Shown here one piece after another: positions 1 to 64,000 of a stretch of DNA of 64,000 bases. Position 1 is the first letter of the stretch, and each line of letters starts with the position of its first letter. Made by a program: the position numbers and the translations under genes. The notes below the pieces were generated by a model. That model was not told where the DNA came from. It saw only the letters and a list, made by a program, of their open reading frames with translations, and did not search any database. Source of the DNA: Runella sp. CRIBMP (GTDB lineage Bacteria > Bacteroidota > Bacteroidia > Cytophagales > Spirosomataceae); contig NZ_JAAAKZ010000003.1 of NCBI RefSeq assembly GCF_009905605.1, positions 62,001-126,000 on the forward strand, written 5' to 3'.

Positions 1-2
1 AA

Positions 3-1547
3 CGGGCTTTGGGAAAACAAAACGACGTGAAGGGAAATTATACCGAGGCGCTCAAACATTACACCAACGCCATTCAACTCCTCAAAAAAGCAGGAGGGGA
101 TTCGTTTGAACTGGCATACGCTTACGTATTGGCCGCTTTTGTTTTGAACAATAATGGATTGACAGACAAATGCCTTGAGATGCTGAATGAAGCCCTACCT
201 TATGCCAAAGCCACTAAAAACAAAAACAATCTGTGCTGGATTTACGATTTTCTGGGCGACTATAATTACTATGATTCGTTTGGCATTAGGAATTATAAAA
301 AAGCCCTGTTTTACTATAAAGAAGTAGAAAAAAACATTCCCTACACCACCAGCCCAACGCTAAAGGCCGATAATCCGCATTGTCTGGCCAATGTATACAT
401 GAAACTCGGAGACGAAAAAAAAGCCAATGACTACCGCGACAACGCCTTACGCATTGCCAAACAGTACAACAACCGAGTAGTCATTTTTGCGACTTACGCC
501 GATTTAGCCGACATTTATGAACAACGAAAATCGTACGAAAAAGCCCTCGAATACCGCAAAGCTAGTCTTGAATACGCCCAAAAATCAGGTTGGAAAGAAA
601 TGGAATCGCGGGCCGAAAATTACATTTATCAAACTTACAAGCACATAGGCGACTATAAAAATGCCCTCAAATACTACGAACTTCATAAAACACACGAAGA
701 CAGTTTAGGCCGATTTTCGGTCCAGAAAGCCTACGCCGAACTTCAAACTAAATACGAAGCCGAAAAACAGCGATTGCGTATCACCGATTTAGAAAAAGAG
801 CAGTTAATTCAAACCCGAAATTTTCTAATCGGGCTTTCTGTCTTAGGTGTATTGTTGACTTGTTTTATTTTCTGGTCAAACCGTAAGCTAAAGGCAAAGA
901 ATCAACAACTAAAAACCAAAAACCGAGAAATAGAAGAAGCACTTTTGAAAGGGCAAACAATTGAGAGAAAGAGAGTTGCATCAGAACTTCACGACAATCT
1001 AAACACAAAAATAGCCGCATTACGCTGGCGTTTGGAAGCCCTTGATACCTCAAAATATCCAGAAGCTGACCAAAAAATTCACGCGGGCCTTCTCCAAACC
1101 CTCGAAGATGTATATGCCGATGTACGTCTTATTTCACATAATTTGCTTCCGACCGAACTCGAAACACAGGGGTTGGTCGCAGCATTGCAAAAATTGACCG
1201 AAAAACTCAACGGCAATGCTAAGACTGTTTTTCATTTAGTCGCCAACGGAATAACCGAACGCCTTAATCCCAAAATTGAATATCAATTGTACAGCGTTGC
1301 CCTAGAATTGGTCAACAACGTCCTTAAACACGCCCAAGCACAACAAGTTTGGATAAGTATTTCACAAAACGATGAAATAATCAGCCTGACCGTCAGCGAC
1401 GATGGCAGAGGCATGTCAAACATTGAAAAAGCCACGGGCGTTGGCCTACGCAACATCAGCGCCCGCGTAGAAGCGTTGAACGGAACTTGGCTGATTGACA
1501 GTAAGCCAACAACGGGCACCAAAGTTAAGGTTGAAGTGCCCGTTTAA
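3..1547 (+). CDS. TPR sensor histidine kinase, NarL/HisKA_3 type (5' end outside window)
   Basis: Two-component sensor kinase whose beginning lies before the window: the frame is open to base 3 and the first possible start, a TTG at 9, falls inside the repeat region. Tetratricopeptide repeats fill roughly the first 240 visible residues, then a coiled stretch, one membrane helix (about residues 272-292, around NFLIGLSVLGVLL), a linker and a HisKA_3 phosphoacceptor box (ERKRVASELHDN, His codon 990-992). The ATPase domain shows an N box (LELVNNVLKHAQ) and glycine boxes (DDGRGMS, GVGLRNI). This architecture, common in Bacteroidota, suggests sensing through protein contacts. Its likely partner is the convergent NarL/LuxR regulator immediately downstream. 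The signal sensed is unknown. Confidence 0.93.
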   Translation, partial: RALGKQNDVKGNYTEALKHYTNAIQLLKKAGGDSFELAYAYVLAAFVLNNNGLTDKCLEMLNEALPYAKATKNKNNLCWIYDFLGDYNYYDSFGIRNYKKALFYYKEVEKNIPYTTSPTLKADNPHCLANVYMKLGDEKKANDYRDNALRIAKQYNNRVVIFATYADLADIYEQRKSYEKALEYRKASLEYAQKSGWKEMESRAENYIYQTYKHIGDYKNALKYYELHKTHEDSLGRFSVQKAYAELQTKYEAEKQRLRITDLEKEQLIQTRNFLIGLSVLGVLLTCFIFWSNRKLKAKNQQLKTKNREIEEALLKGQTIERKRVASELHDNLNTKIAALRWRLEALDTSKYPEADQKIHAGLLQTLEDVYADVRLISHNLLPTELETQGLVAALQKLTEKLNGNAKTVFHLVANGITERLNPKIEYQLYSVALELVNNVLKHAQAQQVWISISQNDEIISLTVSDDGRGMSNIEKATGVGLRNISARVEALNGTWLIDSKPTTGTKVKVEVPV

Positions 1548-2191
1548 ACCAATTTATGCCTGACGGCGTACTTAATGATTCCGATGGAATTTTTTACGCC
1601 CAATTTGCGAAGAATATTATGGCGGTGGGTTTCAACCGTGCCTACACTGATAAAAAGATGCTCGGCGATTTCGGAGGTGGAAAGTTCTTGCGCAATAAGC
1701 CGAATGATTTCTAATTCGCGCGCCGTAACCGCAATTGGCTCGCCAGGTACTTCGTTCGAAGGGGTAGAAGCCACCGCCGCTGGGCTCAACAACTCTTTCA
1801 TGACGGCTTCGCTAAAGTACTTTTCGCCGCGAGCAACGGTCGTCAGCGCTTTTTCCAACTCTGCCCGATTGGCCTTTTTCATGACATAGCCCGAAATACC
1901 CGCCTGAAATGCCTGACGGATGTTATCGGCGTCTTCCGATACGGTTAACATCAAAATTTTTAAATCGGGAAATTTATCCCGGACCTGTAACGTAAGCGCC
2001 ACGCCAGTAAGGTAAGGCATACTTAAATCAGTCACCAAAATATCTACCTCGTGGGTCTCCAAAAAGCCCATTACTTTACGACTATCGTTGAGCGTACCAA
2101 CCACTTCCATATCAGAAATGGTCGAAATAAGCAGCGAAAGACTATCCAATACAATCTGGTGGTCGTCGGTGATGAGTACTCGAATAGACAT
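1544..2191 (-). CDS. NarL/LuxR-family response regulator
   Basis: DNA-binding response regulator of 215 residues. The N-terminal receiver domain starts MSIRVLITDDHQ with the acidic pair and has the phosphoacceptor Asp in DILVTDLSMP and the conserved Lys in YVMKKANRAE. The C-terminal LuxR-type helix-turn-helix contains LTARELEIIRLIA and SVGTVETHRHNIL. An ATG nine codons upstream (2218) is possible, but family alignment favours 2191. It converges on the TPR histidine kinase: its TAA and the kinase TAA overlap in the TTAA at 1544-1547. It is presumably phosphorylated by that kinase; target genes cannot be told from sequence. Confidence 0.95.
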   Translation of the reverse strand: MSIRVLITDDHQIVLDSLSLLISTISDMEVVGTLNDSRKVMGFLETHEVDILVTDLSMPYLTGVALTLQVRDKFPDLKILMLTVSEDADNIRQAFQAGISGYVMKKANRAELEKALTTVARGEKYFSEAVMKELLSPAAVASTPSNEVPGEPIAVTARELEIIRLIAQELSTSEIAEHLFISVGTVETHRHNILRKLGVKNSIGIIKYAVRHKLV

Positions 2192-2272
2192 TTTCCATAA
2201 TACGTTAGGGTTATTCAAATGTAAAAGAAGATTTCGTTAAACCCAAAACCTTGATTTCAAAATGGTTCCTTC

Positions 2273-2303
2273 TTTGCCGAACCACTTTAAAACCCTAATT
2301 TTG
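2273..2303 (+). promoter_or_regulatory. Bacteroidota-type promoter of asnS
   Basis: TTTG at 2273-2276, 19 bases, then TAATTTTG at 2296-2303. This matches the Bacteroidota primary sigma consensus (TTTG at -33, TAnnTTTG at -7). Transcription would start near 2310 and give a leader of about 100 nt containing the long hairpin before the GTG start of asnS. Confidence 0.7.
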
Positions 2304-2320
2304 CAGCCTTTAATTCATTC

Positions 2321-2383
2321 TTGTCGTGCTGTAAGCATCTAAAACTACGTCTAAGAGTGTTTTAGATGCTTACAGCACGACAA
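2321..2383 (+). repeat. 25-bp perfect inverted repeat in the asnS leader
   Basis: The left arm 2321-2345 and the right arm 2359-2383 are exact reverse complements over 25 bases, separated by a 13-base loop (2346-2358). The hairpin lies between the predicted asnS promoter and its GTG start. There is no T run after it, so it does not look like a simple terminator. It could be a cis-acting RNA structure controlling asnS or a small palindromic repetitive element that landed in the leader. Confidence 0.85.
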
Positions 2384-2412
2384 TTAAAGCAATCACTACT
2401 AAAATTATAAAC

Positions 2413-3864
2413 GTGGGTCCGATACAGATTAAACAGATTCTTTCAGAAGCCAACGTGGGCAGCGAAGTCGTTGTCAAAGGCTGGGTACGTACCAAACGCG
2501 AGAGCAAAAACGCCATTTTTATTGCACTCAACGACGGTTCTACCATTCATAATATCCAAGCCGTAGCCGAGCCAGGCCAAATCAACGAAGAAACACTCAA
2601 GTTGATAACTACTGGCTCGTGTCTGAAAGTAACGGGAAATTTGGTTGAATCCGTCGGCTCGGGGCAAGCCGTGGAAGTGAAGCTCACTGACGTGCTTGTG
2701 TATGGTACAGCCGACCCAGACGTGTATCCGTTGCAACCTAAAAAGCATTCGCTAGAATTTTTGCGGGAAATTGCGCATCTGCGTCCCCGAACCAATACCT
2801 TCAGCGCGATTCTACGTATTCGTCACGCGTTGGCGTTTGCTGTTCATAAATATTACAACGACAACGGTTTTTATTACCTGCATACGCCCATCATCACCGC
2901 ATCTGATGCTGAAGGAGCGGGAGAAATGTTTCGTGTGACGACCTTAGACTTGAATAAATTGCCGCGTACCGACGAAGGCAACATTGATTTTAAAGAAGAT
3001 TTCTTCGGGCGCGAAACCAACCTGACCGTTTCTGGGCAATTGGAAGGAGAATTGGGTGCCATGGCATTGTCTAAAATTTATACGTTTGGGCCCACCTTCC
3101 GCGCCGAAAACTCCAACACTACGCGCCATTTGGCCGAGTTCTGGATGATTGAGCCCGAAATGGCTTTCTTCGAGCTAGAAGACAACATGAACTTGGCCGA
3201 AGATTTTGTAAAATACGTTATCCGCTACGCCCTTGAAAACTGCGCAGATGATTTGAATTTCTTACAAAAACGCCTCGAAGAAGAAGAAAAATCAAAACCT
3301 CAAAACGAGCGTTCACTGCCTTTATTGGAAAAACTTCGTTTCGTGGTCGAAAATGCGTTTGAGCGCATTACGTATACCGAAGCGATTGACATTTTGATGA
3401 AATCCAAGCCATTTAAAGAGAAAAAATTTCAGTATGAAGTGGCATGGGGCGTTGATTTGCAATCAGAGCATGAGCGGTTTTTGGTCGAAAAACACTTCAA
3501 GAAACCCGTTATTTTGACCAATTATCCGCGGGCCATCAAGTCATTTTACATGAAACAAAACGAGCAAACGGCCAACGAACCCGGCCCCACTGTACGTGCA
3601 ATGGACGTGTTGTTTCCGGGTATCGGCGAAATCATCGGTGGCTCGCAGCGCGAAGAAGACTACGATAAGTTAATCACCCGTATGCATGAAGTGGGCATCG
3701 AACCAGAATCAATGTGGTGGTTTTTAGAAACCCGTAAATTCGGAACTGCTCCGCACTCTGGCTTTGGCCTGGGCTTCGAGCGTTTGATTCTTTTCGTGAC
3801 GGGCATGACCAACATCCGCGACGTGATTCCGTTTCCTCGTACCCCAAAATCGGCTGAATTTTAG
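2413..3864 (+). CDS. asnS: Asparaginyl-tRNA synthetase
   Basis: Class IIb aminoacyl-tRNA synthetase that charges tRNA-Asn with asparagine in the cytoplasm; 483 residues, near normal for bacterial AsnRS. An N-terminal OB-fold anticodon-binding domain (about 1-115, [15 protein letters not shown]) is followed by the class II catalytic core with motif 2 around [17 protein letters not shown] and motif 3 near the C-terminus ([12 protein letters not shown], ending DVIPFPRTP). The start is GTG at 2413: no in-frame ATG lies between the upstream stop at 2332 and this codon, and the fold begins at once. It has its own promoter, a leader with a strong hairpin and a terminator just downstream. Confidence 0.97.
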
Positions 3865-3893
3865 ACCCAACTTTCCAGAAGTTATTGATAAAC

Positions 3894-3925
3894 AAAAAGC
3901 ACTTTCGTCAAGAGGGTGCTTTTTT
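3894..3925 (+). terminator. Rho-independent terminator of asnS
   Basis: Stem 3894-3906 pairs with 3912-3924 (13 pairs, two of them G-U) around a 5-base loop, followed by T residues. It ends the asnS transcript before the DUF3467 gene, which starts at 3960. Confidence 0.85.
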
Positions 3926-3959
3926 AGTTATTTTTGCCAACAATAAACCAAATACCCTT

Positions 3960-4280
3960 ATGCTTGACAACAAAAACGAACCCGAACAGCAAATCAACGT
4001 CGAAATTTCGGAAGAAATGGCCGAAGGTGTCTACTCAAACTTGGCTATGATTGCCCATTCAAACAGTGAATTTATCTTGGATTTTATTCGCATGATGCCC
4101 GGCGTTCCTAAAGCTAAGGTAAAAGCCAGGGTTATCTTGACGCCCGAGCACGCCAAGCGATTACTCGCCGCTCTCAAAGACAACATCCGTAAGTACGAAG
4201 AAAACTACGGCGATATTCGCCATTCAGAAGACCCAGACATTCCTTTTATGAACTTCGGCGGACCGATGGGCGAAGCCTAG
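3960..4280 (+). CDS. DUF3467 domain protein
   Basis: A 106-residue protein whose core (ISEEMAEGVYSNLAMIAHS, then FILDFIRMMPGVPKAKV and ILTPEHAKRLLAAL) matches the DUF3467 family widespread in Bacteroidota. The family is small, cytoplasmic and of unknown biochemical function. The ATG at 3960 (MLDNKNEP) is chosen because the longer frame from 3885 would be translated through the asnS terminator hairpin. There is no signal peptide or membrane segment. It lies 45 bases before the bestrophin-like gene and may share a transcript with it. Confidence 0.88.
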   Translation: MLDNKNEPEQQINVEISEEMAEGVYSNLAMIAHSNSEFILDFIRMMPGVPKAKVKARVILTPEHAKRLLAALKDNIRKYEENYGDIRHSEDPDIPFMNFGGPMGEA

Positions 4281-4325
4281 CATTATACACCCACAGAATT
4301 TTCCTGAATACAATTACGCTGAATT

Positions 4326-5189
4326 ATGATCGGGTACAACCCTAAAGATTGGTGGAAGCTGATTTTTGCTTTTCACCGCAGTGATACATTTCGGTTTTTA
4401 CTGCCAGGTATTGCTGGCGTAGCCGCTTACACGGGCGTGGTAGCTTACGTTGAAAACGATGTGTTTCATGCATCTTTCAAAAACACGACCGTTGTTCACT
4501 CTTTGGTAGGTTTTGTGCTTTCGATGTTGCTCGTTTTTCGAACCAACACCGCCTACGAGCGTTGGTGGGAAGGGCGTAAATTATGGGGGAGCTTTGTTAA
4601 TAACTCCCGCAATTTAGCCCTCAAATTACATGCGTTTTTACCCAAAGACAGCGCCAAAAGGGAAACATTCAGGGTATTGATTATCAATTATATATTTGCC
4701 GCCAAAGAACATTTACGTACGGGGGTTCATGTCAAAAAACTTGCCCAAACTGGCCCTTATGATACTGATTTCTATAAACAAAAAAAGCATGTTCCTAATC
4801 AAATCATGGGGGCTATTTATCAGGAAATCAACAACTTGTATCATAACCAAAGTATTACGGGTGACCAACTCATTGTTTTAAATTCCGAACTTCAATCTTT
4901 CACCGACAACCTAGGCGGCTGTGAGCGCATCAAACGTACTCCGATTCCTTATGCTTACAGTCTCTTTTTGAAAAAAGTGATTTTTCTGTACGTTTTTACC
5001 ATGCCCATCGGCTTTGTCATTGAGTTTAAGTATTGGGCCATTCCTATCGTTGCCATAATTTTCTACGTTTTTGCCAGCATTGAGGTCATTGCCGAAGAAA
5101 TCGAAGATCCTTTCGGAACAGATGCCAATGATTTACCGACAGATATTATTTACGAAACCATCAAAGACAATCTTGAAGAGATACTTTAA
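4326..5189 (+). CDS. Bestrophin-family (UPF0187) membrane protein
   Basis: Predicted chloride/anion channel-like inner-membrane protein of 287 residues, normal for bacterial bestrophins. The N-terminal helices (FLLPGIAGVAAYTGVVAY and VHSLVGFVLSMLLVF), the family signature RTNTAYERWWEGRKLWG and a late helix pair (about 222-255) ending in an acidic segment (VIAEEIEDPFGTDANDLP) fit the family. Bestrophins form pentameric anion or cation channels; selectivity cannot be told here. It starts 45 bases after the DUF3467 gene. Confidence 0.9.
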   Translation: MIGYNPKDWWKLIFAFHRSDTFRFLLPGIAGVAAYTGVVAYVENDVFHASFKNTTVVHSLVGFVLSMLLVFRTNTAYERWWEGRKLWGSFVNNSRNLALKLHAFLPKDSAKRETFRVLIINYIFAAKEHLRTGVHVKKLAQTGPYDTDFYKQKKHVPNQIMGAIYQEINNLYHNQSITGDQLIVLNSELQSFTDNLGGCERIKRTPIPYAYSLFLKKVIFLYVFTMPIGFVIEFKYWAIPIVAIIFYVFASIEVIAEEIEDPFGTDANDLPTDIIYETIKDNLEEIL

Positions 5190-5220
5190 TTCCGTTTTTC
5201 AAGGTTTTTATGGCTTACTA

Positions 5221-5251
5221 TTTCGCAAACTTGCAGGGTTTTGTACCTTTG
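5221..5251 (+). promoter_or_regulatory. Promoter candidate for pyrB
   Basis: TACCTTTG at 5244-5251 fits the TAnnTTTG -7 element; TTTC at 5221-5224, 19 bases upstream, is a near match to the -33 TTTG. pyrB starts at 5277, leaving a short leader. Confidence 0.55.
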
Positions 5252-5276
5252 CAAAACTTTCTTAGTGCTTCTGACT

Positions 5277-6197
5277 ATGTCACAACTTTCTGTACGGCAC
5301 CTTTTGGGCATCAAAAACCTCACCGAATCAGACATTTACAGTATTTTAGATACCGCTGCTCAGTTTAAAGATGTCATCAATCGCCCCATCAAAAAAGTAC
5401 CTTCGCTCCGAGATGTAACCATCGCCAACGTTTTTTTTGAAAATTCTACCCGAACACGATTATCATTTGAGCTGGCCGAAAAAAGGCTTTCGGCCGATGT
5501 AGTCAATTTTTCCGCTTCGGGTAGTTCTGTCAAGAAAGGGGAGACGCTTTTGGATACCGTTAACAACATTTTGGCGATGAAAGTCGACATGATAGTGATG
5601 CGGCACAGCAGCCCTGGAGCGCCTCATTATTTGTCCCAACGGATTCCCGCCAACGTAGTCAATGCTGGCGACGGTACGCACGAACACCCTACGCAAGCGT
5701 TGTTGGACGCTTTTTCTATTCGAGAAAAAATTGGTGATTTAGCGGGCAAAAAAATCGCCATCATCGGTGATATTCTGCATTCACGCGTGGCATTGTCCAA
5801 TATTTTCTGCCTTATAAAATTAGGCGCTGAGGTGCGGGTTTGTGGGCCCACAACGCTCATTCCCAAATATATATCTTCATTAGGGGTGCAAGTAAGTCAC
5901 AACGTCAGAGAAACCCTTCAATGGTGCGATGTGGCCAACGTACTGCGTATTCAGTTGGAACGCCTACAAGTGAAATACTTCCCAAGCTTACGCGAATACT
6001 CGTTGTATTTTGGCATTAACAAAAAAATGCTTGATGAACTCGACCACGAGATTCTGCTGATGCACCCCGGGCCAATCAACCGAGGCGTGGAACTTACTTC
6101 CGACGCGGCGGATTCCCGTCAAAGCATTATCTTAAATCAGGTTGAAAACGGAGTAGCTGTAAGAATGGCGGTGCTTTATCTGTTGGCGCAACAATAG
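5277..6197 (+). CDS. pyrB: Aspartate carbamoyltransferase catalytic subunit
   Basis: Catalyses carbamoyl phosphate + L-aspartate to N-carbamoyl-aspartate, the first committed step of pyrimidine synthesis; 306 residues as expected. Carbamoyl-phosphate site FENSTRTRLSFE, HPTQALLDAF and the late MHPGPINRGVE motif are intact. The start at 5277 (MSQLSVRHLLGI) is preferred over a TTG at 5241, which lies inside the promoter. No regulatory subunit gene (pyrI) follows. A dihydroorotase homologue lacking metal ligands (38345-39616) is in the same window, and in some bacteria such proteins form complexes with this enzyme. Confidence 0.97.
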   Translation: MSQLSVRHLLGIKNLTESDIYSILDTAAQFKDVINRPIKKVPSLRDVTIANVFFENSTRTRLSFELAEKRLSADVVNFSASGSSVKKGETLLDTVNNILAMKVDMIVMRHSSPGAPHYLSQRIPANVVNAGDGTHEHPTQALLDAFSIREKIGDLAGKKIAIIGDILHSRVALSNIFCLIKLGAEVRVCGPTTLIPKYISSLGVQVSHNVRETLQWCDVANVLRIQLERLQVKYFPSLREYSLYFGINKKMLDELDHEILLMHPGPINRGVELTSDAADSRQSIILNQVENGVAVRMAVLYLLAQQ

Positions 6198-6220
6198 TTG
6201 TTGCAGCCCAGATAAAACCT

Positions 6221-7975
6221 ATGCACATGAAAAAGTTTGTTTTCAGCTTTATTTGCTGCATTCTTTGGGCAAATTGTAGCTTTGCACAACCCAAAACATA
6301 CTGTAATCCCCTCAACCTGGATTATGGTTTTACCCCCATTCCCAACTTTTCCGAGGCAGGCCGACACCGCGCGACCGCCGACCCGCTGATTGTCAATTTC
6401 AAAGGGAAATACTTTCTGTTTTCCACCAATCAATGGGGATATTGGTGGAGCGATGATTTGTCAAAATGGAATTTTGTAAGTCGAAAATTCCTGTTGCCTC
6501 ACAACAAAGTCTACGACGAACTCTGTGCGCCTGCCGCTTGGGTCATGGGCGACACCCTGTACGTGATCGGCTCTACGCACACCAAAGAGTTTGCCATTTG
6601 GAAAAGCACAAATCCGACCGTTGACGATTGGAAAATTGCTGTGCCAGCATTTGAAGGTGCCGCATGGGACCCCGCATTTTTTTACGACGACGACAAGCGG
6701 CTCTATTTATACTACGGCTCCAGCAATACTTATCCGCTTTATGGGTGGGAGATCAATCCTAAAACTTTACAACCTATCGGTGAGCGAAAAGAATTGGTTC
6801 GCCTCCATGATGACCAACACGGTTGGGAACGTTTTGGCGATTACAATGACAATATTTTCCTAAAACCCTTCATCGAAGGCGCTTGGGTTGATAAACATAA
6901 CGGTAAATATTATTTTCAATATGGTGCGCCAGGTACCGAATTCAACGGCTATGCCGATGGAGTTTACGTTTCAGATAACCCCCTTGGGCCTTTTACGTAT
7001 CAAAAACACAATCCATTTTGCTACAAACCAGGCGGTTTCATCAGAGGAGCTGGCCACGGAGGTAGTTTCAAAGACAATTTTGAAAACTGGTGGCACATTA
7101 CGACGGGTGTAGTGACGGTTAAAAATAACTTTGAACGACGTTTGGTTTTGTTTCCAACGGGTTTTGATAAAGAGGGTATTATGTATTCCAACACAACATT
7201 CGGCGATTACCCGCACACATTGCCCAATGGTAAGGCCGACCATTTAAAAAGCCGTTTTACAGGCTGGATGTTGCTCAATTACAATAAACCTGTGCAGGTT
7301 TCCTCTTCATTGAACGGATTTGCCGCCAATTACGCCGTTGATGAAGACATTAAGACCTATTGGAGCGCAGCTACTGCCAACAAAGGGGAATGGATTCAGA
7401 GCGATTTGGGCGCGATTTCTACCGTCAATGCCATTCAGATCAACTACGCTGATCAGGATGTAGATTCCATGTATCTTGGCAAATTCACCAATATTTATCA
7501 CCAATATCGGCTTTGGCACTCATTAGACGGCAAAAAATGGCAAATTTTGGTCGATAAAAGCCAAAACCCCACCGATGTTCCACATGATTATGTCGAATTA
7601 CCGAAGCCCGTTGAAACCCATTTTATCAAATTGGAAAATATTCACATGGCCACGGGCAAATTTGCCATCAGTGGGCTGCGCGTATTTGGGAAAGGAAAAG
7701 GAAATGTACCAAAATCAGTAAAAGGGTTTATTGTATTGAGGCAAGAAGATGACAAACGAAATGCATGGCTGAAATGGTATCCAGAAAGCGGTGCGCAGGG
7801 TTATCACATTCACTTTGGCATTGCGCCCGATAAACTGTACAATAGCATTATGGTGTACGGCAAAAACGAGTATTACTTAAAAGCCATGGATAAGAGTACC
7901 ACGTACTACTTTTCAATCGAGCCTTTTAATGAAAATGGAGTAGGTCAAAGAACAGAAGTGATCAAGGTGGAATAA
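6221..7975 (+). CDS. Secreted glycoside hydrolase family 43-like protein with F5/8 C and Fn3-like domains
   Basis: Predicted exported carbohydrate-active enzyme of 584 residues. A signal peptide (MKKFVFSFICCILWANCSFAQ, residues 3-23; ATG at 6221 or 6227) is followed by a five-bladed propeller-like catalytic domain (about 25-345: TADPLIVNFKGKYFLFS, WDPAFFYDDDKRLYLYYG, GAGHGGSFKD), a discoidin/F5-8 type C module (about 350-485: FAANYAVDEDIKTYWSA) and a C-terminal fibronectin-III-like segment. The family cleaves arabinose-, xylose- or galactose-containing polymers; the substrate cannot be assigned. It follows pyrB by 23 bases with no transporter genes nearby and ends at a bidirectional terminator. 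Confidence 0.85.
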   Translation: MHMKKFVFSFICCILWANCSFAQPKTYCNPLNLDYGFTPIPNFSEAGRHRATADPLIVNFKGKYFLFSTNQWGYWWSDDLSKWNFVSRKFLLPHNKVYDELCAPAAWVMGDTLYVIGSTHTKEFAIWKSTNPTVDDWKIAVPAFEGAAWDPAFFYDDDKRLYLYYGSSNTYPLYGWEINPKTLQPIGERKELVRLHDDQHGWERFGDYNDNIFLKPFIEGAWVDKHNGKYYFQYGAPGTEFNGYADGVYVSDNPLGPFTYQKHNPFCYKPGGFIRGAGHGGSFKDNFENWWHITTGVVTVKNNFERRLVLFPTGFDKEGIMYSNTTFGDYPHTLPNGKADHLKSRFTGWMLLNYNKPVQVSSSLNGFAANYAVDEDIKTYWSAATANKGEWIQSDLGAISTVNAIQINYADQDVDSMYLGKFTNIYHQYRLWHSLDGKKWQILVDKSQNPTDVPHDYVELPKPVETHFIKLENIHMATGKFAISGLRVFGKGKGNVPKSVKGFIVLRQEDDKRNAWLKWYPESGAQGYHIHFGIAPDKLYNSIMVYGKNEYYLKAMDKSTTYYFSIEPFNENGVGQRTEVIKVE

Positions 7976-7988
7976 TCTGTTTTTGAAA

Positions 7989-8021
7989 AGACTTGGAAAG
8001 TTTTAAAAACTTTCCAAGTCT
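7989..8021. terminator. Bidirectional terminator between GH43 gene and ppc
   Basis: Arms 7989-8004 and 8006-8021 are a perfect 16-bp inverted repeat with a single central base, with A/T runs flanking both sides. It lies between the convergent GH43 and ppc genes and can serve both. Confidence 0.85.
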
Positions 8022-8033
8022 GCTTTTTGCTGT

Positions 8034-10607
8034 TTACGCCGAATTCCGCGCGGCGTTGATGATTCCAAACATCGCACGCATCACCAACTTACTGTAAACA
8101 TCCACTTCTGCAGCAGGCAAATCTGCCGATTGAAGCTTTTGGAGTGCATATTGTTGAATCGTCATAAGCGGTAATACAATACGCTCACGTACAATGATGG
8201 ACTCTTTTGTGACGGGATTCTGATTCATCAATTCTTTTTCGCCCGAAAACTCCAGCATCAGATTGATGCTTCGCTCGTATTCTTCAAACATCATGTTCCA
8301 AAGCGTACTAAATTCAGGATTTTCCTTGAGGTATTTTGTAGCGGGATAATATGCCTTCATCAGTGATTGCATGGAGTTTTCAACGAGCGTACGTACGAAC
8401 AGCGAACGCTTGTATAACTTCTTTAACGCGTCCATTTTACCGTTTTTCTTCAATGTTTCGAGGGCAGAACCAAATCCGTAAAAACCTGGAACATTTTGCT
8501 TCATTTGCGCCCATGAGCCTACGAACGGAATAGCTCTTAAATCCTCAAATTTGAGTCCACCGCCACTGCCGCGTTTATCGGGGCGGCTCCCAATTTTGGT
8601 TTGTCCGTAAAAACGAAGCGGCGTTATTTTCTCCAAATACGGTACAAACGTCTTATGGTTTTTCAATCCTAAATAGGCTTCATACGCTACATTAGCCAAT
8701 TCTTCCATTAGGGCCTTATCGGCATCAGAAAGCTGGTCTTTGGTGTTTTTAGCCATAAAAAGGTGATTTTCAAGCCCCGCCGTAAACAATCGCTCCAGAT
8801 TGTACATAGCTGTTGGAACAGTTCCATAATTTGAACTGATGGTTTGTCCCTGAACGGTCAGCTGAATTTCTTTGTCTTCGATATCTTTACCCAACGACGC
8901 ATAGAATGCATGGTTGTTGCCACCCCCACGGCCTGGAGGGCCTCCGCGACCGTCGAAGAAGGTAACTTTGACGTCGTACTCACGCGAGATTTTGGTCAAT
9001 TGTTCTTTAGCCGTAAAAATTGACCAGTTGGCGCGAAGGTAGCCTCCATCTTTGGTCCCGTCTGAAAATCCAACCATGATGGTTTGCTGATTTCCGCGCC
9101 GGGCCAAGTGTTCACGATAATATTTATTCTCGAACAATTGCTTCATTACATCGGCCGCACCCGCCAAATCGTCGACTGTTTCAAACAACGGAACAATGTC
9201 AACGCCGATTTCAGTCGTTTTCCAGACGTTTTTCATCAACGCCAATACTTCTACCACGTTTAAGGCACTGGCGCAGTTACTGATTACATAACGATGCGCA
9301 CCTGATTCTCCATTACGGCGCTGTATTTCACGAATAGCTAACATTGACCCGTAAATATCCTGCGTGATAGGGTCATGAAAATCCGTTTCTGTCAACTCAA
9401 CCTGCAACGAAAGCAAAAAGTCTATTTTACGTTTTTCGTCCCAGCTTTGATAGTCGGTATACGTAAATACGGGAACCTGTTTCTCAATTTTGGTCAATAC
9501 TTCCTCCCACGCAAGTGAGTGTTTTGGACTAACCTGGCGAATATCTAAACTCGCAAAAAAGAACCCAAACAGTTTAATTTTTAGAATGGTATCATCCAGC
9601 GAATCCACAAAAAAGCTGTCGTGGTGTTTTACCAGAACTTCTCTGGCCTGTTGTAAATCACTGAGCAATTCTTCGGCGGTGGCATAATGTTCCTGCTCAG
9701 GATAATAGATGGCATTATTAACTTTTCTCTCTGCGGTAGCAATAAAATCCTCCACACCATCAAAAGTTAACCGGCGCTTTAGGTATTTTATATCACGCCA
9801 ATAACATTTAAGCAGAATCTGGCGCAGGCGGTCGGCTACTTGCAAGGTCACATCAGAAGTGACAAACGGGTTGCCATCACGGTCTCCACCCGGCCAAAAG
9901 CCTAACCGGAAAAGCTCAGTGTGCTGCCATTTATTGATGGGGAAATTAAGCCCTTTCAATAATTTTTTCATTATGGCGGGAATCGCTTCGTAGAACACAT
10001 TCTCCAAAAACCATCCTAACGTCAAGGCTTCATCAAAAGGCGTCGGTTTATTTTTATTGATAAACCCTGTTTTACCTAATTGAAGGAGCAAATTATTGAC
10101 CGTTACAAAATCATTGTCTTTGATGGCTTCCTCTAAATCGGTGATGATACCCAATACTTTTCCTGGATAAAATTGGGTAGGGTGGGCCGTCAAAACGATT
10201 CTCACGCAAAAATCATCCAATTTTTTGAGCAGTTTTTCACGCAGGTCATCACTGTCTACACGGTTCAGAAGTTGCGTAATGGAGCCTGGTCCATTCAAAT
10301 CGTGCGTTTGGTCAAAACCAGCGTCTTCTACTGAATCAAACAAAACTACCTGACGCTCAATAAATTTGATAAAATTGAAAAGCATATCTCGCCTTTCGTG
10401 CTCGGTAGCATGCTCGGTGTATTCTTCAAAAAAAGACTCAATGATTTGTTGCGGGCTGTTTCCTGCTTCAAATCCCTCTTCGCTGGCTTGCACAAGCAGT
10501 GGTAAGAGTGTTCCTGTTCGAAAAATGTCATGAAACGGTAGACTCAGGAACAAGCTGTTGAAGATATTATACTTCGTTACAACAGCGTCTTGATAAACGT
10601 TTGGCAT
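8034..10607 (-). CDS. ppc: Phosphoenolpyruvate carboxylase
   Basis: Fixes bicarbonate onto phosphoenolpyruvate to give oxaloacetate, an anaplerotic step; 857 residues, normal for bacterial Ppc. Recognisable active-site segments are VLTAHPTQFYPGK (catalytic His), WPGGDRDGNPFVT, the phosphate-binding GFSDGTKDGGYL and FFDGRGGPPGRGGG. The family C-terminus is usually RNTG; here it reads ARNSA, a divergence worth noting. The start ATG at 10607 (MPNVYQDAVV) is the only good one. It is monocistronic, divergent from the helix-hairpin-helix gene across a 198-bp AT-rich spacer, and ends at the shared terminator. Confidence 0.96.
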   Translation of the reverse strand: MPNVYQDAVVTKYNIFNSLFLSLPFHDIFRTGTLLPLLVQASEEGFEAGNSPQQIIESFFEEYTEHATEHERRDMLFNFIKFIERQVVLFDSVEDAGFDQTHDLNGPGSITQLLNRVDSDDLREKLLKKLDDFCVRIVLTAHPTQFYPGKVLGIITDLEEAIKDNDFVTVNNLLLQLGKTGFINKNKPTPFDEALTLGWFLENVFYEAIPAIMKKLLKGLNFPINKWQHTELFRLGFWPGGDRDGNPFVTSDVTLQVADRLRQILLKCYWRDIKYLKRRLTFDGVEDFIATAERKVNNAIYYPEQEHYATAEELLSDLQQAREVLVKHHDSFFVDSLDDTILKIKLFGFFFASLDIRQVSPKHSLAWEEVLTKIEKQVPVFTYTDYQSWDEKRKIDFLLSLQVELTETDFHDPITQDIYGSMLAIREIQRRNGESGAHRYVISNCASALNVVEVLALMKNVWKTTEIGVDIVPLFETVDDLAGAADVMKQLFENKYYREHLARRGNQQTIMVGFSDGTKDGGYLRANWSIFTAKEQLTKISREYDVKVTFFDGRGGPPGRGGGNNHAFYASLGKDIEDKEIQLTVQGQTISSNYGTVPTAMYNLERLFTAGLENHLFMAKNTKDQLSDADKALMEELANVAYEAYLGLKNHKTFVPYLEKITPLRFYGQTKIGSRPDKRGSGGGLKFEDLRAIPFVGSWAQMKQNVPGFYGFGSALETLKKNGKMDALKKLYKRSLFVRTLVENSMQSLMKAYYPATKYLKENPEFSTLWNMMFEEYERSINLMLEFSGEKELMNQNPVTKESIIVRERIVLPLMTIQQYALQKLQSADLPAAEVDVYSKLVMRAMFGIINAARNSA

Positions 10608-10805
10608 TGTGGGTTATTTATTAAGGTGGGTAATGAGAAGCGAAGAAAGAAAAAAAATTGTACATTTTCAAGAAAACACCTTAAATATCGCTCACTTATT
10701 TATAATTAACCAGTATTAGCGTGACTTTTAGACTAAAATAGCTTCCAAATAACAAATCTGGAGAATGTACAGGCATTGAGTCTATTCACTACAATTTGTT
10801 AGCTT

Positions 10806-12920
10806 ATGACCCTATTTTTAACCAATAGATTGATTGTAAGCTATGTATGCATGTCGATTATTAGCATACTCTTTTTCACTTATTCAACATGTCAAACACA
10901 CGCCCAGGAGTTTCGTCGTCGAGAAATTGACCCAAATTCAGTGGTTCAAAATTTGCTTCCGATTCAGTCAGAAGACCTAAACTACAATGAAGTATACGAA
11001 AATCTGATTCAACTTTATACCACTCCGCTTGACCTTAATACCTGCACCAGAGACGACTTATCCTCGACTTATCTTCTTAATGAACGTCAAATAAATAGCT
11101 TTTTTGCCTATCGTGAGCAATTAGGGAAGTTGGTTTCCATTTATGAGTTGCAAGCTATTCCTACATTCGACTTGCCAACGATTTATAAAATACTGCCTTT
11201 TGTTACGGTTATTCCTGACAATAAACTGTTATGGAACGATTTGACGAATCCAACTGACCACTATTTATTAATTAGAACCGAACAATCATTGGAACAGAAA
11301 CGGGGTTTTACCAACGATGTGCCAATCTCGCGGGAAGGGGTACCTCAACGCTTTGAAGGAAGTTCTACACAATGGTACGCCCGATATCGGTATAGCAAAA
11401 GTAGAAATTTTAGTCTTGGTTTTACTCTTGAAAAAGATGAAGGTGAAGCCTTTCGATGGCAACCTTCTCAACACCATTACGGGCCAGATTTTATCTCTTT
11501 TCATGCACAAATACAAAATAGAGGACGTATCAAAAACTTCGTTATCGGCGATTATCAACTACAAATCGGGCAAGGACTAATTTTCTCAGCGGGTTTTTCT
11601 TTGGGAAAAGGCATGGAAACCGTTTACACCATTCGACGACCTACCACAGGTGCGCGGCCCTATTCTTCGGTTACAGAATCAGGCTTTTTTCGAGGTACTT
11701 CCTTCACCTATACATTGACTAAACGGCTTCAATTAACGGCTTTGTATTCGAGAGTACGTCGAAGCGGCAGCGTTAGTATTTCAAATGATCTGACGGGCGA
11801 AGAAGTAATCAGCACCTTACAAACAGATGGTTTACACCGAATTCCAAATGAGCTGGCCATCCGCGCCAATGTCGTTGAACAAAATATGGGAGGGCATTTA
11901 TTGTATCAATTCTCAGGCGGTGAAATCGGCAGTACGATACTTTACACCCACTATAGTCAACCGCTTCAACGTGCTGTGGCAGTTCGGAATGAGTATGAAT
12001 TTAAAGGAATACAGAATCTCTTAACGGGTGTTCACGGCAACTATCTTTGGCATAATTATAATCTTTTTGCCGAGGTTGCACGATCGCAAAGCGGCGGGGT
12101 AGGGGCAGTTGCAGGACTTCTGGCCAGCATTAGCAAACGTTGGGATGCGACGTTTTTATTTCGATATTTTGATAAAAACTTTCATAGCTTCTATTCAAAC
12201 GCATTTAGCGAAAGCAGCCGTAACAGCAACGAAACTGGTGTTTACATCGGCGGTAAGTATACAATTCATAAAAAACTTAAAGCGGGGGCTTATATTGACG
12301 GTTATCGATTTCCATGGTTTCGATATTTAGTGGATAAGAAACCCACCTACGGCTATGATTTTTTAGTGCAGGGAACATGGACTCCCAGCAAAAAATGGGC
12401 TTTTTATGCTATTTATCGACAAGAACAAAAAGAACGCAATATTGCCTCTAAACTATCAAAACAGAAATTCGTAACCAACACTAACCGACATCAGCTTATC
12501 TTGAATACTGAGTACAACGCCTCTAAAGTTTGGTCTTTTCGAACCCGTCTTCAAGGAAGCACATTTACCTATAAAGATTTTAAGGTAGACAAAGGCTGGA
12601 TGATTTTACAAGAAATAAACGCTGATTTGGGCAAAATTTCGGCATTGCTTCGATTGTCAATTTATAATACCGACAGTTATGATTCTAGGCAATATGCCGT
12701 TGAGCGTGACGTACTTTATGCCGTTTCTATGCCTGCTTACTATGACTATGGTTTCCGTAATTTTCTCCTTATTAGATACACTCCTCATGCTCGCACCGAT
12801 ATCTGGATTCGATTTGCACGGACCGATATGCCCAATCAAAAAACACTGAGTTCTTATGTTGATGAAATCGATGCTTCACATCGTTCTGAACTAAAATTAC
12901 AGGTTCGGCACCGCTTTTAA
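10806..12920 (+). CDS. Helix-hairpin-helix surface protein, predicted beta-barrel
   Basis: Exported protein of 704 residues of a family common in Cytophagales. A signal peptide ends near CQTHAQ (residue about 34; an internal start at 10851 is also possible). Next comes a ComEA-like helix-hairpin-helix region (about 55-125: TPLDLNTCTRDDLSSTYLL, NERQINSFFAYREQLGKL). The remainder is rich in alternating aromatic/polar strands such as WYARYRYSKSRNFSLGF and ends in LKLQVRHRF, a C-terminal aromatic typical of outer-membrane barrels. HhH motifs normally contact DNA, so an outer-membrane role in DNA handling is an untested idea; biological function unknown. Confidence 0.75.
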   Translation: MTLFLTNRLIVSYVCMSIISILFFTYSTCQTHAQEFRRREIDPNSVVQNLLPIQSEDLNYNEVYENLIQLYTTPLDLNTCTRDDLSSTYLLNERQINSFFAYREQLGKLVSIYELQAIPTFDLPTIYKILPFVTVIPDNKLLWNDLTNPTDHYLLIRTEQSLEQKRGFTNDVPISREGVPQRFEGSSTQWYARYRYSKSRNFSLGFTLEKDEGEAFRWQPSQHHYGPDFISFHAQIQNRGRIKNFVIGDYQLQIGQGLIFSAGFSLGKGMETVYTIRRPTTGARPYSSVTESGFFRGTSFTYTLTKRLQLTALYSRVRRSGSVSISNDLTGEEVISTLQTDGLHRIPNELAIRANVVEQNMGGHLLYQFSGGEIGSTILYTHYSQPLQRAVAVRNEYEFKGIQNLLTGVHGNYLWHNYNLFAEVARSQSGGVGAVAGLLASISKRWDATFLFRYFDKNFHSFYSNAFSESSRNSNETGVYIGGKYTIHKKLKAGAYIDGYRFPWFRYLVDKKPTYGYDFLVQGTWTPSKKWAFYAIYRQEQKERNIASKLSKQKFVTNTNRHQLILNTEYNASKVWSFRTRLQGSTFTYKDFKVDKGWMILQEINADLGKISALLRLSIYNTDSYDSRQYAVERDVLYAVSMPAYYDYGFRNFLLIRYTPHARTDIWIRFARTDMPNQKTLSSYVDEIDASHRSELKLQVRHRF

Positions 12921-13024
12921 AAATGCAATCTGGTATCTACTTCAAGATTGGCATAACTTTTGATAGACTTTTTTCGCTATGGTTATAAACCTAAGTACTT
13001 GTTTATCATCAGTTTCTCACTCGT

Positions 13025-13540
13025 ATGAAGCATATATATAAATTTGCAGTTTTAACTTTAACCATTTCAGTGTCTTTAGCTTGGGTCCTTAATTGTACCA
13101 GTTTTAATGAAGTACAACCGCCCCCACAACTCGCCAATTTTGATAATCTCAACATTATTACTTCTGAGTGGGTTGCCGCAGATCAATGGGTTGCAACCAG
13201 TGTTTTTGGACTTCCGGCAAGAGCCTGTGAAATTAATCAATACCGACTTACCAATGACCTACTAGAAAAAAGTCAGTTATATGTCTATTCAAAAATTGGT
13301 GATAACATCCGTCCTTTACCATTTACAACAAACACCTCAACCGCCGAAATACGCTATGACTATACCGTTCCTAAATCCTCCCAACTGCGTATAGTGACGA
13401 TTGGACTGAAAGGAAAATTTACACCCGCAGAAGAACAAAAATATCGCTACGTACTGATTCCTAATTCATTAGCAAAGAAAATACCAGTGAATATGGGTAA
13501 CTACGATGAAGTAAAGTGGGCTTTTCATTTAAATGATTAA
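13025..13540 (+). CDS. Hypothetical exported protein, possible lipoprotein
   Basis: A 171-residue protein not recognised as a known family. The N-terminus (MKHIYKFAVLTLTISVSLAWVLNC) is a signal sequence; Cys24 could be a lipidation site although the -1 Asn is not standard. The mature part holds a short beta-rich domain including SEWVAADQWVATSVFGLP and a KYRYVLIPNSLAKKI segment. It is 104 bases after the helix-hairpin-helix gene and is followed by a terminator, so it may share that transcript. Confidence 0.7.
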   Translation: MKHIYKFAVLTLTISVSLAWVLNCTSFNEVQPPPQLANFDNLNIITSEWVAADQWVATSVFGLPARACEINQYRLTNDLLEKSQLYVYSKIGDNIRPLPFTTNTSTAEIRYDYTVPKSSQLRIVTIGLKGKFTPAEEQKYRYVLIPNSLAKKIPVNMGNYDEVKWAFHLND

Positions 13541-13568
13541 TTCCACATTCTTTTTTTAGAATTTTAGT

Positions 13569-13614
13569 AAAATTGCCTATACTTGCCACCAACGTGCCAC
13601 GTATAGGCAATTTT
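13569..13614 (+). terminator. Terminator upstream of mraY
   Basis: A perfect 14-bp stem (13569-13582 with 13601-13614) and an 18-base loop lie between the hypothetical exported protein gene and mraY; the right arm ends in TTTT. It probably ends the upstream transcript. Confidence 0.7.
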
Positions 13615-13640
13615 GGCTTTACGCCTAAACAAATTCTATC

Positions 13641-14855
13641 ATGCTTTACTACCTATTTTCTTATTTAGACAAAGAATTCAACTTTCCAGGTGCCGGAGTT
13701 TTCCAATATATTTCTTTCAGAGCCCTTGGTGCCACCATTACCTCCCTATTGATTGCAGCGATTTTTGGGGGGCGTATCATTAATTTTCTCCGCAACCAAC
13801 AAATTGGGGAAACAATCCGAGATTTGGGCCTTCAAGGTCAGATGGAAAAGAAAGGGACTCCTACCATGGGGGGGTTTATTATTTTGGCTTCCTTGCTCAT
13901 CCCTGCCTTATTGTTTGCCAAATTGTCTAATGTATATATTGTTCTCCTGCTGATCACAGCTGTTTGGACTGGCCTTATTGGTTTCTTGGACGATTACATA
14001 AAAAAGTTTAAAAACAATAAAGAGGGGTTACAAGGCAAGTTTAAAGTTGTGGGTCAGGTAGGATTGGGGCTAATTGTTGGGATAACGTTGTCTTTCAATC
14101 AACATGTTAAAATCAGGCAATACGATAAGCCACTTATCAGTTCGGCCATTGGTGAAGTACAGCGTTATACAGATGTCATCAATCCGACAATCACTACTTT
14201 GCCCTTTATAAAAAACAATGAGTTTGATTACTCTTCATTATTATTCGGCTTATTACCAGATAGTTACACATGGATAATTTACACCATTGTAGCCGTTTTT
14301 ATCATTACAGCCGTATCAAATGGGGCAAATATTACGGATGGAATTGATGGTTTGGCGGCAGGAACATCTATCATTATTGCCCTAACACTTGGAGTTTTAG
14401 CCTACATCTCTGGAAACGCCAAATTCTCGCAGTACCTCAATATCATGTATATTCCCAACTCTGGAGAGCTGGTTATATTTATTGCGGCTTTTGTGGGTGC
14501 TTGTGTGGGCTTTTTGTGGTATAATTCTTACCCTGCGCAGGTTTTTATGGGAGATACGGGCAGTTTGATGTTGGGGGGAGTTATTGCGGTTATATCGCTG
14601 GCTGTGCGCAAAGAATTATTAATTCCTATCATGTGCGGCATCTTTCTGGTTGAACTTGTCTCCGTTATTTTACAGGTGAGTTATTTTAAGTATACCAAGA
14701 AGAAATTTGGAGAAGGAAAGCGTATTTTTCTAATGTCACCTTTACACCATCATTTTCAGAAGAAAGGCTATCATGAAGCCAAAATTGTGGCCCGTTTCTG
14801 GATTGTAGGTATTATTTTAGCAATTGCTACGTTAGTTACTTTAAAACTAAGATAA
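13641..14855 (+). CDS. mraY: Phospho-N-acetylmuramoyl-pentapeptide-transferase
   Basis: Integral membrane enzyme that moves phospho-MurNAc-pentapeptide from UDP to undecaprenyl phosphate, making lipid I; 404 residues, normal for Bacteroidota where a longer loop is usual. About ten membrane helices. Active-site motifs: [12 protein letters not shown], the Asp pair in [34 protein letters not shown] and the HHHF near the C-terminus. It normally sits between murE and murD in the dcw cluster; here it stands alone on the plus strand, more than 17 kb from murD and on the other side of the proposed origin. Confidence 0.97.
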
Positions 14856-14875
14856 CCAATTCATTATCAAATATT

Positions 14876-14911
14876 TACGGCCAAAATTCACGGAAGTGTC
14901 TTTTGGCCGTA
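14876..14911. terminator. Bidirectional terminator between mraY and histidine phosphatase gene
   Basis: An 11-bp perfect stem (14876-14886 with 14901-14911) with a 14-base loop. The right arm lies inside the 3' end of the minus-strand phosphatase gene. It is placed to end both convergent transcripts. Confidence 0.7.
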
Positions 14912-15409
14912 CGTTTTTTCTAGCAAAGTAATTTTCTTTCCAAACATCCCTTTGTTGACTGTCACCACCAACAGATTATCATAATCTTCATGTACAATTT
15001 TTGATATGGATGGCTTCGTCCCTAATGCTTGTGCTATTTCTAAAATGGTGTCGCTGTGGCCGACAACTAAGGCGTTTTTTCCTTTTATTTTCTCCAACCG
15101 TTCTACAATGACACTGACGGGTTTGGGTTCATAAATCTCATATTGTTTCCCCAAACGTTCCGTTAAAGGTTGTGCTGTATGGCGATTCCGTTGGTATTTA
15201 CTAACAAAAATGTATTCAATTCCTTTGTTGTAAAGGCTATCTGACAATGCTCTTGCCCGCTGATGTCCACCTTCCGACAATGGCGTATCTGCGCTGTCGT
15301 CTAATCGCTCGGCATGGCGTACGATATAGATTTTTGAGGTATAGCATGAATTCAGGCTAACCATTATGCCGATTGCCAACAATATTTGTTTTAACGTTAC
15401 TTTTGCCAT
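14888..15409 (-). CDS. Histidine phosphatase family lipoprotein (SixA/PhoE-like)
   Basis: A 173-residue member of the histidine phosphatase superfamily, predicted to be a lipoprotein: hydrophobic leader then SLNSC (lipobox Cys at residue 22). The catalytic RHAE motif follows at once (IYIVRHAERLDD), a second Arg is in SKYQRNRHTAQ and the second catalytic His is in VVGHSDTI. The family removes phosphate from small molecules or phosphohistidine; substrate unknown, and export suggests a periplasmic substrate. It starts 38 bases after the stop of the upstream TPR gene, so the two may be cotranscribed. Confidence 0.88.
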   Translation of the reverse strand: MAKVTLKQILLAIGIMVSLNSCYTSKIYIVRHAERLDDSADTPLSEGGHQRARALSDSLYNKGIEYIFVSKYQRNRHTAQPLTERLGKQYEIYEPKPVSVIVERLEKIKGKNALVVGHSDTILEIAQALGTKPSISKIVHEDYDNLLVVTVNKGMFGKKITLLEKTYGQKTLP

Positions 15410-15447
15410 TTCACCTTCAATTGGTTGCTCAATAACTTTTTTTGGAT

Positions 15448-17286
15448 TTAAAGAGTATCCCCTCGTAGTTGCCTGAAACGCTTTCTAGCGTCGGCAGCAT
15501 AGATACTTGCGGGGTATTTTTCGAGCATTTTCTGGTACAACTCCATTGATTTGTCTTTATCTTTAAAGCGATTCTGATACAATTCTGCCATCATAAAAAG
15601 GGCATCATCGCCCAATATGTCGGTCGAAAACTTATCCACAATTACCTGCAAGTTATCCACTGCTTTTTGATTTTCTCCCATTTTAGCATAGGTCCGAGCT
15701 TTCAGCCACAGAATCTCATCGGCAAGCGGGTGATCTTTGTACCTTACAAACATCCCGTCTAAGCGGTCTAGCGCTAGCTGTGTTTGATTTTGATAAAGAA
15801 GCAAGTCGATGGCTGCATATTCCTTCATCGCGTCTTCTGAGGTGTCTAAACCCGTGTTATCCTGAATCAATAAGCTCAGTGCTCCAGCGTCGTTGGCAAT
15901 TTCTCTCGTTGTGGCCATTTTCAGGATGTCCAATAAGGCTTTTGATAACTCAAAATCACCTGTATAATAAAATTGTCGGGCATTGCGGAGTTTAGCTTCG
16001 TAGCCAAGCGGGGTTTCTTTCTGCGATTTTTCAACCTGCGAATACAAAAGTGTCGACTCCCATGGTTCATTTTTTAAGAGAAAAATATCACCCAAGTCCA
16101 ATTTGCATTTATCAACAAAATCGCTTTCTGCCCGGCCTATTTTCACGGCATTCTGCAAGATGACGGTAGCGCTATCTTTTTCATTCAAGTAAAACGCGTA
16201 CAAACTTGCCATACTCCGCATAGCTTCAAGCGTACGATTGTTTTGACCAAGTTCTCCCAACAACTTTTTATAATCTTCAATCAAGCGTCTCACCGACGTT
16301 ATTTCCACGGGAAATGTATTTTTTACTTGTTCTTCTCGCGCCACAATCATCATCCGTCGGGCATAAGGATAGAGTTGTCCTTGTGGATAATCTTTCACGA
16401 CATATTCAAAAGACTGAATGGCTGCCGGGTAATCTTTGTTTTGTAGCGCCAAATTTCCTAAATCAAATACTTTCGTCCCGTTGTATTTAAACCGTCTATC
16501 CAACGCCCTTTCTTGAATGAAAGCTTTACTGAACTGTTTTTTTTGGGTCAAAAACCAAATCAGCATTTCGGCAAAGAAAGGCTCGTTGGGCTGGCGTTGG
16601 ATTTTTTCGTACAGAATCTTTTCAAATTTTGCCTGATCTTTTTCTTCCCGCAGAAAATCTTGAAAATAGTTTTGAATTACTTCCTTGCTTTGAATCGCCA
16701 CACCCAAGCTCAGCAATTCTTCAATCATCTGTTCTGTTTTTCCAGTTTGAGCGTATAAGGCCGCCAATTCCATTTTAAACAAATTATCATTTTTGGCCAC
16801 ATCTCTAGCTTTCAACAGAGTGTTGATGGCTGCATCCGTATTATCTATTTCTCTAAATTCATCAGCTAATTCTTTAAATGCATTCAAATCTTTTGGAGGT
16901 ATTTGGGCAATACTCTCTTGGTATTTTTGAGCGGCTGGCACTGCTTGCCCCATTTGCTCCAACATTCGCCCCCAGTATAGTGTATAGAGGTATCCCACAT
17001 TTTCATCAGATTTCTGCTGACGTTTAAAGAATTTTTCAGCTTCGTCAAAACTTTTGAGTTTGACCATACAGCCCACATACCTCCGCAAATAGATTTTGTT
17101 AAAATCTTTCCGCAAAACTTTTTGATAGAGTGGTGCTACTTTTTCACACTCACCTTTTTGAAAGTATGCATCTGCTAAGTCGGCATCACTTTGGGCGTGG
17201 CTTTCTGTAGACACCAAAAGTAAAATGACCCCAATAAACAGTATCCACAAACGATACGGAGTTGTACACATTTTTCTTGCACCCAT
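15448..17286 (-). CDS. Exported tetratricopeptide-repeat protein
   Basis: About 612 residues. A signal peptide is seen from ATG 17286 or 17271 (CTTPYRLWILFIGVILLL, cut near ESHAQ); longer frames from 17334 run through the AT-rich side of the origin and are unlikely. The rest is a long array of TPR-like helical pairs (for example ADAYFQKGECEKVAPLYQ near the N-terminus and DDALFMMAELYQNRFKDKDK near the C-terminus), so it is probably a periplasmic or outer-membrane scaffold. No catalytic domain was recognised. Its promoter would have to lie within the proposed oriC region, so its expression could be affected by origin activity. Confidence 0.85.
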   Translation of the reverse strand: MGARKMCTTPYRLWILFIGVILLLVSTESHAQSDADLADAYFQKGECEKVAPLYQKVLRKDFNKIYLRRYVGCMVKLKSFDEAEKFFKRQQKSDENVGYLYTLYWGRMLEQMGQAVPAAQKYQESIAQIPPKDLNAFKELADEFREIDNTDAAINTLLKARDVAKNDNLFKMELAALYAQTGKTEQMIEELLSLGVAIQSKEVIQNYFQDFLREEKDQAKFEKILYEKIQRQPNEPFFAEMLIWFLTQKKQFSKAFIQERALDRRFKYNGTKVFDLGNLALQNKDYPAAIQSFEYVVKDYPQGQLYPYARRMMIVAREEQVKNTFPVEITSVRRLIEDYKKLLGELGQNNRTLEAMRSMASLYAFYLNEKDSATVILQNAVKIGRAESDFVDKCKLDLGDIFLLKNEPWESTLLYSQVEKSQKETPLGYEAKLRNARQFYYTGDFELSKALLDILKMATTREIANDAGALSLLIQDNTGLDTSEDAMKEYAAIDLLLYQNQTQLALDRLDGMFVRYKDHPLADEILWLKARTYAKMGENQKAVDNLQVIVDKFSTDILGDDALFMMAELYQNRFKDKDKSMELYQKMLEKYPASIYAADARKRFRQLRGDTL

Positions 17287-17334
17287 TTTAATAATAATAT
17301 ATTTAATTTTTAAACTATTATAATCCATTAGCAC
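17287..17334. other. AT-rich candidate DNA-unwinding element
   Basis: A run of almost pure A/T (about 17287-17325) directly next to the DnaA-box cluster and just upstream of the TPR gene start. Origins place such an easily melted stretch beside the boxes, so it is the best candidate for the unwinding element. Confidence 0.55.
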
Positions 17335-17859
17335 CGGGGATAAGTGGATAAGAAAGTTATCCCCGCGTTATCCACTTATTGTTAAAACGTAAATGTGTAT
17401 AAGTAGTAGGTTTATCCACGTCGTTTTATTTTTATCCACAACTGAAATTACTGTTTTTCAGGCATATCTGCAACTATTCACAATTTGTCGTGGATTGTGG
17501 ATAATTTTGTTCACGTTGTGGATGATTATTTTTCCACATTTAAACATGTTTAAAACGGCTTGAAATGATGTGGGAAATCAGGGTACATTCCCACATTTGC
17601 ATTGTTGATAAATAGTTCTCCACATTATCCAAATGTTATCTACACGTTTTCCCACTACTTATCCACTTACCTATAAACATCTTTATTGGTTATCCACATA
17701 CTTATTCACAAGTTCTCCTCACAATTCTGTTTTTTGTGAAATAGGTGTTCCACAACCTAAAACTTACCTAGCTACTTTTTACACTATCTCAAAAAGTGAA
17801 CCAAACTATATAATAGCTTTTCCACAGAGTGTGAATGATGTGGATTATTTTGTGGATAA
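17335..17859. other. Putative chromosomal replication origin (oriC)
   Basis: A 525-bp largely non-coding stretch crowded with DnaA boxes. Six match TTATNCACA exactly: 17394-17402 (minus), 17432-17440 (plus), 17496-17504 (minus), 17690-17698 (plus), 17702-17710 (plus) and 17851-17859 (minus). At least eight more have one mismatch, for example 17412-17420, 17474-17482, 17517-17525, 17530-17538, 17636-17644, 17659-17667, 17818-17826 and 17839-17847. An inverted repeat (17335-17343 with 17357-17365) lies at the AT-rich edge. mnmG (gidA), a frequent origin neighbour, is 1.8 kb away. The last box overlaps the 3' end of the Ig-like gene. dnaA itself is not in the window. Confidence 0.88.
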
Positions 17860-19470
17860 GTCGATATCTATACCACTCATCACAAAGTTTTTCTTCACTT
17901 TAACGGCTTCGTTGTGAAAAAACACTGGTTCGGCTAGTTTATTGGCTTTTACATCACCCGTATCCCATTGTCCGTTTCCATTTTCATCCACAATAACGCG
18001 CAGCGTGTATGTAGCGGGTTTTAGATAGGAAAAAACATAAGGAGTTTTGTTACTGATTGACTTAACTACTTCAAACTTATCGTCGAGCAGTTCAACGATA
18101 AATTTACTTTTAGCCCCTTTTATTTCCCCTTCCAATGTGCCGTAGTTTTCTTCATCCATGATAGGGAGCTTATAAATTTTGGCAGGGATTGTATCGTTTT
18201 CTACGCTAAAGAAAGTGGCTTTGGGAATGATTACTTTGAGTTCTCGACGGGCTAGAATAGGTCGAGAAAGTGAAAGAATAGCGTGATTATTGGCCCATGT
18301 AAAATCGGTAATTTTGATGACTTCGGCTTTTGTGCTATCGCTAATAATCTGTATTTGATTAAGTCTTGCTTCGGCTACGGGTTTATTAAAGGTTAATTTT
18401 AGCGCAAAATTTCTAGGTTCTATTTCGCCATTATCGGGAAAATTTGTCTTCATATCGAAGGGCTCGCGGTTGGTATCTGCGGCCTTCCCTCCTCCCCTAG
18501 CTTCCCTAAATTTTATTTTTTGGGTATGTTCAAAGGTCAATCCTACGGAATCCACAATCGTTATTTTGGCTACAAGGGTGTCCTTGCGATTCTTTGTATT
18601 ATAGAACTTCAGCTCGTTAGTCCCCGCCTGAAAGTGCGGAATGGAGTCTTCTGGGTTGTTAAATTTTACTTTGTATTCAAGGAATCCTTTATCGTAGTTT
18701 ACGGAGTAATAATTGGCCCTAGGCTGCGTATTTCGCACTTTTGCGGGGGTATTATTGGCCATAAACAGCCTTAATGAAACGCCTGAGATTTGCGTAGAGT
18801 CAACAATTGTGATGCTATCCCTTAAATACGCGATTTTTTCGGCCCTTGGATTATAGCTTAAAGAGCGGTTTTTATCGTCAAAAGCAAATAGTTTGTACTT
18901 ATTCGGGCGAATATTTTCAATGCTGTATCGGCCTGCACTATCTGAACGTGTGAAGTAGCTTGGCTTCATTTTTTCAATATTCAGGGTGTCTGAATTTGGG
19001 TACAGGCCTACCAAGACATCCAATAATGGTTTATCCGAGAGTAAATCTTTTACCTGCCCACCTACAGATGCAGAGTCAATACCTACACCCGTACTGAAGA
19101 CAACGCGAAGATTTCGGGCTGGATTTTTTTCGCTGAAATCTTTGATGGCATCGCCAAAGGAAAGTGAATAAGTTGTGGCTGTGTCAAGCGATTTTTTGAA
19201 TTTGATTTGCAGTCCTGTTGGCCTAGCCTTAAAATCATATTCACCTGCATCGGGAGTTATCAACAGTTTTTGTTGTAAATTTTCCGCGACAATGTATTCG
19301 TCAAACTCTAAGTCAACTGTACGCCCTTTGTAATTTGTTTGCTTATTGTTAGGGGTGCTTGATATAAGATTTGGTGGTACGGTGTCCCTCTTTCCTCCCG
19401 TAGGAGAAATGGGCTGAGCGCAGGATATTACCAAAATATAGAGTATAATGTAGAATGGAAAATTTCTCAT
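17845..19470 (-). CDS. Ig-like domain lipoprotein
   Basis: Exported protein of about 541 residues. The start at 19470 (MRNFPFYIILYILVISC) gives a clean lipoprotein signal with VISC at residues 14-17; the longer frame from 19518 adds an unlikely extension. An SbsA-type Ig-like domain follows (PPNLISSTPNNKQTNYKG, then VDLEFDEYIVAENL), with a carboxypeptidase-regulatory-like stretch in the middle (SAGRYSIENIRPNKYKLFAF) and another near the C-terminus (YVFSYLKPATYTLRVIVDENGNGQWDTGD). Proteins of this architecture are frequent cell-surface lipoproteins in Bacteroidota; function unknown. Its stop codon lies inside the proposed oriC, between DnaA boxes. Confidence 0.85.
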   Translation of the reverse strand: MRNFPFYIILYILVISCAQPISPTGGKRDTVPPNLISSTPNNKQTNYKGRTVDLEFDEYIVAENLQQKLLITPDAGEYDFKARPTGLQIKFKKSLDTATTYSLSFGDAIKDFSEKNPARNLRVVFSTGVGIDSASVGGQVKDLLSDKPLLDVLVGLYPNSDTLNIEKMKPSYFTRSDSAGRYSIENIRPNKYKLFAFDDKNRSLSYNPRAEKIAYLRDSITIVDSTQISGVSLRLFMANNTPAKVRNTQPRANYYSVNYDKGFLEYKVKFNNPEDSIPHFQAGTNELKFYNTKNRKDTLVAKITIVDSVGLTFEHTQKIKFREARGGGKAADTNREPFDMKTNFPDNGEIEPRNFALKLTFNKPVAEARLNQIQIISDSTKAEVIKITDFTWANNHAILSLSRPILARRELKVIIPKATFFSVENDTIPAKIYKLPIMDEENYGTLEGEIKGAKSKFIVELLDDKFEVVKSISNKTPYVFSYLKPATYTLRVIVDENGNGQWDTGDVKANKLAEPVFFHNEAVKVKKNFVMSGIDIDLSTK

Positions 19471-19646
19471 TAGGTGATGGTGAGATTGAAGAACTGGTTT
19501 ATAAGTTATCTTTATCATGCTTTTAGCAGACAGTTTTTTATGTAATACAAGTGTGATTGTTTTTATGCTACGAACAAATGGTTTGAAAGCCTCTGCAAAT
19601 TAACATCTTTTAAATCCTCAAGTTGAATTTAGGGGTGTATTGCAAA

Positions 19647-19679
19647 AATAAAAGGTGACCGTCAAGGCCACCTTTTATT
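19647..19679 (-). terminator. Terminator downstream of mnmG
   Basis: An 11-bp perfect outer stem (19647-19657 with 19669-19679) plus an inner two-pair extension, with A/T runs outside, 27 bases after the mnmG stop on the minus strand. Confidence 0.7.
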
Positions 19680-19705
19680 AACATCTTTTAACGACTTGTC
19701 TGTAT

Positions 19706-21568
19706 TTATCTTCCCAAGTAAATCATCAATACTGATACATCCGACGGACTGACGCCGCTTATTCGGGAAGCTTGCCCGAGTGTACCTGGACGGAGGCTTT
19801 TGAGTTTTTGACGCCCTTCAAATGACAGGGCAGATACGCGGTCATAGTCGAAATTTGGGATGATTTCAAGGTCCTCTAATCTATTCATCTTTTCTACCAT
19901 GAGGTATTCTTTCTCAATGTAGCTTTCGTATTTCACCGTAATCATAGCTTGTTCCAACGCTTCTTCATCGAATTGATTCAGGAAACCTGCAAAGGAACCC
20001 TTAAGATTCTTAATGTCATCTATCTCAATATCGGGTCGTTTTAGCAACTGATACAAGGGCTGTTTTTCTCGAATCGTTGCAGTGCCCAATTGCGCTAGTT
20101 GTTCGTTTATCTCTTCGGGTTGGGCTTTGATGGTTTTGAGTTCTTTTAAAATCAACTCAGTATTAGCCACTTTTTCACGAACGCGTTGGAGACGGGATTC
20201 AGCCGCGAGTCCGAGTTTGTACCCTTTTTCTGTAAGACGAATGTCTGCGTTATCTTGTCGTAATAGAGTACGATATTCGGCCCTTGACGTAAACATACGG
20301 TAAGGCTCGTCGGTCCCTTTATTGACGAGGTCGTCTACCAATACGCCAATGTATGCTTCTGAGCGCTTTAAAATGAATGGCTCCAACTCATGAGTATTTT
20401 GATGAGCGTTTATACCCGCAATTAATCCTTGACAAGCAGCTTCTTCATAACCCGTTGTCCCGTTGATTTGTCCTGCAAAAAACAGGTTCTTGATAAGATG
20501 GGTTTCGAGGGTTAACTTTAATTGTGTAGGTGGAAAATAATCGTATTCTATGGCGTAGCCAGGACGAAACATTTTTGCGTTTTCAAACCCAGGAATCAAA
20601 CGCAGTGCCTTGTATTGAACATCCTCTGGAAGAGATGTGGAAAAACCGTTTACGTAAATTTCAACGGTGTTCCATCCTTCTGGTTCCACAAAAATCTGAT
20701 GTCTGTCTTTGTCGGCAAATCGGTTGATTTTATCTTCAACTGATGGACAGTAACGAGGCCCCAAGCCTTTGATACGACCCGAAAACATGGGTGATTTGTC
20801 AAACCCTGTACGTAACGCAGCGTGAACTTCTTCGTTGGTGTAGGTAATCCAACAACTTCGTTGGTGTTCAAGCTTGGGCGTGGAGGTGTACGAAAATTTA
20901 GCGGGATTCTCGTCCCCAGGCTGCTCTTCCATGCGTGTATAATCCAACGAACGCCCATCAATGCGTGGAGGTGTTCCTGTTTTCATTCGCCCCGATTCAA
21001 AGCCTAATTCAATCAATTGCTCCGTTATTCCCGTTGCTGACTTCTCTCCTACCCTTCCACCTCCAAAATTTTTCTCTCCAATATGAATTAATCCATTCAA
21101 AAAAGTGCCATTGGTTAGGACTACTGATTTGCTTTGGATTGCCATTCCGAGGCTTGTTTTTATACCTGCCACTACCCCATTTTTGACAATAAGCTCACGA
21201 ACGGTGTCTTGCCAAAAATCTACATTGGCCGTTTGTTCAAGTGTCATTCGCCATTCTTCTGCAAAACGCATACGGTCGCTTTGACATCTTGGCGACCACA
21301 TAGCGGGCCCCTTTGATCGGTTGAGCATTCTGAATTGAATCATTGTTTTGTCGCTGATGATTCCAGACTGTCCACCAAGTGCATCTATTTCTCTCACGAT
21401 TTGTCCCTTAGCAACCCCCCCCATTGCGGGGTTACAAGACATTTGCGCAATGGTGTGCATGTTCATTGTAATGAGCAAAACTTTGGACCCCATGTTTGCT
21501 GCTGCTGCTGCCGCCTCACATCCTGCATGGCCTGCCCCAACCACAATAACATCGTATTTTGGAAACAT
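19706..21568 (-). CDS. mnmG: tRNA uridine-5-carboxymethylaminomethyl modification enzyme MnmG (GidA)
   Basis: FAD-dependent subunit that, with the GTPase MnmE, installs the carboxymethylaminomethyl group on the wobble uridine of certain tRNAs; 620 residues, exactly the family size. The dinucleotide-binding N-terminus (VIVVGAGHAGCEAAAAAA), the SCNPAMGGVAKGQIVREID signature and the second family motif (RTGTPPRIDGRSLDY region) are intact; the C-terminal helical tRNA/MnmE-binding part is complete. In many bacteria gidA lies next to oriC, as here. It is the last gene of a minus-strand run and has its own terminator. Confidence 0.97.
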   Translation of the reverse strand: MFPKYDVIVVGAGHAGCEAAAAAANMGSKVLLITMNMHTIAQMSCNPAMGGVAKGQIVREIDALGGQSGIISDKTMIQFRMLNRSKGPAMWSPRCQSDRMRFAEEWRMTLEQTANVDFWQDTVRELIVKNGVVAGIKTSLGMAIQSKSVVLTNGTFLNGLIHIGEKNFGGGRVGEKSATGITEQLIELGFESGRMKTGTPPRIDGRSLDYTRMEEQPGDENPAKFSYTSTPKLEHQRSCWITYTNEEVHAALRTGFDKSPMFSGRIKGLGPRYCPSVEDKINRFADKDRHQIFVEPEGWNTVEIYVNGFSTSLPEDVQYKALRLIPGFENAKMFRPGYAIEYDYFPPTQLKLTLETHLIKNLFFAGQINGTTGYEEAACQGLIAGINAHQNTHELEPFILKRSEAYIGVLVDDLVNKGTDEPYRMFTSRAEYRTLLRQDNADIRLTEKGYKLGLAAESRLQRVREKVANTELILKELKTIKAQPEEINEQLAQLGTATIREKQPLYQLLKRPDIEIDDIKNLKGSFAGFLNQFDEEALEQAMITVKYESYIEKEYLMVEKMNRLEDLEIIPNFDYDRVSALSFEGRQKLKSLRPGTLGQASRISGVSPSDVSVLMIYLGR

Positions 21569-21676
21569 GTGTTTTTCGTTTTAAATGTTGTGATTTTTGT
21601 TTGTTTCACGTGTTTTTGTGAAAATCGTCAAAACGTTCCACGTGAAGCATTTGTTATTGTGTTGATATATAGTGAG

Positions 21677-22090
21677 TTATGAGACAATTAAATAAAAATC
21701 TTCTTTTGCTCTCATTTCTTGTTCTTGTTCATCTTCCTTGTCATCATAACCAACTAAATGTAAAATGCCATGCGCTAAAACACGGCGGAGCTCTTCTTCG
21801 AAAGGCTTATTGAGTTCTTGAGCATTGTCTTTTACTCGGTCTATGCTAATGAATATATCTCCTTCGACAACCGCCTCTTCTTCGCTATTATCAAAAGTGA
21901 TAATATCGGTATAAAAGTCATGGTCAAGGTATTGTCGATTTACGTTAAGAAGGTATTCATCAGAACAAAAAATATAGTTGAGTTGGTTCAGCGAAAAGCC
22001 CTCTGCTTTAATGATGCTCTGAAGCCAAGATTTGGTTTTGCGGGATTGTGGAACTTTAAAGTCCACATCTTCAATAAAAAATTGAATCAT
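21677..22090 (-). CDS. ybeY: Endoribonuclease YbeY (rRNA maturation factor)
   Basis: A 137-residue UPF0054 protein, a metal-dependent endoribonuclease of 16S rRNA 3' maturation and ribosome quality control. The metal motif reads AHGILHLVGYDDKEDE: the first two His are present, while the third His of the proteobacterial HxxxHxxxxxH motif is Asp. As I recall, Bacteroidota homologues commonly differ at this position, so this is not taken as loss of function. It lies 108 bases upstream of mnmG on the same strand. Confidence 0.93.
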   Translation of the reverse strand: MIQFFIEDVDFKVPQSRKTKSWLQSIIKAEGFSLNQLNYIFCSDEYLLNVNRQYLDHDFYTDIITFDNSEEEAVVEGDIFISIDRVKDNAQELNKPFEEELRRVLAHGILHLVGYDDKEDEQEQEMRAKEDFYLIVS

Positions 22091-22192
22091 TTTATGTAGG
22101 TAAAAATAGAAGAAATGACTTCCAGATATTTAATTAATAACTACCTGAAAACCAATAATGATTTGCAAAATTAGGGAACTGAACGGTAAGAT

Positions 22193-23164
22193 TCAAAATA
22201 ACTGTTTCCAGGTACCTTTGATGAAGTTGTATTTAAGCGTACTAGGAAGGGCTTTCCACCAGTATTTGTTGATTTCTACGGCAAAAGAAGGCTGCATGTA
22301 GCAGTTGATGGCACAACCTTCACAGGCAGGCAGGCGACCTTCAAGGGCAATTAATTTTTGAACTTCTTCTGACTGGTACAGAGCTTCCAATTGATTTTCA
22401 ATGGGGAATTCTTTTAAACCCAAATGATAGCAGGGAAGCACCAGCTTATTTTCGGGAGAAATGACAATGGTTGTGCTGCCAGCTAGGCAGACTGGATTAT
22501 CCACGTGGTTGCCCCCGTCAATCCTGAGTTGAATAAAAGCGTCATTTAAATAAATATTGCGCTTTTTACCCCAATTTCGTAATTCTTGCAGCGCCGAAGA
22601 TGACAATTGAGAACCTACATTGTTATATTCAAAAACAGGATTCAATATCAATACCAAATCATTGGGCAGACAAATGTCTTTCCACAACTGCTCAATTTGA
22701 TGGATATTATTTTCAAAAACCGTGAATAAAATATCTGGACGTTCATTTAATGATTTTGCAATTTGAATAGACTCCATCACTTTATCAAAGCACTTTACCC
22801 CCCTTGATGTATCATGCTCTTCCTGATTAGGTGAGTCGAGTGAAAAATGGAGCATGTCAATCAATCCGCGCAGTTTATGAGCGTATTTGGGATAAAGCAA
22901 CCCGTTGGAGGTGACGGTAGTTAATAATCCTGCTTTTTTTGCGGCTCTGAGAAGCTCATCCAATTGGCGGTGGAGAAGAGGCTCTCCCCCCGTAAAATCA
23001 ACTACCTTCACCCCAAGTTTTTTGAGCGCTTCGAAATTGGCTTTGGCATTTTCTAACGTAACATAAGGCGATGGTCTTTCCCAAATATCACAAAAGCTAC
23101 AGGTGGCGTTACAACGGTACGTCACGTAGTAATTGCATAAAACAGGATGGGAAACAAGGCGCAT
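22193..23164 (-). CDS. Radical SAM protein with C-terminal cysteine cluster
   Basis: Predicted S-adenosylmethionine radical enzyme of 323 residues. The cluster motif CNATCSFC (Cys18, Cys22, Cys25) binds a 4Fe-4S cluster; GGEP follows at 59-62 (VVDFTGGEPLLHRQLDELL) for SAM binding, with a TIM-barrel fold to about residue 230. A C-terminal stretch CEGCAINCYMQPSF carries more cysteines, in the manner of SPASM-like proteins that hold a second cluster. The substrate cannot be assigned; no peptide precursor gene is visible nearby. It is followed by ybeY and preceded by accD and its terminator. Confidence 0.88.
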   Translation of the reverse strand: MRLVSHPVLCNYYVTYRCNATCSFCDIWERPSPYVTLENAKANFEALKKLGVKVVDFTGGEPLLHRQLDELLRAAKKAGLLTTVTSNGLLYPKYAHKLRGLIDMLHFSLDSPNQEEHDTSRGVKCFDKVMESIQIAKSLNERPDILFTVFENNIHQIEQLWKDICLPNDLVLILNPVFEYNNVGSQLSSSALQELRNWGKKRNIYLNDAFIQLRIDGGNHVDNPVCLAGSTTIVISPENKLVLPCYHLGLKEFPIENQLEALYQSEEVQKLIALEGRLPACEGCAINCYMQPSFAVEINKYWWKALPSTLKYNFIKGTWKQLF

Positions 23165-23196
23165 GATTTCAAATGAAAAAGTGCATAAAAAAGCAA

Positions 23197-23233
23197 AAAG
23201 GCCGCAACTACATCTTCTGTTATTGCGGCCTTT
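23197..23233 (-). terminator. Terminator of accD
   Basis: A perfect 11-bp GC-rich stem (23197-23207 with 23223-23233), with a T run following on the minus strand, 15 bases after the accD stop. Confidence 0.8.
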
Positions 23234-23247
23234 GGCATAAAAATCAA

Positions 23248-24090
23248 TTATTGCAGCATTCGCAACAGACTGGCCAATTTATCTTTTAAATCTTTTCGAT
23301 CAACAATAAAGTCTAAAAAGCCGTGCTCCAATACAAATTCAGCGCTTTGAAAACCTTTAGGGAGATCTTTTCCGATGGTTTCACGAATAACACGCGGACC
23401 AGCAAAACCGATAAGAGCACCTGGTTCTGCGATGTTAAAATCACCTAACATGGCGTAAGAAGCCGTCACTCCCCCCGTTGTGGGGTCGGTTAATAGAGAA
23501 ATATACGGCAGTTTGGCTTCGGATAAGAGCGCCAATTTAGCGGAGGTTTTGGCCATTTGCATCAATGAATATCCTGCTTCCATCATCCGCGCACCTCCCG
23601 ACCGTGAAATCATCAGAAACGGCTTTCTGTTTTGTAATGCATGGTCGATTCCGCGCGCAATCTTCTCCCCTACAACCGAGCCCATTGAGCCGCCTATGAA
23701 GTTAAAGTCCATACAGCTTACCACAATGTCAATATCGTCCATTTTGCCATAGGCGGTACGTACAGCATCTTTCAGACCGGTTTTTTTGACTGTATCACGA
23801 ATACGGTCTGGATATTTTTTAGTGTCTTCAAATTCAAGAGGATCTCCTGAAATCATATCGGCATCGAGTTCAGTGTATTCGGCTTCGTCAAATAAGAGAC
23901 TGAAGTACGCTTCTGACCCGATTTTTTCGTGATAATTGCATTTTACGCAGGTGTATGCATTGAGTTTATGCTCTCGTGTATGCATTACATGCTTGCAACT
24001 AGGACACTGGTACCAAAGCCCGTCGGGGGCTTCGCGTTTCATTTCTGTGGGCGTTTGAATGCCTCTCTCTTTTCTGGTAAACCAAGACAT
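23248..24090 (-). CDS. accD: Acetyl-CoA carboxylase carboxyltransferase subunit beta
   Basis: Beta subunit of the carboxyltransferase half of acetyl-CoA carboxylase, the committed step of fatty-acid synthesis; 280 residues, normal length. The N-terminal zinc ribbon has two Cys pairs ([13 protein letters not shown], then [11 protein letters not shown]). The crotonase-like core includes [33 protein letters not shown] and [17 protein letters not shown]. It starts at ATG 24090 ([14 protein letters not shown], the usual N-terminus). Its partner accA is not in the window. It is separated from the AlkD-like gene by a small terminator. Confidence 0.97.
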
Positions 24091-24187
24091 AAAAAGTCAG
24101 CAGTTAACAGTTTAAAATATACAGTCCAGCGTTAGAGGTGTTAAATGCTTCATTTACAGCAAAATAATAACGAATAACGCAAAAACT

Positions 24188-24201
24188 GCCGCAAAAGCGG
24201 C
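24188..24201 (-). terminator. Small terminator downstream of the AlkD-like gene
   Basis: A 5-bp perfect GC stem (24188-24192 with 24197-24201) around a 4-base loop, followed on the minus strand by a T run at 24185-24181. It is short but well formed, 31 bases after the upstream stop. Confidence 0.6.
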
Positions 24202-24231
24202 CTCAAAGATACTAAGAAATTTATCTATGCA

Positions 24232-24933
24232 TCAAAGAGTTAAATAATACTTGCGTTTGGATTCTGGAAAACGCTCAATAGCGTAGCGCAAAGCGGTACG
24301 GGGCATTTGTTTTACATGGGTATCCAAAAACTCTTCTAGCACTAATTCATCACGTTTACCCACTTCCCGAAGCATCCAGCCTACGGCCTTATGAATAAGG
24401 TCATGGGTATGCGTAAGAAGAATTTCGGCAATTCGAATCGTATCGGAAAATTGATTTCGTGAAATAAAATACCAGGTTGACACAATCGCGACGCGTTGGG
24501 CCCAAAGGTGGGGACGCTGAGCTAAATCGTATAAAATGCCTCTGTCTTTATTTAACAGATAAGCTCCAATAATATCTCTACAAGTGACATCAACCAAATC
24601 CCAATTATTGATGTAATCGAGGTTTGATAAATAGATTTCAAAAATAATATGTTGGGCTGTTTCGTCCTTTTTTGACTTTTGAAACCGTTTCATGAGCCCA
24701 ATCAATGCCGCCATTCGAAATTCATGAAAAGGGCTGTGAAGCAGTTCTGTCCATTCTTCGATGGTTAGGGTGGGGTATTTTTTTACGATTTCTCTGATTT
24801 CGGGCATTGTAATTCCCATAAATACATCCCCTTCGCCATACTGGCCTTTTCCCGTTTTGAAAAAGCGACAAAGAAAGGCAGCCTTTTCGGGGCTGCCTAG
24901 TTGTTGTAAATCCTTTTTTATTTGTGAAAGCAT
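24232..24933 (-). CDS. AlkD-like DNA alkylation repair protein
   Basis: A 233-residue HEAT-repeat-like protein of the AlkD/AlkC DNA glycosylase superfamily, which removes alkylated bases without base flipping. Family segments: GDVFMGITMPEIREIVKKY near the N-terminus, then HSPFHEFRMAALIGL, INNWDLVDVTCRDIIG (the Trp-Asp pair is typical) and AVGWMLREVGKRD. The ATG at 24933 is chosen: the longer frame from 25131 would overlap the ftsZ coding end by about 190 bases with unrelated sequence. It starts 7 bases after the ftsZ stop, so it is very probably cotranscribed with ftsZ. Confidence 0.9.
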   Translation of the reverse strand: MLSQIKKDLQQLGSPEKAAFLCRFFKTGKGQYGEGDVFMGITMPEIREIVKKYPTLTIEEWTELLHSPFHEFRMAALIGLMKRFQKSKKDETAQHIIFEIYLSNLDYINNWDLVDVTCRDIIGAYLLNKDRGILYDLAQRPHLWAQRVAIVSTWYFISRNQFSDTIRIAEILLTHTHDLIHKAVGWMLREVGKRDELVLEEFLDTHVKQMPRTALRYAIERFPESKRKYYLTL

Positions 24934-24940
24934 GGTATTC

Positions 24941-26443
24941 TTAACGCTTATGCTTGTCCAATTTAATGGGAATAAAAGCTTCTTCAGGAAGCGCGGGTTT
25001 GTGATGTAAAACCACGTTTTGACGCAAATAAGCAGGTCTTTCGAGTTCGCTTGCAGAATACTTGCCTTTAGTAATATCCTGAACAAGTTGCCGCAAAATA
25101 GACGGGTCTTCGTGAGGCTCTGGATTGTCAATAAAAGGTTGCTTACTAGCGACTTGATTCGTCTCTTGGTATTCAGGTTTGCTTGGTTCTTGCTCTACTG
25201 GCAAATCAACCGTTTGAGAAACAGTTGGCTTCACTTGAACCTTAATTTCTTGTTTGGGGGGTGCAGGTGGATTAAAAGCCGTTGTTGGGGTTGATGTCTC
25301 CAATTTTCCTTCTTGAGGGCGGTCTATTACAACTCCAGATACGGGAGGATTGGTAGGCTCTGCAACTGGAGGAGTCTCTTTTTTTATGGATTTAAAACCA
25401 GTAGAATCGTAGTTAAAAGGCAAATGTGAATCTTCAAAGCCTGCGGCTATGACCGTAACAAGGAGTTGTTCTTTGAGGGTGTCATCAAAAATAACCCCCA
25501 CTTTACACATATCAGCTTCATCACCAATGAGACTTTCGATGTAATTTGTGATGGCCATTTGCTCATCAAGGGTAGCCATGTATTCTTCATCCGTACTTGA
25601 AGCAAGGGTGATAAGAATTTTTTGAGCACCGCGAATATCTCGGTTATTGAGCAAAGGAGAGTTTAAAGCTGCTTCAATTGCCAATTCTGCACGGTTTTCG
25701 CCAGAGGCCGAAGCCGAACTCATCACCGAAGTACCTGCATTTTCAAGTACTTTTTTCACATCCATGAAGTCGGAGTTTACACTCCCATGAACTGTAATAA
25801 TCTCAGCAATGCTTTTCACGGCATTAGATAAAATATTATCAGCATGCTCATAGGCTCGCAAAATGGGCAATTTTCCGTATAACTTAGCTAATTCATCGTT
25901 CAAAATGACAAGAACTGTGTCACAATGCTTTTTTAGAGCATTGATTCCTTCAAGTGCTTGGTTCTTTTTACTGCGCCCTTCGTGGCTATAAGGAGCCGTG
26001 ACAACTGCCACGGTAAGCATACCCATTTCTTTGGCTACCTGCGCAATAACAGGGGCTGCTCCTGTACCTGTACCACCGCCCATCCCTGCGGTAATAAATA
26101 CCATCTGAGTGGGTGGTTGCATTAGTTGTCGGATGTATTCAATGCTTTCTTCGGCTGCTTTGCGTCCAGTCGCTGAATCAGTTCCCGCTCCGAGTCCCTT
26201 AAGCAAGTCAGCGCCTAATTGAATTTTATTTTCAATGGTGCTGCGCATGAGGGCTTGTTTGTCGGTATTGCATACTACAAAGCCGACATCCTTAATACCC
26301 TTCACATGCATGTGGTTTACGGCGTTGCTACCTCCCCCACCTACCCCAATTACTTTGATAATCGGTGCGTCTTCTGAATGTTTTGAATTTTCCATGACGT
26401 ACTCGTAGCCGTGGTCAAAAACGTTTTTTCTTGCAAAAACCAT
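24941..26443 (-). CDS. ftsZ: Cell division protein FtsZ
   Basis: Tubulin-like GTPase that polymerises into the division ring; 500 residues with a long C-terminal tail, as usual in Bacteroidota. GTP-binding loops: VIGVGGGGSNAVNHM (about 31-45) and the tubulin signature GGGTGTGAAP (122-131); the T7 loop area is NSDFMDVKKVLE. After about residue 335 comes a Pro/Glu/Gln-rich linker, then a terminal segment (RPAYLRQNVVLHHKP) that should hold the FtsA-binding peptide. An internal start at 26395 (MENSKHSED) would remove a 16-residue extension and cannot be excluded. It is the last division gene of the dcw cluster. Confidence 0.97.
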   Translation of the reverse strand: MVFARKNVFDHGYEYVMENSKHSEDAPIIKVIGVGGGGSNAVNHMHVKGIKDVGFVVCNTDKQALMRSTIENKIQLGADLLKGLGAGTDSATGRKAAEESIEYIRQLMQPPTQMVFITAGMGGGTGTGAAPVIAQVAKEMGMLTVAVVTAPYSHEGRSKKNQALEGINALKKHCDTVLVILNDELAKLYGKLPILRAYEHADNILSNAVKSIAEIITVHGSVNSDFMDVKKVLENAGTSVMSSASASGENRAELAIEAALNSPLLNNRDIRGAQKILITLASSTDEEYMATLDEQMAITNYIESLIGDEADMCKVGVIFDDTLKEQLLVTVIAAGFEDSHLPFNYDSTGFKSIKKETPPVAEPTNPPVSGVVIDRPQEGKLETSTPTTAFNPPAPPKQEIKVQVKPTVSQTVDLPVEQEPSKPEYQETNQVASKQPFIDNPEPHEDPSILRQLVQDITKGKYSASELERPAYLRQNVVLHHKPALPEEAFIPIKLDKHKR

Positions 26444-26492
26444 AATTTTTTAATGAGAAACAATTGGTGAGGTCGAAATTAAATTTTTGGTG

Positions 26493-27848
26493 TTAGTAAG
26501 AATCTTTCCCCGCCATATCATCTTGCATTAGACCTTTCCAAATGAACGTACCTACATCCTTGATTTTCAGATCTTTAATTCCAAAACTACCCCAAAGCCC
26601 TCCTGTTTTCTTTTTTTCTTGTTCTTTCTCTGTTTTACTTCTTTTTACCACTCTTTTATCTAACGGTTTGATACTCGACCATGCCAATCCAAGGGCAGTA
26701 GCAAAAGCGGGATCATTCATTAGTGAATCATGTAAGGGACCGTTGATTCGCTCTAAATTCTGTGGTTTCCCAATTTGGACGTACATCCCTGTCACTTCTC
26801 TGAAAATAGAATCAATTCCGTTGATTTTTGCGGTACCGCCAGTCAAAACAACACCTGCCCTCAACTTGTGTTCGTAACCAGCTTTTTTTACTTCAGCAAA
26901 GACCAAAGCGGCGATTTCACGAAGACGAGCCCGTGCAATAAGGACAATGTTTCGCGCTACAATCTCAATCGGCGGAATACCGTCGGCAGTGGGAACTACT
27001 AACAGGGTATTCAGGCTACAAGCGTTGGGATTTGTTTCGCTCAACGTGGTTTTTGCTTCTTCGGCACTTTCCTGTGTCAGATGGCAGCCTTCCCGAATAT
27101 CATTCGTGATATGGTTGCCGCCAAAAGGAAGAACAACCGTGTGGCGCAATAGACCTTCGTGATAAATGGCAATATCTGTAGTACCGCCGCCAATATCTAC
27201 CAACACGACCCCTAAATTTTTATGGTCTTCTGTCAGAACTGCCAGACCTGATGCAAGGGGGGATGCTGCAAAACCATCTTCATTGTCAACTTGAATATTG
27301 GCTTTTTGGAGGGAGTCCTTGATTTGATACAAAGCCGTTTTTTTGGCAGTGATAATCTTAAAATCGCCACTGAGTTTTAACCCAATGTGACCTACTGGGT
27401 CGTCGATTTCGTGTTGCTCTCCAACCGCGAATTTAAGCGGTAAGAGGTGAATAATTTGGTTAGAATCGGAATCGTAGGTTTGCTGCATATCCTCAAACAA
27501 AACTGCTACATCTTCCCCTTTGACAGAGGCGGATTTGCAGGTAACTGAGCCTGTTTCCGACATTGTTTCCAAGTGTGTTCCGCTTACGTTGACGGTGGCC
27601 GTCAGGGGGTAATTTAGTAAATCAGGTCTTTCTGCCTTTCTTGCCGCTATTTCCAACGCTTGCCTGATTGCTTCTTTTGTCTTTACGGGGTTGTTGATAA
27701 TTCCCCTATATACCCCTTCGTTACGTGCCGAACCGATCCCTACTACTTCGAGCATGGTATGGTTGTTGTGGGTCTTTGGCTTAGCCAAAATCGCAGCAAC
27801 TTTGGTACTGCCGATGTCAATTCCTAAAAAAATAACATTATCTGACAT
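26493..27848 (-). CDS. ftsA: Cell division protein FtsA
   Basis: Actin-like membrane tether and activator of the FtsZ ring; 451 residues. Nucleotide-binding motifs: phosphate 1 loop LGIDIGSTKVAAIL (residues 7-20), phosphate 2 VLVDIGGGTTDIAIY and the adenosine motif GVVLTGGTAKINGID. The 1C (SHS2) domain typical of FtsA lies between the first actin subdomains. The C-terminal amphipathic tail would include FGIKDLKIKDVGTFIW. It lies 49 bases before ftsZ and 14 bases after ftsQ. Confidence 0.97.
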   Translation of the reverse strand: MSDNVIFLGIDIGSTKVAAILAKPKTHNNHTMLEVVGIGSARNEGVYRGIINNPVKTKEAIRQALEIAARKAERPDLLNYPLTATVNVSGTHLETMSETGSVTCKSASVKGEDVAVLFEDMQQTYDSDSNQIIHLLPLKFAVGEQHEIDDPVGHIGLKLSGDFKIITAKKTALYQIKDSLQKANIQVDNEDGFAASPLASGLAVLTEDHKNLGVVLVDIGGGTTDIAIYHEGLLRHTVVLPFGGNHITNDIREGCHLTQESAEEAKTTLSETNPNACSLNTLLVVPTADGIPPIEIVARNIVLIARARLREIAALVFAEVKKAGYEHKLRAGVVLTGGTAKINGIDSIFREVTGMYVQIGKPQNLERINGPLHDSLMNDPAFATALGLAWSSIKPLDKRVVKRSKTEKEQEKKKTGGLWGSFGIKDLKIKDVGTFIWKGLMQDDMAGKDSY

Positions 27849-27862
27849 ACTGAGTTAGGGTT

Positions 27863-28624
27863 TTACTCACACACAATTTGATTTCGAAACTTAACACTAA
27901 CGCGTTTATATTTTTCCCAACCTTTCAGGGGTAAAATATTTTTATAAAATATCTTTAACTTTTCAAATTTTACCTCAAAATCCTCGGGCAAACCAAAATC
28001 AATCTGGTGCTGTCCTACCTGAGGAATAAGGGTTAATTCACTGTCATTTGACACAATTACTTCAGCTACTTGTGCTTTCCAAAACGGTTTTTTCTGAAGG
28101 GCTTTCAAAAAGTCAATCAGTTGCTTTCCTTTTTGGGAGGTTAAATTTTGTTTTTTAACAAAGAACTCACCAGATACCAACACCGTTCTTGCGGCAAAAC
28201 GTGCTGACAATGGGACTATTTCACCCGTCTCGGTTAGGTATCCCCCCTGTGAGGCATTTCGTTGTTGGTCTGTGTCAGATATTGAAATTAGACGCCCGAC
28301 AGGTCGTTGCTGCACTATAGATACGACCAAATTTCCAGATAAATCTCGAAACACCTGACAATTATTTATCAAGCGGTTCTTCATAACCCTTTTTTCTAAA
28401 CCTTTTAGGTTTATTTCTGAAAAATTCATTCCCTCTATGTTATCCACCCCCTTAAGCGTAATCAAATCTTTAATGTCTTGTTCATTAAAAAAAGGATACT
28501 CTGCTTTTTCATCTAATTTCACAATAATTCCCTTACAGCGCTTACTTTTTTGTTGAAACTCGACAAAAAAAACAATAAGCCCAATAATGAATATTCCAAG
28601 AACGACCCAAATCAAGCGTTTCAT
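27863..28624 (-). CDS. ftsQ: Cell division protein FtsQ
   Basis: Bitopic inner-membrane divisome protein of 253 residues: a single N-terminal helix (LIWVVLGIFIIGLIVFFVEF, residues 4-23), then a periplasmic POTRA-like domain (around YPFFNEQDIKDLI to about 105) and a beta domain (KLIDFLKALQKKPFW, VGQHQIDFGLPEDFEVKFEKL). Sequence conservation in this family is low, so the call leans partly on position between murC and ftsA. Confidence 0.92.
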   Translation of the reverse strand: MKRLIWVVLGIFIIGLIVFFVEFQQKSKRCKGIIVKLDEKAEYPFFNEQDIKDLITLKGVDNIEGMNFSEINLKGLEKRVMKNRLINNCQVFRDLSGNLVVSIVQQRPVGRLISISDTDQQRNASQGGYLTETGEIVPLSARFAARTVLVSGEFFVKKQNLTSQKGKQLIDFLKALQKKPFWKAQVAEVIVSNDSELTLIPQVGQHQIDFGLPEDFEVKFEKLKIFYKNILPLKGWEKYKRVSVKFRNQIVCE

Positions 28625-28681
28625 ACAGGTGTCGATTTAGTAGTTTATAATTTTAAATTACTAAAAATCAGTTTTTTAAAA

Positions 28682-30070
28682 TTACTCGGATATTCCTTCT
28701 AAAACTTTTTTTATGGATTCAATGTAAGAATCAATATCGCCAGCACCAATCGTAGCCACTACGTCTAAAGGACGATTTTTGAGGACATCTATTAAGCCTG
28801 ACTTCGAACATTGGATTTTGTCACTTGTGATTTTATCAAAAATTAAATCAGAACTTACCCCTTCAATCGGTAATTCACGGGCTGGATAAATATCCAAAAG
28901 AATCACATTGTCGGCTAGGGATAAACTTTCTGCAAATTCGTTCGCAAAATCACGCGTACGGCTGTATAAGTGCGGTTGAAAAATTGCCGTCACCAGCCGA
29001 TTAGGATAAAGCGCTTTCAAAGAGGATAAAAATGCATGCACCTCGGCGGGGTGATGTGCATAGTCATCTATCAGGACGTTCCGGTCTGTTTTTAAATAAT
29101 ACTCAAAACGCCTTTTTACACCGCCAAAGGTTTCGATAGCGGTACGGATTTGGTCCCCTGATAGGCCGAGGGCGAGGCCAACCGCCGAAGCTGCTACGGC
29201 ATTTTCTACGTTGTGGAAACCAGGTACTTGTAGAGTGATATCGCTGATTATTCCTTCTGGATGAACAACGTCAAAGATAAAACAGGCATTTTCGATTCGA
29301 ATATTTTGAGCGTGGTAGGCGCCTTCGTTCAAACTGTATTCTTCGACTTTTGCCTTCGTTTTATCAGCCAACGTCAACCCTTTTTTCATAAACAGACGAC
29401 CGTTGGGCTTGATTTGACTTACAAAGGCTGAAAAAGATTCCAAAACAGAATCGTGGCTTCCGTAAATATCTAAGTGATCGGCGTCGGTGGAGGTCACAAT
29501 GGCGATATCTGGAAACAAAGTCAAAAAAGAACGGTCAAACTCATCTGCTTCCACCACGCAGGGTACTTGGCTGAGCTGCGCGGTAGGCGCGTTGAGCAGC
29601 ATATTGGTACCGTAATTTTGTGTTATTCCTCCTAAAAATGCCGCACAGTTTACTCCTGAATGACGAAGTAAATGCGCAGTCATGGAGGATGTTGTGGTTT
29701 TGCCGTGCGTTCCTGCTACCCCAACAGTAAACATCCCCCCGGCTATTAGGCCCAGCACCTGTGAACGTTTTTGTAGGGTAAACCCATTGTCTTTCAGATA
29801 GTTGTATTCGGAATGATTTTTTGGAATAGCTGGTGTGAAAACAACAAGTGTTTGGCCTGGATTTTGTAAAAAAGCAGCAGGTATTAAATCTACCGAATCT
29901 TCAAAATGTACAGAAATACCTTCTGCATGGAGCGTATCGGTCAAGTGCGTTTGTGTACGGTCGTAGCCAGCTACCTCAAATCCATTCACGCCGAACCAAC
30001 GCGCCAACGCACTCATTCCAATACCTCCGATACCGAGGAAATAAATGTATTTATAGTCTGTAATTTGCAT
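28682..30070 (-). CDS. murC: UDP-N-acetylmuramate--L-alanine ligase
   Basis: Adds L-alanine to UDP-MurNAc in peptidoglycan precursor synthesis; 462 residues. N-terminal Rossmann fold (FLGIGGIGMSALARWF), ATP loop VAGTHGKTTTSSM, EADEFDRSFL and the C-terminal DDYAHHPAEVHAFL are characteristic of MurC. It sits between murG and ftsQ in the conserved dcw order, 45 bases after the murG stop. Confidence 0.97.
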   Translation of the reverse strand: MQITDYKYIYFLGIGGIGMSALARWFGVNGFEVAGYDRTQTHLTDTLHAEGISVHFEDSVDLIPAAFLQNPGQTLVVFTPAIPKNHSEYNYLKDNGFTLQKRSQVLGLIAGGMFTVGVAGTHGKTTTSSMTAHLLRHSGVNCAAFLGGITQNYGTNMLLNAPTAQLSQVPCVVEADEFDRSFLTLFPDIAIVTSTDADHLDIYGSHDSVLESFSAFVSQIKPNGRLFMKKGLTLADKTKAKVEEYSLNEGAYHAQNIRIENACFIFDVVHPEGIISDITLQVPGFHNVENAVAASAVGLALGLSGDQIRTAIETFGGVKRRFEYYLKTDRNVLIDDYAHHPAEVHAFLSSLKALYPNRLVTAIFQPHLYSRTRDFANEFAESLSLADNVILLDIYPARELPIEGVSSDLIFDKITSDKIQCSKSGLIDVLKNRPLDVVATIGAGDIDSYIESIKKVLEGISE

Positions 30071-30115
30071 TCTTCTGTTGATTCTTATATGTTATTAAGG
30101 CCCTGTAATTAAGTG

Positions 30116-31210
30116 TTAGATAAGTCCTAAAACCGTTTCAGCAATTTCTTTTGCAGCATTGGGTTTGCCCAGCTTTTTGATGTTTTGACTCAAAGTCTGT
30201 TGTTTTTCAGTGTCTTGTAATAATCGCAGGGCTGTTTGTACAAGTTCTTCGGGAGCATCTTTGTCTTTAATCAAAAGGGCGGCATTTTGCTCTACCAAAC
30301 TCATCGCATTTTTGGTCTGGTGGTCTTCGGAGGCATATGGGAAAGGAACCAAAATAGCGGGCTTGGCCACTAAGCACAGCTCCGATACGGATAAAGCGCC
30401 TGCTCTTGAAACCACAACATCGGCCAACGCGTAGGCTAAATCCATTTCATAGATAAAATCAAATGACTTAGCATAAGGTGTTTTGAGTGAGTTTATTGCG
30501 TTTGCGGCTTTTTCAGCATAGGGTTTTCCGGTTTGCCAAAGAACTTGGTATCCTGAATTAATGAGTAATTTCAATCCTGCCTCAATACTTTCATTGATTG
30601 TCTTGGCGCCGAGACTTCCCCCAATAACAAGGAGCGTTTTGTGGTTGGGTTGCAGCCCAAAATGGGCATAAGCCTGTGTACGTTTGTGGGTTACATCCAA
30701 AATGTCGCTTCTAACGGGGTTTCCTGTCATTTTGAGCTTGTTTTTTGGAAAAAACGAATCCATGTTTGGATAAGCTACGCAAATGGCTTTAGCGCGTTTT
30801 GCAAGTAATTTGTTAGTAATACCAGCATAAGAATTCTGTTCCTGAATTAAGGTTGGGATTCCCAACAACGAGGCCACCATCAACAGTGGCCCACTGGCAA
30901 ATCCGCCAACGCCAATGGCTACATCGGGTTTAAAACTTTTAATAATACTACGCGCTTTCAATAAACTGCGCGTGAGTTTGAGGGGAAATGATAAGTTATC
31001 AACCGAAAGCTCTCGTTTGATTCCCGCAATCGGTAAGCCAATGATTTCGTATCCTGCTTTGGGGACTTTTTCCATTTCCATTTTACCCAAAGCCCCCACA
31101 AACAAAATTTGAATGGTAGGGTCAATGGCTTTGAGTGCATTGGCAATAGCAATGGCTGGGTAGATGTGTCCACCAGTACCACCTCCGCTGATGATTACTT
31201 TCTTTATCAT
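30116..31210 (-). CDS. murG: UDP-GlcNAc--MurNAc-(pentapeptide) pyrophosphoryl-undecaprenol GlcNAc transferase
   Basis: GT28 peripheral membrane glycosyltransferase that converts lipid I to lipid II; 364 residues. The N-terminal glycine-rich loop (SGGGTGGHIYPAIAIANAL), QEQNSYAGITNKLL and the C-domain G loops with SRAGALSVSELCL and FPYASEDHQTKNAMSL (UDP-GlcNAc binding) are intact. It acts directly after MraY, whose gene is on the other side of the proposed origin. Confidence 0.97.
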   Translation of the reverse strand: MIKKVIISGGGTGGHIYPAIAIANALKAIDPTIQILFVGALGKMEMEKVPKAGYEIIGLPIAGIKRELSVDNLSFPLKLTRSLLKARSIIKSFKPDVAIGVGGFASGPLLMVASLLGIPTLIQEQNSYAGITNKLLAKRAKAICVAYPNMDSFFPKNKLKMTGNPVRSDILDVTHKRTQAYAHFGLQPNHKTLLVIGGSLGAKTINESIEAGLKLLINSGYQVLWQTGKPYAEKAANAINSLKTPYAKSFDFIYEMDLAYALADVVVSRAGALSVSELCLVAKPAILVPFPYASEDHQTKNAMSLVEQNAALLIKDKDAPEELVQTALRLLQDTEKQQTLSQNIKKLGKPNAAKEIAETVLGLI

Positions 31211-31278
31211 ACGTTTTTATGACCAGAAGGATGAAAATTTGATAAATTGGGGGATACCCCGTTATCACTTCTCAAGCC

Positions 31279-32448
31279 TTATAAATTTGTTTCTTCAATA
31301 TCCCCTCTGCTTACACTCAGTACAATTCCGAGTGAGATACAGGTAAATAAAACGGAGGTTCCCCCCATGCTTAATAAAGGCAACGGTTGGCCAGTGACTG
31401 GGAAAATCCCTACGGCTACTGCCATATTTGTAAATGCCTGTAATCCAATGCTTAATATGAGTCCTGCGGAGAGCAGCCCGCCGAAAGCTCGATTGGTTTC
31501 ATTGATATTTTGGACTCCACGCACCAGCAAAATAGCATACAAAATCATGATAATAATTCCTCCGATAATGCCGTATTCTTCAATAATAATGGCGTATATA
31601 AAGTCAGAATAGGCTTGGGTAAGGTAGTTTCGTTGGTGACTTTTTCCGAGTCCTTGTCCGAGCGTTCCGCCATTGGCGATGGCAATAAAACCTTGCTTAG
31701 CTTGATACTCATCACGTTTGAGAAATCGCTCGATACGTCCCTGAGCTGTATCAAGGCGTTGGCCTACCACAAGACCTGTTGCCCCCGCAATGCCAATAGA
31801 AACGACCATCACGGCTAAATATTTGCCTGGTACACGGCCAATGTATAGCATCAAAAAGCACGAGAATCCCAACAAAACGGCCGTAGAGGTACTGGTAAGG
31901 GCAATAAAAAAACAGATAATCCCAACCCACAAAATCATTTTTCCGAAAATCTGCCAGTCATATTGCACGCGCTGACGTTTGGCAAGCATTGCTGCCAGAT
32001 TGGCAATCAGCGCCAAACGAGCAAAGTCGGCGGGCTGAAAGGTTAAGCCAGTGCCTGGAATTGCCAACCAACGAGTAGCGCCGTTGATGGTAACCCCCGC
32101 TACTTTTACCAGAATCAATAAAGGAATAGAAATTAGGAGGGCAGCCCGCGATAACCGCGAGAAATAGGTATAATTGATACGATGAACGCCCCACATAACC
32201 AATAAGCCGATTCCCGTAAAAAAGGCGTGTTTAAACAGAAAAGATTCAGGATAACCACCACCTCGCTGATAAGCAAGTGTTCCCGTTGCGCTGTACACAA
32301 TAAGCATACTAGCAAGGGACAAAAGCGCTACAATAATCCATATGACAATATCTCCTTTCAGGTTTTGACGAAGCCATTCCTTGGCGTTTTGCCAACGGTC
32401 AAATGGGGAGGTGGACTGTGGTGGGGGCGCATTCATCTCGTTATTCAT
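31279..32448 (-). CDS. ftsW: SEDS peptidoglycan glycosyltransferase FtsW
   Basis: Polytopic SEDS-family membrane protein that polymerises lipid II at the septum with its cognate class B PBP; about 389 residues from the start at 32448 (MNNEMNAPPP; 32436 is also possible). A cytoplasmic N-terminus is followed by about ten helices starting DIVIWIIVALLSLASML. SEDS motifs seen: WLAIPGTGLTFQPADFARL, GGTLGQGLGKSHQRN and MGGTSVLFTCISLGIVLS near the end. The start overlaps the murD stop by 8 bases, indicating translational coupling. Confidence 0.96.
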   Translation of the reverse strand: MNNEMNAPPPQSTSPFDRWQNAKEWLRQNLKGDIVIWIIVALLSLASMLIVYSATGTLAYQRGGGYPESFLFKHAFFTGIGLLVMWGVHRINYTYFSRLSRAALLISIPLLILVKVAGVTINGATRWLAIPGTGLTFQPADFARLALIANLAAMLAKRQRVQYDWQIFGKMILWVGIICFFIALTSTSTAVLLGFSCFLMLYIGRVPGKYLAVMVVSIGIAGATGLVVGQRLDTAQGRIERFLKRDEYQAKQGFIAIANGGTLGQGLGKSHQRNYLTQAYSDFIYAIIIEEYGIIGGIIIMILYAILLVRGVQNINETNRAFGGLLSAGLILSIGLQAFTNMAVAVGIFPVTGQPLPLLSMGGTSVLFTCISLGIVLSVSRGDIEETNL

Positions 32449-33820
32449 CGTTTTTTTGGGAATTAATTGCAAAATCCAGAACGGCCGCTTTGAATAAATC
32501 GCCGCGGTTTTCGTAATTTTTGAACAAGTCAAAACTGGCGCAAGCAGGCGATAACAACGCCACGTCGTCAGGATGACCTAACGAAACAGCATGAGCTACA
32601 GCTTTACTTACGTCCTGTGTCTCAATGATTACAGGAACGATAGGGGTAAAAAACGAGAGAAGTTTGCTATTGTCTTTGCCCAGACAGATAAGGGCTTTTA
32701 CTTTCTGACGAACTAAGTCTTCGATTTGGGTATAATCGTTGCCTTTATCCACTCCGCCAGCAATCCAAATAATTGGGGTATCAAAACTGTTAAGTGCGTA
32801 ATAAACCGAGTCTACATTGGTGGCTTTTGAATCATTGATGAACTTGATGCCGTTGATGTCTGCGATGGGCTCAAGCCGATGAGCCGCGTTTTGAAATGTC
32901 AAAAGACCCTGCCGAATTTGTTCATCACTTACTCCTGCCGCCATGGCTGCCAACGTTGCCGCCATGGCATTGATGGCATTATGAGGACCTTTAATCGGTA
33001 ATTCATTAGCGCTTATCTCAAAAGTACGGGGATGGCGTGTCAGATGCAATTTTCCTTCATGTAAAAAACCGCCATTGCTATCCTTTTTTACGAAAGAAAT
33101 GGGTAAGTGATTCACCATGAACGGTTTCTTGTCTAATTCAGAAGCGATGGCTTCATTATCAACAAAATAGATAAAATCGTCGCTCGGTTGCATATTTTGA
33201 AGTAACCGAAACTTTGAATCGACGTATTTCTGAAAAGTATACTCGTACCGGTCTAAGTGGTCAGGTGTAATGTTTAACAATATACCAATATCTGCTTTGA
33301 ATTGGTACATATTATCCAGTTGAAAGCTGCTTAACTCTAGCACAAACCAATCAAATTTATCTTCAATGACCTGCTTAGCAAAGCTTTCGCCGATATTGCC
33401 AGCGAGGCCTACATTAAAGCCCGCCGACTTCAGTAAATGATAGGTGAGTAAGGTAGTGGTGGTTTTTCCATTACTGCCCGTAATCGCGATTTTTTTTGCT
33501 TTCGTGTACCTTGCGGCGAATTCTATTTCTGAAATAACGGGTGTTCCCTGAGCATATAATTTTTTGACCAACGGAGCCGTATCGGGAATTCCGGGGCTTT
33601 TAATGACCTCATCAGCAGCCAAGATTCGTTCCTCTGTATGTTTCCCTTCTTCAAAATCAACGCCATGGACATTCAGGATATTACGATATTCTTCAGATAA
33701 AGTGCCTTTGTCTGATAGAAAAACATCAAATCCTTTGGCTTGGGCGAGCAATGCTGCGCCTACACCACTTTCACCTCCGCCTAGAACAACGGTTTTAAAC
33801 GTATTTCGGGAAATCATCAA
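32441..33820 (-). CDS. murD: UDP-N-acetylmuramoylalanine--D-glutamate ligase
   Basis: Adds D-glutamate to UDP-MurNAc-L-Ala; 459 residues. The N-terminal fold (VVLGGGESGVGAALLA), ATP loop AITGSNGKTTTTLLTY, the ITPDHLDRY segment and NDSKATNVDSVYYAL are MurD-typical; the C-terminal domain has LSPACASFDLFKNYENRG. It is the first dcw gene here; mraY and murE, its usual upstream neighbours in Bacteroidota, are missing and a 388-bp AT-rich gap precedes it. Confidence 0.97.
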   Translation of the reverse strand: MMISRNTFKTVVLGGGESGVGAALLAQAKGFDVFLSDKGTLSEEYRNILNVHGVDFEEGKHTEERILAADEVIKSPGIPDTAPLVKKLYAQGTPVISEIEFAARYTKAKKIAITGSNGKTTTTLLTYHLLKSAGFNVGLAGNIGESFAKQVIEDKFDWFVLELSSFQLDNMYQFKADIGILLNITPDHLDRYEYTFQKYVDSKFRLLQNMQPSDDFIYFVDNEAIASELDKKPFMVNHLPISFVKKDSNGGFLHEGKLHLTRHPRTFEISANELPIKGPHNAINAMAATLAAMAAGVSDEQIRQGLLTFQNAAHRLEPIADINGIKFINDSKATNVDSVYYALNSFDTPIIWIAGGVDKGNDYTQIEDLVRQKVKALICLGKDNSKLLSFFTPIVPVIIETQDVSKAVAHAVSLGHPDDVALLSPACASFDLFKNYENRGDLFKAAVLDFAINSQKNDE

Positions 33821-34208
33821 TAAATAATAGAGTAAAGAAAGAAAACGAAACTTTAAGCCAAATTAAGGCTTTTTTGGAAGAAATAGCAAGGGTAAGAAAA
33901 TGGCAAAAATCCTTAAATAGCCAAAAATATATCGCATAAAGTACTTATAGTTAAGTTTCTACATGCTCGTAACAAGGCATTTTCAAAGTTTTTTTAAAAC
34001 GAAAAAATACTTTTTAGCGATAAAAATAAGAGAGATATTTTTGGTTTTTGGATGAATACACAATGCGTTGAAATGTACCTAAAAGGTAAATATTGGAAAA
34101 TGAGCCCTATTGGGTATTAATATCCTTATTCGTTTGCCTAACCAAGCTCTACGCACAAGCAACAGACCTCGGATACCTAGTTACGATGGTTTTTATTTTA
34201 AATGCAGA
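33821..34208. other. Non-coding AT-rich gap upstream of murD
   Basis: 388 bp without a convincing gene between murD and the DUF2231/cytochrome gene. A minus-strand TATTTTTG (33929-33922) fits the -7 element and could drive murD, though no TTTG sits 19 bases further up. A 14-base near palindrome is centred on TATTAATA near 34134-34147. No strong terminator was found after the cytochrome gene. The gap marks the break in the dcw cluster. Confidence 0.5.
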
Positions 34209-35717
34209 TTATTTTTTCTTTCCTTCTTCAGGTTTGGGGGCTGTTTCACCAGCTTTAATAAACTCCGCGATTTGTTGTTCGTTTATGCCAATCGTCACTT
34301 CCAGATTAGGTTTTGCTTGCTTCAAGGCAGCTACACCGCCCTCTGTTACTTTTGATTGCCAAACGTGAAGACTCATCAAGCTTTTTGAGGAAGCAAGCTC
34401 TTTTATACCTGCATCGGTTACCTGAGTATTGACCAAATTGAGGTATTCCAAATACGGTAAAGCTTTGATTTGGCGAATGGTAGCATCTGTAACAGCCGTA
34501 TTTTCCAAATGTAATTTTTGAAGGTTTTTTAACTTAGCAATTGTAGTTGCAGCTTGGTCAGAAATTTTTGTATCCCCCAATTTTAACCAAATGATTTGTT
34601 CTTTAAGTGGCTCCAGAAGCGCGACTTGAGTGTCGGTTAAAGTACTGATATTTACCGAATTTATTTCTAACAAGTTACTTTCATTAGCAATCGGCATCAC
34701 CAATAGGCCCGCCTTTTTTAGTGCTTCTACGGCTTTTGCATCAGGGGTGGGCACTTTTAAGCTTAACACGGGAGATTCTTTGGCCGTTGTGGTCAACTGA
34801 GAACTTCCAACAGACGGCGACGAACCGCTCAGCGAGGCTAAGGCGGGTTTGATGGCATCGGTAGTTTTGAGCTCAGCCACTTTCTTGTCAAAAGGTGCAC
34901 CTTGGTCAATCCACCACGAAAGTATCGCAATCTGGTTGTCCGACAGTTGCGTTTTGCCTTTTGGAGGCATATGGTTTTCATCTTCTAGCGGCAACAGACA
35001 ACGCTTGATTAATTCGCTTTCGCTGCCTTGACCCGCAACGAAAATGGGACCATTTTCGCCGCCTTTTTTCAGCAGTTCGATTTGGTCCATGCGCAAATCC
35101 CCTTTTGATTTATTGGCATTATGGCATTGAACACAACGGGCTTTCAGGATAGGATTTACGACTTCCTGGAAAACCATCGCATTGTTGACGTCGGTGATGG
35201 GTTTGATTTCATCGGAGCCTTTTTCGGCTTTGGGCTCCATGCCCAGCCAGCCGCGAAAAGGTTCTGGTGTTTCTTGGGTCAAATATCCTTCTCCGTGGGT
35301 CAAAGAGCCTCCATGATGCCCCGCAACCATGGTTAATACTGCCCCAACGGTCAAAGCTGGTAAATAAAGCAAGCTACTAAAAGGAATTTTATTGACCAAT
35401 AACTCCGATTTTGCCATCCAAGCTACCCAAGCGGCTACTGCCACCCATATTCCTTGCCATTTATGTTCATCCAACAATTCGACTTCATAACCTCCTCCTA
35501 ATGACAACAGATATCCAGCTAAGCAGGAAACCGTAGCGCCAATAGCTGACCAAAAAAGTACAAAGGTGATAGTTGATTCTTTGACTTCAATTTTGTTGGT
35601 CAATCGGCCGATTTCGAGCAACCCCGCCAAAATCAAAAAACCGATGGGTAAGTGAACCAATACAGGGTGAAAACGACCAATAAACGCGGCCCAATCAGAG
35701 GCTTGTAACAGAATCAT
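34209..35717 (-). CDS. DUF2231 membrane / c-type cytochrome / leucine-rich repeat fusion
   Basis: A 502-residue protein with three parts. The N-terminal DUF2231-type membrane domain (about 1-135) has FHPVLVHLPIGFLILAGLL and three further helices. A cytochrome c domain of planctomycete type (about 180-280) carries the haem motif CVQCH (195-199) and probable distal Met250 in HMPPKG. The C-terminal half holds irregular leucine-rich repeats (about 365-470: LQKLHLENTAVTDATIRQI, LEYLNLVNTQVTDAGIKEL). Redox function is likely but partners are unknown. Its start overlaps the stop of the glycosidase-like gene in an ATGA (35717-35714), so the two are translationally coupled. Confidence 0.88.
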   Translation of the reverse strand: MILLQASDWAAFIGRFHPVLVHLPIGFLILAGLLEIGRLTNKIEVKESTITFVLFWSAIGATVSCLAGYLLSLGGGYEVELLDEHKWQGIWVAVAAWVAWMAKSELLVNKIPFSSLLYLPALTVGAVLTMVAGHHGGSLTHGEGYLTQETPEPFRGWLGMEPKAEKGSDEIKPITDVNNAMVFQEVVNPILKARCVQCHNANKSKGDLRMDQIELLKKGGENGPIFVAGQGSESELIKRCLLPLEDENHMPPKGKTQLSDNQIAILSWWIDQGAPFDKKVAELKTTDAIKPALASLSGSSPSVGSSQLTTTAKESPVLSLKVPTPDAKAVEALKKAGLLVMPIANESNLLEINSVNISTLTDTQVALLEPLKEQIIWLKLGDTKISDQAATTIAKLKNLQKLHLENTAVTDATIRQIKALPYLEYLNLVNTQVTDAGIKELASSKSLMSLHVWQSKVTEGGVAALKQAKPNLEVTIGINEQQIAEFIKAGETAPKPEEGKKK

Positions 35718-37702
35718 AGTTTGATTTCAGCAATCGAATGAATAGCTAATTTACTTATTACAAAGACTGCGCTACCATTTTTATACGCAAATGGCAGAGG
35801 TTTATTTTCGGGTTGTAACATCACCTGACGAGGGCGACGCGGTGTTTTTATCGACACTTGAAGGTTATAAAGCGGCGGAATTTCGTCGTTTGCGTGGATG
35901 GATTTGTTGGCGTGATTGCCCGCCATGTTGATAAGGTTTACGTAAGTTGTGCCATTTTTTTGATTCAAAGCCACGTTTACCAGCTTTGAGCCATTGACCT
36001 CCACGTTGGGGTGAAAAAGTTCTTTTACCAGTTTCCCCAAAAAATCGCGGCCTACGTAGGTTTCGCGCTTGTAATGCTGTTCGCCAAAATTGAAATAAAC
36101 GCCCGCAATCTTCCCTTTTCCTAGCGAAGCAACGGTAGCCACAGGCCCTTTGGCAAAACGAGTATCTTCTTGACTGTACCATTGGCCAAAGGGCTGTGTG
36201 CCAGACAATAACTGAAACGGTCGATAGGTTGTCTTGGTACCAGTGATTAGGTTATCAAAGCCCCAAAAAGGAATAGGATGTGTGGTTGGACTTAATGTAA
36301 CGCCCAATTCTTTTTCAAAAATTTTAACGGTTTCGCTACCGATTATAACTAGATTGCCACCTTGTTGTGCGTATTCTACTAGTTCGTTTCGTAGGTGTTC
36401 GTTTATCTTTTTCCATTCTGGAACGACAATTACGGGATATTCCTTCGTATGTCCGAGAAGATGGTGTTCTTGTAGTATTTCTGTTGGCAACTGACTGTAT
36501 AATAAAGCATTGAGCGTGCCAATCATGGGGCTTTGCTTGCCGTCTCCCGTATTGTAAACGGTTGTGACTTCGCTTTTATACCCCGTATTTGAATACAGCA
36601 GACCTACCTGAGGAACGGGTTTGGTATTTTGGCAAAAGGGCTGACGCTCGCGGCAAAATTTAGCTAAATCGGCCATTGTTCCGTAGGCGTAGGTTTTAAG
36701 GCTTCCGTCTCGGTGTTGGGTCCAATAGGCTTGATAACCACCGCCCATCGAAATCACCTGCGCGGCCTCTTGAGAAAGTTGGATGGCACTTTTGGCCGAA
36801 AACACTTGGTCGTCCCAGCCGTATCCAAAACTCCACGACATCAAATCCCAAGGTTTTCCCTGCGGTGCCAAACACCGTGCCTGAAACGCCGACTGATTGG
36901 CTCCGTTTAGAGGCTCGGTGTCGCCCGAAAGGAAATCGACGTTGATATCCACGGGTTCGGGCATCATGGCCGAAAACGACCAATTGCTGGCTACCTGAAA
37001 ACGAGGATTGTATTTATGCAAGGCATCCGTGTATTTGCGTACGTATCGACGAAATGCCATTCGGTGAAATTCCAGCCACTGTGCATAGTTTGGGTCTGAT
37101 TTCTTTTTTGGAATTTCTTGAATACCCGTAGTTTTTTGAAATTCATCCACCGCGGTAGCGCAGTAATCGGGCTCGGTGGCCCAGCAATCGCCATCGATCC
37201 AAACGCCATCCACGCCGTAGTCGCTCATTTCTTTTAGTTGTGGAATGAGCAAGCTGTCAGAATACGCGCTCCACAGCGATGTTTTTTTTTCGTCGCGTTT
37301 GCCTTCCGCATTGATTCTTGCCCAATGTGGGTGATGCTTCACGGCTTCATTGTCCCACACGCCCGAATAATGCAAATAAAGCGCAACGCCGTGGCGCTTT
37401 GTCACGTCTCGAAATAGGCGAAGGATGTCTTTTTCGAAGCGTTTGGGGGTATGGCCCACTTTTGTAGGATAACTCGTTACGCCCGAATGTCCTTTACAAT
37501 CTACCTGAATAAAATCGGGTTTTACCTTTTGTAGCAGTGAGTCTATCATTCTGTCGGTAAGGGTTTTACCGATAAGTGTATCTTCCAACACCGCATGAAA
37601 ATCAAAATGCAGCCCAAAAAAACTTTCTGAACGCCGCAATGGTGTTTGGGCAAAAAGAAAAACGGGAAAGTGAAGAACAAGCAGAATACGCAGGAGTTTC
37701 AT
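35714..37702 (-). CDS. Secreted TIM-barrel glycoside hydrolase-like protein
   Basis: A 662-residue exported protein with a signal peptide ([19 protein letters not shown]). Residues about 25-365 resemble the alpha-amylase/alpha-fucosidase TIM-barrel group ([32 protein letters not shown], a probable catalytic strand [12 protein letters not shown], and [14 protein letters not shown]). Residues about 385-570 look like the beta-galactosidase trimerisation (GATase-like) fold ([32 protein letters not shown]). The C-terminus is beta-rich. Substrate and exact GH family are not assignable from sequence alone. It is coupled to the downstream cytochrome gene by a 4-base overlap. Confidence 0.78.
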
Positions 37703-37894
37703 ATTGGTTTTATTTACTCATACTATCAAAGTTGTGTAGAAGGCTATTCTCCTTTCCTAAGCACAAACCATCAGCTAAATAGAGATTTATTTAGAAGGAT
37801 GCTGGGTAGAAAAACACGTAAAGTGACCCAAGGATTTCGCATAATTTATGTTTTCGTATTATCTTGCACGCCCAAACAAAAGCCTCAACAAACC

Positions 37895-38272
37895 ATGACT
37901 TTCCCCGAAGAGCTTAAATACACCAAAGATCACGAATGGATTCGTTTTGAAGACGATGATACCGCAGTAGTTGGAGTGACGGATTTTGCCCAACAAGAAC
38001 TGGGTGACATTGTTTATGTAGACATCACTACGGTGGGCCAGACCGTTGAAGAAGGTGAGATTTTTGGCAGCGTAGAAGCAGTTAAAACCGTTTCTGACCT
38101 TTTTATACCCGTATCAGGTGAAGTCCTTGAATTTAATGATGAATTAGAAGCCGCGCCCGAGTTGGTCAACGAAGACCCTTATGGCAAAGGTTGGATGGTT
38201 CGTATCAAAATTACGGGTTCAACAGATAGTTTACTTTCGGTAGAAGAATACAAAGAATTGATTGGCGAATAA
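37895..38272 (+). CDS. gcvH: Glycine cleavage system H protein
   Basis: Lipoyl-carrier protein that shuttles the aminomethyl group between P, T and L proteins; 125 residues, normal length. The start at 37895 ([18 protein letters not shown]) is the usual N-terminus; the longer frame from 37646 has no family match. The lipoylated Lys is in the segment [14 protein letters not shown]. gcvP and gcvT are not beside it. A clean terminator follows immediately. Confidence 0.96.
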
Positions 38273-38275
38273 ATA

Positions 38276-38301
38276 GAAGCTCCGAAAGGGGCTTTTTTTT
38301 T
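38276..38301 (+). terminator. Terminator of gcvH
   Basis: A 6-bp stem (38278-38283 with 38288-38293) closed by a GAAA tetraloop, followed by a run of T from 38293. Classic rho-independent form directly after the gcvH stop. Confidence 0.88.
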
Positions 38302-38344
38302 AGCCTTTCACCCGCAATGTGAATAAGTGAAAGTTTTTAAATAT

Positions 38345-39616
38345 ATGCTACTGATTCGTTCTGTTAAGATTATTGATAGTCGCTCGCCTTATAATGGGCA
38401 AACGAAAGATATTTTGGTCGAAAATGGAAAAATTGCCAAAATTGGCGACCAACTTGATGCCCCAGATGCTGAAATTCTGACGGGCCACAATTGGCATATT
38501 TCTTCGGGTTGGGTAGATATGCGGGTATCTTCTCACGACCCAGGCCATGAGCACAAAGAGGATTTGAGTACCGCCTGTGAAGCCGCCGTTGCGGGCGGTT
38601 ATACCGAAATCGCCGTGTTGCCCAACAGCCAACCAGCGTTGGATTCAAAAAATACGTTGGTTTATGTAAAGCAAAAAGCCGCCGACCAACTCGTGGCGGT
38701 ACACCCGATTGGTGCGGTCACGAAAGGATGTGAAGGCAAGGATTTTACGGAAATGATTGACTTAACGCACGCTGGTGCGGTGGCTTTTTCGGACGGTGTT
38801 CATGCCATTCAAAATACCCACATTTTCCTCAAATCGCTTCAGTATTTGCAGCAAGTCAACCGGGTACTGATGAATCGCCCCGAAGATTTTGATCTGACGG
38901 TGTTTGGACAAATGCACGAAGGGGAAGTCAGCACGTTGCTGGGAATGCGCGGTATCCCGTCGATTGCCGAAGAATTGATGATTATGCGAGATTTGAAATT
39001 GTTGGAATACGTGGGCATAAAAAGCCCAACTCCCCTACTCCATTTCTCGACCATCTCTACCGCCAATGCCGTGGCGTTGATTCGTCAGGCCAAAGCGCAG
39101 GGGTTGCCCGTTTCCTGCGATATTGCGGCGCACCAAATTGCGTTTGAAGATTCGCTTTTGACAGATTTTGATACGAATTATAAAGTCAACCCACCATTTA
39201 GGCAGCAAAAAGACATTGATGCCCTGTGGGAAGGTTTGGCCGATGGCACCATTGATGCCGTCGTTTCGGACCATAATCCTCAGGACGAAGAAGCAAAAAA
39301 CCTAGAATTTGACTTGGCTGAATTTGGAATTATTGGGTTGGAAACGGCTTTTGGAGTGCTAAACACGTACAACAAAACGCTAAGCATTGAGCAAATTGTG
39401 GATAAGTTTACGCACCATCCGCGCACTATTTTACGGCTGCCAGCGCATACAATTTCGGAGGGTAATTTGGCCAAATTAACCCTCTTTAACCCCGACTTAG
39501 AATGGGTATTCTCCAGCACGCGCTCTAAGTCAAAAAACTCTCCTTTTTTCGGAAACCAGCTGAAAGGGAGAGCTTTATACGTTATTAATCGAAATAAAGT
39601 GGAGAAATGTGGATAA
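38345..39616 (+). CDS. Dihydroorotase-like protein lacking metal ligands (PyrC' type)
   Basis: A 423-residue homologue of class I dihydroorotase (amidohydrolase fold; ATG 38345, a GTG at 38327 also possible). The DxHxHxRxPG metal motif reads DMRVSSHDPG at residues 58-67, so both His ligands are replaced (by Arg60 and Ser62). The usual HCED is MNRPED and TDHAPH is SDHNPQ. HFST is kept. It is therefore unlikely to bind the catalytic zinc pair. Inactive dihydroorotases called PyrC' are known to act as structural partners of aspartate carbamoyltransferase in some bacteria; pyrB is in this window. Whether this organism has a second, active pyrC cannot be seen here. Confidence 0.85.
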   Translation: MLLIRSVKIIDSRSPYNGQTKDILVENGKIAKIGDQLDAPDAEILTGHNWHISSGWVDMRVSSHDPGHEHKEDLSTACEAAVAGGYTEIAVLPNSQPALDSKNTLVYVKQKAADQLVAVHPIGAVTKGCEGKDFTEMIDLTHAGAVAFSDGVHAIQNTHIFLKSLQYLQQVNRVLMNRPEDFDLTVFGQMHEGEVSTLLGMRGIPSIAEELMIMRDLKLLEYVGIKSPTPLLHFSTISTANAVALIRQAKAQGLPVSCDIAAHQIAFEDSLLTDFDTNYKVNPPFRQQKDIDALWEGLADGTIDAVVSDHNPQDEEAKNLEFDLAEFGIIGLETAFGVLNTYNKTLSIEQIVDKFTHHPRTILRLPAHTISEGNLAKLTLFNPDLEWVFSSTRSKSKNSPFFGNQLKGRALYVINRNKVEKCG

Positions 39617-39631
39617 CTCTGTGGATAAGTC

Positions 39632-40171
39632 ATGCGAAATGTGATTAACTTTTTTAATAAGCCCCTTTTGAAAATTCCGCTGGCGTTCGGCGTATTGGCG
39701 GGATTTGTGTGTTTTTTGTTCTTTTTGGTGGTCCAAAACCTAGAGAAATTCTCGGGAACTGGCCGGGCGTTGGACGTGGGTTTTTTCGCCATTATTATCG
39801 CGGCGGCTTGTTGGTATTACCGCAAAAATATCGGGAAAGGATACATGCACGCCTGGGAAGGAATCTCGATTGGGTACGTGGTTTGGCTGACGGGGGCATT
39901 ACTCTGCGGGTATCTAACTTCTATGTTTTTTTACTTCTCACCAAGTGCACTTGATAGATACAAACAAACGCTGCGCACTTCGTTGGTTACTAATCAGGCT
40001 GAGGCCATGAAAGTGTGGGGAAAAGAGATTTATCAACAAAAACTGGCGGATATTTCACAGCTTACGCCTTCAAGTTTTATTTTTGATGAATTTCGGTTTA
40101 CGTTATTGCTGGTTATCATTGCCATCTTGTTGATTGCGTTGATTTTCCGCAAAAAGAAAGCCGAAGCATAA
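39632..40171 (+). CDS. DUF4199 membrane protein
   Basis: A 179-residue integral membrane protein with four predicted helices (IPLAFGVLAGFVCFLFFLVV, VGFFAIIIAAACWYY, EGISIGYVVWLTGALLCGYL, FRFTLLLVIIAILLIALIF) and a loop between helices 3 and 4. The topology and the Bacteroidota context match DUF4199, a family of unknown function. It begins 15 bases after the dihydroorotase-like gene and ends 4 bases before the J-domain gene, suggesting one operon. Confidence 0.8.
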   Translation: MRNVINFFNKPLLKIPLAFGVLAGFVCFLFFLVVQNLEKFSGTGRALDVGFFAIIIAAACWYYRKNIGKGYMHAWEGISIGYVVWLTGALLCGYLTSMFFYFSPSALDRYKQTLRTSLVTNQAEAMKVWGKEIYQQKLADISQLTPSSFIFDEFRFTLLLVIIAILLIALIFRKKKAEA

Positions 40172-40175
40172 GCCG

Positions 40176-41252
40176 ATGTCTGCTAAAATTGTCCAAATAA
40201 CGAAGGCCAAAGCCGAACAGACGAAGTCGCAGAAAGAGTTTAATCGCTTGGTACAAAAAATTGAGACGCTCGAAAAAAGTATTGTTGAGTACCGCGAAAC
40301 CATGACCAAAATCCAACAACGTGCCCTGACGGAGTTGGAACCTTTACGCAAACAATATTTTGAGCAACGTGCCCAACTTGTCTACCGTTTTGACCGCGCT
40401 CATGACTCACCATTTTTCAAAAAGAATGAAAAGAAAAAGTTAGCCTATCTCATTCAGGACATTGCGTTTGAATTGATTGATGCGGCTGGGATGGAGGAGT
40501 TTAAGCCGATTTATGACAAATATAGCCCAGAAGGTAGCTATGATGCAGTCGTTGAAGAGGCCGAGCGTATCAATAATATGTTTTCCGCATTTGGCGCTGA
40601 TTTTGGAGAAGAGTTTGGGAAACATTACGAAAAAAAGTCAGAGAATCAGGAAACGACACAACACCAAGCAGCCTTTGGAGAACAACACCAATCGAGAGAA
40701 CAACGCAACCAACGTCCGAAGACGCAAAAACAGCTGAACCGGGAAGCGAAAAAGGAATTGGAAACTCGCACGGGTACCAAAGCGGTGAGAACGATATACC
40801 TTGATTTGGTAAAGGCGTTTCATCCCGACCGCGATACGGACGAGACTGAAAAAGACCGCAAGACAGAAATCATGCAACGGGTGACCGAAGCCTACGAAAA
40901 AAATGACGTCTTGGCTTTATTGCGGTTACAATTGGAGCTTGAGCGCATCGACCAATCACACATTGAAACGCTGGCTGAAACCCACCTCAAATACTATAAC
41001 AAAATCTTGCGTGAGCAGACCAAAGAGCTGGAAGAAGAATACCAGCAATTGCAGCTTCAGGCGCTTGCATTAGGGGGGCAGTCGGCCTATTTGATTTCAA
41101 ACCCTTTTGGCTTAGAATTTGCTTTCAATCAGCAGGTGAATGAGTTTAAAAAGACCGTAAAAAATCTTAAAAAAGACCTCAAAGATTTGCAACATGACGA
41201 GGTTGTGCGGGCATTTCTCAAAACCTATACTATTCCAGACCAAGAATGGTAG
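40176..41252 (+). CDS. J-domain protein with long coiled-coil flanks
   Basis: A 358-residue cytoplasmic protein. Residues about 1-60 and 275-345 are coiled-coil (AKAEQTKSQKEFNRLVQKIE; REQTKELEEEYQQLQLQAL). A J-domain-like segment at about 200-255 has the invariant HPD in LVKAFHPDRDTDETEKD, so it could stimulate an Hsp70. A charged Gln/Glu linker precedes it (about 150-190). This is not the DnaJ/CbpA layout; there is no zinc-finger or C-terminal substrate domain. It probably forms an operon with the DUF4199 gene (4-base gap). Client unknown. Confidence 0.85.
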   Translation: MSAKIVQITKAKAEQTKSQKEFNRLVQKIETLEKSIVEYRETMTKIQQRALTELEPLRKQYFEQRAQLVYRFDRAHDSPFFKKNEKKKLAYLIQDIAFELIDAAGMEEFKPIYDKYSPEGSYDAVVEEAERINNMFSAFGADFGEEFGKHYEKKSENQETTQHQAAFGEQHQSREQRNQRPKTQKQLNREAKKELETRTGTKAVRTIYLDLVKAFHPDRDTDETEKDRKTEIMQRVTEAYEKNDVLALLRLQLELERIDQSHIETLAETHLKYYNKILREQTKELEEEYQQLQLQALALGGQSAYLISNPFGLEFAFNQQVNEFKKTVKNLKKDLKDLQHDEVVRAFLKTYTIPDQEW

Positions 41253-41326
41253 ATTTGATTTTGCCTTTTGAGAAGAAATATTGATTGAAAACGTTTTTTA
41301 TTAAATTTGTAAAAAATACTAAAACC

Positions 41327-41776
41327 ATGAAAAATATACTCATTACCGCACTTTTCACTCTTTTTATAACGAGTGCTTACGCCCAGGAGAGCTATTTTGG
41401 AAAAAAAATAAACGATAAAGGGGCCTTAGCATCGGCAGAATTGCCTAAGAAGATGGCGGCCAAAGAAAAAATTGCGGCCAAAGTGGTAGGCACCGTTGAG
41501 TCGGTGTGTCAGGCAAAAGGATGCTGGATGAAGGTAAAAACCGCCGATGGTCAAACCATGCGCGTGAGTTTTAAGGATTACGGCTTCTTTGTTCCGAAAG
41601 ACATTGCGGGCAAAACCGTAGTGTTTGAAGGAGAAGCTAAAATGAAAACTACACCCGTAGCAGAATTGCAGCACTACGCCGAAGATGCCGGTAAAAGCAA
41701 AGAAGATATTGCAAAAATTACGGAACCTAAACACGAACTTACGTTTGTGGCCGATGGCGTAATTGTAAAGAAGTAA
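41327..41776 (+). CDS. DUF4920 exported protein
   Basis: A 149-residue exported protein from ATG 41327 (MKNILITALFTLFITSAYAQ signal peptide); the upstream start at 41285 adds a non-signal extension and is rejected. The mature part is a small beta-barrel-like domain with a Cys pair (VESVCQAKGCWMKVKTADG) typical of the DUF4920 family in Bacteroidota. The Cys pair could bind metal or form a disulfide. Function unknown. A strong terminator follows. Confidence 0.85.
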   Translation: MKNILITALFTLFITSAYAQESYFGKKINDKGALASAELPKKMAAKEKIAAKVVGTVESVCQAKGCWMKVKTADGQTMRVSFKDYGFFVPKDIAGKTVVFEGEAKMKTTPVAELQHYAEDAGKSKEDIAKITEPKHELTFVADGVIVKK

Positions 41777-41792
41777 TATGCGCACTAAATGA

Positions 41793-41828
41793 AGCGGTCA
41801 GTCGGCTAAAACCGACCGACCGCTTTTT
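41793..41828 (+). terminator. Terminator downstream of the DUF4920 gene
   Basis: A 13-position GC-rich stem with one internal mismatch (41793-41805 with 41812-41824), a 6-base loop and a T run. It ends at the prfB promoter. Confidence 0.88.
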
Positions 41829-41833
41829 ATTTG

Positions 41834-41841
41834 TACCTTTG
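41834..41841 (+). promoter_or_regulatory. -7 promoter element of prfB
   Basis: TACCTTTG matches TAnnTTTG, 68 bases before the prfB ATG; no TTTG is found 19 bases upstream, where the preceding terminator sits. Confidence 0.5.
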
Positions 41842-41908
41842 CCGTTCAAAAAAGAGTGAACAGCTTGATTTCGCTCGTTTGTCCAGCTTTAAATTTATCA
41901 TTGACACT

Positions 41909-42986
41909 ATGACAACAGAACAGTTGAAAGACTTGAAAGCCCGCGTTTCGGCTTTGAGGGGGTATCTTTGACTACGATACCAAGAAAGAACGATTGACCG
42001 AATTACAACAAATTCAAAGCCAACCCGAGTTTTGGAATGATAACACCAAGGCCGAACAAACCATGAAAGAAGTCCGTGGTTTGAAAAGTTGGACCGAAAG
42101 CTACGAATCCGTTGACGGACGCCTTGGTGATTTAGAAACCTTGCAGGAATTTCTGGAATTGGGCGAAGCCACAGAGGCCGAAGTAGAGGCTGAATACCAA
42201 GCTATGCTGAAAGTGTTGGAAGAAGTTGAACTGAAAAAGATGCTTTCCAACGAAGAAGACCAGCTTAATGCCGTACTCGAAATCAACTCGGGGGCGGGAG
42301 GTACAGAAAGTCAAGATTGGGCCGAAATGCTTTATCGAATGTACGTTCGCTGGGCCGAAAAGCACAATTACAAAGTCACGCAGATTGATTATCAGGATGG
42401 AGATGGTGCTGGTATAAAGTCGGCGTCTATTCAGATTGAAGGGCCGCAGGCGTACGGATATTTACAATCCGAAAACGGTGTGCATCGTTTGGTACGAATC
42501 TCTCCTTTTGATTCTAATGCGCGCCGACACACCTCCTTTGCGTCGGTGTATGCGTATCCTTTGATTGATGATACGATTGATATTGAAGTCAATCCCGCTG
42601 ATATTGAATGGGATACGTATCGTTCTGGCGGTGCGGGTGGGCAAAACGTAAACAAAGTGGAAACGGCCGTTCGCGTTCGTCACAAGCCTTCAGGACTCGT
42701 TATTGAATGCCAACAAGAGCGCAGTCAGCACCTGAACCGTGATCTGGCCCTGCGTTTGTTGAAATCAAAACTGTACCAAATTGAAGTAGAAAAGCGCAAT
42801 GCCGCGCGGGCCGAAGTGGAAGCCTCCAAGAAAAAAATTGAATGGGGATCACAGATTCGTAACTACGTGATGCATCCCTATAAATTGGTCAAAGACGTAC
42901 GCACTGGGGTTGAAACATCTGACGTACAGGGAGTAATGGATGGGGACTTGGATGAGTTTATTAAAGCTTATCTGATGTTGCAATAA
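41909..42986 (+). CDS. prfB: Peptide chain release factor 2 (programmed +1 frameshift)
   Basis: Class I release factor that reads UGA and UAA. Translation starts at ATG 41909, runs 20 codons to TGA 41969-41971, then continues after a +1 shift (41909-41968 joined to 41970-42986), giving about 358 residues, the normal RF2 length. The RF2 tripeptide SPF is present ([18 protein letters not shown]), as is the catalytic GGQ ([14 protein letters not shown]). In the RF2 control loop, low RF2 favours the shift at the in-frame UGA and so restores RF2. The downstream part alone, from TTG 41994, would miss the N-terminus. Confidence 0.97.
41957..41972 (+). promoter_or_regulatory. prfB +1 frameshift site
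   Basis: AGGGGG at 41957-41962, TAT, slippery CTT at 41966-41968, then the UGA stop with C as the next base. The internal Shine-Dalgarno-like AGGGGG at short spacing, the CTT slip codon and the weak UGAC context match the well-known prfB recoding signal, as I recall it base for base the same as in E. coli. Confidence 0.95.
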
Positions 42987-43012
42987 TTTCTTATTTCATT
43001 CCCAATGATTTG

Positions 43013-43066
43013 TCAACAAGCAGGCTTTAGCCCTAAGATTATCTAGGCTAAAGCCTGTTTTGTTGA
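43013..43066. terminator. Bidirectional terminator between prfB and TPR gene
   Basis: A long stem pairs 43013-43032 with 43046-43066 (12 bp + 7 bp, one bulge) around a 13-base loop, between convergent genes. A and T tracts on both sides suit termination in both directions. Confidence 0.85.
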
Positions 43067-43070
43067 TAAA

Positions 43071-44309
43071 TCAATTCCGTTGTTTTCGACGCTCCTCGCG
43101 TCGTAGTTTATTGAGGTTTGAGAGGGCATCTTTGGCCTCTTTCACTTGGGTGGATTTTTTCTCACCTCTGTCTACCGCTGTTTTGTAGTATTCACGAGCG
43201 GCATCGTAATTCTTTTCTTTCTCGGCAATTCGCCCCAATCCTACCAAAGACGCTAAGTAATAGCCTGAGGTAAAGGCTTTTGCTTGCGTGGAATAATCAA
43301 GCGTTTTCTGATAGTACAGTTTGGCCTTAGGAAGGTCGCGGTGGTAGTTGTTGGCATAATAGGCCAATACATACGCGGCATTTCGGCCGCTTACGGCCTC
43401 ATAACCCGTTTTTCCAGCGTCAATTTTTGCCAAAATACTATTCGCTATTTTCTCGGCTTCGTCGGAGTTTCCGCGTACAAAAGCTGAACGTAAATAATAG
43501 CGCTCAAAATATGGATTGTCGGGGTAGGTTTCCCAAGAATATTTTGCCAAATCATACGATTTTGCGTACTGATTTTCGTACCCGTAAATCTGCAATAGAA
43601 AATAGCGGGCTTCGGTCCTTGTATAAAACGCGTTGTTACCGACTTTTTCCAGTTGTTGGATGCCCGTTTGCTTATTCCCTTTCGGAAAAAGCCATAAAAC
43701 AGGCTTTAGAAGCGGATAATTGTCGGGAATCCATTCGGCAAAATAGTTGAATAATCCGTCTCCAAACAGCAACTCTGGGCTGATTTCGCTTTGGCCCTTG
43801 CAACGTTCTAAATATTTAAGGGCATTTTTTCCCGCAAAAGTAGCCCGTGACCAGTGTTTGCGCTCGGAGTGAATACGTCCTTTAAAAGCATAGGCTGCCG
43901 CCAAAAAGAAAGAAGGTTCAATTTTATTTTTCCGAATATCGTAGAGCTTTTCGGCCAAGGTAATGCAAGTATCCATGAGGGCAATGCAACGGTCGTCGTA
44001 GCGAGTATCGTCGGTATTTGGAACGATTTTCCACCATTCGGCCAGTCCCATCAAAAAATAGGGCATCGGATGGTTTGGATAGCGATAACGTAACCAGCGG
44101 AATTCGGCATCGGCCTCGGCAAATTTGAAGTTGTATAATTTATTGATGGCTTCTGTGGCCTCGATTTGTACGCCAGGATTGGAGAGGAGCATCTCATATT
44201 TGCTGTCAAAATCGGCAGATGCGTACAATTGTGCTTTTGCAGGCTTTATAGCCATCATCATGATGCCTATAAAGCCGAATATCCAATATTTTAAACTGTT
44301 CTTTTTCAT
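43071..44309 (-). CDS. Exported tetratricopeptide-repeat protein
   Basis: A 412-residue protein with a signal peptide (KYWIFGFIGIMMMAIKPAKAQ, cut near residue 27) and repeated helical pairs typical of TPR arrays (for example NKLYNFKFAEADAEFRWLRY, GLGRIAEKEKNYDAAREYY). The end is very basic (KLRREERRKQRN). No enzymatic domain was recognised; such proteins often scaffold surface or gliding/secretion complexes in Bacteroidota, but no direct link is visible here. It is monocistronic, divergent from hpt. Confidence 0.85.
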   Translation of the reverse strand: MKKNSLKYWIFGFIGIMMMAIKPAKAQLYASADFDSKYEMLLSNPGVQIEATEAINKLYNFKFAEADAEFRWLRYRYPNHPMPYFLMGLAEWWKIVPNTDDTRYDDRCIALMDTCITLAEKLYDIRKNKIEPSFFLAAAYAFKGRIHSERKHWSRATFAGKNALKYLERCKGQSEISPELLFGDGLFNYFAEWIPDNYPLLKPVLWLFPKGNKQTGIQQLEKVGNNAFYTRTEARYFLLQIYGYENQYAKSYDLAKYSWETYPDNPYFERYYLRSAFVRGNSDEAEKIANSILAKIDAGKTGYEAVSGRNAAYVLAYYANNYHRDLPKAKLYYQKTLDYSTQAKAFTSGYYLASLVGLGRIAEKEKNYDAAREYYKTAVDRGEKKSTQVKEAKDALSNLNKLRREERRKQRN

Positions 44310-44316
44310 GGTCTAT

Positions 44317-44324
44317 TATCTTTG
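44317..44324 (+). promoter_or_regulatory. -7 promoter element candidate for hpt
   Basis: TATCTTTG fits TAnnTTTG on the plus strand, 82 bases before the hpt ATG, in the divergent spacer; the -33 region is weak. Confidence 0.4.
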
Positions 44325-44405
44325 CTGTACCGTATTAACGTACATTTCTTTCGGACAGTTTATAAATTTAAGTTTTTTTTAATAATTTTTTAATATTTCT
44401 CAAAC

Positions 44406-44936
44406 ATGCAGGTCGTCAAAGACAAACGGTTTGTGCCATTCATTGACAAACAAACGCTGGAAGAACGGATTGCCGAAGTGGGCCGCAAAATTAGCGAAGA
44501 TTACCGAGACAAAAATCCTCTTTTTGTGGTCGTACTTAATGGGGCATTCCTCTTTGCAGCAGAGCTTATAAAAAACGTTCCTATCCCCTGCGAAATTACA
44601 TTTGTTCGGGTTTCTTCGTATTCAAAAACGGAATCCACGGGACAATTGAAGGAAATTTTGGGCTTGAAAGAGTCGATTGAAGGCCGACACGTGATTATTG
44701 TGGAAGACATTGTGGATACAGGCCTGACGATGAACAAACTGCTTTTTCAGCTTTCGGTTCAAAAACCAGACTCTATTCAGGTTGCTTCCATGCTCTTTAA
44801 GCCAGCTGCTCTCAAAACTCCGCTAACTGTAAAGTACGTAGGGTTCGAAATAGAAAATCGTTTTGTGGTTGGATATGGCCTTGATTATGACGAGCAGGGG
44901 CGAAACTTGGATGCGATATACGTACTGGCTGATTAA
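44406..44936 (+). CDS. hpt: Hypoxanthine phosphoribosyltransferase
   Basis: Purine salvage enzyme that makes IMP (and GMP) from hypoxanthine or guanine plus PRPP; 176 residues, family-typical. The PRPP-binding motif VIIVEDIVDTGLTMNKL is intact, as are the early FVVVLNGAFLFAAEL loop and the flexible-loop region SSYSKTESTGQ; the purine-contacting FVVGYGLDYDE is near the C-terminus. Followed by a HupE-like gene 54 bases downstream. Confidence 0.96.
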   Translation: MQVVKDKRFVPFIDKQTLEERIAEVGRKISEDYRDKNPLFVVVLNGAFLFAAELIKNVPIPCEITFVRVSSYSKTESTGQLKEILGLKESIEGRHVIIVEDIVDTGLTMNKLLFQLSVQKPDSIQVASMLFKPAALKTPLTVKYVGFEIENRFVVGYGLDYDEQGRNLDAIYVLAD

Positions 44937-44990
44937 TTGGCCGATATTTTTACTTTTAAATACCCTTTTACCCACATCTATCTAAAGCTT

Positions 44991-45599
44991 ATGTCTGAAT
45001 TTCAAGCCTATCTTCAACTCGGATTTTCCCACATTACGGACCCCAACGGCTACGACCACATATTGTTTGTCATTGCACTTTGCGCCATTTATGCTTTCAA
45101 AGAATGGAAAAAAGTATTGGTTTTGGTTACCGCTTTTACATTGGGCCATTCGGTAACCCTAGCGCTGGCTACGCTTAAAATGATTACCTACAGTTCGGCC
45201 TTCATTGAATTATTGATTCCGATTACGATTTTCATTACGGCCGTCTCTAATTTTTCAGAAAAGAGCACGGGTGAGCCAAAATCCCCCAAACTGAGGTATG
45301 TATTGGCCGCGTGTTTTGGCTTAATTCACGGCATGGGTTTTTCCAATTACCTGCGCAGTTTGCTGGGCGACCAAGATAGCATTGTGATGCCGCTGTTTGC
45401 GTTTAATGTTGGTTTGGAATTGGGTCAACTTGTGATAGTGGCCATTGCCTTAGCCATTGCCTCTCTTTTTGTGGATGTGATAAGGGTCAAGCGTCTCACT
45501 TGGAATCATTTGATTTCGGGAATTGTGGCAGGAATGGCCCTTTCGTTGATTTTGGGAAATGAGGTTTTTCGAACTTTTATAGGTCTATCCGTGGAATAA
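44991..45599 (+). CDS. HupE/UreJ-like membrane protein
   Basis: A 202-residue polytopic membrane protein (ATG 44991, MSEFQAYLQLGFSHI; an upstream TTG at 44937 is unlikely). About six helices with conserved His in GFSHITDPNGYDHILFVIAL, TAFTLGHSVTLAL and CFGLIHGMGFSNYL. The spacing of these His motifs matches the HupE/UreJ family, some members of which transport nickel or cobalt; in Bacteroidota the role is not established. No hydrogenase or urease genes are near. Confidence 0.85.
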   Translation: MSEFQAYLQLGFSHITDPNGYDHILFVIALCAIYAFKEWKKVLVLVTAFTLGHSVTLALATLKMITYSSAFIELLIPITIFITAVSNFSEKSTGEPKSPKLRYVLAACFGLIHGMGFSNYLRSLLGDQDSIVMPLFAFNVGLELGQLVIVAIALAIASLFVDVIRVKRLTWNHLISGIVAGMALSLILGNEVFRTFIGLSVE

Positions 45600-45691
45600 T
45601 GTCGCTGAAAAAAGGGTAAGTGTCTACCTATAAGGGCGATTTTTGCTATTTTCTTTTATTTTTACAACCAACAAACTAATACCAACTTCCG

Positions 45692-48064
45692 ATGAGAAAA
45701 CAGTTTATTTTTTACTGGCTGATGCTTACCGCTGGCGGTTTGCTTGCTCAACCTCCAGCGGGCAACTACAACGCCAACTCACGTTTTGAACAATTGGGGG
45801 CATCGCTCCCGACCCCAAACACTACACGTACTGCGTCGGGTGCGCCAGGAAAGGATTTTTGGCAGCAACGCGCCGACTACGACATCAAAGCCGAATTGGA
45901 TGATGAAAAACGCAAAATCACAGGAACTGAAACCATTACGTATTTTAATAACTCCCCCGATGAGTTGAAGTACGTCTGGTTGCAATTGGACCAAAATTTA
46001 TTTGAAAAGAACTCAATCAATGCTACCTCACAAAATAACAGCATACAAAACCAAATGTCATCCAATGCCGTGACGGGGTTAAATGCTCCTAGTTCGGTTA
46101 GAGGTAGTGTTGCTGGTGATTTTAGCTTCAAAATTACTTCAGTAAAAGACCCCAAAACGGGACAACCGCTCAAACACACCATCAACGGTACTATGATGCG
46201 TATAGAGCTACCTGTGGGTATTAAGACGGGCCAATCGTATGCTTTTTCGGTGGACTGGAACTACTTTATCAATGAGTACTACGGCCGGGCTGGTTATGAG
46301 TTTTTCCCGAAAGATGGTAACACCAATTATTTTATTGCTCACTGGTTTCCCAGAATGTGCGTTTATGATGACGTGAACGGTTGGCAGCACAAACAATTCT
46401 TAGGTCAAGGAGAGTTTACGTTGACTTTTGGTAATTATAAAGTAGCCTTAACTGTGCCCAATGATCACATTGTAGGCGCAACGGGTGAATTACAAAATGC
46501 TAATCAGGTGCTCTCGGCAGAGCAACTTAGGCGCATGGAAAAAGCCAAAACGGCTACCCGTCCAGTATTGATTGTGAGCCAAGAAGAAGCTGAAAAAGCC
46601 GAAAAAGGCAAACCAACAGGTAAGAAAACGTGGATATATAAGGCTGAAAACGTGAGGGACTTTGCCTTTGCTACGAGCCGTAAGTTTATCTGGGATGCGA
46701 TGCAGATAGACCAAGCGGGCAAAAAAGTGATGTGTATGTCGCTTTATTCAAAAGAAGGAAATCCGCTTTGGGGACAGTACTCTACAATGGTGGTAGCGCA
46801 TACAATACGCTCTTATTCAAAGTACTCGGTAGATTATCCTTATCCAGTGGCTTATTCGTGCCATGCCAGCGGTGGTGGAATGGAATACCCGATGATTTCG
46901 TTCAACGGTGGGCGCCCAGAACCAGACGGAACATATTCGGAAGGTACTAAATACGGTATGATTGGGGTGATTATTCATGAAGTGGGGCATAATTTCTTTC
47001 CTATGATTATCAATTCAGATGAGCGCCAGTGGGGATGGATGGACGAGGGCTTGAACACATTTGTACAGTACCTTGCCGAAAAAGAATGGGATAAAGATTT
47101 TCCAACCCGAAGAGGAGAACCTCAGTTCATTGTAGATTACATGAAACAGGATGCCAAAAATCTGGTGCCTATCATGACCAGCTCCGACAATATCATGCTT
47201 TATGGCCCCAATGCTTATGCAAAGCCCGCTACGGCGCTCAACATTTTGCGCGAAACGGTAATGGGACGCGAGTTGTTTGACTACGCTTTCAAAGAGTATG
47301 CACGCCGTTGGGCCTTTAAAAATCCTACTCCAGCTGATTTCTTCCGCACTATGGAAGATGCCTCAGGCGTGGATTTGGATTGGTTTTGGAAAGGTTGGTT
47401 TTATGGCACAGAGGCTGTTGACCAAGACTTAGTCGAAGTGGAATGGTTTGCGTTGGATACCCAAAATCCCGAAATCAACAAAGCAGAAGCAAAAAAACAA
47501 GCCGAAGCCAAACGCAACACCGTGGCTCGTCAGCGAGACAAAGACTACATTAAAGAGTCGGTAGTTGATAAAAATCCTGACATGAAGGATTTCTATAACA
47601 CCTATGACCCTTACAAAGTGACGGAAGCCGACAAGAAAAAATACGAAACGTATTTGGCAAGTTTAACGCCAGATGAGCGTAAGTTGGTCGAATCAGGGGT
47701 GAACTTCTACACATTGAAAGTAAAAAACAAAGGAGGCCTGCCTATGCCTGTAATCGTAAAGATGCAATTTGAGGACGGAACAGATTCGGTAGCAAGATTC
47801 CCAGCTGAAATCTGGAGATTGAACGACCAAAATGTTTCTAAAGTTATTACTAGCAAAAAGAAGGTAGTTCAATGGACATTGGACCCGTATCGTGAGATTG
47901 CTGATATTGACGAAGAAAGTAACAGTTTTCCGCGTCAACCAGCTCAACCGACCAAATTCCAATTGTTTAAATCACAGGGATTCCAGCGAGGGCCTAATCC
48001 AATGCGCGAAGCTCAGCAAAGCCAACCCCCGAAAACAGGCCAACAAGGCGGCGCTAAGAATTAA
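45692..48064 (+). CDS. Exported M1-family zinc metallopeptidase
   Basis: A 790-residue exported aminopeptidase-like protein. Signal peptide (MRKQFIFYWLMLTAGGLLAQ), then an M1 N-terminal beta domain (TETITYFNNSPDELKYVWLQL) and the gluzincin catalytic domain with zinc site HEVGH (His429, Glu430, His433) and the third ligand Glu452 in WMDEGLNTF, the canonical 18-residue spacing. GGMEYPMISF is the exopeptidase-like GxMEN counterpart, here GMEYP, so true aminopeptidase specificity is uncertain. The C-terminal region ends in a Gln/Pro-rich tail. Confidence 0.92.
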   Translation: MRKQFIFYWLMLTAGGLLAQPPAGNYNANSRFEQLGASLPTPNTTRTASGAPGKDFWQQRADYDIKAELDDEKRKITGTETITYFNNSPDELKYVWLQLDQNLFEKNSINATSQNNSIQNQMSSNAVTGLNAPSSVRGSVAGDFSFKITSVKDPKTGQPLKHTINGTMMRIELPVGIKTGQSYAFSVDWNYFINEYYGRAGYEFFPKDGNTNYFIAHWFPRMCVYDDVNGWQHKQFLGQGEFTLTFGNYKVALTVPNDHIVGATGELQNANQVLSAEQLRRMEKAKTATRPVLIVSQEEAEKAEKGKPTGKKTWIYKAENVRDFAFATSRKFIWDAMQIDQAGKKVMCMSLYSKEGNPLWGQYSTMVVAHTIRSYSKYSVDYPYPVAYSCHASGGGMEYPMISFNGGRPEPDGTYSEGTKYGMIGVIIHEVGHNFFPMIINSDERQWGWMDEGLNTFVQYLAEKEWDKDFPTRRGEPQFIVDYMKQDAKNLVPIMTSSDNIMLYGPNAYAKPATALNILRETVMGRELFDYAFKEYARRWAFKNPTPADFFRTMEDASGVDLDWFWKGWFYGTEAVDQDLVEVEWFALDTQNPEINKAEAKKQAEAKRNTVARQRDKDYIKESVVDKNPDMKDFYNTYDPYKVTEADKKKYETYLASLTPDERKLVESGVNFYTLKVKNKGGLPMPVIVKMQFEDGTDSVARFPAEIWRLNDQNVSKVITSKKKVVQWTLDPYREIADIDEESNSFPRQPAQPTKFQLFKSQGFQRGPNPMREAQQSQPPKTGQQGGAKN

Positions 48065-48135
48065 CAAACGTAGGGCTTAATAATTATCTAGGCATAAAAA
48101 AAGGGCGAAGGTTACCCCCTCCCGCCCCTGTAGAG

Positions 48136-48174
48136 AGCCATTCTGATATAATGTGTCAGGATGGCTTTTTTTTA
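48136..48174. terminator. Terminator between M1 peptidase and barrel-protein genes
   Basis: An 11-position stem with one G-T pair (48136-48146 with 48156-48166) and a 9-base loop, followed by eight T. It is clearly oriented for the plus-strand peptidase gene. Confidence 0.85.
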
Positions 48175-48182
48175 TTGTCCGA

Positions 48183-48866
48183 TTATTTACTTAATCGATA
48201 AGAAATCGCTAATTGCAAAGACCCGAAATTTTGTTGAAAGAGACTCTCACGCAATTGCGGATCACTGCCCGCCGTTGTGTACGAAATATACATATCGCTA
48301 ACGGGCTGAATGCTTGCCAAATAACGAAGATTGACTCCAAGTTTGTTGAAGTTTGCTCCGATTCCTGCATGATAACCAAATGCGTACGATTTGTAAGGTG
48401 AAAAGGAAAGCGGCGTATTGGAATATTGGGATAAAAACTCTTTCAATGTACCATTTTCAAATAACTGAAGGGATAACAAAGGCCCTCCGCTGATTTCAAA
48501 TTGATTGTGTTTATAGCCAATCGAAAACGGAATATCCAACTGTCCGTACTGCACACTCGTTTTGGTCGATGTACTTAGCCGTTCCAATTGAGCTCCTTTG
48601 ATGGAAACTAGTAATTCTCCTTGTAAAAATACATTTTCAGTCGAACGCACATATCCTCCCAAGGTATAACCAAAGGTTGAGCCTCCTTTTGAGGAAATTT
48701 TCTCGGGTATCCGTGAACTTGACGTAGCTAACACCCCCTCAAAGTCACTTCCCATAAATTGGGTCATTTGTAAACCTGCTTTTAATCCCCACTCCACGCC
48801 CTGAGCATATCCCGAACAAACCGCTGCGAAAAGGAGAATAAACAATGAAGTCGAAAACTTTTTCAT
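48183..48866 (-). CDS. Outer-membrane beta-barrel protein, PorT-like
   Basis: A 227-residue exported protein with a signal peptide (MKKFSTSLFILLFAAVCSGYAQ) followed by GVEWGLKAGLQMTQFMG, the start typical of the PorT/outer-membrane barrel family in Bacteroidota, and about eight amphipathic strands ending in LQLAISYRLSK. PorT proper belongs to the type IX secretion system; this is assigned only to the broad barrel family. Function unknown. Confidence 0.82.
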   Translation of the reverse strand: MKKFSTSLFILLFAAVCSGYAQGVEWGLKAGLQMTQFMGSDFEGVLATSSSRIPEKISSKGGSTFGYTLGGYVRSTENVFLQGELLVSIKGAQLERLSTSTKTSVQYGQLDIPFSIGYKHNQFEISGGPLLSLQLFENGTLKEFLSQYSNTPLSFSPYKSYAFGYHAGIGANFNKLGVNLRYLASIQPVSDMYISYTTAGSDPQLRESLFQQNFGSLQLAISYRLSK

Positions 48867-49012
48867 ATACTATATTTATGGTGTTCAAAGTTGTTTATGT
48901 TTCTAACGAAAGATTCAAAGAAAATAGTGCCGTTTTGCTGAATGATTTGGCCACTTAATGCATCAAAGTAAGTTTCAAAGGTCTGTATCTTTTTCTTATA
49001 AATCCAATATCT

Positions 49013-51043
49013 ATGAAAAAACGCATAGCTCTTCTATTCATTTTAATCGTTTCGATTCTCGCGTCAGCAGTTGCCCAAACCTATGATATTTGTGTGTATG
49101 GGGGTTCTTCGGCAGGAGTCATTGCTGCCTATACTGCTAAAAAAGCGGGCAAAACAGTGTTGCTTATTGAGCCAGGAAAGCATTTAGGAGGATTAAGTTC
49201 GGGAGGCTTAGGCCAAACCGATATAGGAAATAAATACGCAATTACGGGCATTGCAAGGGATTTTTACCGCCAAATAGGTCAACACTATGGGAAGTTTGAA
49301 CAATGGACTTTTGAGCCGCATGTGGCAGAAAACCTGTTTAAAGAATATGTAAAAAAAGGTGATTTTCCTGTATGGTTTGAGTATCGTTTAGTGTCTGCCT
49401 CTAAAAAAGAAGGTAAAATTCAGGAAATCACCGTTGAGTCATCTAATCAGCCAGGCCAAGGGCTGCGAACGGTAAAAGCAAAAATGTTTATTGACTGTAC
49501 GTATGAAGGGGATTTGATGGCCAAAGCGGGCGTAAGTTACATCGTTGGGCGTGAGGCGAATAGCCAATACAACGAGACATGGAATGGCGTGCAGCTATTG
49601 GATAAACACCAATTTCCCGAGGGCGTCGACCCTTACAAAATTCCAGGAGACCCTTCGAGTGGTTTGTTGTGGGGAATATCGACGGCGGCATTGGCCCCAA
49701 ACGGTTCGGGCGATAAGCTTTTACAAACCTATAATTTTCGACTGTGTCTGACCAAAGACCCAGCCAATCGGATTCCAATCACGCGTCCTGATCGCTATGA
49801 TTCAACTAAGTATGAACTCTTGTTGAGGCAAGTGGCCATTGAAAAACCACCGCACATCAATTGGGGCGTGATGCACATTGCGGATATGCCCAATTCCAAA
49901 ACCGATATCAATAACAAAGGTGGGTTTTCGACCGATATGATTGGCATGAATCATGATTATGCGGAAGCCAATTATGAAACCCGTAAGAAAATCATCAAAG
50001 ACCACGAAGACTACACCAAAGGGTTTCTCTATTTTGTAGGGCATGACCCACGGATGCCCGAGCATCTCCGTAAACAAATGTTAGAATGGGGCTATCCCAA
50101 GGATGAATACATCGACAATGACCATTTCAGTCCACAACTTTACGTCCGCGAAGCTCGCCGTTTGGTGGGTGAATACGTGATGACTCAACACAATTGCGAG
50201 GGGCGCGAGGTGGTCAAAGATGGAATTGGATTAGCGGCTTACACTATGGATTCGCACAATTGCCAGCGTATTTTGTTCAAGAACCCTAAAACTGGCAAAA
50301 TGGAAGTTCGCAATGAAGGAGATGTGCAAGTAGGAGGCTTCCCCCCCTATCCTATCAGTTATCGTTCATTGATTCCTAAAAAGGCTGATTGCGAGAATCT
50401 TCTTGTTCCCGTTTGTCTTTCTGCCACCCATATTGCGTATGGTTCTATTCGCATGGAGCCCGTTTTTATGGCATTGGCCCAAGCCTCGGCCGTGGCGGCA
50501 GCAATGGCCATTGATACCCAAAAGCCAGTTCAGGAAATAAACGTAACAAACCTTCAGAAGGCGTTAATTTCCAACCCTCTGATGGATGGAAGCCAAGCAG
50601 AAATTTTATTGGATAATGACGTTACCCCCACAAAAATAACTGTAATCGGTAACTGGAAAGCTGTTAAAACGGGCGGAAAATATGCCGCGACTCAGTTGGT
50701 AGACAATTCGAAAGGCAAAGAAAAAAACAGTGTACGCTTTGAGCCAGATGTTCCCCAAACGGGAGAGTATGTGGTGTATGTCTACAACCCCAGCCCAACG
50801 GGCGGTGGTGGAAATCCTGGTGAGGCTGCCGACGAGGCTAAAGCGAGCCGAACTATGGTCAGAGTAAAGACCGCTACTGAAATCAAAGAAGTGGTGGTTG
50901 AGTCGCAAACACAGGTAAATGACTGGATTAAACTAGGCACATACAAGTTTGCCAAAGGGAGTGAAAATTTTGTGGAGATTACCAATCAAAACGCGAACGG
51001 TGTCGTGGTAGCAGATGCTGTTTTGTTTGTACCAAGCAAATAG
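49013..51043 (+). CDS. Exported FAD-dependent oxidoreductase with golvesin-like C-terminal domain
   Basis: A 676-residue protein. Signal peptide (KRIALLFILIVSILASAVAQ), then an FAD-binding fold with the dinucleotide motif DICVYGGSSAGVIAAYTAKK and GGLSSGGLGQTDIGNKY, typical of the FAD-dependent oxidoreductase family PF12831. A middle section has conserved GFLYFVGHDPRMPEHLRKQM. Residues about 535-676 are a golvesin-type or carbohydrate-binding-like beta domain (VRFEPDVPQTGEYVVYVYNP). Homologues are often annotated xanthan-lyase-like and accompany polysaccharide breakdown; substrate unknown. It ends at a large palindromic terminator. Confidence 0.87.
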   Translation: MKKRIALLFILIVSILASAVAQTYDICVYGGSSAGVIAAYTAKKAGKTVLLIEPGKHLGGLSSGGLGQTDIGNKYAITGIARDFYRQIGQHYGKFEQWTFEPHVAENLFKEYVKKGDFPVWFEYRLVSASKKEGKIQEITVESSNQPGQGLRTVKAKMFIDCTYEGDLMAKAGVSYIVGREANSQYNETWNGVQLLDKHQFPEGVDPYKIPGDPSSGLLWGISTAALAPNGSGDKLLQTYNFRLCLTKDPANRIPITRPDRYDSTKYELLLRQVAIEKPPHINWGVMHIADMPNSKTDINNKGGFSTDMIGMNHDYAEANYETRKKIIKDHEDYTKGFLYFVGHDPRMPEHLRKQMLEWGYPKDEYIDNDHFSPQLYVREARRLVGEYVMTQHNCEGREVVKDGIGLAAYTMDSHNCQRILFKNPKTGKMEVRNEGDVQVGGFPPYPISYRSLIPKKADCENLLVPVCLSATHIAYGSIRMEPVFMALAQASAVAAAMAIDTQKPVQEINVTNLQKALISNPLMDGSQAEILLDNDVTPTKITVIGNWKAVKTGGKYAATQLVDNSKGKEKNSVRFEPDVPQTGEYVVYVYNPSPTGGGGNPGEAADEAKASRTMVRVKTATEIKEVVVESQTQVNDWIKLGTYKFAKGSENFVEITNQNANGVVVADAVLFVPSK

Positions 51044-51050
51044 ATTTTTT

Positions 51051-51102
51051 CTTGTTGTATACCAAAAAAGGAGCCTAGGCTCCTTTTTTGGTATACAACA
51101 AG
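51051..51102. terminator. Perfect 52-base palindrome acting as bidirectional terminator
   Basis: Arms 51051-51076 and 51077-51102 are exact reverse complements over 26 bases with no spacer (centre CCTAGG), between convergent FAD oxidoreductase and serpin genes. Six A and six T lie inside the arms, so each strand gives a GC core followed by T residues. Confidence 0.85.
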
Positions 51103-51111
51103 CGCTTTGAT

Positions 51112-52365
51112 TTAAGAAGGATTGACTATTTTTCCCATAAATAAAACAGTATCAGATGTTTTTTCGCTGATGATAAAAACAAACGGACGGTCTGCATAAT
51201 ATGTTTGAGGAAGCGAAGTCAGTTCTACTCCGATGGTGGTTACGGCAGCCGCTTCGGTGCCTTTTTCATCCACTGCCACGTAGGTGTTTTGCTTAACAAA
51301 ACCAACGTTCAGCTTCTGCGTTTTGCTGATTTTGCTTAAATCGGCTACATTGGGGAGGAAGGCCGATGGCATGCCCATTTTTTCGAGTACATTGTTCAAA
51401 TACACTTCGTATTCGATGGTAAATCGAGGTAAGCCAATCGAAAGATTATCCACTTCTTTCAGTCCTTGTTGCAATTGATTCCATTCAGAAGCAGTCAGTT
51501 TGGTTACTAAATCATTGACTCCTTGTGTACCGATTGGTACCAATACAGTCATTGAATAGCGGCCATTGCCGTAGGGAAGTTTATACGCAAAATACCCATC
51601 ACGATTGGCAAACGAAATTTTGTTTTTCATTTGCATCATTTTGACATTTTTCGTTTTGCTTTCAGCCAGTTGAAAGGGGTAATCGGTGGTTTTTTGCTCG
51701 TCAAAACTTGTCGTCCAGTCACCCTTGAAATACAGGGCATTCATCAAAAACAACACCATTTGCGGCTCTATTTTATCAAGTACTTTCTTGATTTTGCCGT
51801 TAGTTTTATCGCTTGCCCACGTGTTTAGGGGCGTCGCATCCGAGCCACTAAATTGTGACGCTTCTGCCTTAAAAGAATTTTTTAAGATGTTAACAAAGTC
51901 GGTTTCGGGCTGAAACGTATTTCGATTCCATACCGAATTGGCTAATCCAAGCGTAACTTTAGGGTCAGTTTTGGGTAGACCTTCTATGAGTTTTAAATAA
52001 GTTGCGTTGGCGTCTGCCAACGAGATTCCGTTCAATTTGAGGGTTTTTTGAATCTCGTCGGCAGTCTGTCCGTTGGCACCGTTGAGTAGCATACCCAGCG
52101 CCATGTGCAAGCTCAAAGGTGATACAAATACGTTTTTGTCGGAGGGCTCTTGCTCATTAAGCCTTTTAAAAAAATCAAAGGCAAAGTCGTCGGTAAGACT
52201 GGCAAAGTTTTCTGAAATTTTTACCTCTTCGCCTACGGGCGAAGGGCTGGTGGAGCTGCACCCCAAGGCCACCCAAAGCAGCATCAGGGTCGCGGCGATG
52301 ACCAGTACGCACTGAAAAAATGAAGAAGTTCTCATGGTTAAAGCTGTTCTAGGAATAGTTGTCAT
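51112..52365 (-). CDS. Lipoprotein serpin (serine protease inhibitor)
   Basis: A 417-residue serpin, predicted to be lipid-anchored: hydrophobic leader then VALGC (lipobox Cys at 36; an internal start at 52335 gives a shorter leader). The serpin fold is complete: NVFVSPLSLHMALGML near the N-terminus, LANSVWNRN, MVLFLMNALYFKGDW, the reactive-centre loop hinge EKGTEAAAVTT and the terminal FVFIISEKTSDTVLFMGKI. By hinge numbering P1-P1' would be Thr-Ser, so elastase- or thiol-protease-like targets are possible but unproven. The hinge has the small residues required of an inhibitory serpin. Confidence 0.93.
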   Translation of the reverse strand: MTTIPRTALTMRTSSFFQCVLVIAATLMLLWVALGCSSTSPSPVGEEVKISENFASLTDDFAFDFFKRLNEQEPSDKNVFVSPLSLHMALGMLLNGANGQTADEIQKTLKLNGISLADANATYLKLIEGLPKTDPKVTLGLANSVWNRNTFQPETDFVNILKNSFKAEASQFSGSDATPLNTWASDKTNGKIKKVLDKIEPQMVLFLMNALYFKGDWTTSFDEQKTTDYPFQLAESKTKNVKMMQMKNKISFANRDGYFAYKLPYGNGRYSMTVLVPIGTQGVNDLVTKLTASEWNQLQQGLKEVDNLSIGLPRFTIEYEVYLNNVLEKMGMPSAFLPNVADLSKISKTQKLNVGFVKQNTYVAVDEKGTEAAAVTTIGVELTSLPQTYYADRPFVFIISEKTSDTVLFMGKIVNPS

Positions 52366-52500
52366 AGCGGTTAAGTTTTAATTGGAAACTAACACTATGA
52401 CGTTGTTGAATGTATAACGGTTGGAACTTGAATAAATTTTTTTAAACTCATGCAACCTTTGTGCCAAGCATTTGCATCTACCTTTTGAAACAGCCTGATT

Positions 52501-53094
52501 ATGGTCAAAATTTTACAACTGTTCACGAGCGAAGCCCAATTGGTAAAATCCTTACAGAAGGGAGATGCCAAGGCACAACGCCACTTGTACGAAAAGTACT
52601 CGGCGCGGTTGCTGGCGGTGTGTGTACGGTACATAAACGATAAAATGGAAGCGGAAGATGTGTTGATTGAGGGGTTTATGAAGATTTTTGACCGTATCGA
52701 CCAATTCAAAGGAGAAGGTAGTTTTGAAGGCTGGATGCGTCGATTAATGACCAATGAAGCCTTAATGTATTTGCGCACTAAGCGCCATATTAAAGTAGAC
52801 CTTGATGCGCCAGAAGCACAACATCTTCCCAATTATGAATGGGCTGATGCCTCCCTCGAAGTGGATGACTTAATGGCAGTTATCGCCAAGTTACCGACAG
52901 GTTATCGTACAGTGTTTAACCTATATGCCATTGAGGGATACTCACATGCAGAGATTGCCGAGCAATTAGGAATTACTGAAAGCACCTCAAAGTCGCAACT
53001 GCATCGGGCACGTGCTTTGCTGCAAGACATGATAAAAGAAATAGAAAATTTAAATCAAACCGCTGAAGCGGTGAAAAGTTTAAAAGGGAAATAA
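52501..53094 (+). CDS. ECF-type RNA polymerase sigma factor
   Basis: A 197-residue sigma-70 family factor with region 2 (QKGDAKAQRHLYEKYSAR, then DAEDVLIEGFMKIF-like helix EAEDVLIEGFMKIF and GWMRRLMTNEALMYL) and region 4 (LPTGYRTVFNLYAIEGYSH, then EIAEQLGITESTSKSQLHRA). No region 3, so it is an extracytoplasmic-function sigma. The next gene starts 2 bases after its stop and encodes a single-helix membrane protein, the expected position of an anti-sigma factor. Confidence 0.95.
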   Translation: MVKILQLFTSEAQLVKSLQKGDAKAQRHLYEKYSARLLAVCVRYINDKMEAEDVLIEGFMKIFDRIDQFKGEGSFEGWMRRLMTNEALMYLRTKRHIKVDLDAPEAQHLPNYEWADASLEVDDLMAVIAKLPTGYRTVFNLYAIEGYSHAEIAEQLGITESTSKSQLHRARALLQDMIKEIENLNQTAEAVKSLKGK

Positions 53095-53096
53095 AG

Positions 53097-53948
53097 ATGA
53101 AAAAGCACCCTATTGACAAACTCTTTGCCCAAAAGCTCAAGGAAGCTGAAATCAAACCTCGCGACGAAGCGTGGGAAAAACTGCAGCTACGTATGCAGCA
53201 GAACAAAAAACGCCGAATCGGGGGTTGGTGGCAGCAGGGGCCTTGGTTGGCAGCGGCAGGTGTGTGTTTACTTCTGGTAGCAGGGTGGTTGACTTGGCGC
53301 GCAAATTCGTCAAATGAAACCCACTTGGCTCAACACACCCACAGCACCAAAGCGAAAGCAATAGAAAAACAAGTTGCCCCCAAAGACGAAATAAAAATGG
53401 AGGTAAATGCACCAATCGCTGAACAAGACCAAGTGGCCGCCACGCTAAATAAGCCTGAGTATATCAAACAACCGGCTCGGAAAAATACCACCAACACTGC
53501 ACCTGAATTGAAATCAGCGCCTGCTAGCCCTCAACCAATGGTGGCCGTTTTGCCAGATACACATAAGCCTGAGAATCAATCCAAACCCGAAAACGCGCCA
53601 GGGCCTACAGTCGAAAACCCCCAGATAATTGCTCAGACGTCGACTCACCCAGAAATTACATCTGGAGCAAAGACCGTGGTGTTGCAGTTGCCCGAATTAA
53701 AAGAAACGTTAGTCGCTGCCAATGCGAAAGAAACCATTGCTGAACCCAGAATAAAATCGGACGATACTAAATCTATGTCGGATGAACTGGAAGACGATAT
53801 TCTCAACAAACCCCGTAAATCCACTCGTATGGCCAAAGTATGGAAGCAATTGAAAAATGCTAAAAACGGCGAACGCGTAGACTGGGACGAAGTAGGATTC
53901 AATCCGAATAAAATGTTGGCTAAAGCCACTGGTAAGGAACGTAACTAA
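53097..53948 (+). CDS. Single-pass membrane protein, putative anti-sigma factor
   Basis: A 283-residue protein with a basic cytoplasmic N-terminus (KLFAQKLKEAEIKPRDEAWEK, then NKKRR), one helix (PWLAAAGVCLLLVAGWLTW, about 49-67) and a low-complexity Pro/Ala/Glu-rich periplasmic region. The topology and its position 2 bases after an ECF sigma gene argue for a sigma regulator, but no ZAS motif is seen and no known anti-sigma family was recognised. Its C-terminal helical end (VWKQLKNAKNGERVDWDEVG) is basic. The assignment is by context. Confidence 0.72.
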   Translation: MKKHPIDKLFAQKLKEAEIKPRDEAWEKLQLRMQQNKKRRIGGWWQQGPWLAAAGVCLLLVAGWLTWRANSSNETHLAQHTHSTKAKAIEKQVAPKDEIKMEVNAPIAEQDQVAATLNKPEYIKQPARKNTTNTAPELKSAPASPQPMVAVLPDTHKPENQSKPENAPGPTVENPQIIAQTSTHPEITSGAKTVVLQLPELKETLVAANAKETIAEPRIKSDDTKSMSDELEDDILNKPRKSTRMAKVWKQLKNAKNGERVDWDEVGFNPNKMLAKATGKERN

Positions 53949-53994
53949 ATCAACCATGAAACCACTAAGTAGCAAATTTAACATCAATACAGCC

Positions 53995-55029
53995 ATGAAA
54001 AAGTCAATTGTAACCTTTGTTTTAGCGTTTATCGCTTTTGTTGCGCAAGCCGAAAAATACACTCAAAAAGGAGATTCTTTGATTGTACAATTTGGTAACA
54101 ATACCCGCCTGATTATTCAGGCCAAGGATAAAGAAGGGATTCAGAGTCTTCGTCAATATGACCTCAATAAAATTGTTCGGGATATGGGGGCCGCGCTGGA
54201 TTCTAGCAGCAAAGAAACCTACATCTACATCAATGAACAAAACGGTCGTAAATATTTAAAAGACACGGTTTTAGTTATCAGCCGTAAAGACGGAGAAGTT
54301 AAAATTACGATTAATGAGCCCAGCCCAAAATCGTCAGATTCTAAGGATGAGGATGTGAAAAGTTCTGAAAACAATAAAGACGACGGAACCGTTACGCGCA
54401 GTGTAACAAGACGTTATAAAAGTCCAAGAAATGGATTTGATGTACTTGTTGGCCTGAACACGTACGCCAAAAATACGCCGCTTAGCTATCAGGAATCAGA
54501 TTATGATTTATTGCCATGGGGGTCGCGCTTTGTAAGTCTTACATGGGTTCGGGGAGCGGCTATAAGCAGGGGAAAAGATGCCTCCTTGGGGCTGGATTTA
54601 GGTATTGACGTTTCATGGTACAACATGATGTTTGATGGAAACAATACCGTTCAGAAAGATACGCGTGCTATTTCATTTCCCGTGGCAAATACCTCTGGTG
54701 AGGTGCACAAGTCTAAGCTAACGTCGGCTTACTTGAACCTTTCGCTGATGCCAACCTTAGCCATTCATCATGGCCCTATTTCCTACCTAAGTGTAGGGAT
54801 GTACGGAGGGTATCGATTGGACAGTTATACAAAAGTTCAGGAAGAACGTAAGGGACGCTCAGAACGCACACATTCCAATTTTCATTTAAATGATTTTCGT
54901 TATGGAATCGGGGCTGAATTAGGAATTCGTCATTTTCCAGATTTATTTATGCAGTATGATTTAGGAGAGTTATACCAAACAAATAAAGGACCTGCGGTAC
55001 GGATGATTAGTTTCGGTATTCGCCTATAA
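53995..55029 (+). CDS. Exported outer-membrane beta-barrel protein of the sigma operon
   Basis: A 344-residue protein (ATG 53995; a longer frame from 53956 lacks a good signal). A signal peptide (KKSIVTFVLAFIAFVAQA) is followed by a charged helical segment with a Ser/Asp/Lys linker (SSDSKDEDVKSSENNKDD), then about ten barrel strands (FVSLTWVRGAAISRG, AYLNLSLMPTLAIHHG, YGGYRLDSYT) ending VRMISFGIRL. As the third gene after the ECF sigma and membrane protein it is a candidate sensor or target of the system. Family not identified. Confidence 0.78.
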   Translation: MKKSIVTFVLAFIAFVAQAEKYTQKGDSLIVQFGNNTRLIIQAKDKEGIQSLRQYDLNKIVRDMGAALDSSSKETYIYINEQNGRKYLKDTVLVISRKDGEVKITINEPSPKSSDSKDEDVKSSENNKDDGTVTRSVTRRYKSPRNGFDVLVGLNTYAKNTPLSYQESDYDLLPWGSRFVSLTWVRGAAISRGKDASLGLDLGIDVSWYNMMFDGNNTVQKDTRAISFPVANTSGEVHKSKLTSAYLNLSLMPTLAIHHGPISYLSVGMYGGYRLDSYTKVQEERKGRSERTHSNFHLNDFRYGIGAELGIRHFPDLFMQYDLGELYQTNKGPAVRMISFGIRL

Positions 55030-55042
55030 TGTTCATAGATAG

Positions 55043-55094
55043 GTGGTTAAAAGTTTTTCGATAATTCTCTTCGGGCTTTTAACCACTTTTTTTT
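55043..55094 (+). terminator. Terminator of the sigma operon
   Basis: An 11-bp perfect stem (55043-55053 with 55076-55086), a 22-base loop, then eight T. It separates the operon from the tRNA promoter. Confidence 0.85.
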
Positions 55095-55137
55095 GGGTTT
55101 CGAAAATGCTTTAGTAAAATATTTTTTTCACTAAAGG

Positions 55138-55168
55138 TTTGAATTAAAAGCAAAACCTTATACATTTG
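55138..55168 (+). promoter_or_regulatory. Promoter of the tRNA-tuf block
   Basis: TTTG at 55138-55141, 19 bases, TACATTTG at 55161-55168: an exact match to the Bacteroidota consensus, about 50 bases before tRNA-Tyr. Confidence 0.75.
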
Positions 55169-55219
55169 CGACTCCAAAAGAAAATCAAACAGCTTTTGGG
55201 TGTTTTTTGAGAGTAACAA

Positions 55220-55302
55220 GGGGGTGTACCAGAGTGGCCAAATGGGGCAGACTGTAAATCTGCTGGTTCATACCTTCGGTGGTTCGAATCCATCCGCCCC
55301 CA
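55220..55302 (+). tRNA. tRNA-Tyr (GTA)
   Basis: 83 nt class II tRNA with a long variable arm. The 7-bp acceptor GGGGGTG pairs with CGCCCCC; anticodon GTA at 55254-55256; T arm with TTCGAAT. The discriminator is A and CCA is not encoded. First of three tRNAs before tuf. Confidence 0.95.
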
Positions 55303-55376
55303 CTTTTAGTAAATAGGTTTTTGGCATTCGTTTTCTCACTGTTAACGCTCGTCCGAAAACTGACAAGCTAAAAAAC

Positions 55377-55449
55377 GCGGGAGTAGCTCATTTGGTAGAG
55401 CGGTAGCCTTCCAAGCTTCAGGTGGCGGGTTCGAGCCCCGTCTCCCGCT
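55377..55449 (+). tRNA. tRNA-Gly (TCC)
   Basis: 73 nt; acceptor GCGGGAG pairs with CTCCCGC; anticodon TCC at 55410-55412; D arm AGCTCATTTGGTAGAGC. The anticodon stem (GTAGC with GCTTC) has a T-T mismatch at positions 28-42, otherwise sound. CCA not encoded. Confidence 0.92.
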
Positions 55450-55473
55450 CATTTTTCAAGTTAATTGTTACTT

Positions 55474-55538
55474 GTTAATCGTTATTTAGAGACTAATACT
55501 TAACTAATAACTTTTAACGAATAACGGTTAACTTTTTT
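55474..55538 (+). other. Stem followed by T run between tRNA-Gly and tRNA-Thr
   Basis: A 13-position stem with one G-T pair (55474-55486 with 55520-55532) and a 33-base AT-rich loop, then six T. It could be a terminator separating tRNA-Gly from tRNA-Thr or a processing spacer; the surrounding sequence is TTAAC-rich. Confidence 0.45.
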
Positions 55539-55545
55539 ATTGAAA

Positions 55546-55617
<72 letters not shown>

Positions 55618-55623
55618 CGAGGT

Positions 55624-55691
55624 GAAGGCAATCATAAGTTTAATCATGCGAGCGTGAAATTCAGTACTTCATAGCTCGTCTTTTTGCCTTC
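55624..55691 (+). promoter_or_regulatory. Structured leader upstream of tuf
   Basis: Outer 7-bp pairing (55624-55630 with 55685-55691) and an inner 5-bp pairing (CGAGC 55649-55653 with GCTCG 55674-55678) form a two-tier stem between tRNA-Thr and tuf. It may guide processing of the tRNA-tuf transcript or regulate tuf. Confidence 0.4.
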
Positions 55692-55764
55692 TTAAAACTC
55701 TGGAATGCAAGTTTTCTCTGTAAATCCATAATAAATTCAAAATCAACTTTTAGTTAATACAACA

Positions 55765-56952
55765 ATGGCAAAAGCACAATTCGACCGTAGCAAACCCCAC
55801 GTAAACGTAGGTACTATCGGTCACGTTGACCACGGTAAAACTACTTTGACTGCTGCTATCACTAAAGTACTCGCAGAAAAAGGCTTGGCAGAAAAGCGTG
55901 ATTTCTCATCAATTGATAATGCGCCGGAAGAAAAAGAACGCGGTATTACAATCAACACGGCTCACGTAGAATACCAGACAGAAAATCGTCACTATGCTCA
56001 CGTTGACTGCCCAGGTCACGCTGACTACGTAAAAAACATGGTAACGGGTGCTGCTCAGATGGATGGTGCTATCATTGTGGTAGCAGCTACTGACGGTCCA
56101 ATGCCACAAACTCGTGAGCACATCCTTCTTGCTCGTCAGGTAGGTGTACCTCAATTGGTTGTTTTCATGAACAAAGTGGACATGGTAGACGACCCTGAGT
56201 TATTGGAGCTTGTTGAAATGGAAATTCGCGAATTGTTGTCTTTCTATGAATTCGACGGTGATAATATCCCTGTAATTCAAGGTTCAGCTCTTGGTGGTTT
56301 GAACGGCGATCCAAAATGGGTTAAAACCATCGAAGATTTGATGGATGCCGTAGATAGCTGGATTCCAACTCCTGCTCGTGACATGGACAAGCCATTCTTG
56401 ATGCCAGTTGAAGACGTATTTACGATTACTGGTCGTGGTACTGTTGCCACTGGTCGTATCGAGCGTGGTGTAATCAATACAGGTGATCCTGTTGAAATCC
56501 TTGGTATGGGTGCAGAAAACCTCAAATCTACTGTAACAGGGGTTGAGATGTTCCGCAAAATCCTTGACCGTGGTGAAGCTGGTGACAACGTTGGTTTGCT
56601 CCTCCGTGGTATCGAAAAATCTGATATCCGTCGTGGTATGGTTATTTGTAAGCCAGGTTCAGTAAAACCACACGCTAAATTTAAAGCTGAGGTTTATATC
56701 CTGTCAAAAGAAGAAGGTGGTCGTCACACTCCATTCTTTAACAACTACCGTCCACAGTTCTATTTCCGTACCACTGACGTAACAGGTATCATTACTTTAC
56801 CTGCTGGTGTTGAAATGGTGATGCCTGGTGATAACTTGACGATTGATGTCGTTCTTATCAACCAAATCGCTATGGAAAAAGGTCTTCGTTTCGCTATCCG
56901 CGAAGGTGGACGTACGGTAGGTGCTGGTAAAGTAACCGAAATCGTTGACTAA
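55765..56952 (+). CDS. tuf: Elongation factor Tu
   Basis: GTPase that delivers aminoacyl-tRNA to the ribosome; 395 residues, full length. GTP-binding motifs [22 protein letters not shown] and NKVDMVDD; domains 2 and 3 are complete through [15 protein letters not shown]. There is no Shine-Dalgarno: the start is preceded by TTAATACAACA. Codon use is strongly biased to abundant tRNAs, as expected for a highly expressed gene. It ends in a strong terminator, after which a kinase gene interrupts the link to tRNA-Trp. Confidence 0.99.
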
Positions 56953-56973
56953 TTAGTATATTTTAAGATATAC

Positions 56974-57004
56974 AAAAAGGGCACTCAATCGAGTGCCCTT
57001 TTTT
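56974..57004 (+). terminator. Terminator of tuf
   Basis: A 13-bp perfect stem (56974-56986 with 56991-57003) around a 4-base loop, ending in a T run, 21 bases after the tuf stop. Confidence 0.92.
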
Positions 57005-57050
57005 ATTTACGATTAACTCACTAATTTGGCGTTCGCTTTTTCAAAAAGAA

Positions 57051-58931
57051 ATGCCGGGATTTAAGTTTTACAGTTGTATTGCAGGGATTTTGATTTTCTG
57101 TTTGCTGAGCCAGCTTGTAAAAGCTCAGTTACCACTAACAATCCTTAATGAAAAATCCATAGAGGTAAATTTATGGGGGAAAAATAGTATTGAATATTTT
57201 GAAGATACTACCCGTCATCTAACCATGCAGGAACTGCTGAAAGATTCTTCCATTTCCTTTAAAAGTACGCAAAGCCATTTGCCAGATTTTGGATTTATTG
57301 AAGAGGCATATCATTGGGTTCGTTTTCGGGTGCGAAAACAAACCGATAAGCCCATTAATTGGGTTTTGAGAAATGATTACCCTATGATTGATGAGTTGAA
57401 TGTATTCTTAATCAATGAGGCATCTGGAGAAATAATCAAAAAAACGGTCAGGGATGCCTTCCCCACCTACCAACGTGAGATTAGCGTTCATCAATGCGCC
57501 ATTCCGATTGATATTCTTCCCAATCAAAATTATACAATCTACGTTCAACTGGTTGGAACAGATGCTAAACTGATAAAACTCAAACTTTCGGAAACCCACT
57601 TTTTTTATAGTAGTTATTTAGACGAGCTTTGGTTTTGGAGCGCACATTTGGGGTTTGCACTTTGTATGATTATAGTTCAGGTGGTATTTTTGCTAGTTAC
57701 CAAAGAACGAAATTTTTTGTTGTATGTGCTTTTTCTGCTAGGGTACTTATCTATTGCTATCATAGGGGGGTATGGTATTATTGACAGTATTGTATGGCCC
57801 GAAAATATCTGGCTTAAAAGGTTCGGAATTGTATTTGCAGTAGTCCTGAGTAATGTATTGGGAGCCTTATTTTATACCCACGCGCTTCGCCTTAAAAATA
57901 CATCTCCCCTACTCTACAAATTTTTACTGGCAGACATGGTCCTGTCGGTTGTGTTGAGCAGTTGGATATTTATTATTCCTTACGATATCAGCGTAAATGT
58001 GTATTCAAGTGCGCTGATTTTTGTGTTTTTTAGTTTAGTATCTGTTTCGTGTGTGGTTAGTTATAGGCGTGGCAATGTCTCTGCTTTGTATTATTTGTTT
58101 GGTACCATTGCTTATTTCATTGGTATTTTAGTGCAAATAATCTGGACTCTTGGTTACCTCTACCCTTCGCTGATTGTGGTCAATTCGATGCATATTGGAA
58201 GTATGCTTGAAATGATATTTTTTACATGGGCGCTGGCGCGGGATTATCGCCGCACAAGAGAAGAAAGAGAGGATACGCAAAGGGAGTTGATTACCGCTTT
58301 ACAATCCCAAAATAAAGAGATATCTGAAGCACTTATACGAGGACAAACGCTTGAGCGTAAGCGTGTTGCGGCCGATTTGCACGATTCTTTAGGCGGTACA
58401 CTATCTGCTATGCGTTGGACATTGACGTCATTTAACACGAAACATTTGTCTACTCAGGAAAAACAAGTGTATGATAGCCTGGTTGAAATGACCAATGATG
58501 CACACCAAAGGGTTCGTTTTTTGAGTCATAACTTACTGCCAGAAGATTTAGAGGAAGATGGATTGCAGGTAAGCATTGAAAAACTGATTGAAAAACTTAA
58601 CCGGAGCAACAAAACTAAATTTGAACTAAATATACATTTAGATAAGAGACTGAATAAAAAAACGGAATTTGAACTCTATAATATTTTTCTTGAACTAATT
58701 AATAATGTATTAAAGCACGCTAATGCTACGGAAGCCTATATCTCATTAGAAAACCTCGATGGGTATGTTCATCTGGAAGTTTTTGACAATGGAAAAGGAA
58801 TCAATGGTGAAAGTAAACGTGGGAAGGGTTTGTATAATATTCAAGATAGAATTGCTTCATTGGGAGGGACATGGCAGATTGAATCTACCACGAAAGGCAC
58901 AAGTGTATTGGCCCATGTACCTTTGACTTAA
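57051..58931 (+). CDS. 7TMR-DISM sensor histidine kinase, NarL/HisKA_3 type
   Basis: A 626-residue membrane sensor kinase. Signal peptide (FYSCIAGILIFCLLSQLVKA), an extracytoplasmic 7TMR-DISMED2-like beta domain (about 30-175: YHWVRFRVRKQTDKPINWVL), seven transmembrane helices (about 190-390), a coiled linker, then the HisKA_3 box ERKRVAADLHDSLGG with phospho-His444 (codon 58380-58382) and a HATPase with LELINNVLKHANA, DNGKGING and GKGLYNI. It is a paralogue in its catalytic half of the kinase at the window start. No response regulator gene is adjacent, so it is an orphan or shares a regulator. DISMED2 domains are thought to bind carbohydrates or similar small ligands. Confidence 0.94.
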   Translation: MPGFKFYSCIAGILIFCLLSQLVKAQLPLTILNEKSIEVNLWGKNSIEYFEDTTRHLTMQELLKDSSISFKSTQSHLPDFGFIEEAYHWVRFRVRKQTDKPINWVLRNDYPMIDELNVFLINEASGEIIKKTVRDAFPTYQREISVHQCAIPIDILPNQNYTIYVQLVGTDAKLIKLKLSETHFFYSSYLDELWFWSAHLGFALCMIIVQVVFLLVTKERNFLLYVLFLLGYLSIAIIGGYGIIDSIVWPENIWLKRFGIVFAVVLSNVLGALFYTHALRLKNTSPLLYKFLLADMVLSVVLSSWIFIIPYDISVNVYSSALIFVFFSLVSVSCVVSYRRGNVSALYYLFGTIAYFIGILVQIIWTLGYLYPSLIVVNSMHIGSMLEMIFFTWALARDYRRTREEREDTQRELITALQSQNKEISEALIRGQTLERKRVAADLHDSLGGTLSAMRWTLTSFNTKHLSTQEKQVYDSLVEMTNDAHQRVRFLSHNLLPEDLEEDGLQVSIEKLIEKLNRSNKTKFELNIHLDKRLNKKTEFELYNIFLELINNVLKHANATEAYISLENLDGYVHLEVFDNGKGINGESKRGKGLYNIQDRIASLGGTWQIESTTKGTSVLAHVPLT

Positions 58932-58939
58932 AATTTTTA

Positions 58940-58947
58940 TACTTTTG
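58940..58947 (+). promoter_or_regulatory. -7 promoter element candidate for the MFS gene
   Basis: TACTTTTG fits TAnnTTTG, directly after the kinase stop and 23 bases before the MFS start; no -33 TTTG at the proper distance. Confidence 0.4.
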
Positions 58948-58969
58948 TGCGCTCTTATAAACTGTGCCC

Positions 58970-60178
58970 ATGGCCGAAAAACGTAACTCTGCACTCATTT
59001 TTATCTTCATCACTTTATTAATTGACATAACTGGTATTGGAATTATTGTACCGGTTATACCAAGACTTATACAGGAACTGACCAGCGAAGGCCTTTCAGA
59101 TGCAGCACTCTACGGAGGTTGGCTGATGTTTGTCTACTCTGTTGCACAATTCATCTTTTCGCCGATTTTGGGCGGTTTGAGCGACCAATACGGTCGCAGA
59201 CCTATATTACTAGGGTCTTTGTTTGGGTTTGGATTAGATTATATTTTTAGCGCTTTCGCTTCAAGCATAGGTTGGTTATTTTTGGCCCGGGTTATAGCTG
59301 GTATATTTGGGGCAAGTTTTTCAACCGCTGGGGCCTACATTGCGGATGTCAGCCCTCCTGATAAACGGGCTCAAAACTTTGGGCTGATTGGCGCAGCATT
59401 TGGGTTAGGATTCATTCTTGGTCCAATGATTGGAGGATTATTGGGGCAATACGGGCCACGTGTGCCTTTTTTCGTGTCGGCAGGGTTAAGTTTATTGAAT
59501 TGCATTTACGGCTATTTTGTGCTACCCGAATCGCTAGATGAAAAAAATCGCCGTCCCTTTGATTGGAAACGTGCAAATCCAGTAGGCGCATTGCGGCATT
59601 TACAAAGATACCCAGTTATTTTCGGACTAGTTATTCCATTGGTTCTGACTTATATTGCTGGGTATGCTACTCAAAGCACCTGGACTTATTTTACCATGGA
59701 AAAATTTGGTTGGGATGAAAAATGGGTTGGCTACTCATTGGCTTTTGTGGGTTTGATGGCCGCTATTGTACAGGGCGGTTTAACGCGAACGGTTATTCCA
59801 AGGTTAGGAAATACAAAATCTATCTATTGGGGACTTTCCCTTTATGCCCTAAGTTTCCTGTTGTATGCATTTGCCGATAAAGGTTGGATGATGTTTGCCA
59901 TCACCGTCCTGTCGGCACTTGGAGGAATTGCTACGCCAGCCCTACAAGCGATTATGTCCAATGAAGTGCCTCCCAATGAACAGGGGGAACTTCGAGGAGC
60001 TCTTACGGGCCTGATGAGTTTAACGGCGATTTTTGGGCCAATCATGATGACTTCTCTCTTTGCTTATTTTACCTCTCCTTCTGCTCCATTTCAGTTTGCA
60101 GGTGCTCCTTTTATGATGGGTGCGGTACTAACCGTTTTTAGTTTGGTTTTAGTAAAGAAATTATTAAGAAAAAATTGA
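58970..60178 (+). CDS. MFS transporter, TetA/multidrug-efflux (DHA1) type
   Basis: A 402-residue, 12-helix major facilitator (ATG 58970; GTG 58964 adds two residues). Motif A between helices 2 and 3 reads [16 protein letters not shown] and helix 1 has [15 protein letters not shown], both typical of the TCR/Tet group of drug:H+ antiporters; motif C-like [19 protein letters not shown] is present. The substrate is unknown and the name should not be read as proven tetracycline resistance. It sits between tuf and tRNA-Trp, 38 bases after the kinase stop, possibly with its own promoter. Confidence 0.93.
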
Positions 60179-60193
60179 AAATCTTCTGAAAGT

Positions 60194-60225
60194 CTTGCAG
60201 TTGAAAAAATAAATCTCTACTTTTG
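60194..60225 (+). promoter_or_regulatory. Promoter of the tRNA-Trp-secE-nusG-ribosomal protein operon
   Basis: CTTG at 60194-60197, 20 bases, TACTTTTG at 60218-60225: a good Bacteroidota-type match 28 bases before tRNA-Trp. Confidence 0.65.
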
Positions 60226-60252
60226 CAGTCCGATTTGAAAAGACATCTTTAC

Positions 60253-60323
60253 ACGGGCATAGTTTAAAGGTAGAACTACGGTCTCCAAAACCGTCGGTCT
60301 GGGTTCGAGTCCTGGTGCCCGTG
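60253..60323 (+). tRNA. tRNA-Trp (CCA)
   Basis: 71 nt; acceptor ACGGGCA pairs with TGCCCGT; anticodon stem ACGGT with ACCGT, anticodon CCA at 60285-60287; discriminator G; CCA not encoded. It lies 16 bases before secE, the standard Bacteroidota order. Confidence 0.96.
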
Positions 60324-60339
60324 CTATTTTTTGCGCAAA

Positions 60340-60531
60340 ATGAACTCATTTATAGAATTCGTAACCGCCTCCTGGGACGAGGTAAGACATAATGTCACAT
60401 GGCCCAAACTTACAGATTTACAGTCTAGCACTACTTTGGTACTGTTGGGGTCGTTAATCTTTGCTGCCGTGGTAGGTCTTATGGACTTCATCTTCGAGAA
60501 TGCCCTCTCTTTTCTTTATCAGTCATTTTAA
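60340..60531 (+). CDS. secE: Preprotein translocase subunit SecE
   Basis: A 63-residue single-pass membrane protein of the SecYEG translocon. The amphipathic N-terminus (FIEFVTASWDEVRHNVTWPK) has the conserved VTWP family motif, followed by one helix (TTLVLLGSLIFAAVVGLMDF). The ATG at 60340 is preferred over a TTG at 60331. It is followed by nusG as usual. Confidence 0.95.
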   Translation: MNSFIEFVTASWDEVRHNVTWPKLTDLQSSTTLVLLGSLIFAAVVGLMDFIFENALSFLYQSF

Positions 60532-60567
60532 GGGTATTTGTCCCTGTCACCCAAACATTGAGCAGGT

Positions 60568-61122
60568 ATGAGCAATCTGAATTGGTATGTTATCCGGGCA
60601 GTGTCTGGTCAGGAGAAAAAGATTAAAACTTATCTCGAAAACGAAATCACCAGACAAGGTATTCAAGAGTCAATTCCTGAAATCCTGATTCCAACCGAGA
60701 AAATTGTTGAAATGCGTAACGGTAAAAAACGGATACGTGAAAAGAATTTTTTTCCAGGTTATATCATCATTTCTGCTGATTTGTCTAAGGGTGATGCTTA
60801 TCACTTGATTACTACTATGCCAGGTGTTTTAGGTTTTCTGGGTAATACTACTGGAAATTCTAAAGTGCCAGTGCCGTTGCGGCAAGCCGAGATTAATCGG
60901 ATTTTGGGTAAAGTAGAAGACGCAGTAGAGGAAGTTGAAGCACCAAAAGTAAGTTTCATGAAAGGCGAAAGCGTCAAAATTATTGACGGACCTTTCAGCG
61001 GATTTATCGGTACAGTTGAAGAAATTTTTGACGACAAGAAGAAGCTAAATGTCGTTGTGAAAATATTCGGGCGTAGTACGCCCGTGGAGCTGAGTTACGC
61101 ACAAGTAGAAAAAGAAAGCTGA
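60568..61122 (+). CDS. nusG: Transcription termination/antitermination protein NusG
   Basis: A 184-residue transcription elongation factor that binds RNA polymerase and couples it to ribosomes or Rho. The NGN domain begins NWYVIRAVSGQEKKIK; after an extended central loop (KVEDAVEEVEAPKVSFMKGE) comes the C-terminal KOW motif (GESVKIIDGPFSGFIGTVEEI). Confidence 0.97.
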   Translation: MSNLNWYVIRAVSGQEKKIKTYLENEITRQGIQESIPEILIPTEKIVEMRNGKKRIREKNFFPGYIIISADLSKGDAYHLITTMPGVLGFLGNTTGNSKVPVPLRQAEINRILGKVEDAVEEVEAPKVSFMKGESVKIIDGPFSGFIGTVEEIFDDKKKLNVVVKIFGRSTPVELSYAQVEKES

Positions 61123-61149
61123 TTTATCAGAATGTTGCCGGGAGTACGA

Positions 61150-61172
61150 GACGAAAAGCTTCCACTTTCGTC
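61150..61172 (+). promoter_or_regulatory. Hairpin in the nusG-rplK spacer
   Basis: A 7-bp perfect stem (61150-61156 with 61166-61172) in the 100-bp spacer before rplK. In other bacteria this spacer holds the L1-binding site that represses rplK-rplA translation; here only the hairpin is seen, so L1 control is a suggestion. Confidence 0.4.
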
Positions 61173-61222
61173 TGTCAGCCGTACGCTTGAACCGGTAACG
61201 CCAACTTAAACGTTTAATAACG

Positions 61223-61666
61223 ATGGCGAAAGAAGTAGCAGGTTACGTCAAACTGCAAGTGAAAGGTGGCCAGGCCAATCCTTCTCCCCCAATCGGACCC
61301 GCATTAGGTTCGAAAGGTTTGAACATCATGGAGTTCTGCAAGCAATTTAACGGTCGTACGCAGGACAAAATGGGAATGGTATTGCCCGTAGTAATTACCT
61401 ACTACAAAGACAAATCATTTGAATTTGTCATCAAAACTCCACCGGCTCCCATTATGCTTATGGAGGCTGCAAAAGTGAAACTCGGTTCGGCAGAGCCAAA
61501 CCGTAAAAAAGTAGGATCGGTAAGTTGGGATCAAGTAAAAGTAATCGCTGAAACCAAAATGCCAGATTTGAACTGCTTCACAATTGAGTCTGCAATGAAA
61601 ATGATTGCGGGAACGGCGCGTAGTATGGGTATTACAGTATCAGGGCAAGCTCCTTGGGATAACTAA
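61223..61666 (+). CDS. rplK: 50S ribosomal protein L11 (uL11)
   Basis: A 147-residue component of the GTPase-associated centre of the 50S subunit. The N-domain ([20 protein letters not shown], conserved Pro run) and the rRNA-binding C-domain ([15 protein letters not shown]) are intact. The start at 61223 is preceded by TTTAATAACG, with no Shine-Dalgarno. Confidence 0.99.
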
Positions 61667-61696
61667 TCACAAGCGGACGTAAAGACATTTTGAACA

Positions 61697-62395
61697 ATGG
61701 CAAAATTGACAAAAAAAAGAAAAGATGCTTTAGCGAAATATGACTCCAGCCAGGAGTATTCGTTCGAAAAAGCAGCAGAAATTCTGAAAGACATCTCATA
61801 TACTAAGTTTGATGCTTCAGTAGATATCGATGTTCGCTTGGGTGTTGACCCCCGCAAAGCAGACCAGATGGTTCGCGGTGTGGTGGCCTTACCGCACGGT
61901 ACAGGTCGTGAAGTACGCGTTTTGGTACTTTGCTCTCCTGATAAAGAAGCCGAAGCCAAAGAGGCAGGTGCTGATTATGTAGGTTTGGATGAATACGTAA
62001 AAAAAATCGAACAAGGCTGGACAGACGTAGACGTGATTATCACGATGCCTACTGTAATGGCTAAAATCGGTAAATTAGGTAAAATCTTAGGACCTCGCGG
62101 TTTGATGCCAAACCCCAAATCAGGAACTGTAACCCTTGAAGTCGGTAAGGCTGTAAAAGAGGTAAAAGCGGGTAAAATTGACTTCAAGGTTGATAAGTTC
62201 GGTATTATCCATACCAGCATTGGCCGTGTGTCTTTTGGTTCTGATAAAATTGCCCAAAACGCCCAAGAATTGATTGCTACTTTGATGAAGCTCAAACCAT
62301 CTTCGGCTAAAGGTACCTATGTAAAAACCGTACACCTATCGAGTACAATGAGTCCGGGTGTAGTGATTGATAAAAGCACGATTGCAGGAATATAA
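61697..62395 (+). CDS. rplA: 50S ribosomal protein L1 (uL1)
   Basis: A 232-residue L1-stalk protein and probable translational regulator of the rplK-rplA unit. Typical segments: [40 protein letters not shown] and [17 protein letters not shown]. It lies 30 bases after rplK and its stop is 2 bases before the rplJ start. Confidence 0.99.
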
Positions 62396-62397
62396 TT

Positions 62398-62931
62398 ATG
62401 ACACGCGAAGAAAAAGCCGTTATCATAGACGAACTCAGCGAGAAGTTCAAGGCGATACCTTATTTCTATATTGTTGATGCTACCGGCATGACAGTGAGTG
62501 AAACAAACAATCTGCGCCGTAAGTGTTTTACACAAGGCGTGGAGTATCGTGTCTTTAAAAATACGCTGATTGCAAAAGCATTGGAAACATTAGATACTGA
62601 TTATACTCCTTTCAACGATACTGTTTTGAAGGGTTTCTCAGGAATCATGTTCCATCCGGAGTCAGGTAAAGCTGCGGCAAAATTGATCAAAGAATTCCGT
62701 AAAGAGTCAGGCAATGACAAATTGAAGCTTAAAGGTGCTTCGGTTGAATATAGCCTTTTCATCGGTGCTGATCAGCTTGACACGCTCTTGACCCTGAAGT
62801 CAAAACAGGAATTAATCGGGGAAATTATTGGTCTGTTGCAATCACCTGCCAAAAATGTCGTATCGGCATTGCAAAGCAGCGGAGGCAAATTGGCTGGTAT
62901 CCTCAAAACTTTGTCAGAACGCGAAGGATAA
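62398..62931 (+). CDS. rplJ: 50S ribosomal protein L10 (uL10)
   Basis: A 177-residue base of the L12 stalk; the N-terminal rRNA-binding domain (TVSETNNLRRKCFTQGVEY, FKNTLIAKALE) and the C-terminal helix that carries L7/L12 dimers (after LIGEIIGLLQSPAKNVVSAL) are complete. The 2-base gap after rplA leaves no room for the L10 leader known upstream of rplJ in proteobacteria. Confidence 0.98.
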   Translation: MTREEKAVIIDELSEKFKAIPYFYIVDATGMTVSETNNLRRKCFTQGVEYRVFKNTLIAKALETLDTDYTPFNDTVLKGFSGIMFHPESGKAAAKLIKEFRKESGNDKLKLKGASVEYSLFIGADQLDTLLTLKSKQELIGEIIGLLQSPAKNVVSALQSSGGKLAGILKTLSEREG

Positions 62932-63044
62932 TCCATCGTCTTTGACCAAGACGTTGCTTTTGGAACGTATTTTTTACGACTGACAACAGCAGCAAACATT
63001 AATCAATCAAAACATAAACAGAAACAATTTTAACTTTCAATAAA

Positions 63045-63425
63045 ATGGCAGATTTGAAAGCATTCGCTGAGCAACTTGTTAACCTTACTGTAAAAGAAGT
63101 AAACGAACTTGCAGCAATCTTGAAAGATGAGTATGGTATCGAACCCGCAGCCGCAGCTCCTGTAATGGTAGCCGCCGCAGGTGGTGGTGATGCAGCTCCT
63201 GTAGTAGAAGAAAAAACTTCTTTTGACGTAATCTTGAAATCAGCTGGAGCTGCTAAACTTCAAGTTGTGAAACTTGTTAAAGATTTGACAGGCCTTGGCT
63301 TGAAAGAAGCGAAAGAACTCGTTGACGGAGCACCGAAACCTTTGAAAGAAGGTGTTTCTAAAGACGAAGCAGAAGCTTTGAAAAAACAATTGGAAGAAGC
63401 TGGTGCTGAAGTAGAAGTTAAGTAA
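63045..63425 (+). CDS. rplL: 50S ribosomal protein L7/L12 (bL12)
   Basis: A 126-residue stalk protein with N-terminal dimerisation domain ([19 protein letters not shown]), Ala-rich hinge ([16 protein letters not shown]) and C-terminal factor-binding domain ([19 protein letters not shown]). The 113-base spacer after rplJ gives it room for separate translation control. Confidence 0.99.
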
Positions 63426-63460
63426 TTTCTATTTTCTCCATCCAAATTCCTGAGGGATAG

Positions 63461-63485
63461 GCCTGACCTTGCGTCAGGTCTTTTC
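63461..63485 (+). terminator. Terminator or attenuator between rplL and rpoB
   Basis: An 8-position stem (63461-63468 with 63474-63481, one G-T pair), 5-base loop and a short T run. It may reduce transcription into rpoB, as at the same site in other bacteria. Confidence 0.7.
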
Positions 63486-63496
63486 CTGTTTTAAGC

Positions 63497-63603
63497 CCCT
63501 TACCCCAAAGGGGACTCCTTTAAAACTCTCCGCTGGGGATGAGAGTTGAGTTTCATCTGAAACACTTCGCCACTCGTAGGAGCGATGCAGAGGGATGAAA
63601 ACT
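63497..63603 (+). promoter_or_regulatory. Structured rpoB leader
   Basis: Several small stems follow each other in the 290-base rplL-rpoB gap: 63497-63502 with 63509-63514, 63525-63531 with 63542-63548 (7 bp perfect), and 63552-63558 with 63595-63601 or a competing 63551-63555 with 63560-63564. They could be an attenuation or processing region; no promoter was identified. Confidence 0.4.
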
Positions 63604-63715
63604 TTTTGAAAACTACGAGGCGTGCTAAGTTTTTTGTAAACTAATCATTGATTTCCAGCGTTATACATTGTCACACTGACGTTGGGCTCTATCCACCAAA
63701 AAAACTTATAAAGCC

Positions 63716-64000
63716 TTGGTAACCAAACAACCTCCACGTAAAAATTTCGCCCGGATCAAACCTGTTATTGACTATCCGGACTTCTTGGATGTACAAGTTC
63801 GTTCTTATCGTGAATTCGTTAATTTAGATACCGCATCTGAAGAACGTCACAAAGAAGGCTTGTATAAAGTATTTCAGGAAAACTTTCCTATTTCAGATTC
63901 CCGCGAAAACTTCGTACTTGAATTTGTCGATTATGCACTTGATCCACCAAAATATTCGGTAGACGAATGTATCTCGCGCGGATTAACGTATTCTGTGCCG
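63716..64000 (+). CDS. rpoB: DNA-directed RNA polymerase subunit beta (5' part)
   Basis: The first 95 codons of rpoB; the gene continues beyond the window. The protein begins [20 protein letters not shown] after the start codon, then [15 protein letters not shown], which matches the family N-terminus, and continues in one frame to base 64000. The start appears to be TTG at 63716: no in-frame ATG or GTG lies between the upstream stop at 63677 and this codon. A TTG start for such a gene is unusual. Confidence 0.95.

Follow-up and report, generated by a model that had tools for sequence, protein, structure and literature searches.

A conserved DnaA-box cluster close to mnmG is very probably the chromosomal replication origin of a Runella species

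The window analysed here is a 64-kb stretch (C23:62001-126000) of a Runella genome of 7.13 Mb in 55 contigs. A cluster of DnaA boxes lies in this window between the genes for a TPR-repeat protein and a Big_5 (Ig-like) protein, and the Big_5 gene is followed by mnmG (gidA) and an ORF which we take to be ybeY. The gene mnmG is also found close to oriC in E. coli; here, it is 1.85 kb from the cluster, in agreement with the 1.8 kb given in an initial annotation made from the sequence. The nine aligned Runella share an ATG at 17286, and the start of the TPR gene was placed there, while the ORF list has a GTG at 17334. With the ATG as the start, the non-coding region between the two genes is ~558 bp long (17287-17844), slightly longer than the 525 bp given in the initial annotation. 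Rfam searches at the gathering threshold found four tRNAs and nothing else. The features discussed below are as follows:

15448..17286, minus strand, gene for a TPR-repeat protein, flanking the putative oriC; start set by conservation
17287..17859, no strand, box cluster of the putative oriC with 6 exact and 14 one-mismatch DnaA boxes; homologous place kept in 74 of 80 loci
17287..17331, no strand, AT-rich tract (91% A+T) directly upstream of the TPR start, candidate DNA-unwinding element
17315..17320, minus strand, TAATAG, DnaA-trio-like, in 9 of 9 aligned Runella
17335..17351, minus strand, box-like pair TTATCCACT and TTATCCCCG with a 1-base overlap, facing the AT tract; putative core of a BUS-like unwinding module
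17336..17364, no strand, inverted repeat GGGGATAA...TTATCCCC (arms 17336-17343 and 17357-17364), in which two box-like sites face each other
17394..17402, minus strand, DnaA box TTATACACA, exact match
17432..17440, plus strand, DnaA box TTATCCACA, exact match, adjoining the conserved element at 17442..17460
17442..17460, minus strand, non-box element TGAAAAACAGTAATTTCAG, invariant in 9 of 9 aligned Runella
17496..17504, minus strand, DnaA box TTATCCACA, exact match
17690..17698, plus strand, DnaA box TTATCCACA, exact match
17702..17710, plus strand, DnaA box TTATTCACA, exact match, 3 bp past the box at 17690..17698
17851..17859, minus strand, DnaA box TTATCCACA, exact match in all nine aligned Runella, located within the Big_5 3' end
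17845..19518, minus strand, gene for a Big_5 (Ig-like) protein (PF13205), flanking the putative oriC
19706..21568, minus strand, mnmG (gidA) (PF01134, E 2e-166)

The number of matches to TTATNCACA in these 573 bp is far above what base composition produces. Among 2000 dinucleotide shuffles, the means were 0.07 exact and 1.4 one-mismatch boxes and the maxima 2 and 7, and not one shuffle attained 6 exact or 14 one-mismatch boxes. The initial annotation had reported six exact boxes in both orientations, at least eight one-mismatch boxes, a density far above chance, an inverted repeat, an adjacent AT-rich tract and an overlap of the last boxes with the 3' end of the Ig-like gene, and all of these were recovered at the positions listed above. 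The whole window contains 12 exact boxes compared to 2.6 expected, and the exact word TTATCCACA occurs 107 times genome-wide compared to 44 times for a reversed control pattern. The four copies of TTATCCACA in the cluster (C23:79432-79859) represent the densest group among the matches listed genome-wide. Six contigs of the source genome (L219-L224, positions 17-27) were also observed to start with two related repeat ends, with TTATCCACA located ~50 bp inside a TACA end, as if an insertion sequence carried a subterminal DnaA box.

At the side of the TPR gene, the cluster ends in the AT-rich tract, where the best 40-bp window reaches 97% A+T, a value unmatched by any other 40-bp window in the 64 kb (windows taken every 5 bp). 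Conservation was assessed in an alignment of nine Runella sequences, which are alignable over their full length and of which two (G011 and L083) are near-identical, and in a family alignment of 23 rows, consisting of the window and 22 loci selected from 80 mnmG loci. An AT-rich tract was found at the same place in all nine aligned Runella, which also share TGAAAAACAGTAATTTCAG, the TAATAG motif of this tract and the box within the Big_5 3' end. The core is conserved more loosely in other genera; its order in the family alignment is box pair, short spacer, TAATA[A/G] and AT tract, and the second site of the box-like pair reads TATCCACAG in most rows from genera other than Runella. TAATA[A/G] directly follows the box pair in 18 of the 23 rows (counted by eye); it is missing from this place in the four Larkinella rows, and the Rhabdobacter row stops before it. 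A wider search found the motif in 22 of the 23 rows, with the Larkinella copies located further along the AT tract.

This arrangement resembles the basal unwinding system (BUS), which is described in PMC8287927 as a DnaA box pair, a spacer and DnaA-trios. As in the BUS described there, the box pair faces the AT tract across a short spacer and is followed by TAATAG or TAATAA, where TAG corresponds to the trio 3'-GAT-5'. Unlike in that description, the conserved frame has only two consecutive good trios, and the required run of three or more N-A-N trios, no further than 16 bp from a box, occurs there only at 17343, at a box with two mismatches. Hits to the trio rule in the region numbered 7, compared to a mean of 1.4 and a maximum of 8 in 200 mononucleotide shuffles. 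As shuffles can reach this count, it is mainly conservation and A+T content that speak for the proposed unwinding site.

A second conserved element, TGAAAAACAGTAATTTCAG, is not a DnaA box and occurs once in the genome, with no other copies at one or two mismatches and nine places at three mismatches. As an exact word, TGAAAAACA was found in 10 of 76 gap regions (six from Runella, two from Telluribacter and one each from Persicitalea and Rhabdobacter). The consensus of the IHF site in E. coli oriC is given as WATCARnnnnTTR in PMC8407004. At the position of the element (column 269 of the family alignment), 17 of the 23 rows differ from WATCARNNNNTTR by one position at most, compared to 6 of 23 for the next best column. 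The aligned IHF-like site is present in 17 of the 18 rows from genera other than Runella, with 12 of the 17 matching rows being Dyadobacter or Larkinella and therefore not independent, while two mismatches to the consensus were found in all five Runella rows and in one Persicitalea row. IHF-consensus hits per row averaged 3.1 compared to 1.3 in shuffles, but since box-like words resemble half of the consensus, only the column position counts and not this overall excess. The element could be compared to the E. coli site described in PMC8407004 in being conserved beside DnaA boxes, and differs from it in the form found in Runella, which is off at two positions. Moreover, a search with the PF00216 (HU/IHF) profile, and this profile only, found one gene in the source genome, and hence there is no evident dedicated IHF pair. 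An IHF-type site at 17442-17460 would be consistent with where the motif lies and with its shape. We tentatively consider it possible that Spirosomaceae origins carry a fixed second element beside the DnaA boxes, for bending or for an initiation protein. Most genera would have it in an IHF-like form, and in Runella it would have turned into one invariant sequence specific to the genus, which a different protein may recognise, these bacteria having no evident IHF pair.

The position of the cluster was compared across 80 mnmG loci from named genomes, and 9 of 39 genomes were taken for the sequence around the gene. In 74 of the 80 loci, the densest 600-bp window of boxes lies just after the Big_5 gene or just before the TPR gene; both markers were found in 46 of these 74 loci, Big_5 alone in 26 and TPR alone in 2. 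Among the remaining six loci, two have their densest window elsewhere (a Sphingobacteriales MAG and Pedobacter), two end before the place and two are without either marker found. The best windows contain 4 to 23 boxes at no more than one mismatch (median 11). Four genomes from outside the genus (G013, G015, G028 and G033) have the order TPR-Big_5-mnmG together with a peak of 13, 9, 14 and a weak 6 boxes, respectively; neither the arrangement nor the box peak was kept in G016, which belongs to the same family. Since the TPR gene begins directly at the AT tract, the boxes could instead be merely its DnaA-controlled promoter region, but this reading is hardly credible, as twenty boxes in 573 bp and a switch of replication strand at the same place exceed what a promoter needs, and as the position is also kept in the 26 of the 74 loci where a TPR homologue was not found. 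The roles of origin and TPR promoter may coexist.

The initial annotation had proposed that the minimum of the cumulative GC skew should fall at 17.3-17.9 kb. The raw minimum in the window was found at 35.6 kb, ~18 kb to the right of the cluster, and in sampled stretches of four Runella relatives it also lies 15-21 kb to the right. Skew samples from C23 are negative on the left side of the window's middle and positive on its right side, which places the origin in this region. From 14.9 to 37.7 kb, each retained ORF lies on the minus strand, and genes turn from minus to plus at 37.7 kb; the raw minimum is therefore displaced through a mixture of coding and replication bias, in what looks like an effect of gene direction. 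Raw skew was thus set aside for locating the origin, and four-fold degenerate sites were analyzed in a beta-binomial change-point model that includes gene strand. Genes were ORF calls of at least 150 aa (397 genes in the fit of the window's genome), boundaries were tried from -20 to 64 kb, and overdispersion was fixed in the fits of G010, G012, G011 and G003.

In the window's genome, the best switch is at 17334/17845, the boundary between the TPR and Big_5 genes that holds the boxes, with a log-likelihood 43.5 units above that of no switch. Neighbouring boundaries lose 2.1-2.6 units relative to this optimum; the loss is 7.6 units at 37.7 kb and 8.9 units at 39.6 kb. Minus-strand genes have a four-fold GC skew of +0.022 (n=28) to the left of the site and of -0.119 in the TPR gene; between the boxes and 37.7 kb the values are +0.185 (n=4), +0.175 (n=7) and +0.132 (n=2), and samples from the far right arm gave +0.191 (n=48) and +0.204 (n=113). 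Nine genomes were fitted, and the TPR/Big_5 boundary was also best in G010, G012 and G011. The window's genome, G010 and G012 are closely related and not independent; the most independent agreement comes from G011, whose mnmG is 86% identical. Raw skew therefore does not have the predicted minimum at the cluster, and a switch at four-fold sites falls there once gene strand is modelled, in these four genomes but not in G003. The best boundary in G003 is 11.4 kb to the right of the cluster, which is itself 4.75-5.9 units worse. Raw skew samples from G003 are mostly negative to the left of 2.02 Mb, apart from weak positives at 1.1-1.4 Mb; between 2.02 and 3.4 Mb they are positive, and between 3.9 and 5.1 Mb they are mixed. 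Outside the genus, the best boundary in G013 is 9.5 kb to the left of the cluster (cluster 4.9 units worse), G015 gives a weak fit in which the cluster is included, G028 gives no information, and the switch in G033 is 29-361 kb from the cluster. In G033, a single-contig genome (3.3 Mb) from the same taxonomic order, the sign of raw skew was observed to change near the homologous site (C1 ~1.746 Mb, L078) from plus to minus, opposite to Runella. With one Runella genome (G003) against it, the four-fold-site fit likely solves the skew paradox.

The raw minimum at 35.6 kb and the turn of genes at 37.7 kb would also fit an origin at ~36-39.7 kb, with a box pair at the pyrC/DUF4199 junction, in which case the cluster at 17.5 kb would be a DnaA-titrating or regulatory site. 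An exact box pair with 3-bp spacing at 39608-39628 was found in all five Runella genomes examined, and the best 40-bp window there has 78% A+T, within the top 0.7% of the 64-kb window. G003 also speaks for this place, as it ranks a boundary near the raw minimum (~+18 kb), just 1.3 units below its best, above the cluster. By comparison, a boundary at the raw minimum is 5.0 units worse in G012 and 10.1 units worse in G011, and the genes from 17.8 to 37.7 kb have the four-fold skew of the right arm. Moreover, exact boxes number only three in this region, two of them within pyrC, with a single further box at one mismatch, and it is the cluster at 17.5 kb whose position is maintained in other genera. 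Taken together with the 7.6 and 8.9 units by which its boundaries fall short in the window's genome, these observations make an origin at ~36-39.7 kb very unlikely. A role for the pair beside a cluster that initiates replication is also rather improbable, although less so; it would modulate DnaA in the manner of datA or DARS, or form the second half of a bipartite origin. The conservation of the pair within Runella and the occurrence of TTATNCACANNNTTATNCACA at two places only in the genome, 39608-39628 and the putative oriC, point in this direction. Its first box, however, consists of the last codons and the stop of pyrC, so that coding explains part of the conservation, and the 39.6-kb place was compared within Runella only.

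The weight of these observations argues strongly that 17287-17859 is the chromosomal replication origin (oriC) of a Runella species. This was also the interpretation of the initial annotation, and it is supported by the switch at four-fold sites and by the position and core layout kept in relatives. The boxes, their excess, their conserved position and the strand-composition switch in most Runella tested were computed, and from these we infer DnaA binding, unwinding and bending. DnaA would load on the six strong and many weaker boxes; starting at the box pair (17335-17351), a DnaA filament would grow into the AT tract at 17287-17331 along single-stranded motifs of the TAATAG type. The duplex would be opened at this tract, which would allow helicase loading and give rise to two outward forks. 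At 17442-17460, a bending protein of the HU/IHF family may perhaps fold the DnaA-bound DNA. This mechanism is drawn by analogy with E. coli and B. subtilis (PMC8287927).

In kind, this putative oriC is an ordinary, canonical bacterial one. Similarly to origins of the E. coli and B. subtilis type, it has boxes in both orientations, a flanking AT-rich tract and a switch of replication strand at the site, but unlike these, the Runella-type origin is without an adjacent dnaA and has Big_5 and TPR genes as its neighbours. The dnaA gene of the window's genome is on a different contig (C44), and the neighbourhood of dnaA was rejected as a candidate origin, as no exact TTATNCACA was found in 20 kb around dnaA on that contig. 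In seven relatives with both on one contig, the cluster and dnaA are at least 0.76 Mb apart; if these contigs are closed circles, the shorter separation is ~2.0 Mb in G003 and G010, 2.9 Mb in G011, 1.7 Mb in G013, 1.8 Mb in G015, 2.8 Mb in G028 and 0.76 Mb in G033. The dnaA match lies 0.5-0.6 kb into the contig in G003 and G013, and the numbering of these contigs starts at dnaA, megabases from where the origin probably is.

Searches of open-licence papers did not turn up any study of a Runella origin, and an origin prediction may exist in databases such as DoriC. What the analysis adds is a conserved element other than a DnaA box, the conservation of the cluster's position and a likely answer to the skew paradox. 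It also represents a worked case of raw GC skew lying 15-21 kb off the likely origin, owing to the dominance of a single gene block on one strand. The region offers a minimal origin that can be tested, as oriC plasmids require; in the same order, the oriC of Cytophaga hutchinsonii is reportedly an experimentally used origin, having been employed in such plasmids.

Two further observations concern the neighbourhood of the cluster. The division and cell-wall gene cluster is split around it, with mraY on the plus strand to the left (13641-14855) and ftsZ to murD on the minus strand to the right (32441-33820), and both halves would therefore be transcribed head-on to forks from the putative oriC. 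The same split was found in G010, G012 and G003, and mraY is outside the sampled stretch of G011. On the basis of gene order only, this suggests an inversion next to the origin, from ~14.9 to 33.9 kb (mraY plus, murD minus). In addition, the contig ends 8.2-8.6 kb past the end of mnmG in 19 loci from Dyadobacter, Larkinella, Telluribacter and Rhabdobacter (L085, L087-L089, L091-L094, L096, L098, L099, L101-L105 and L109-L111), which suggests a repeat near the origin, perhaps an rRNA operon.
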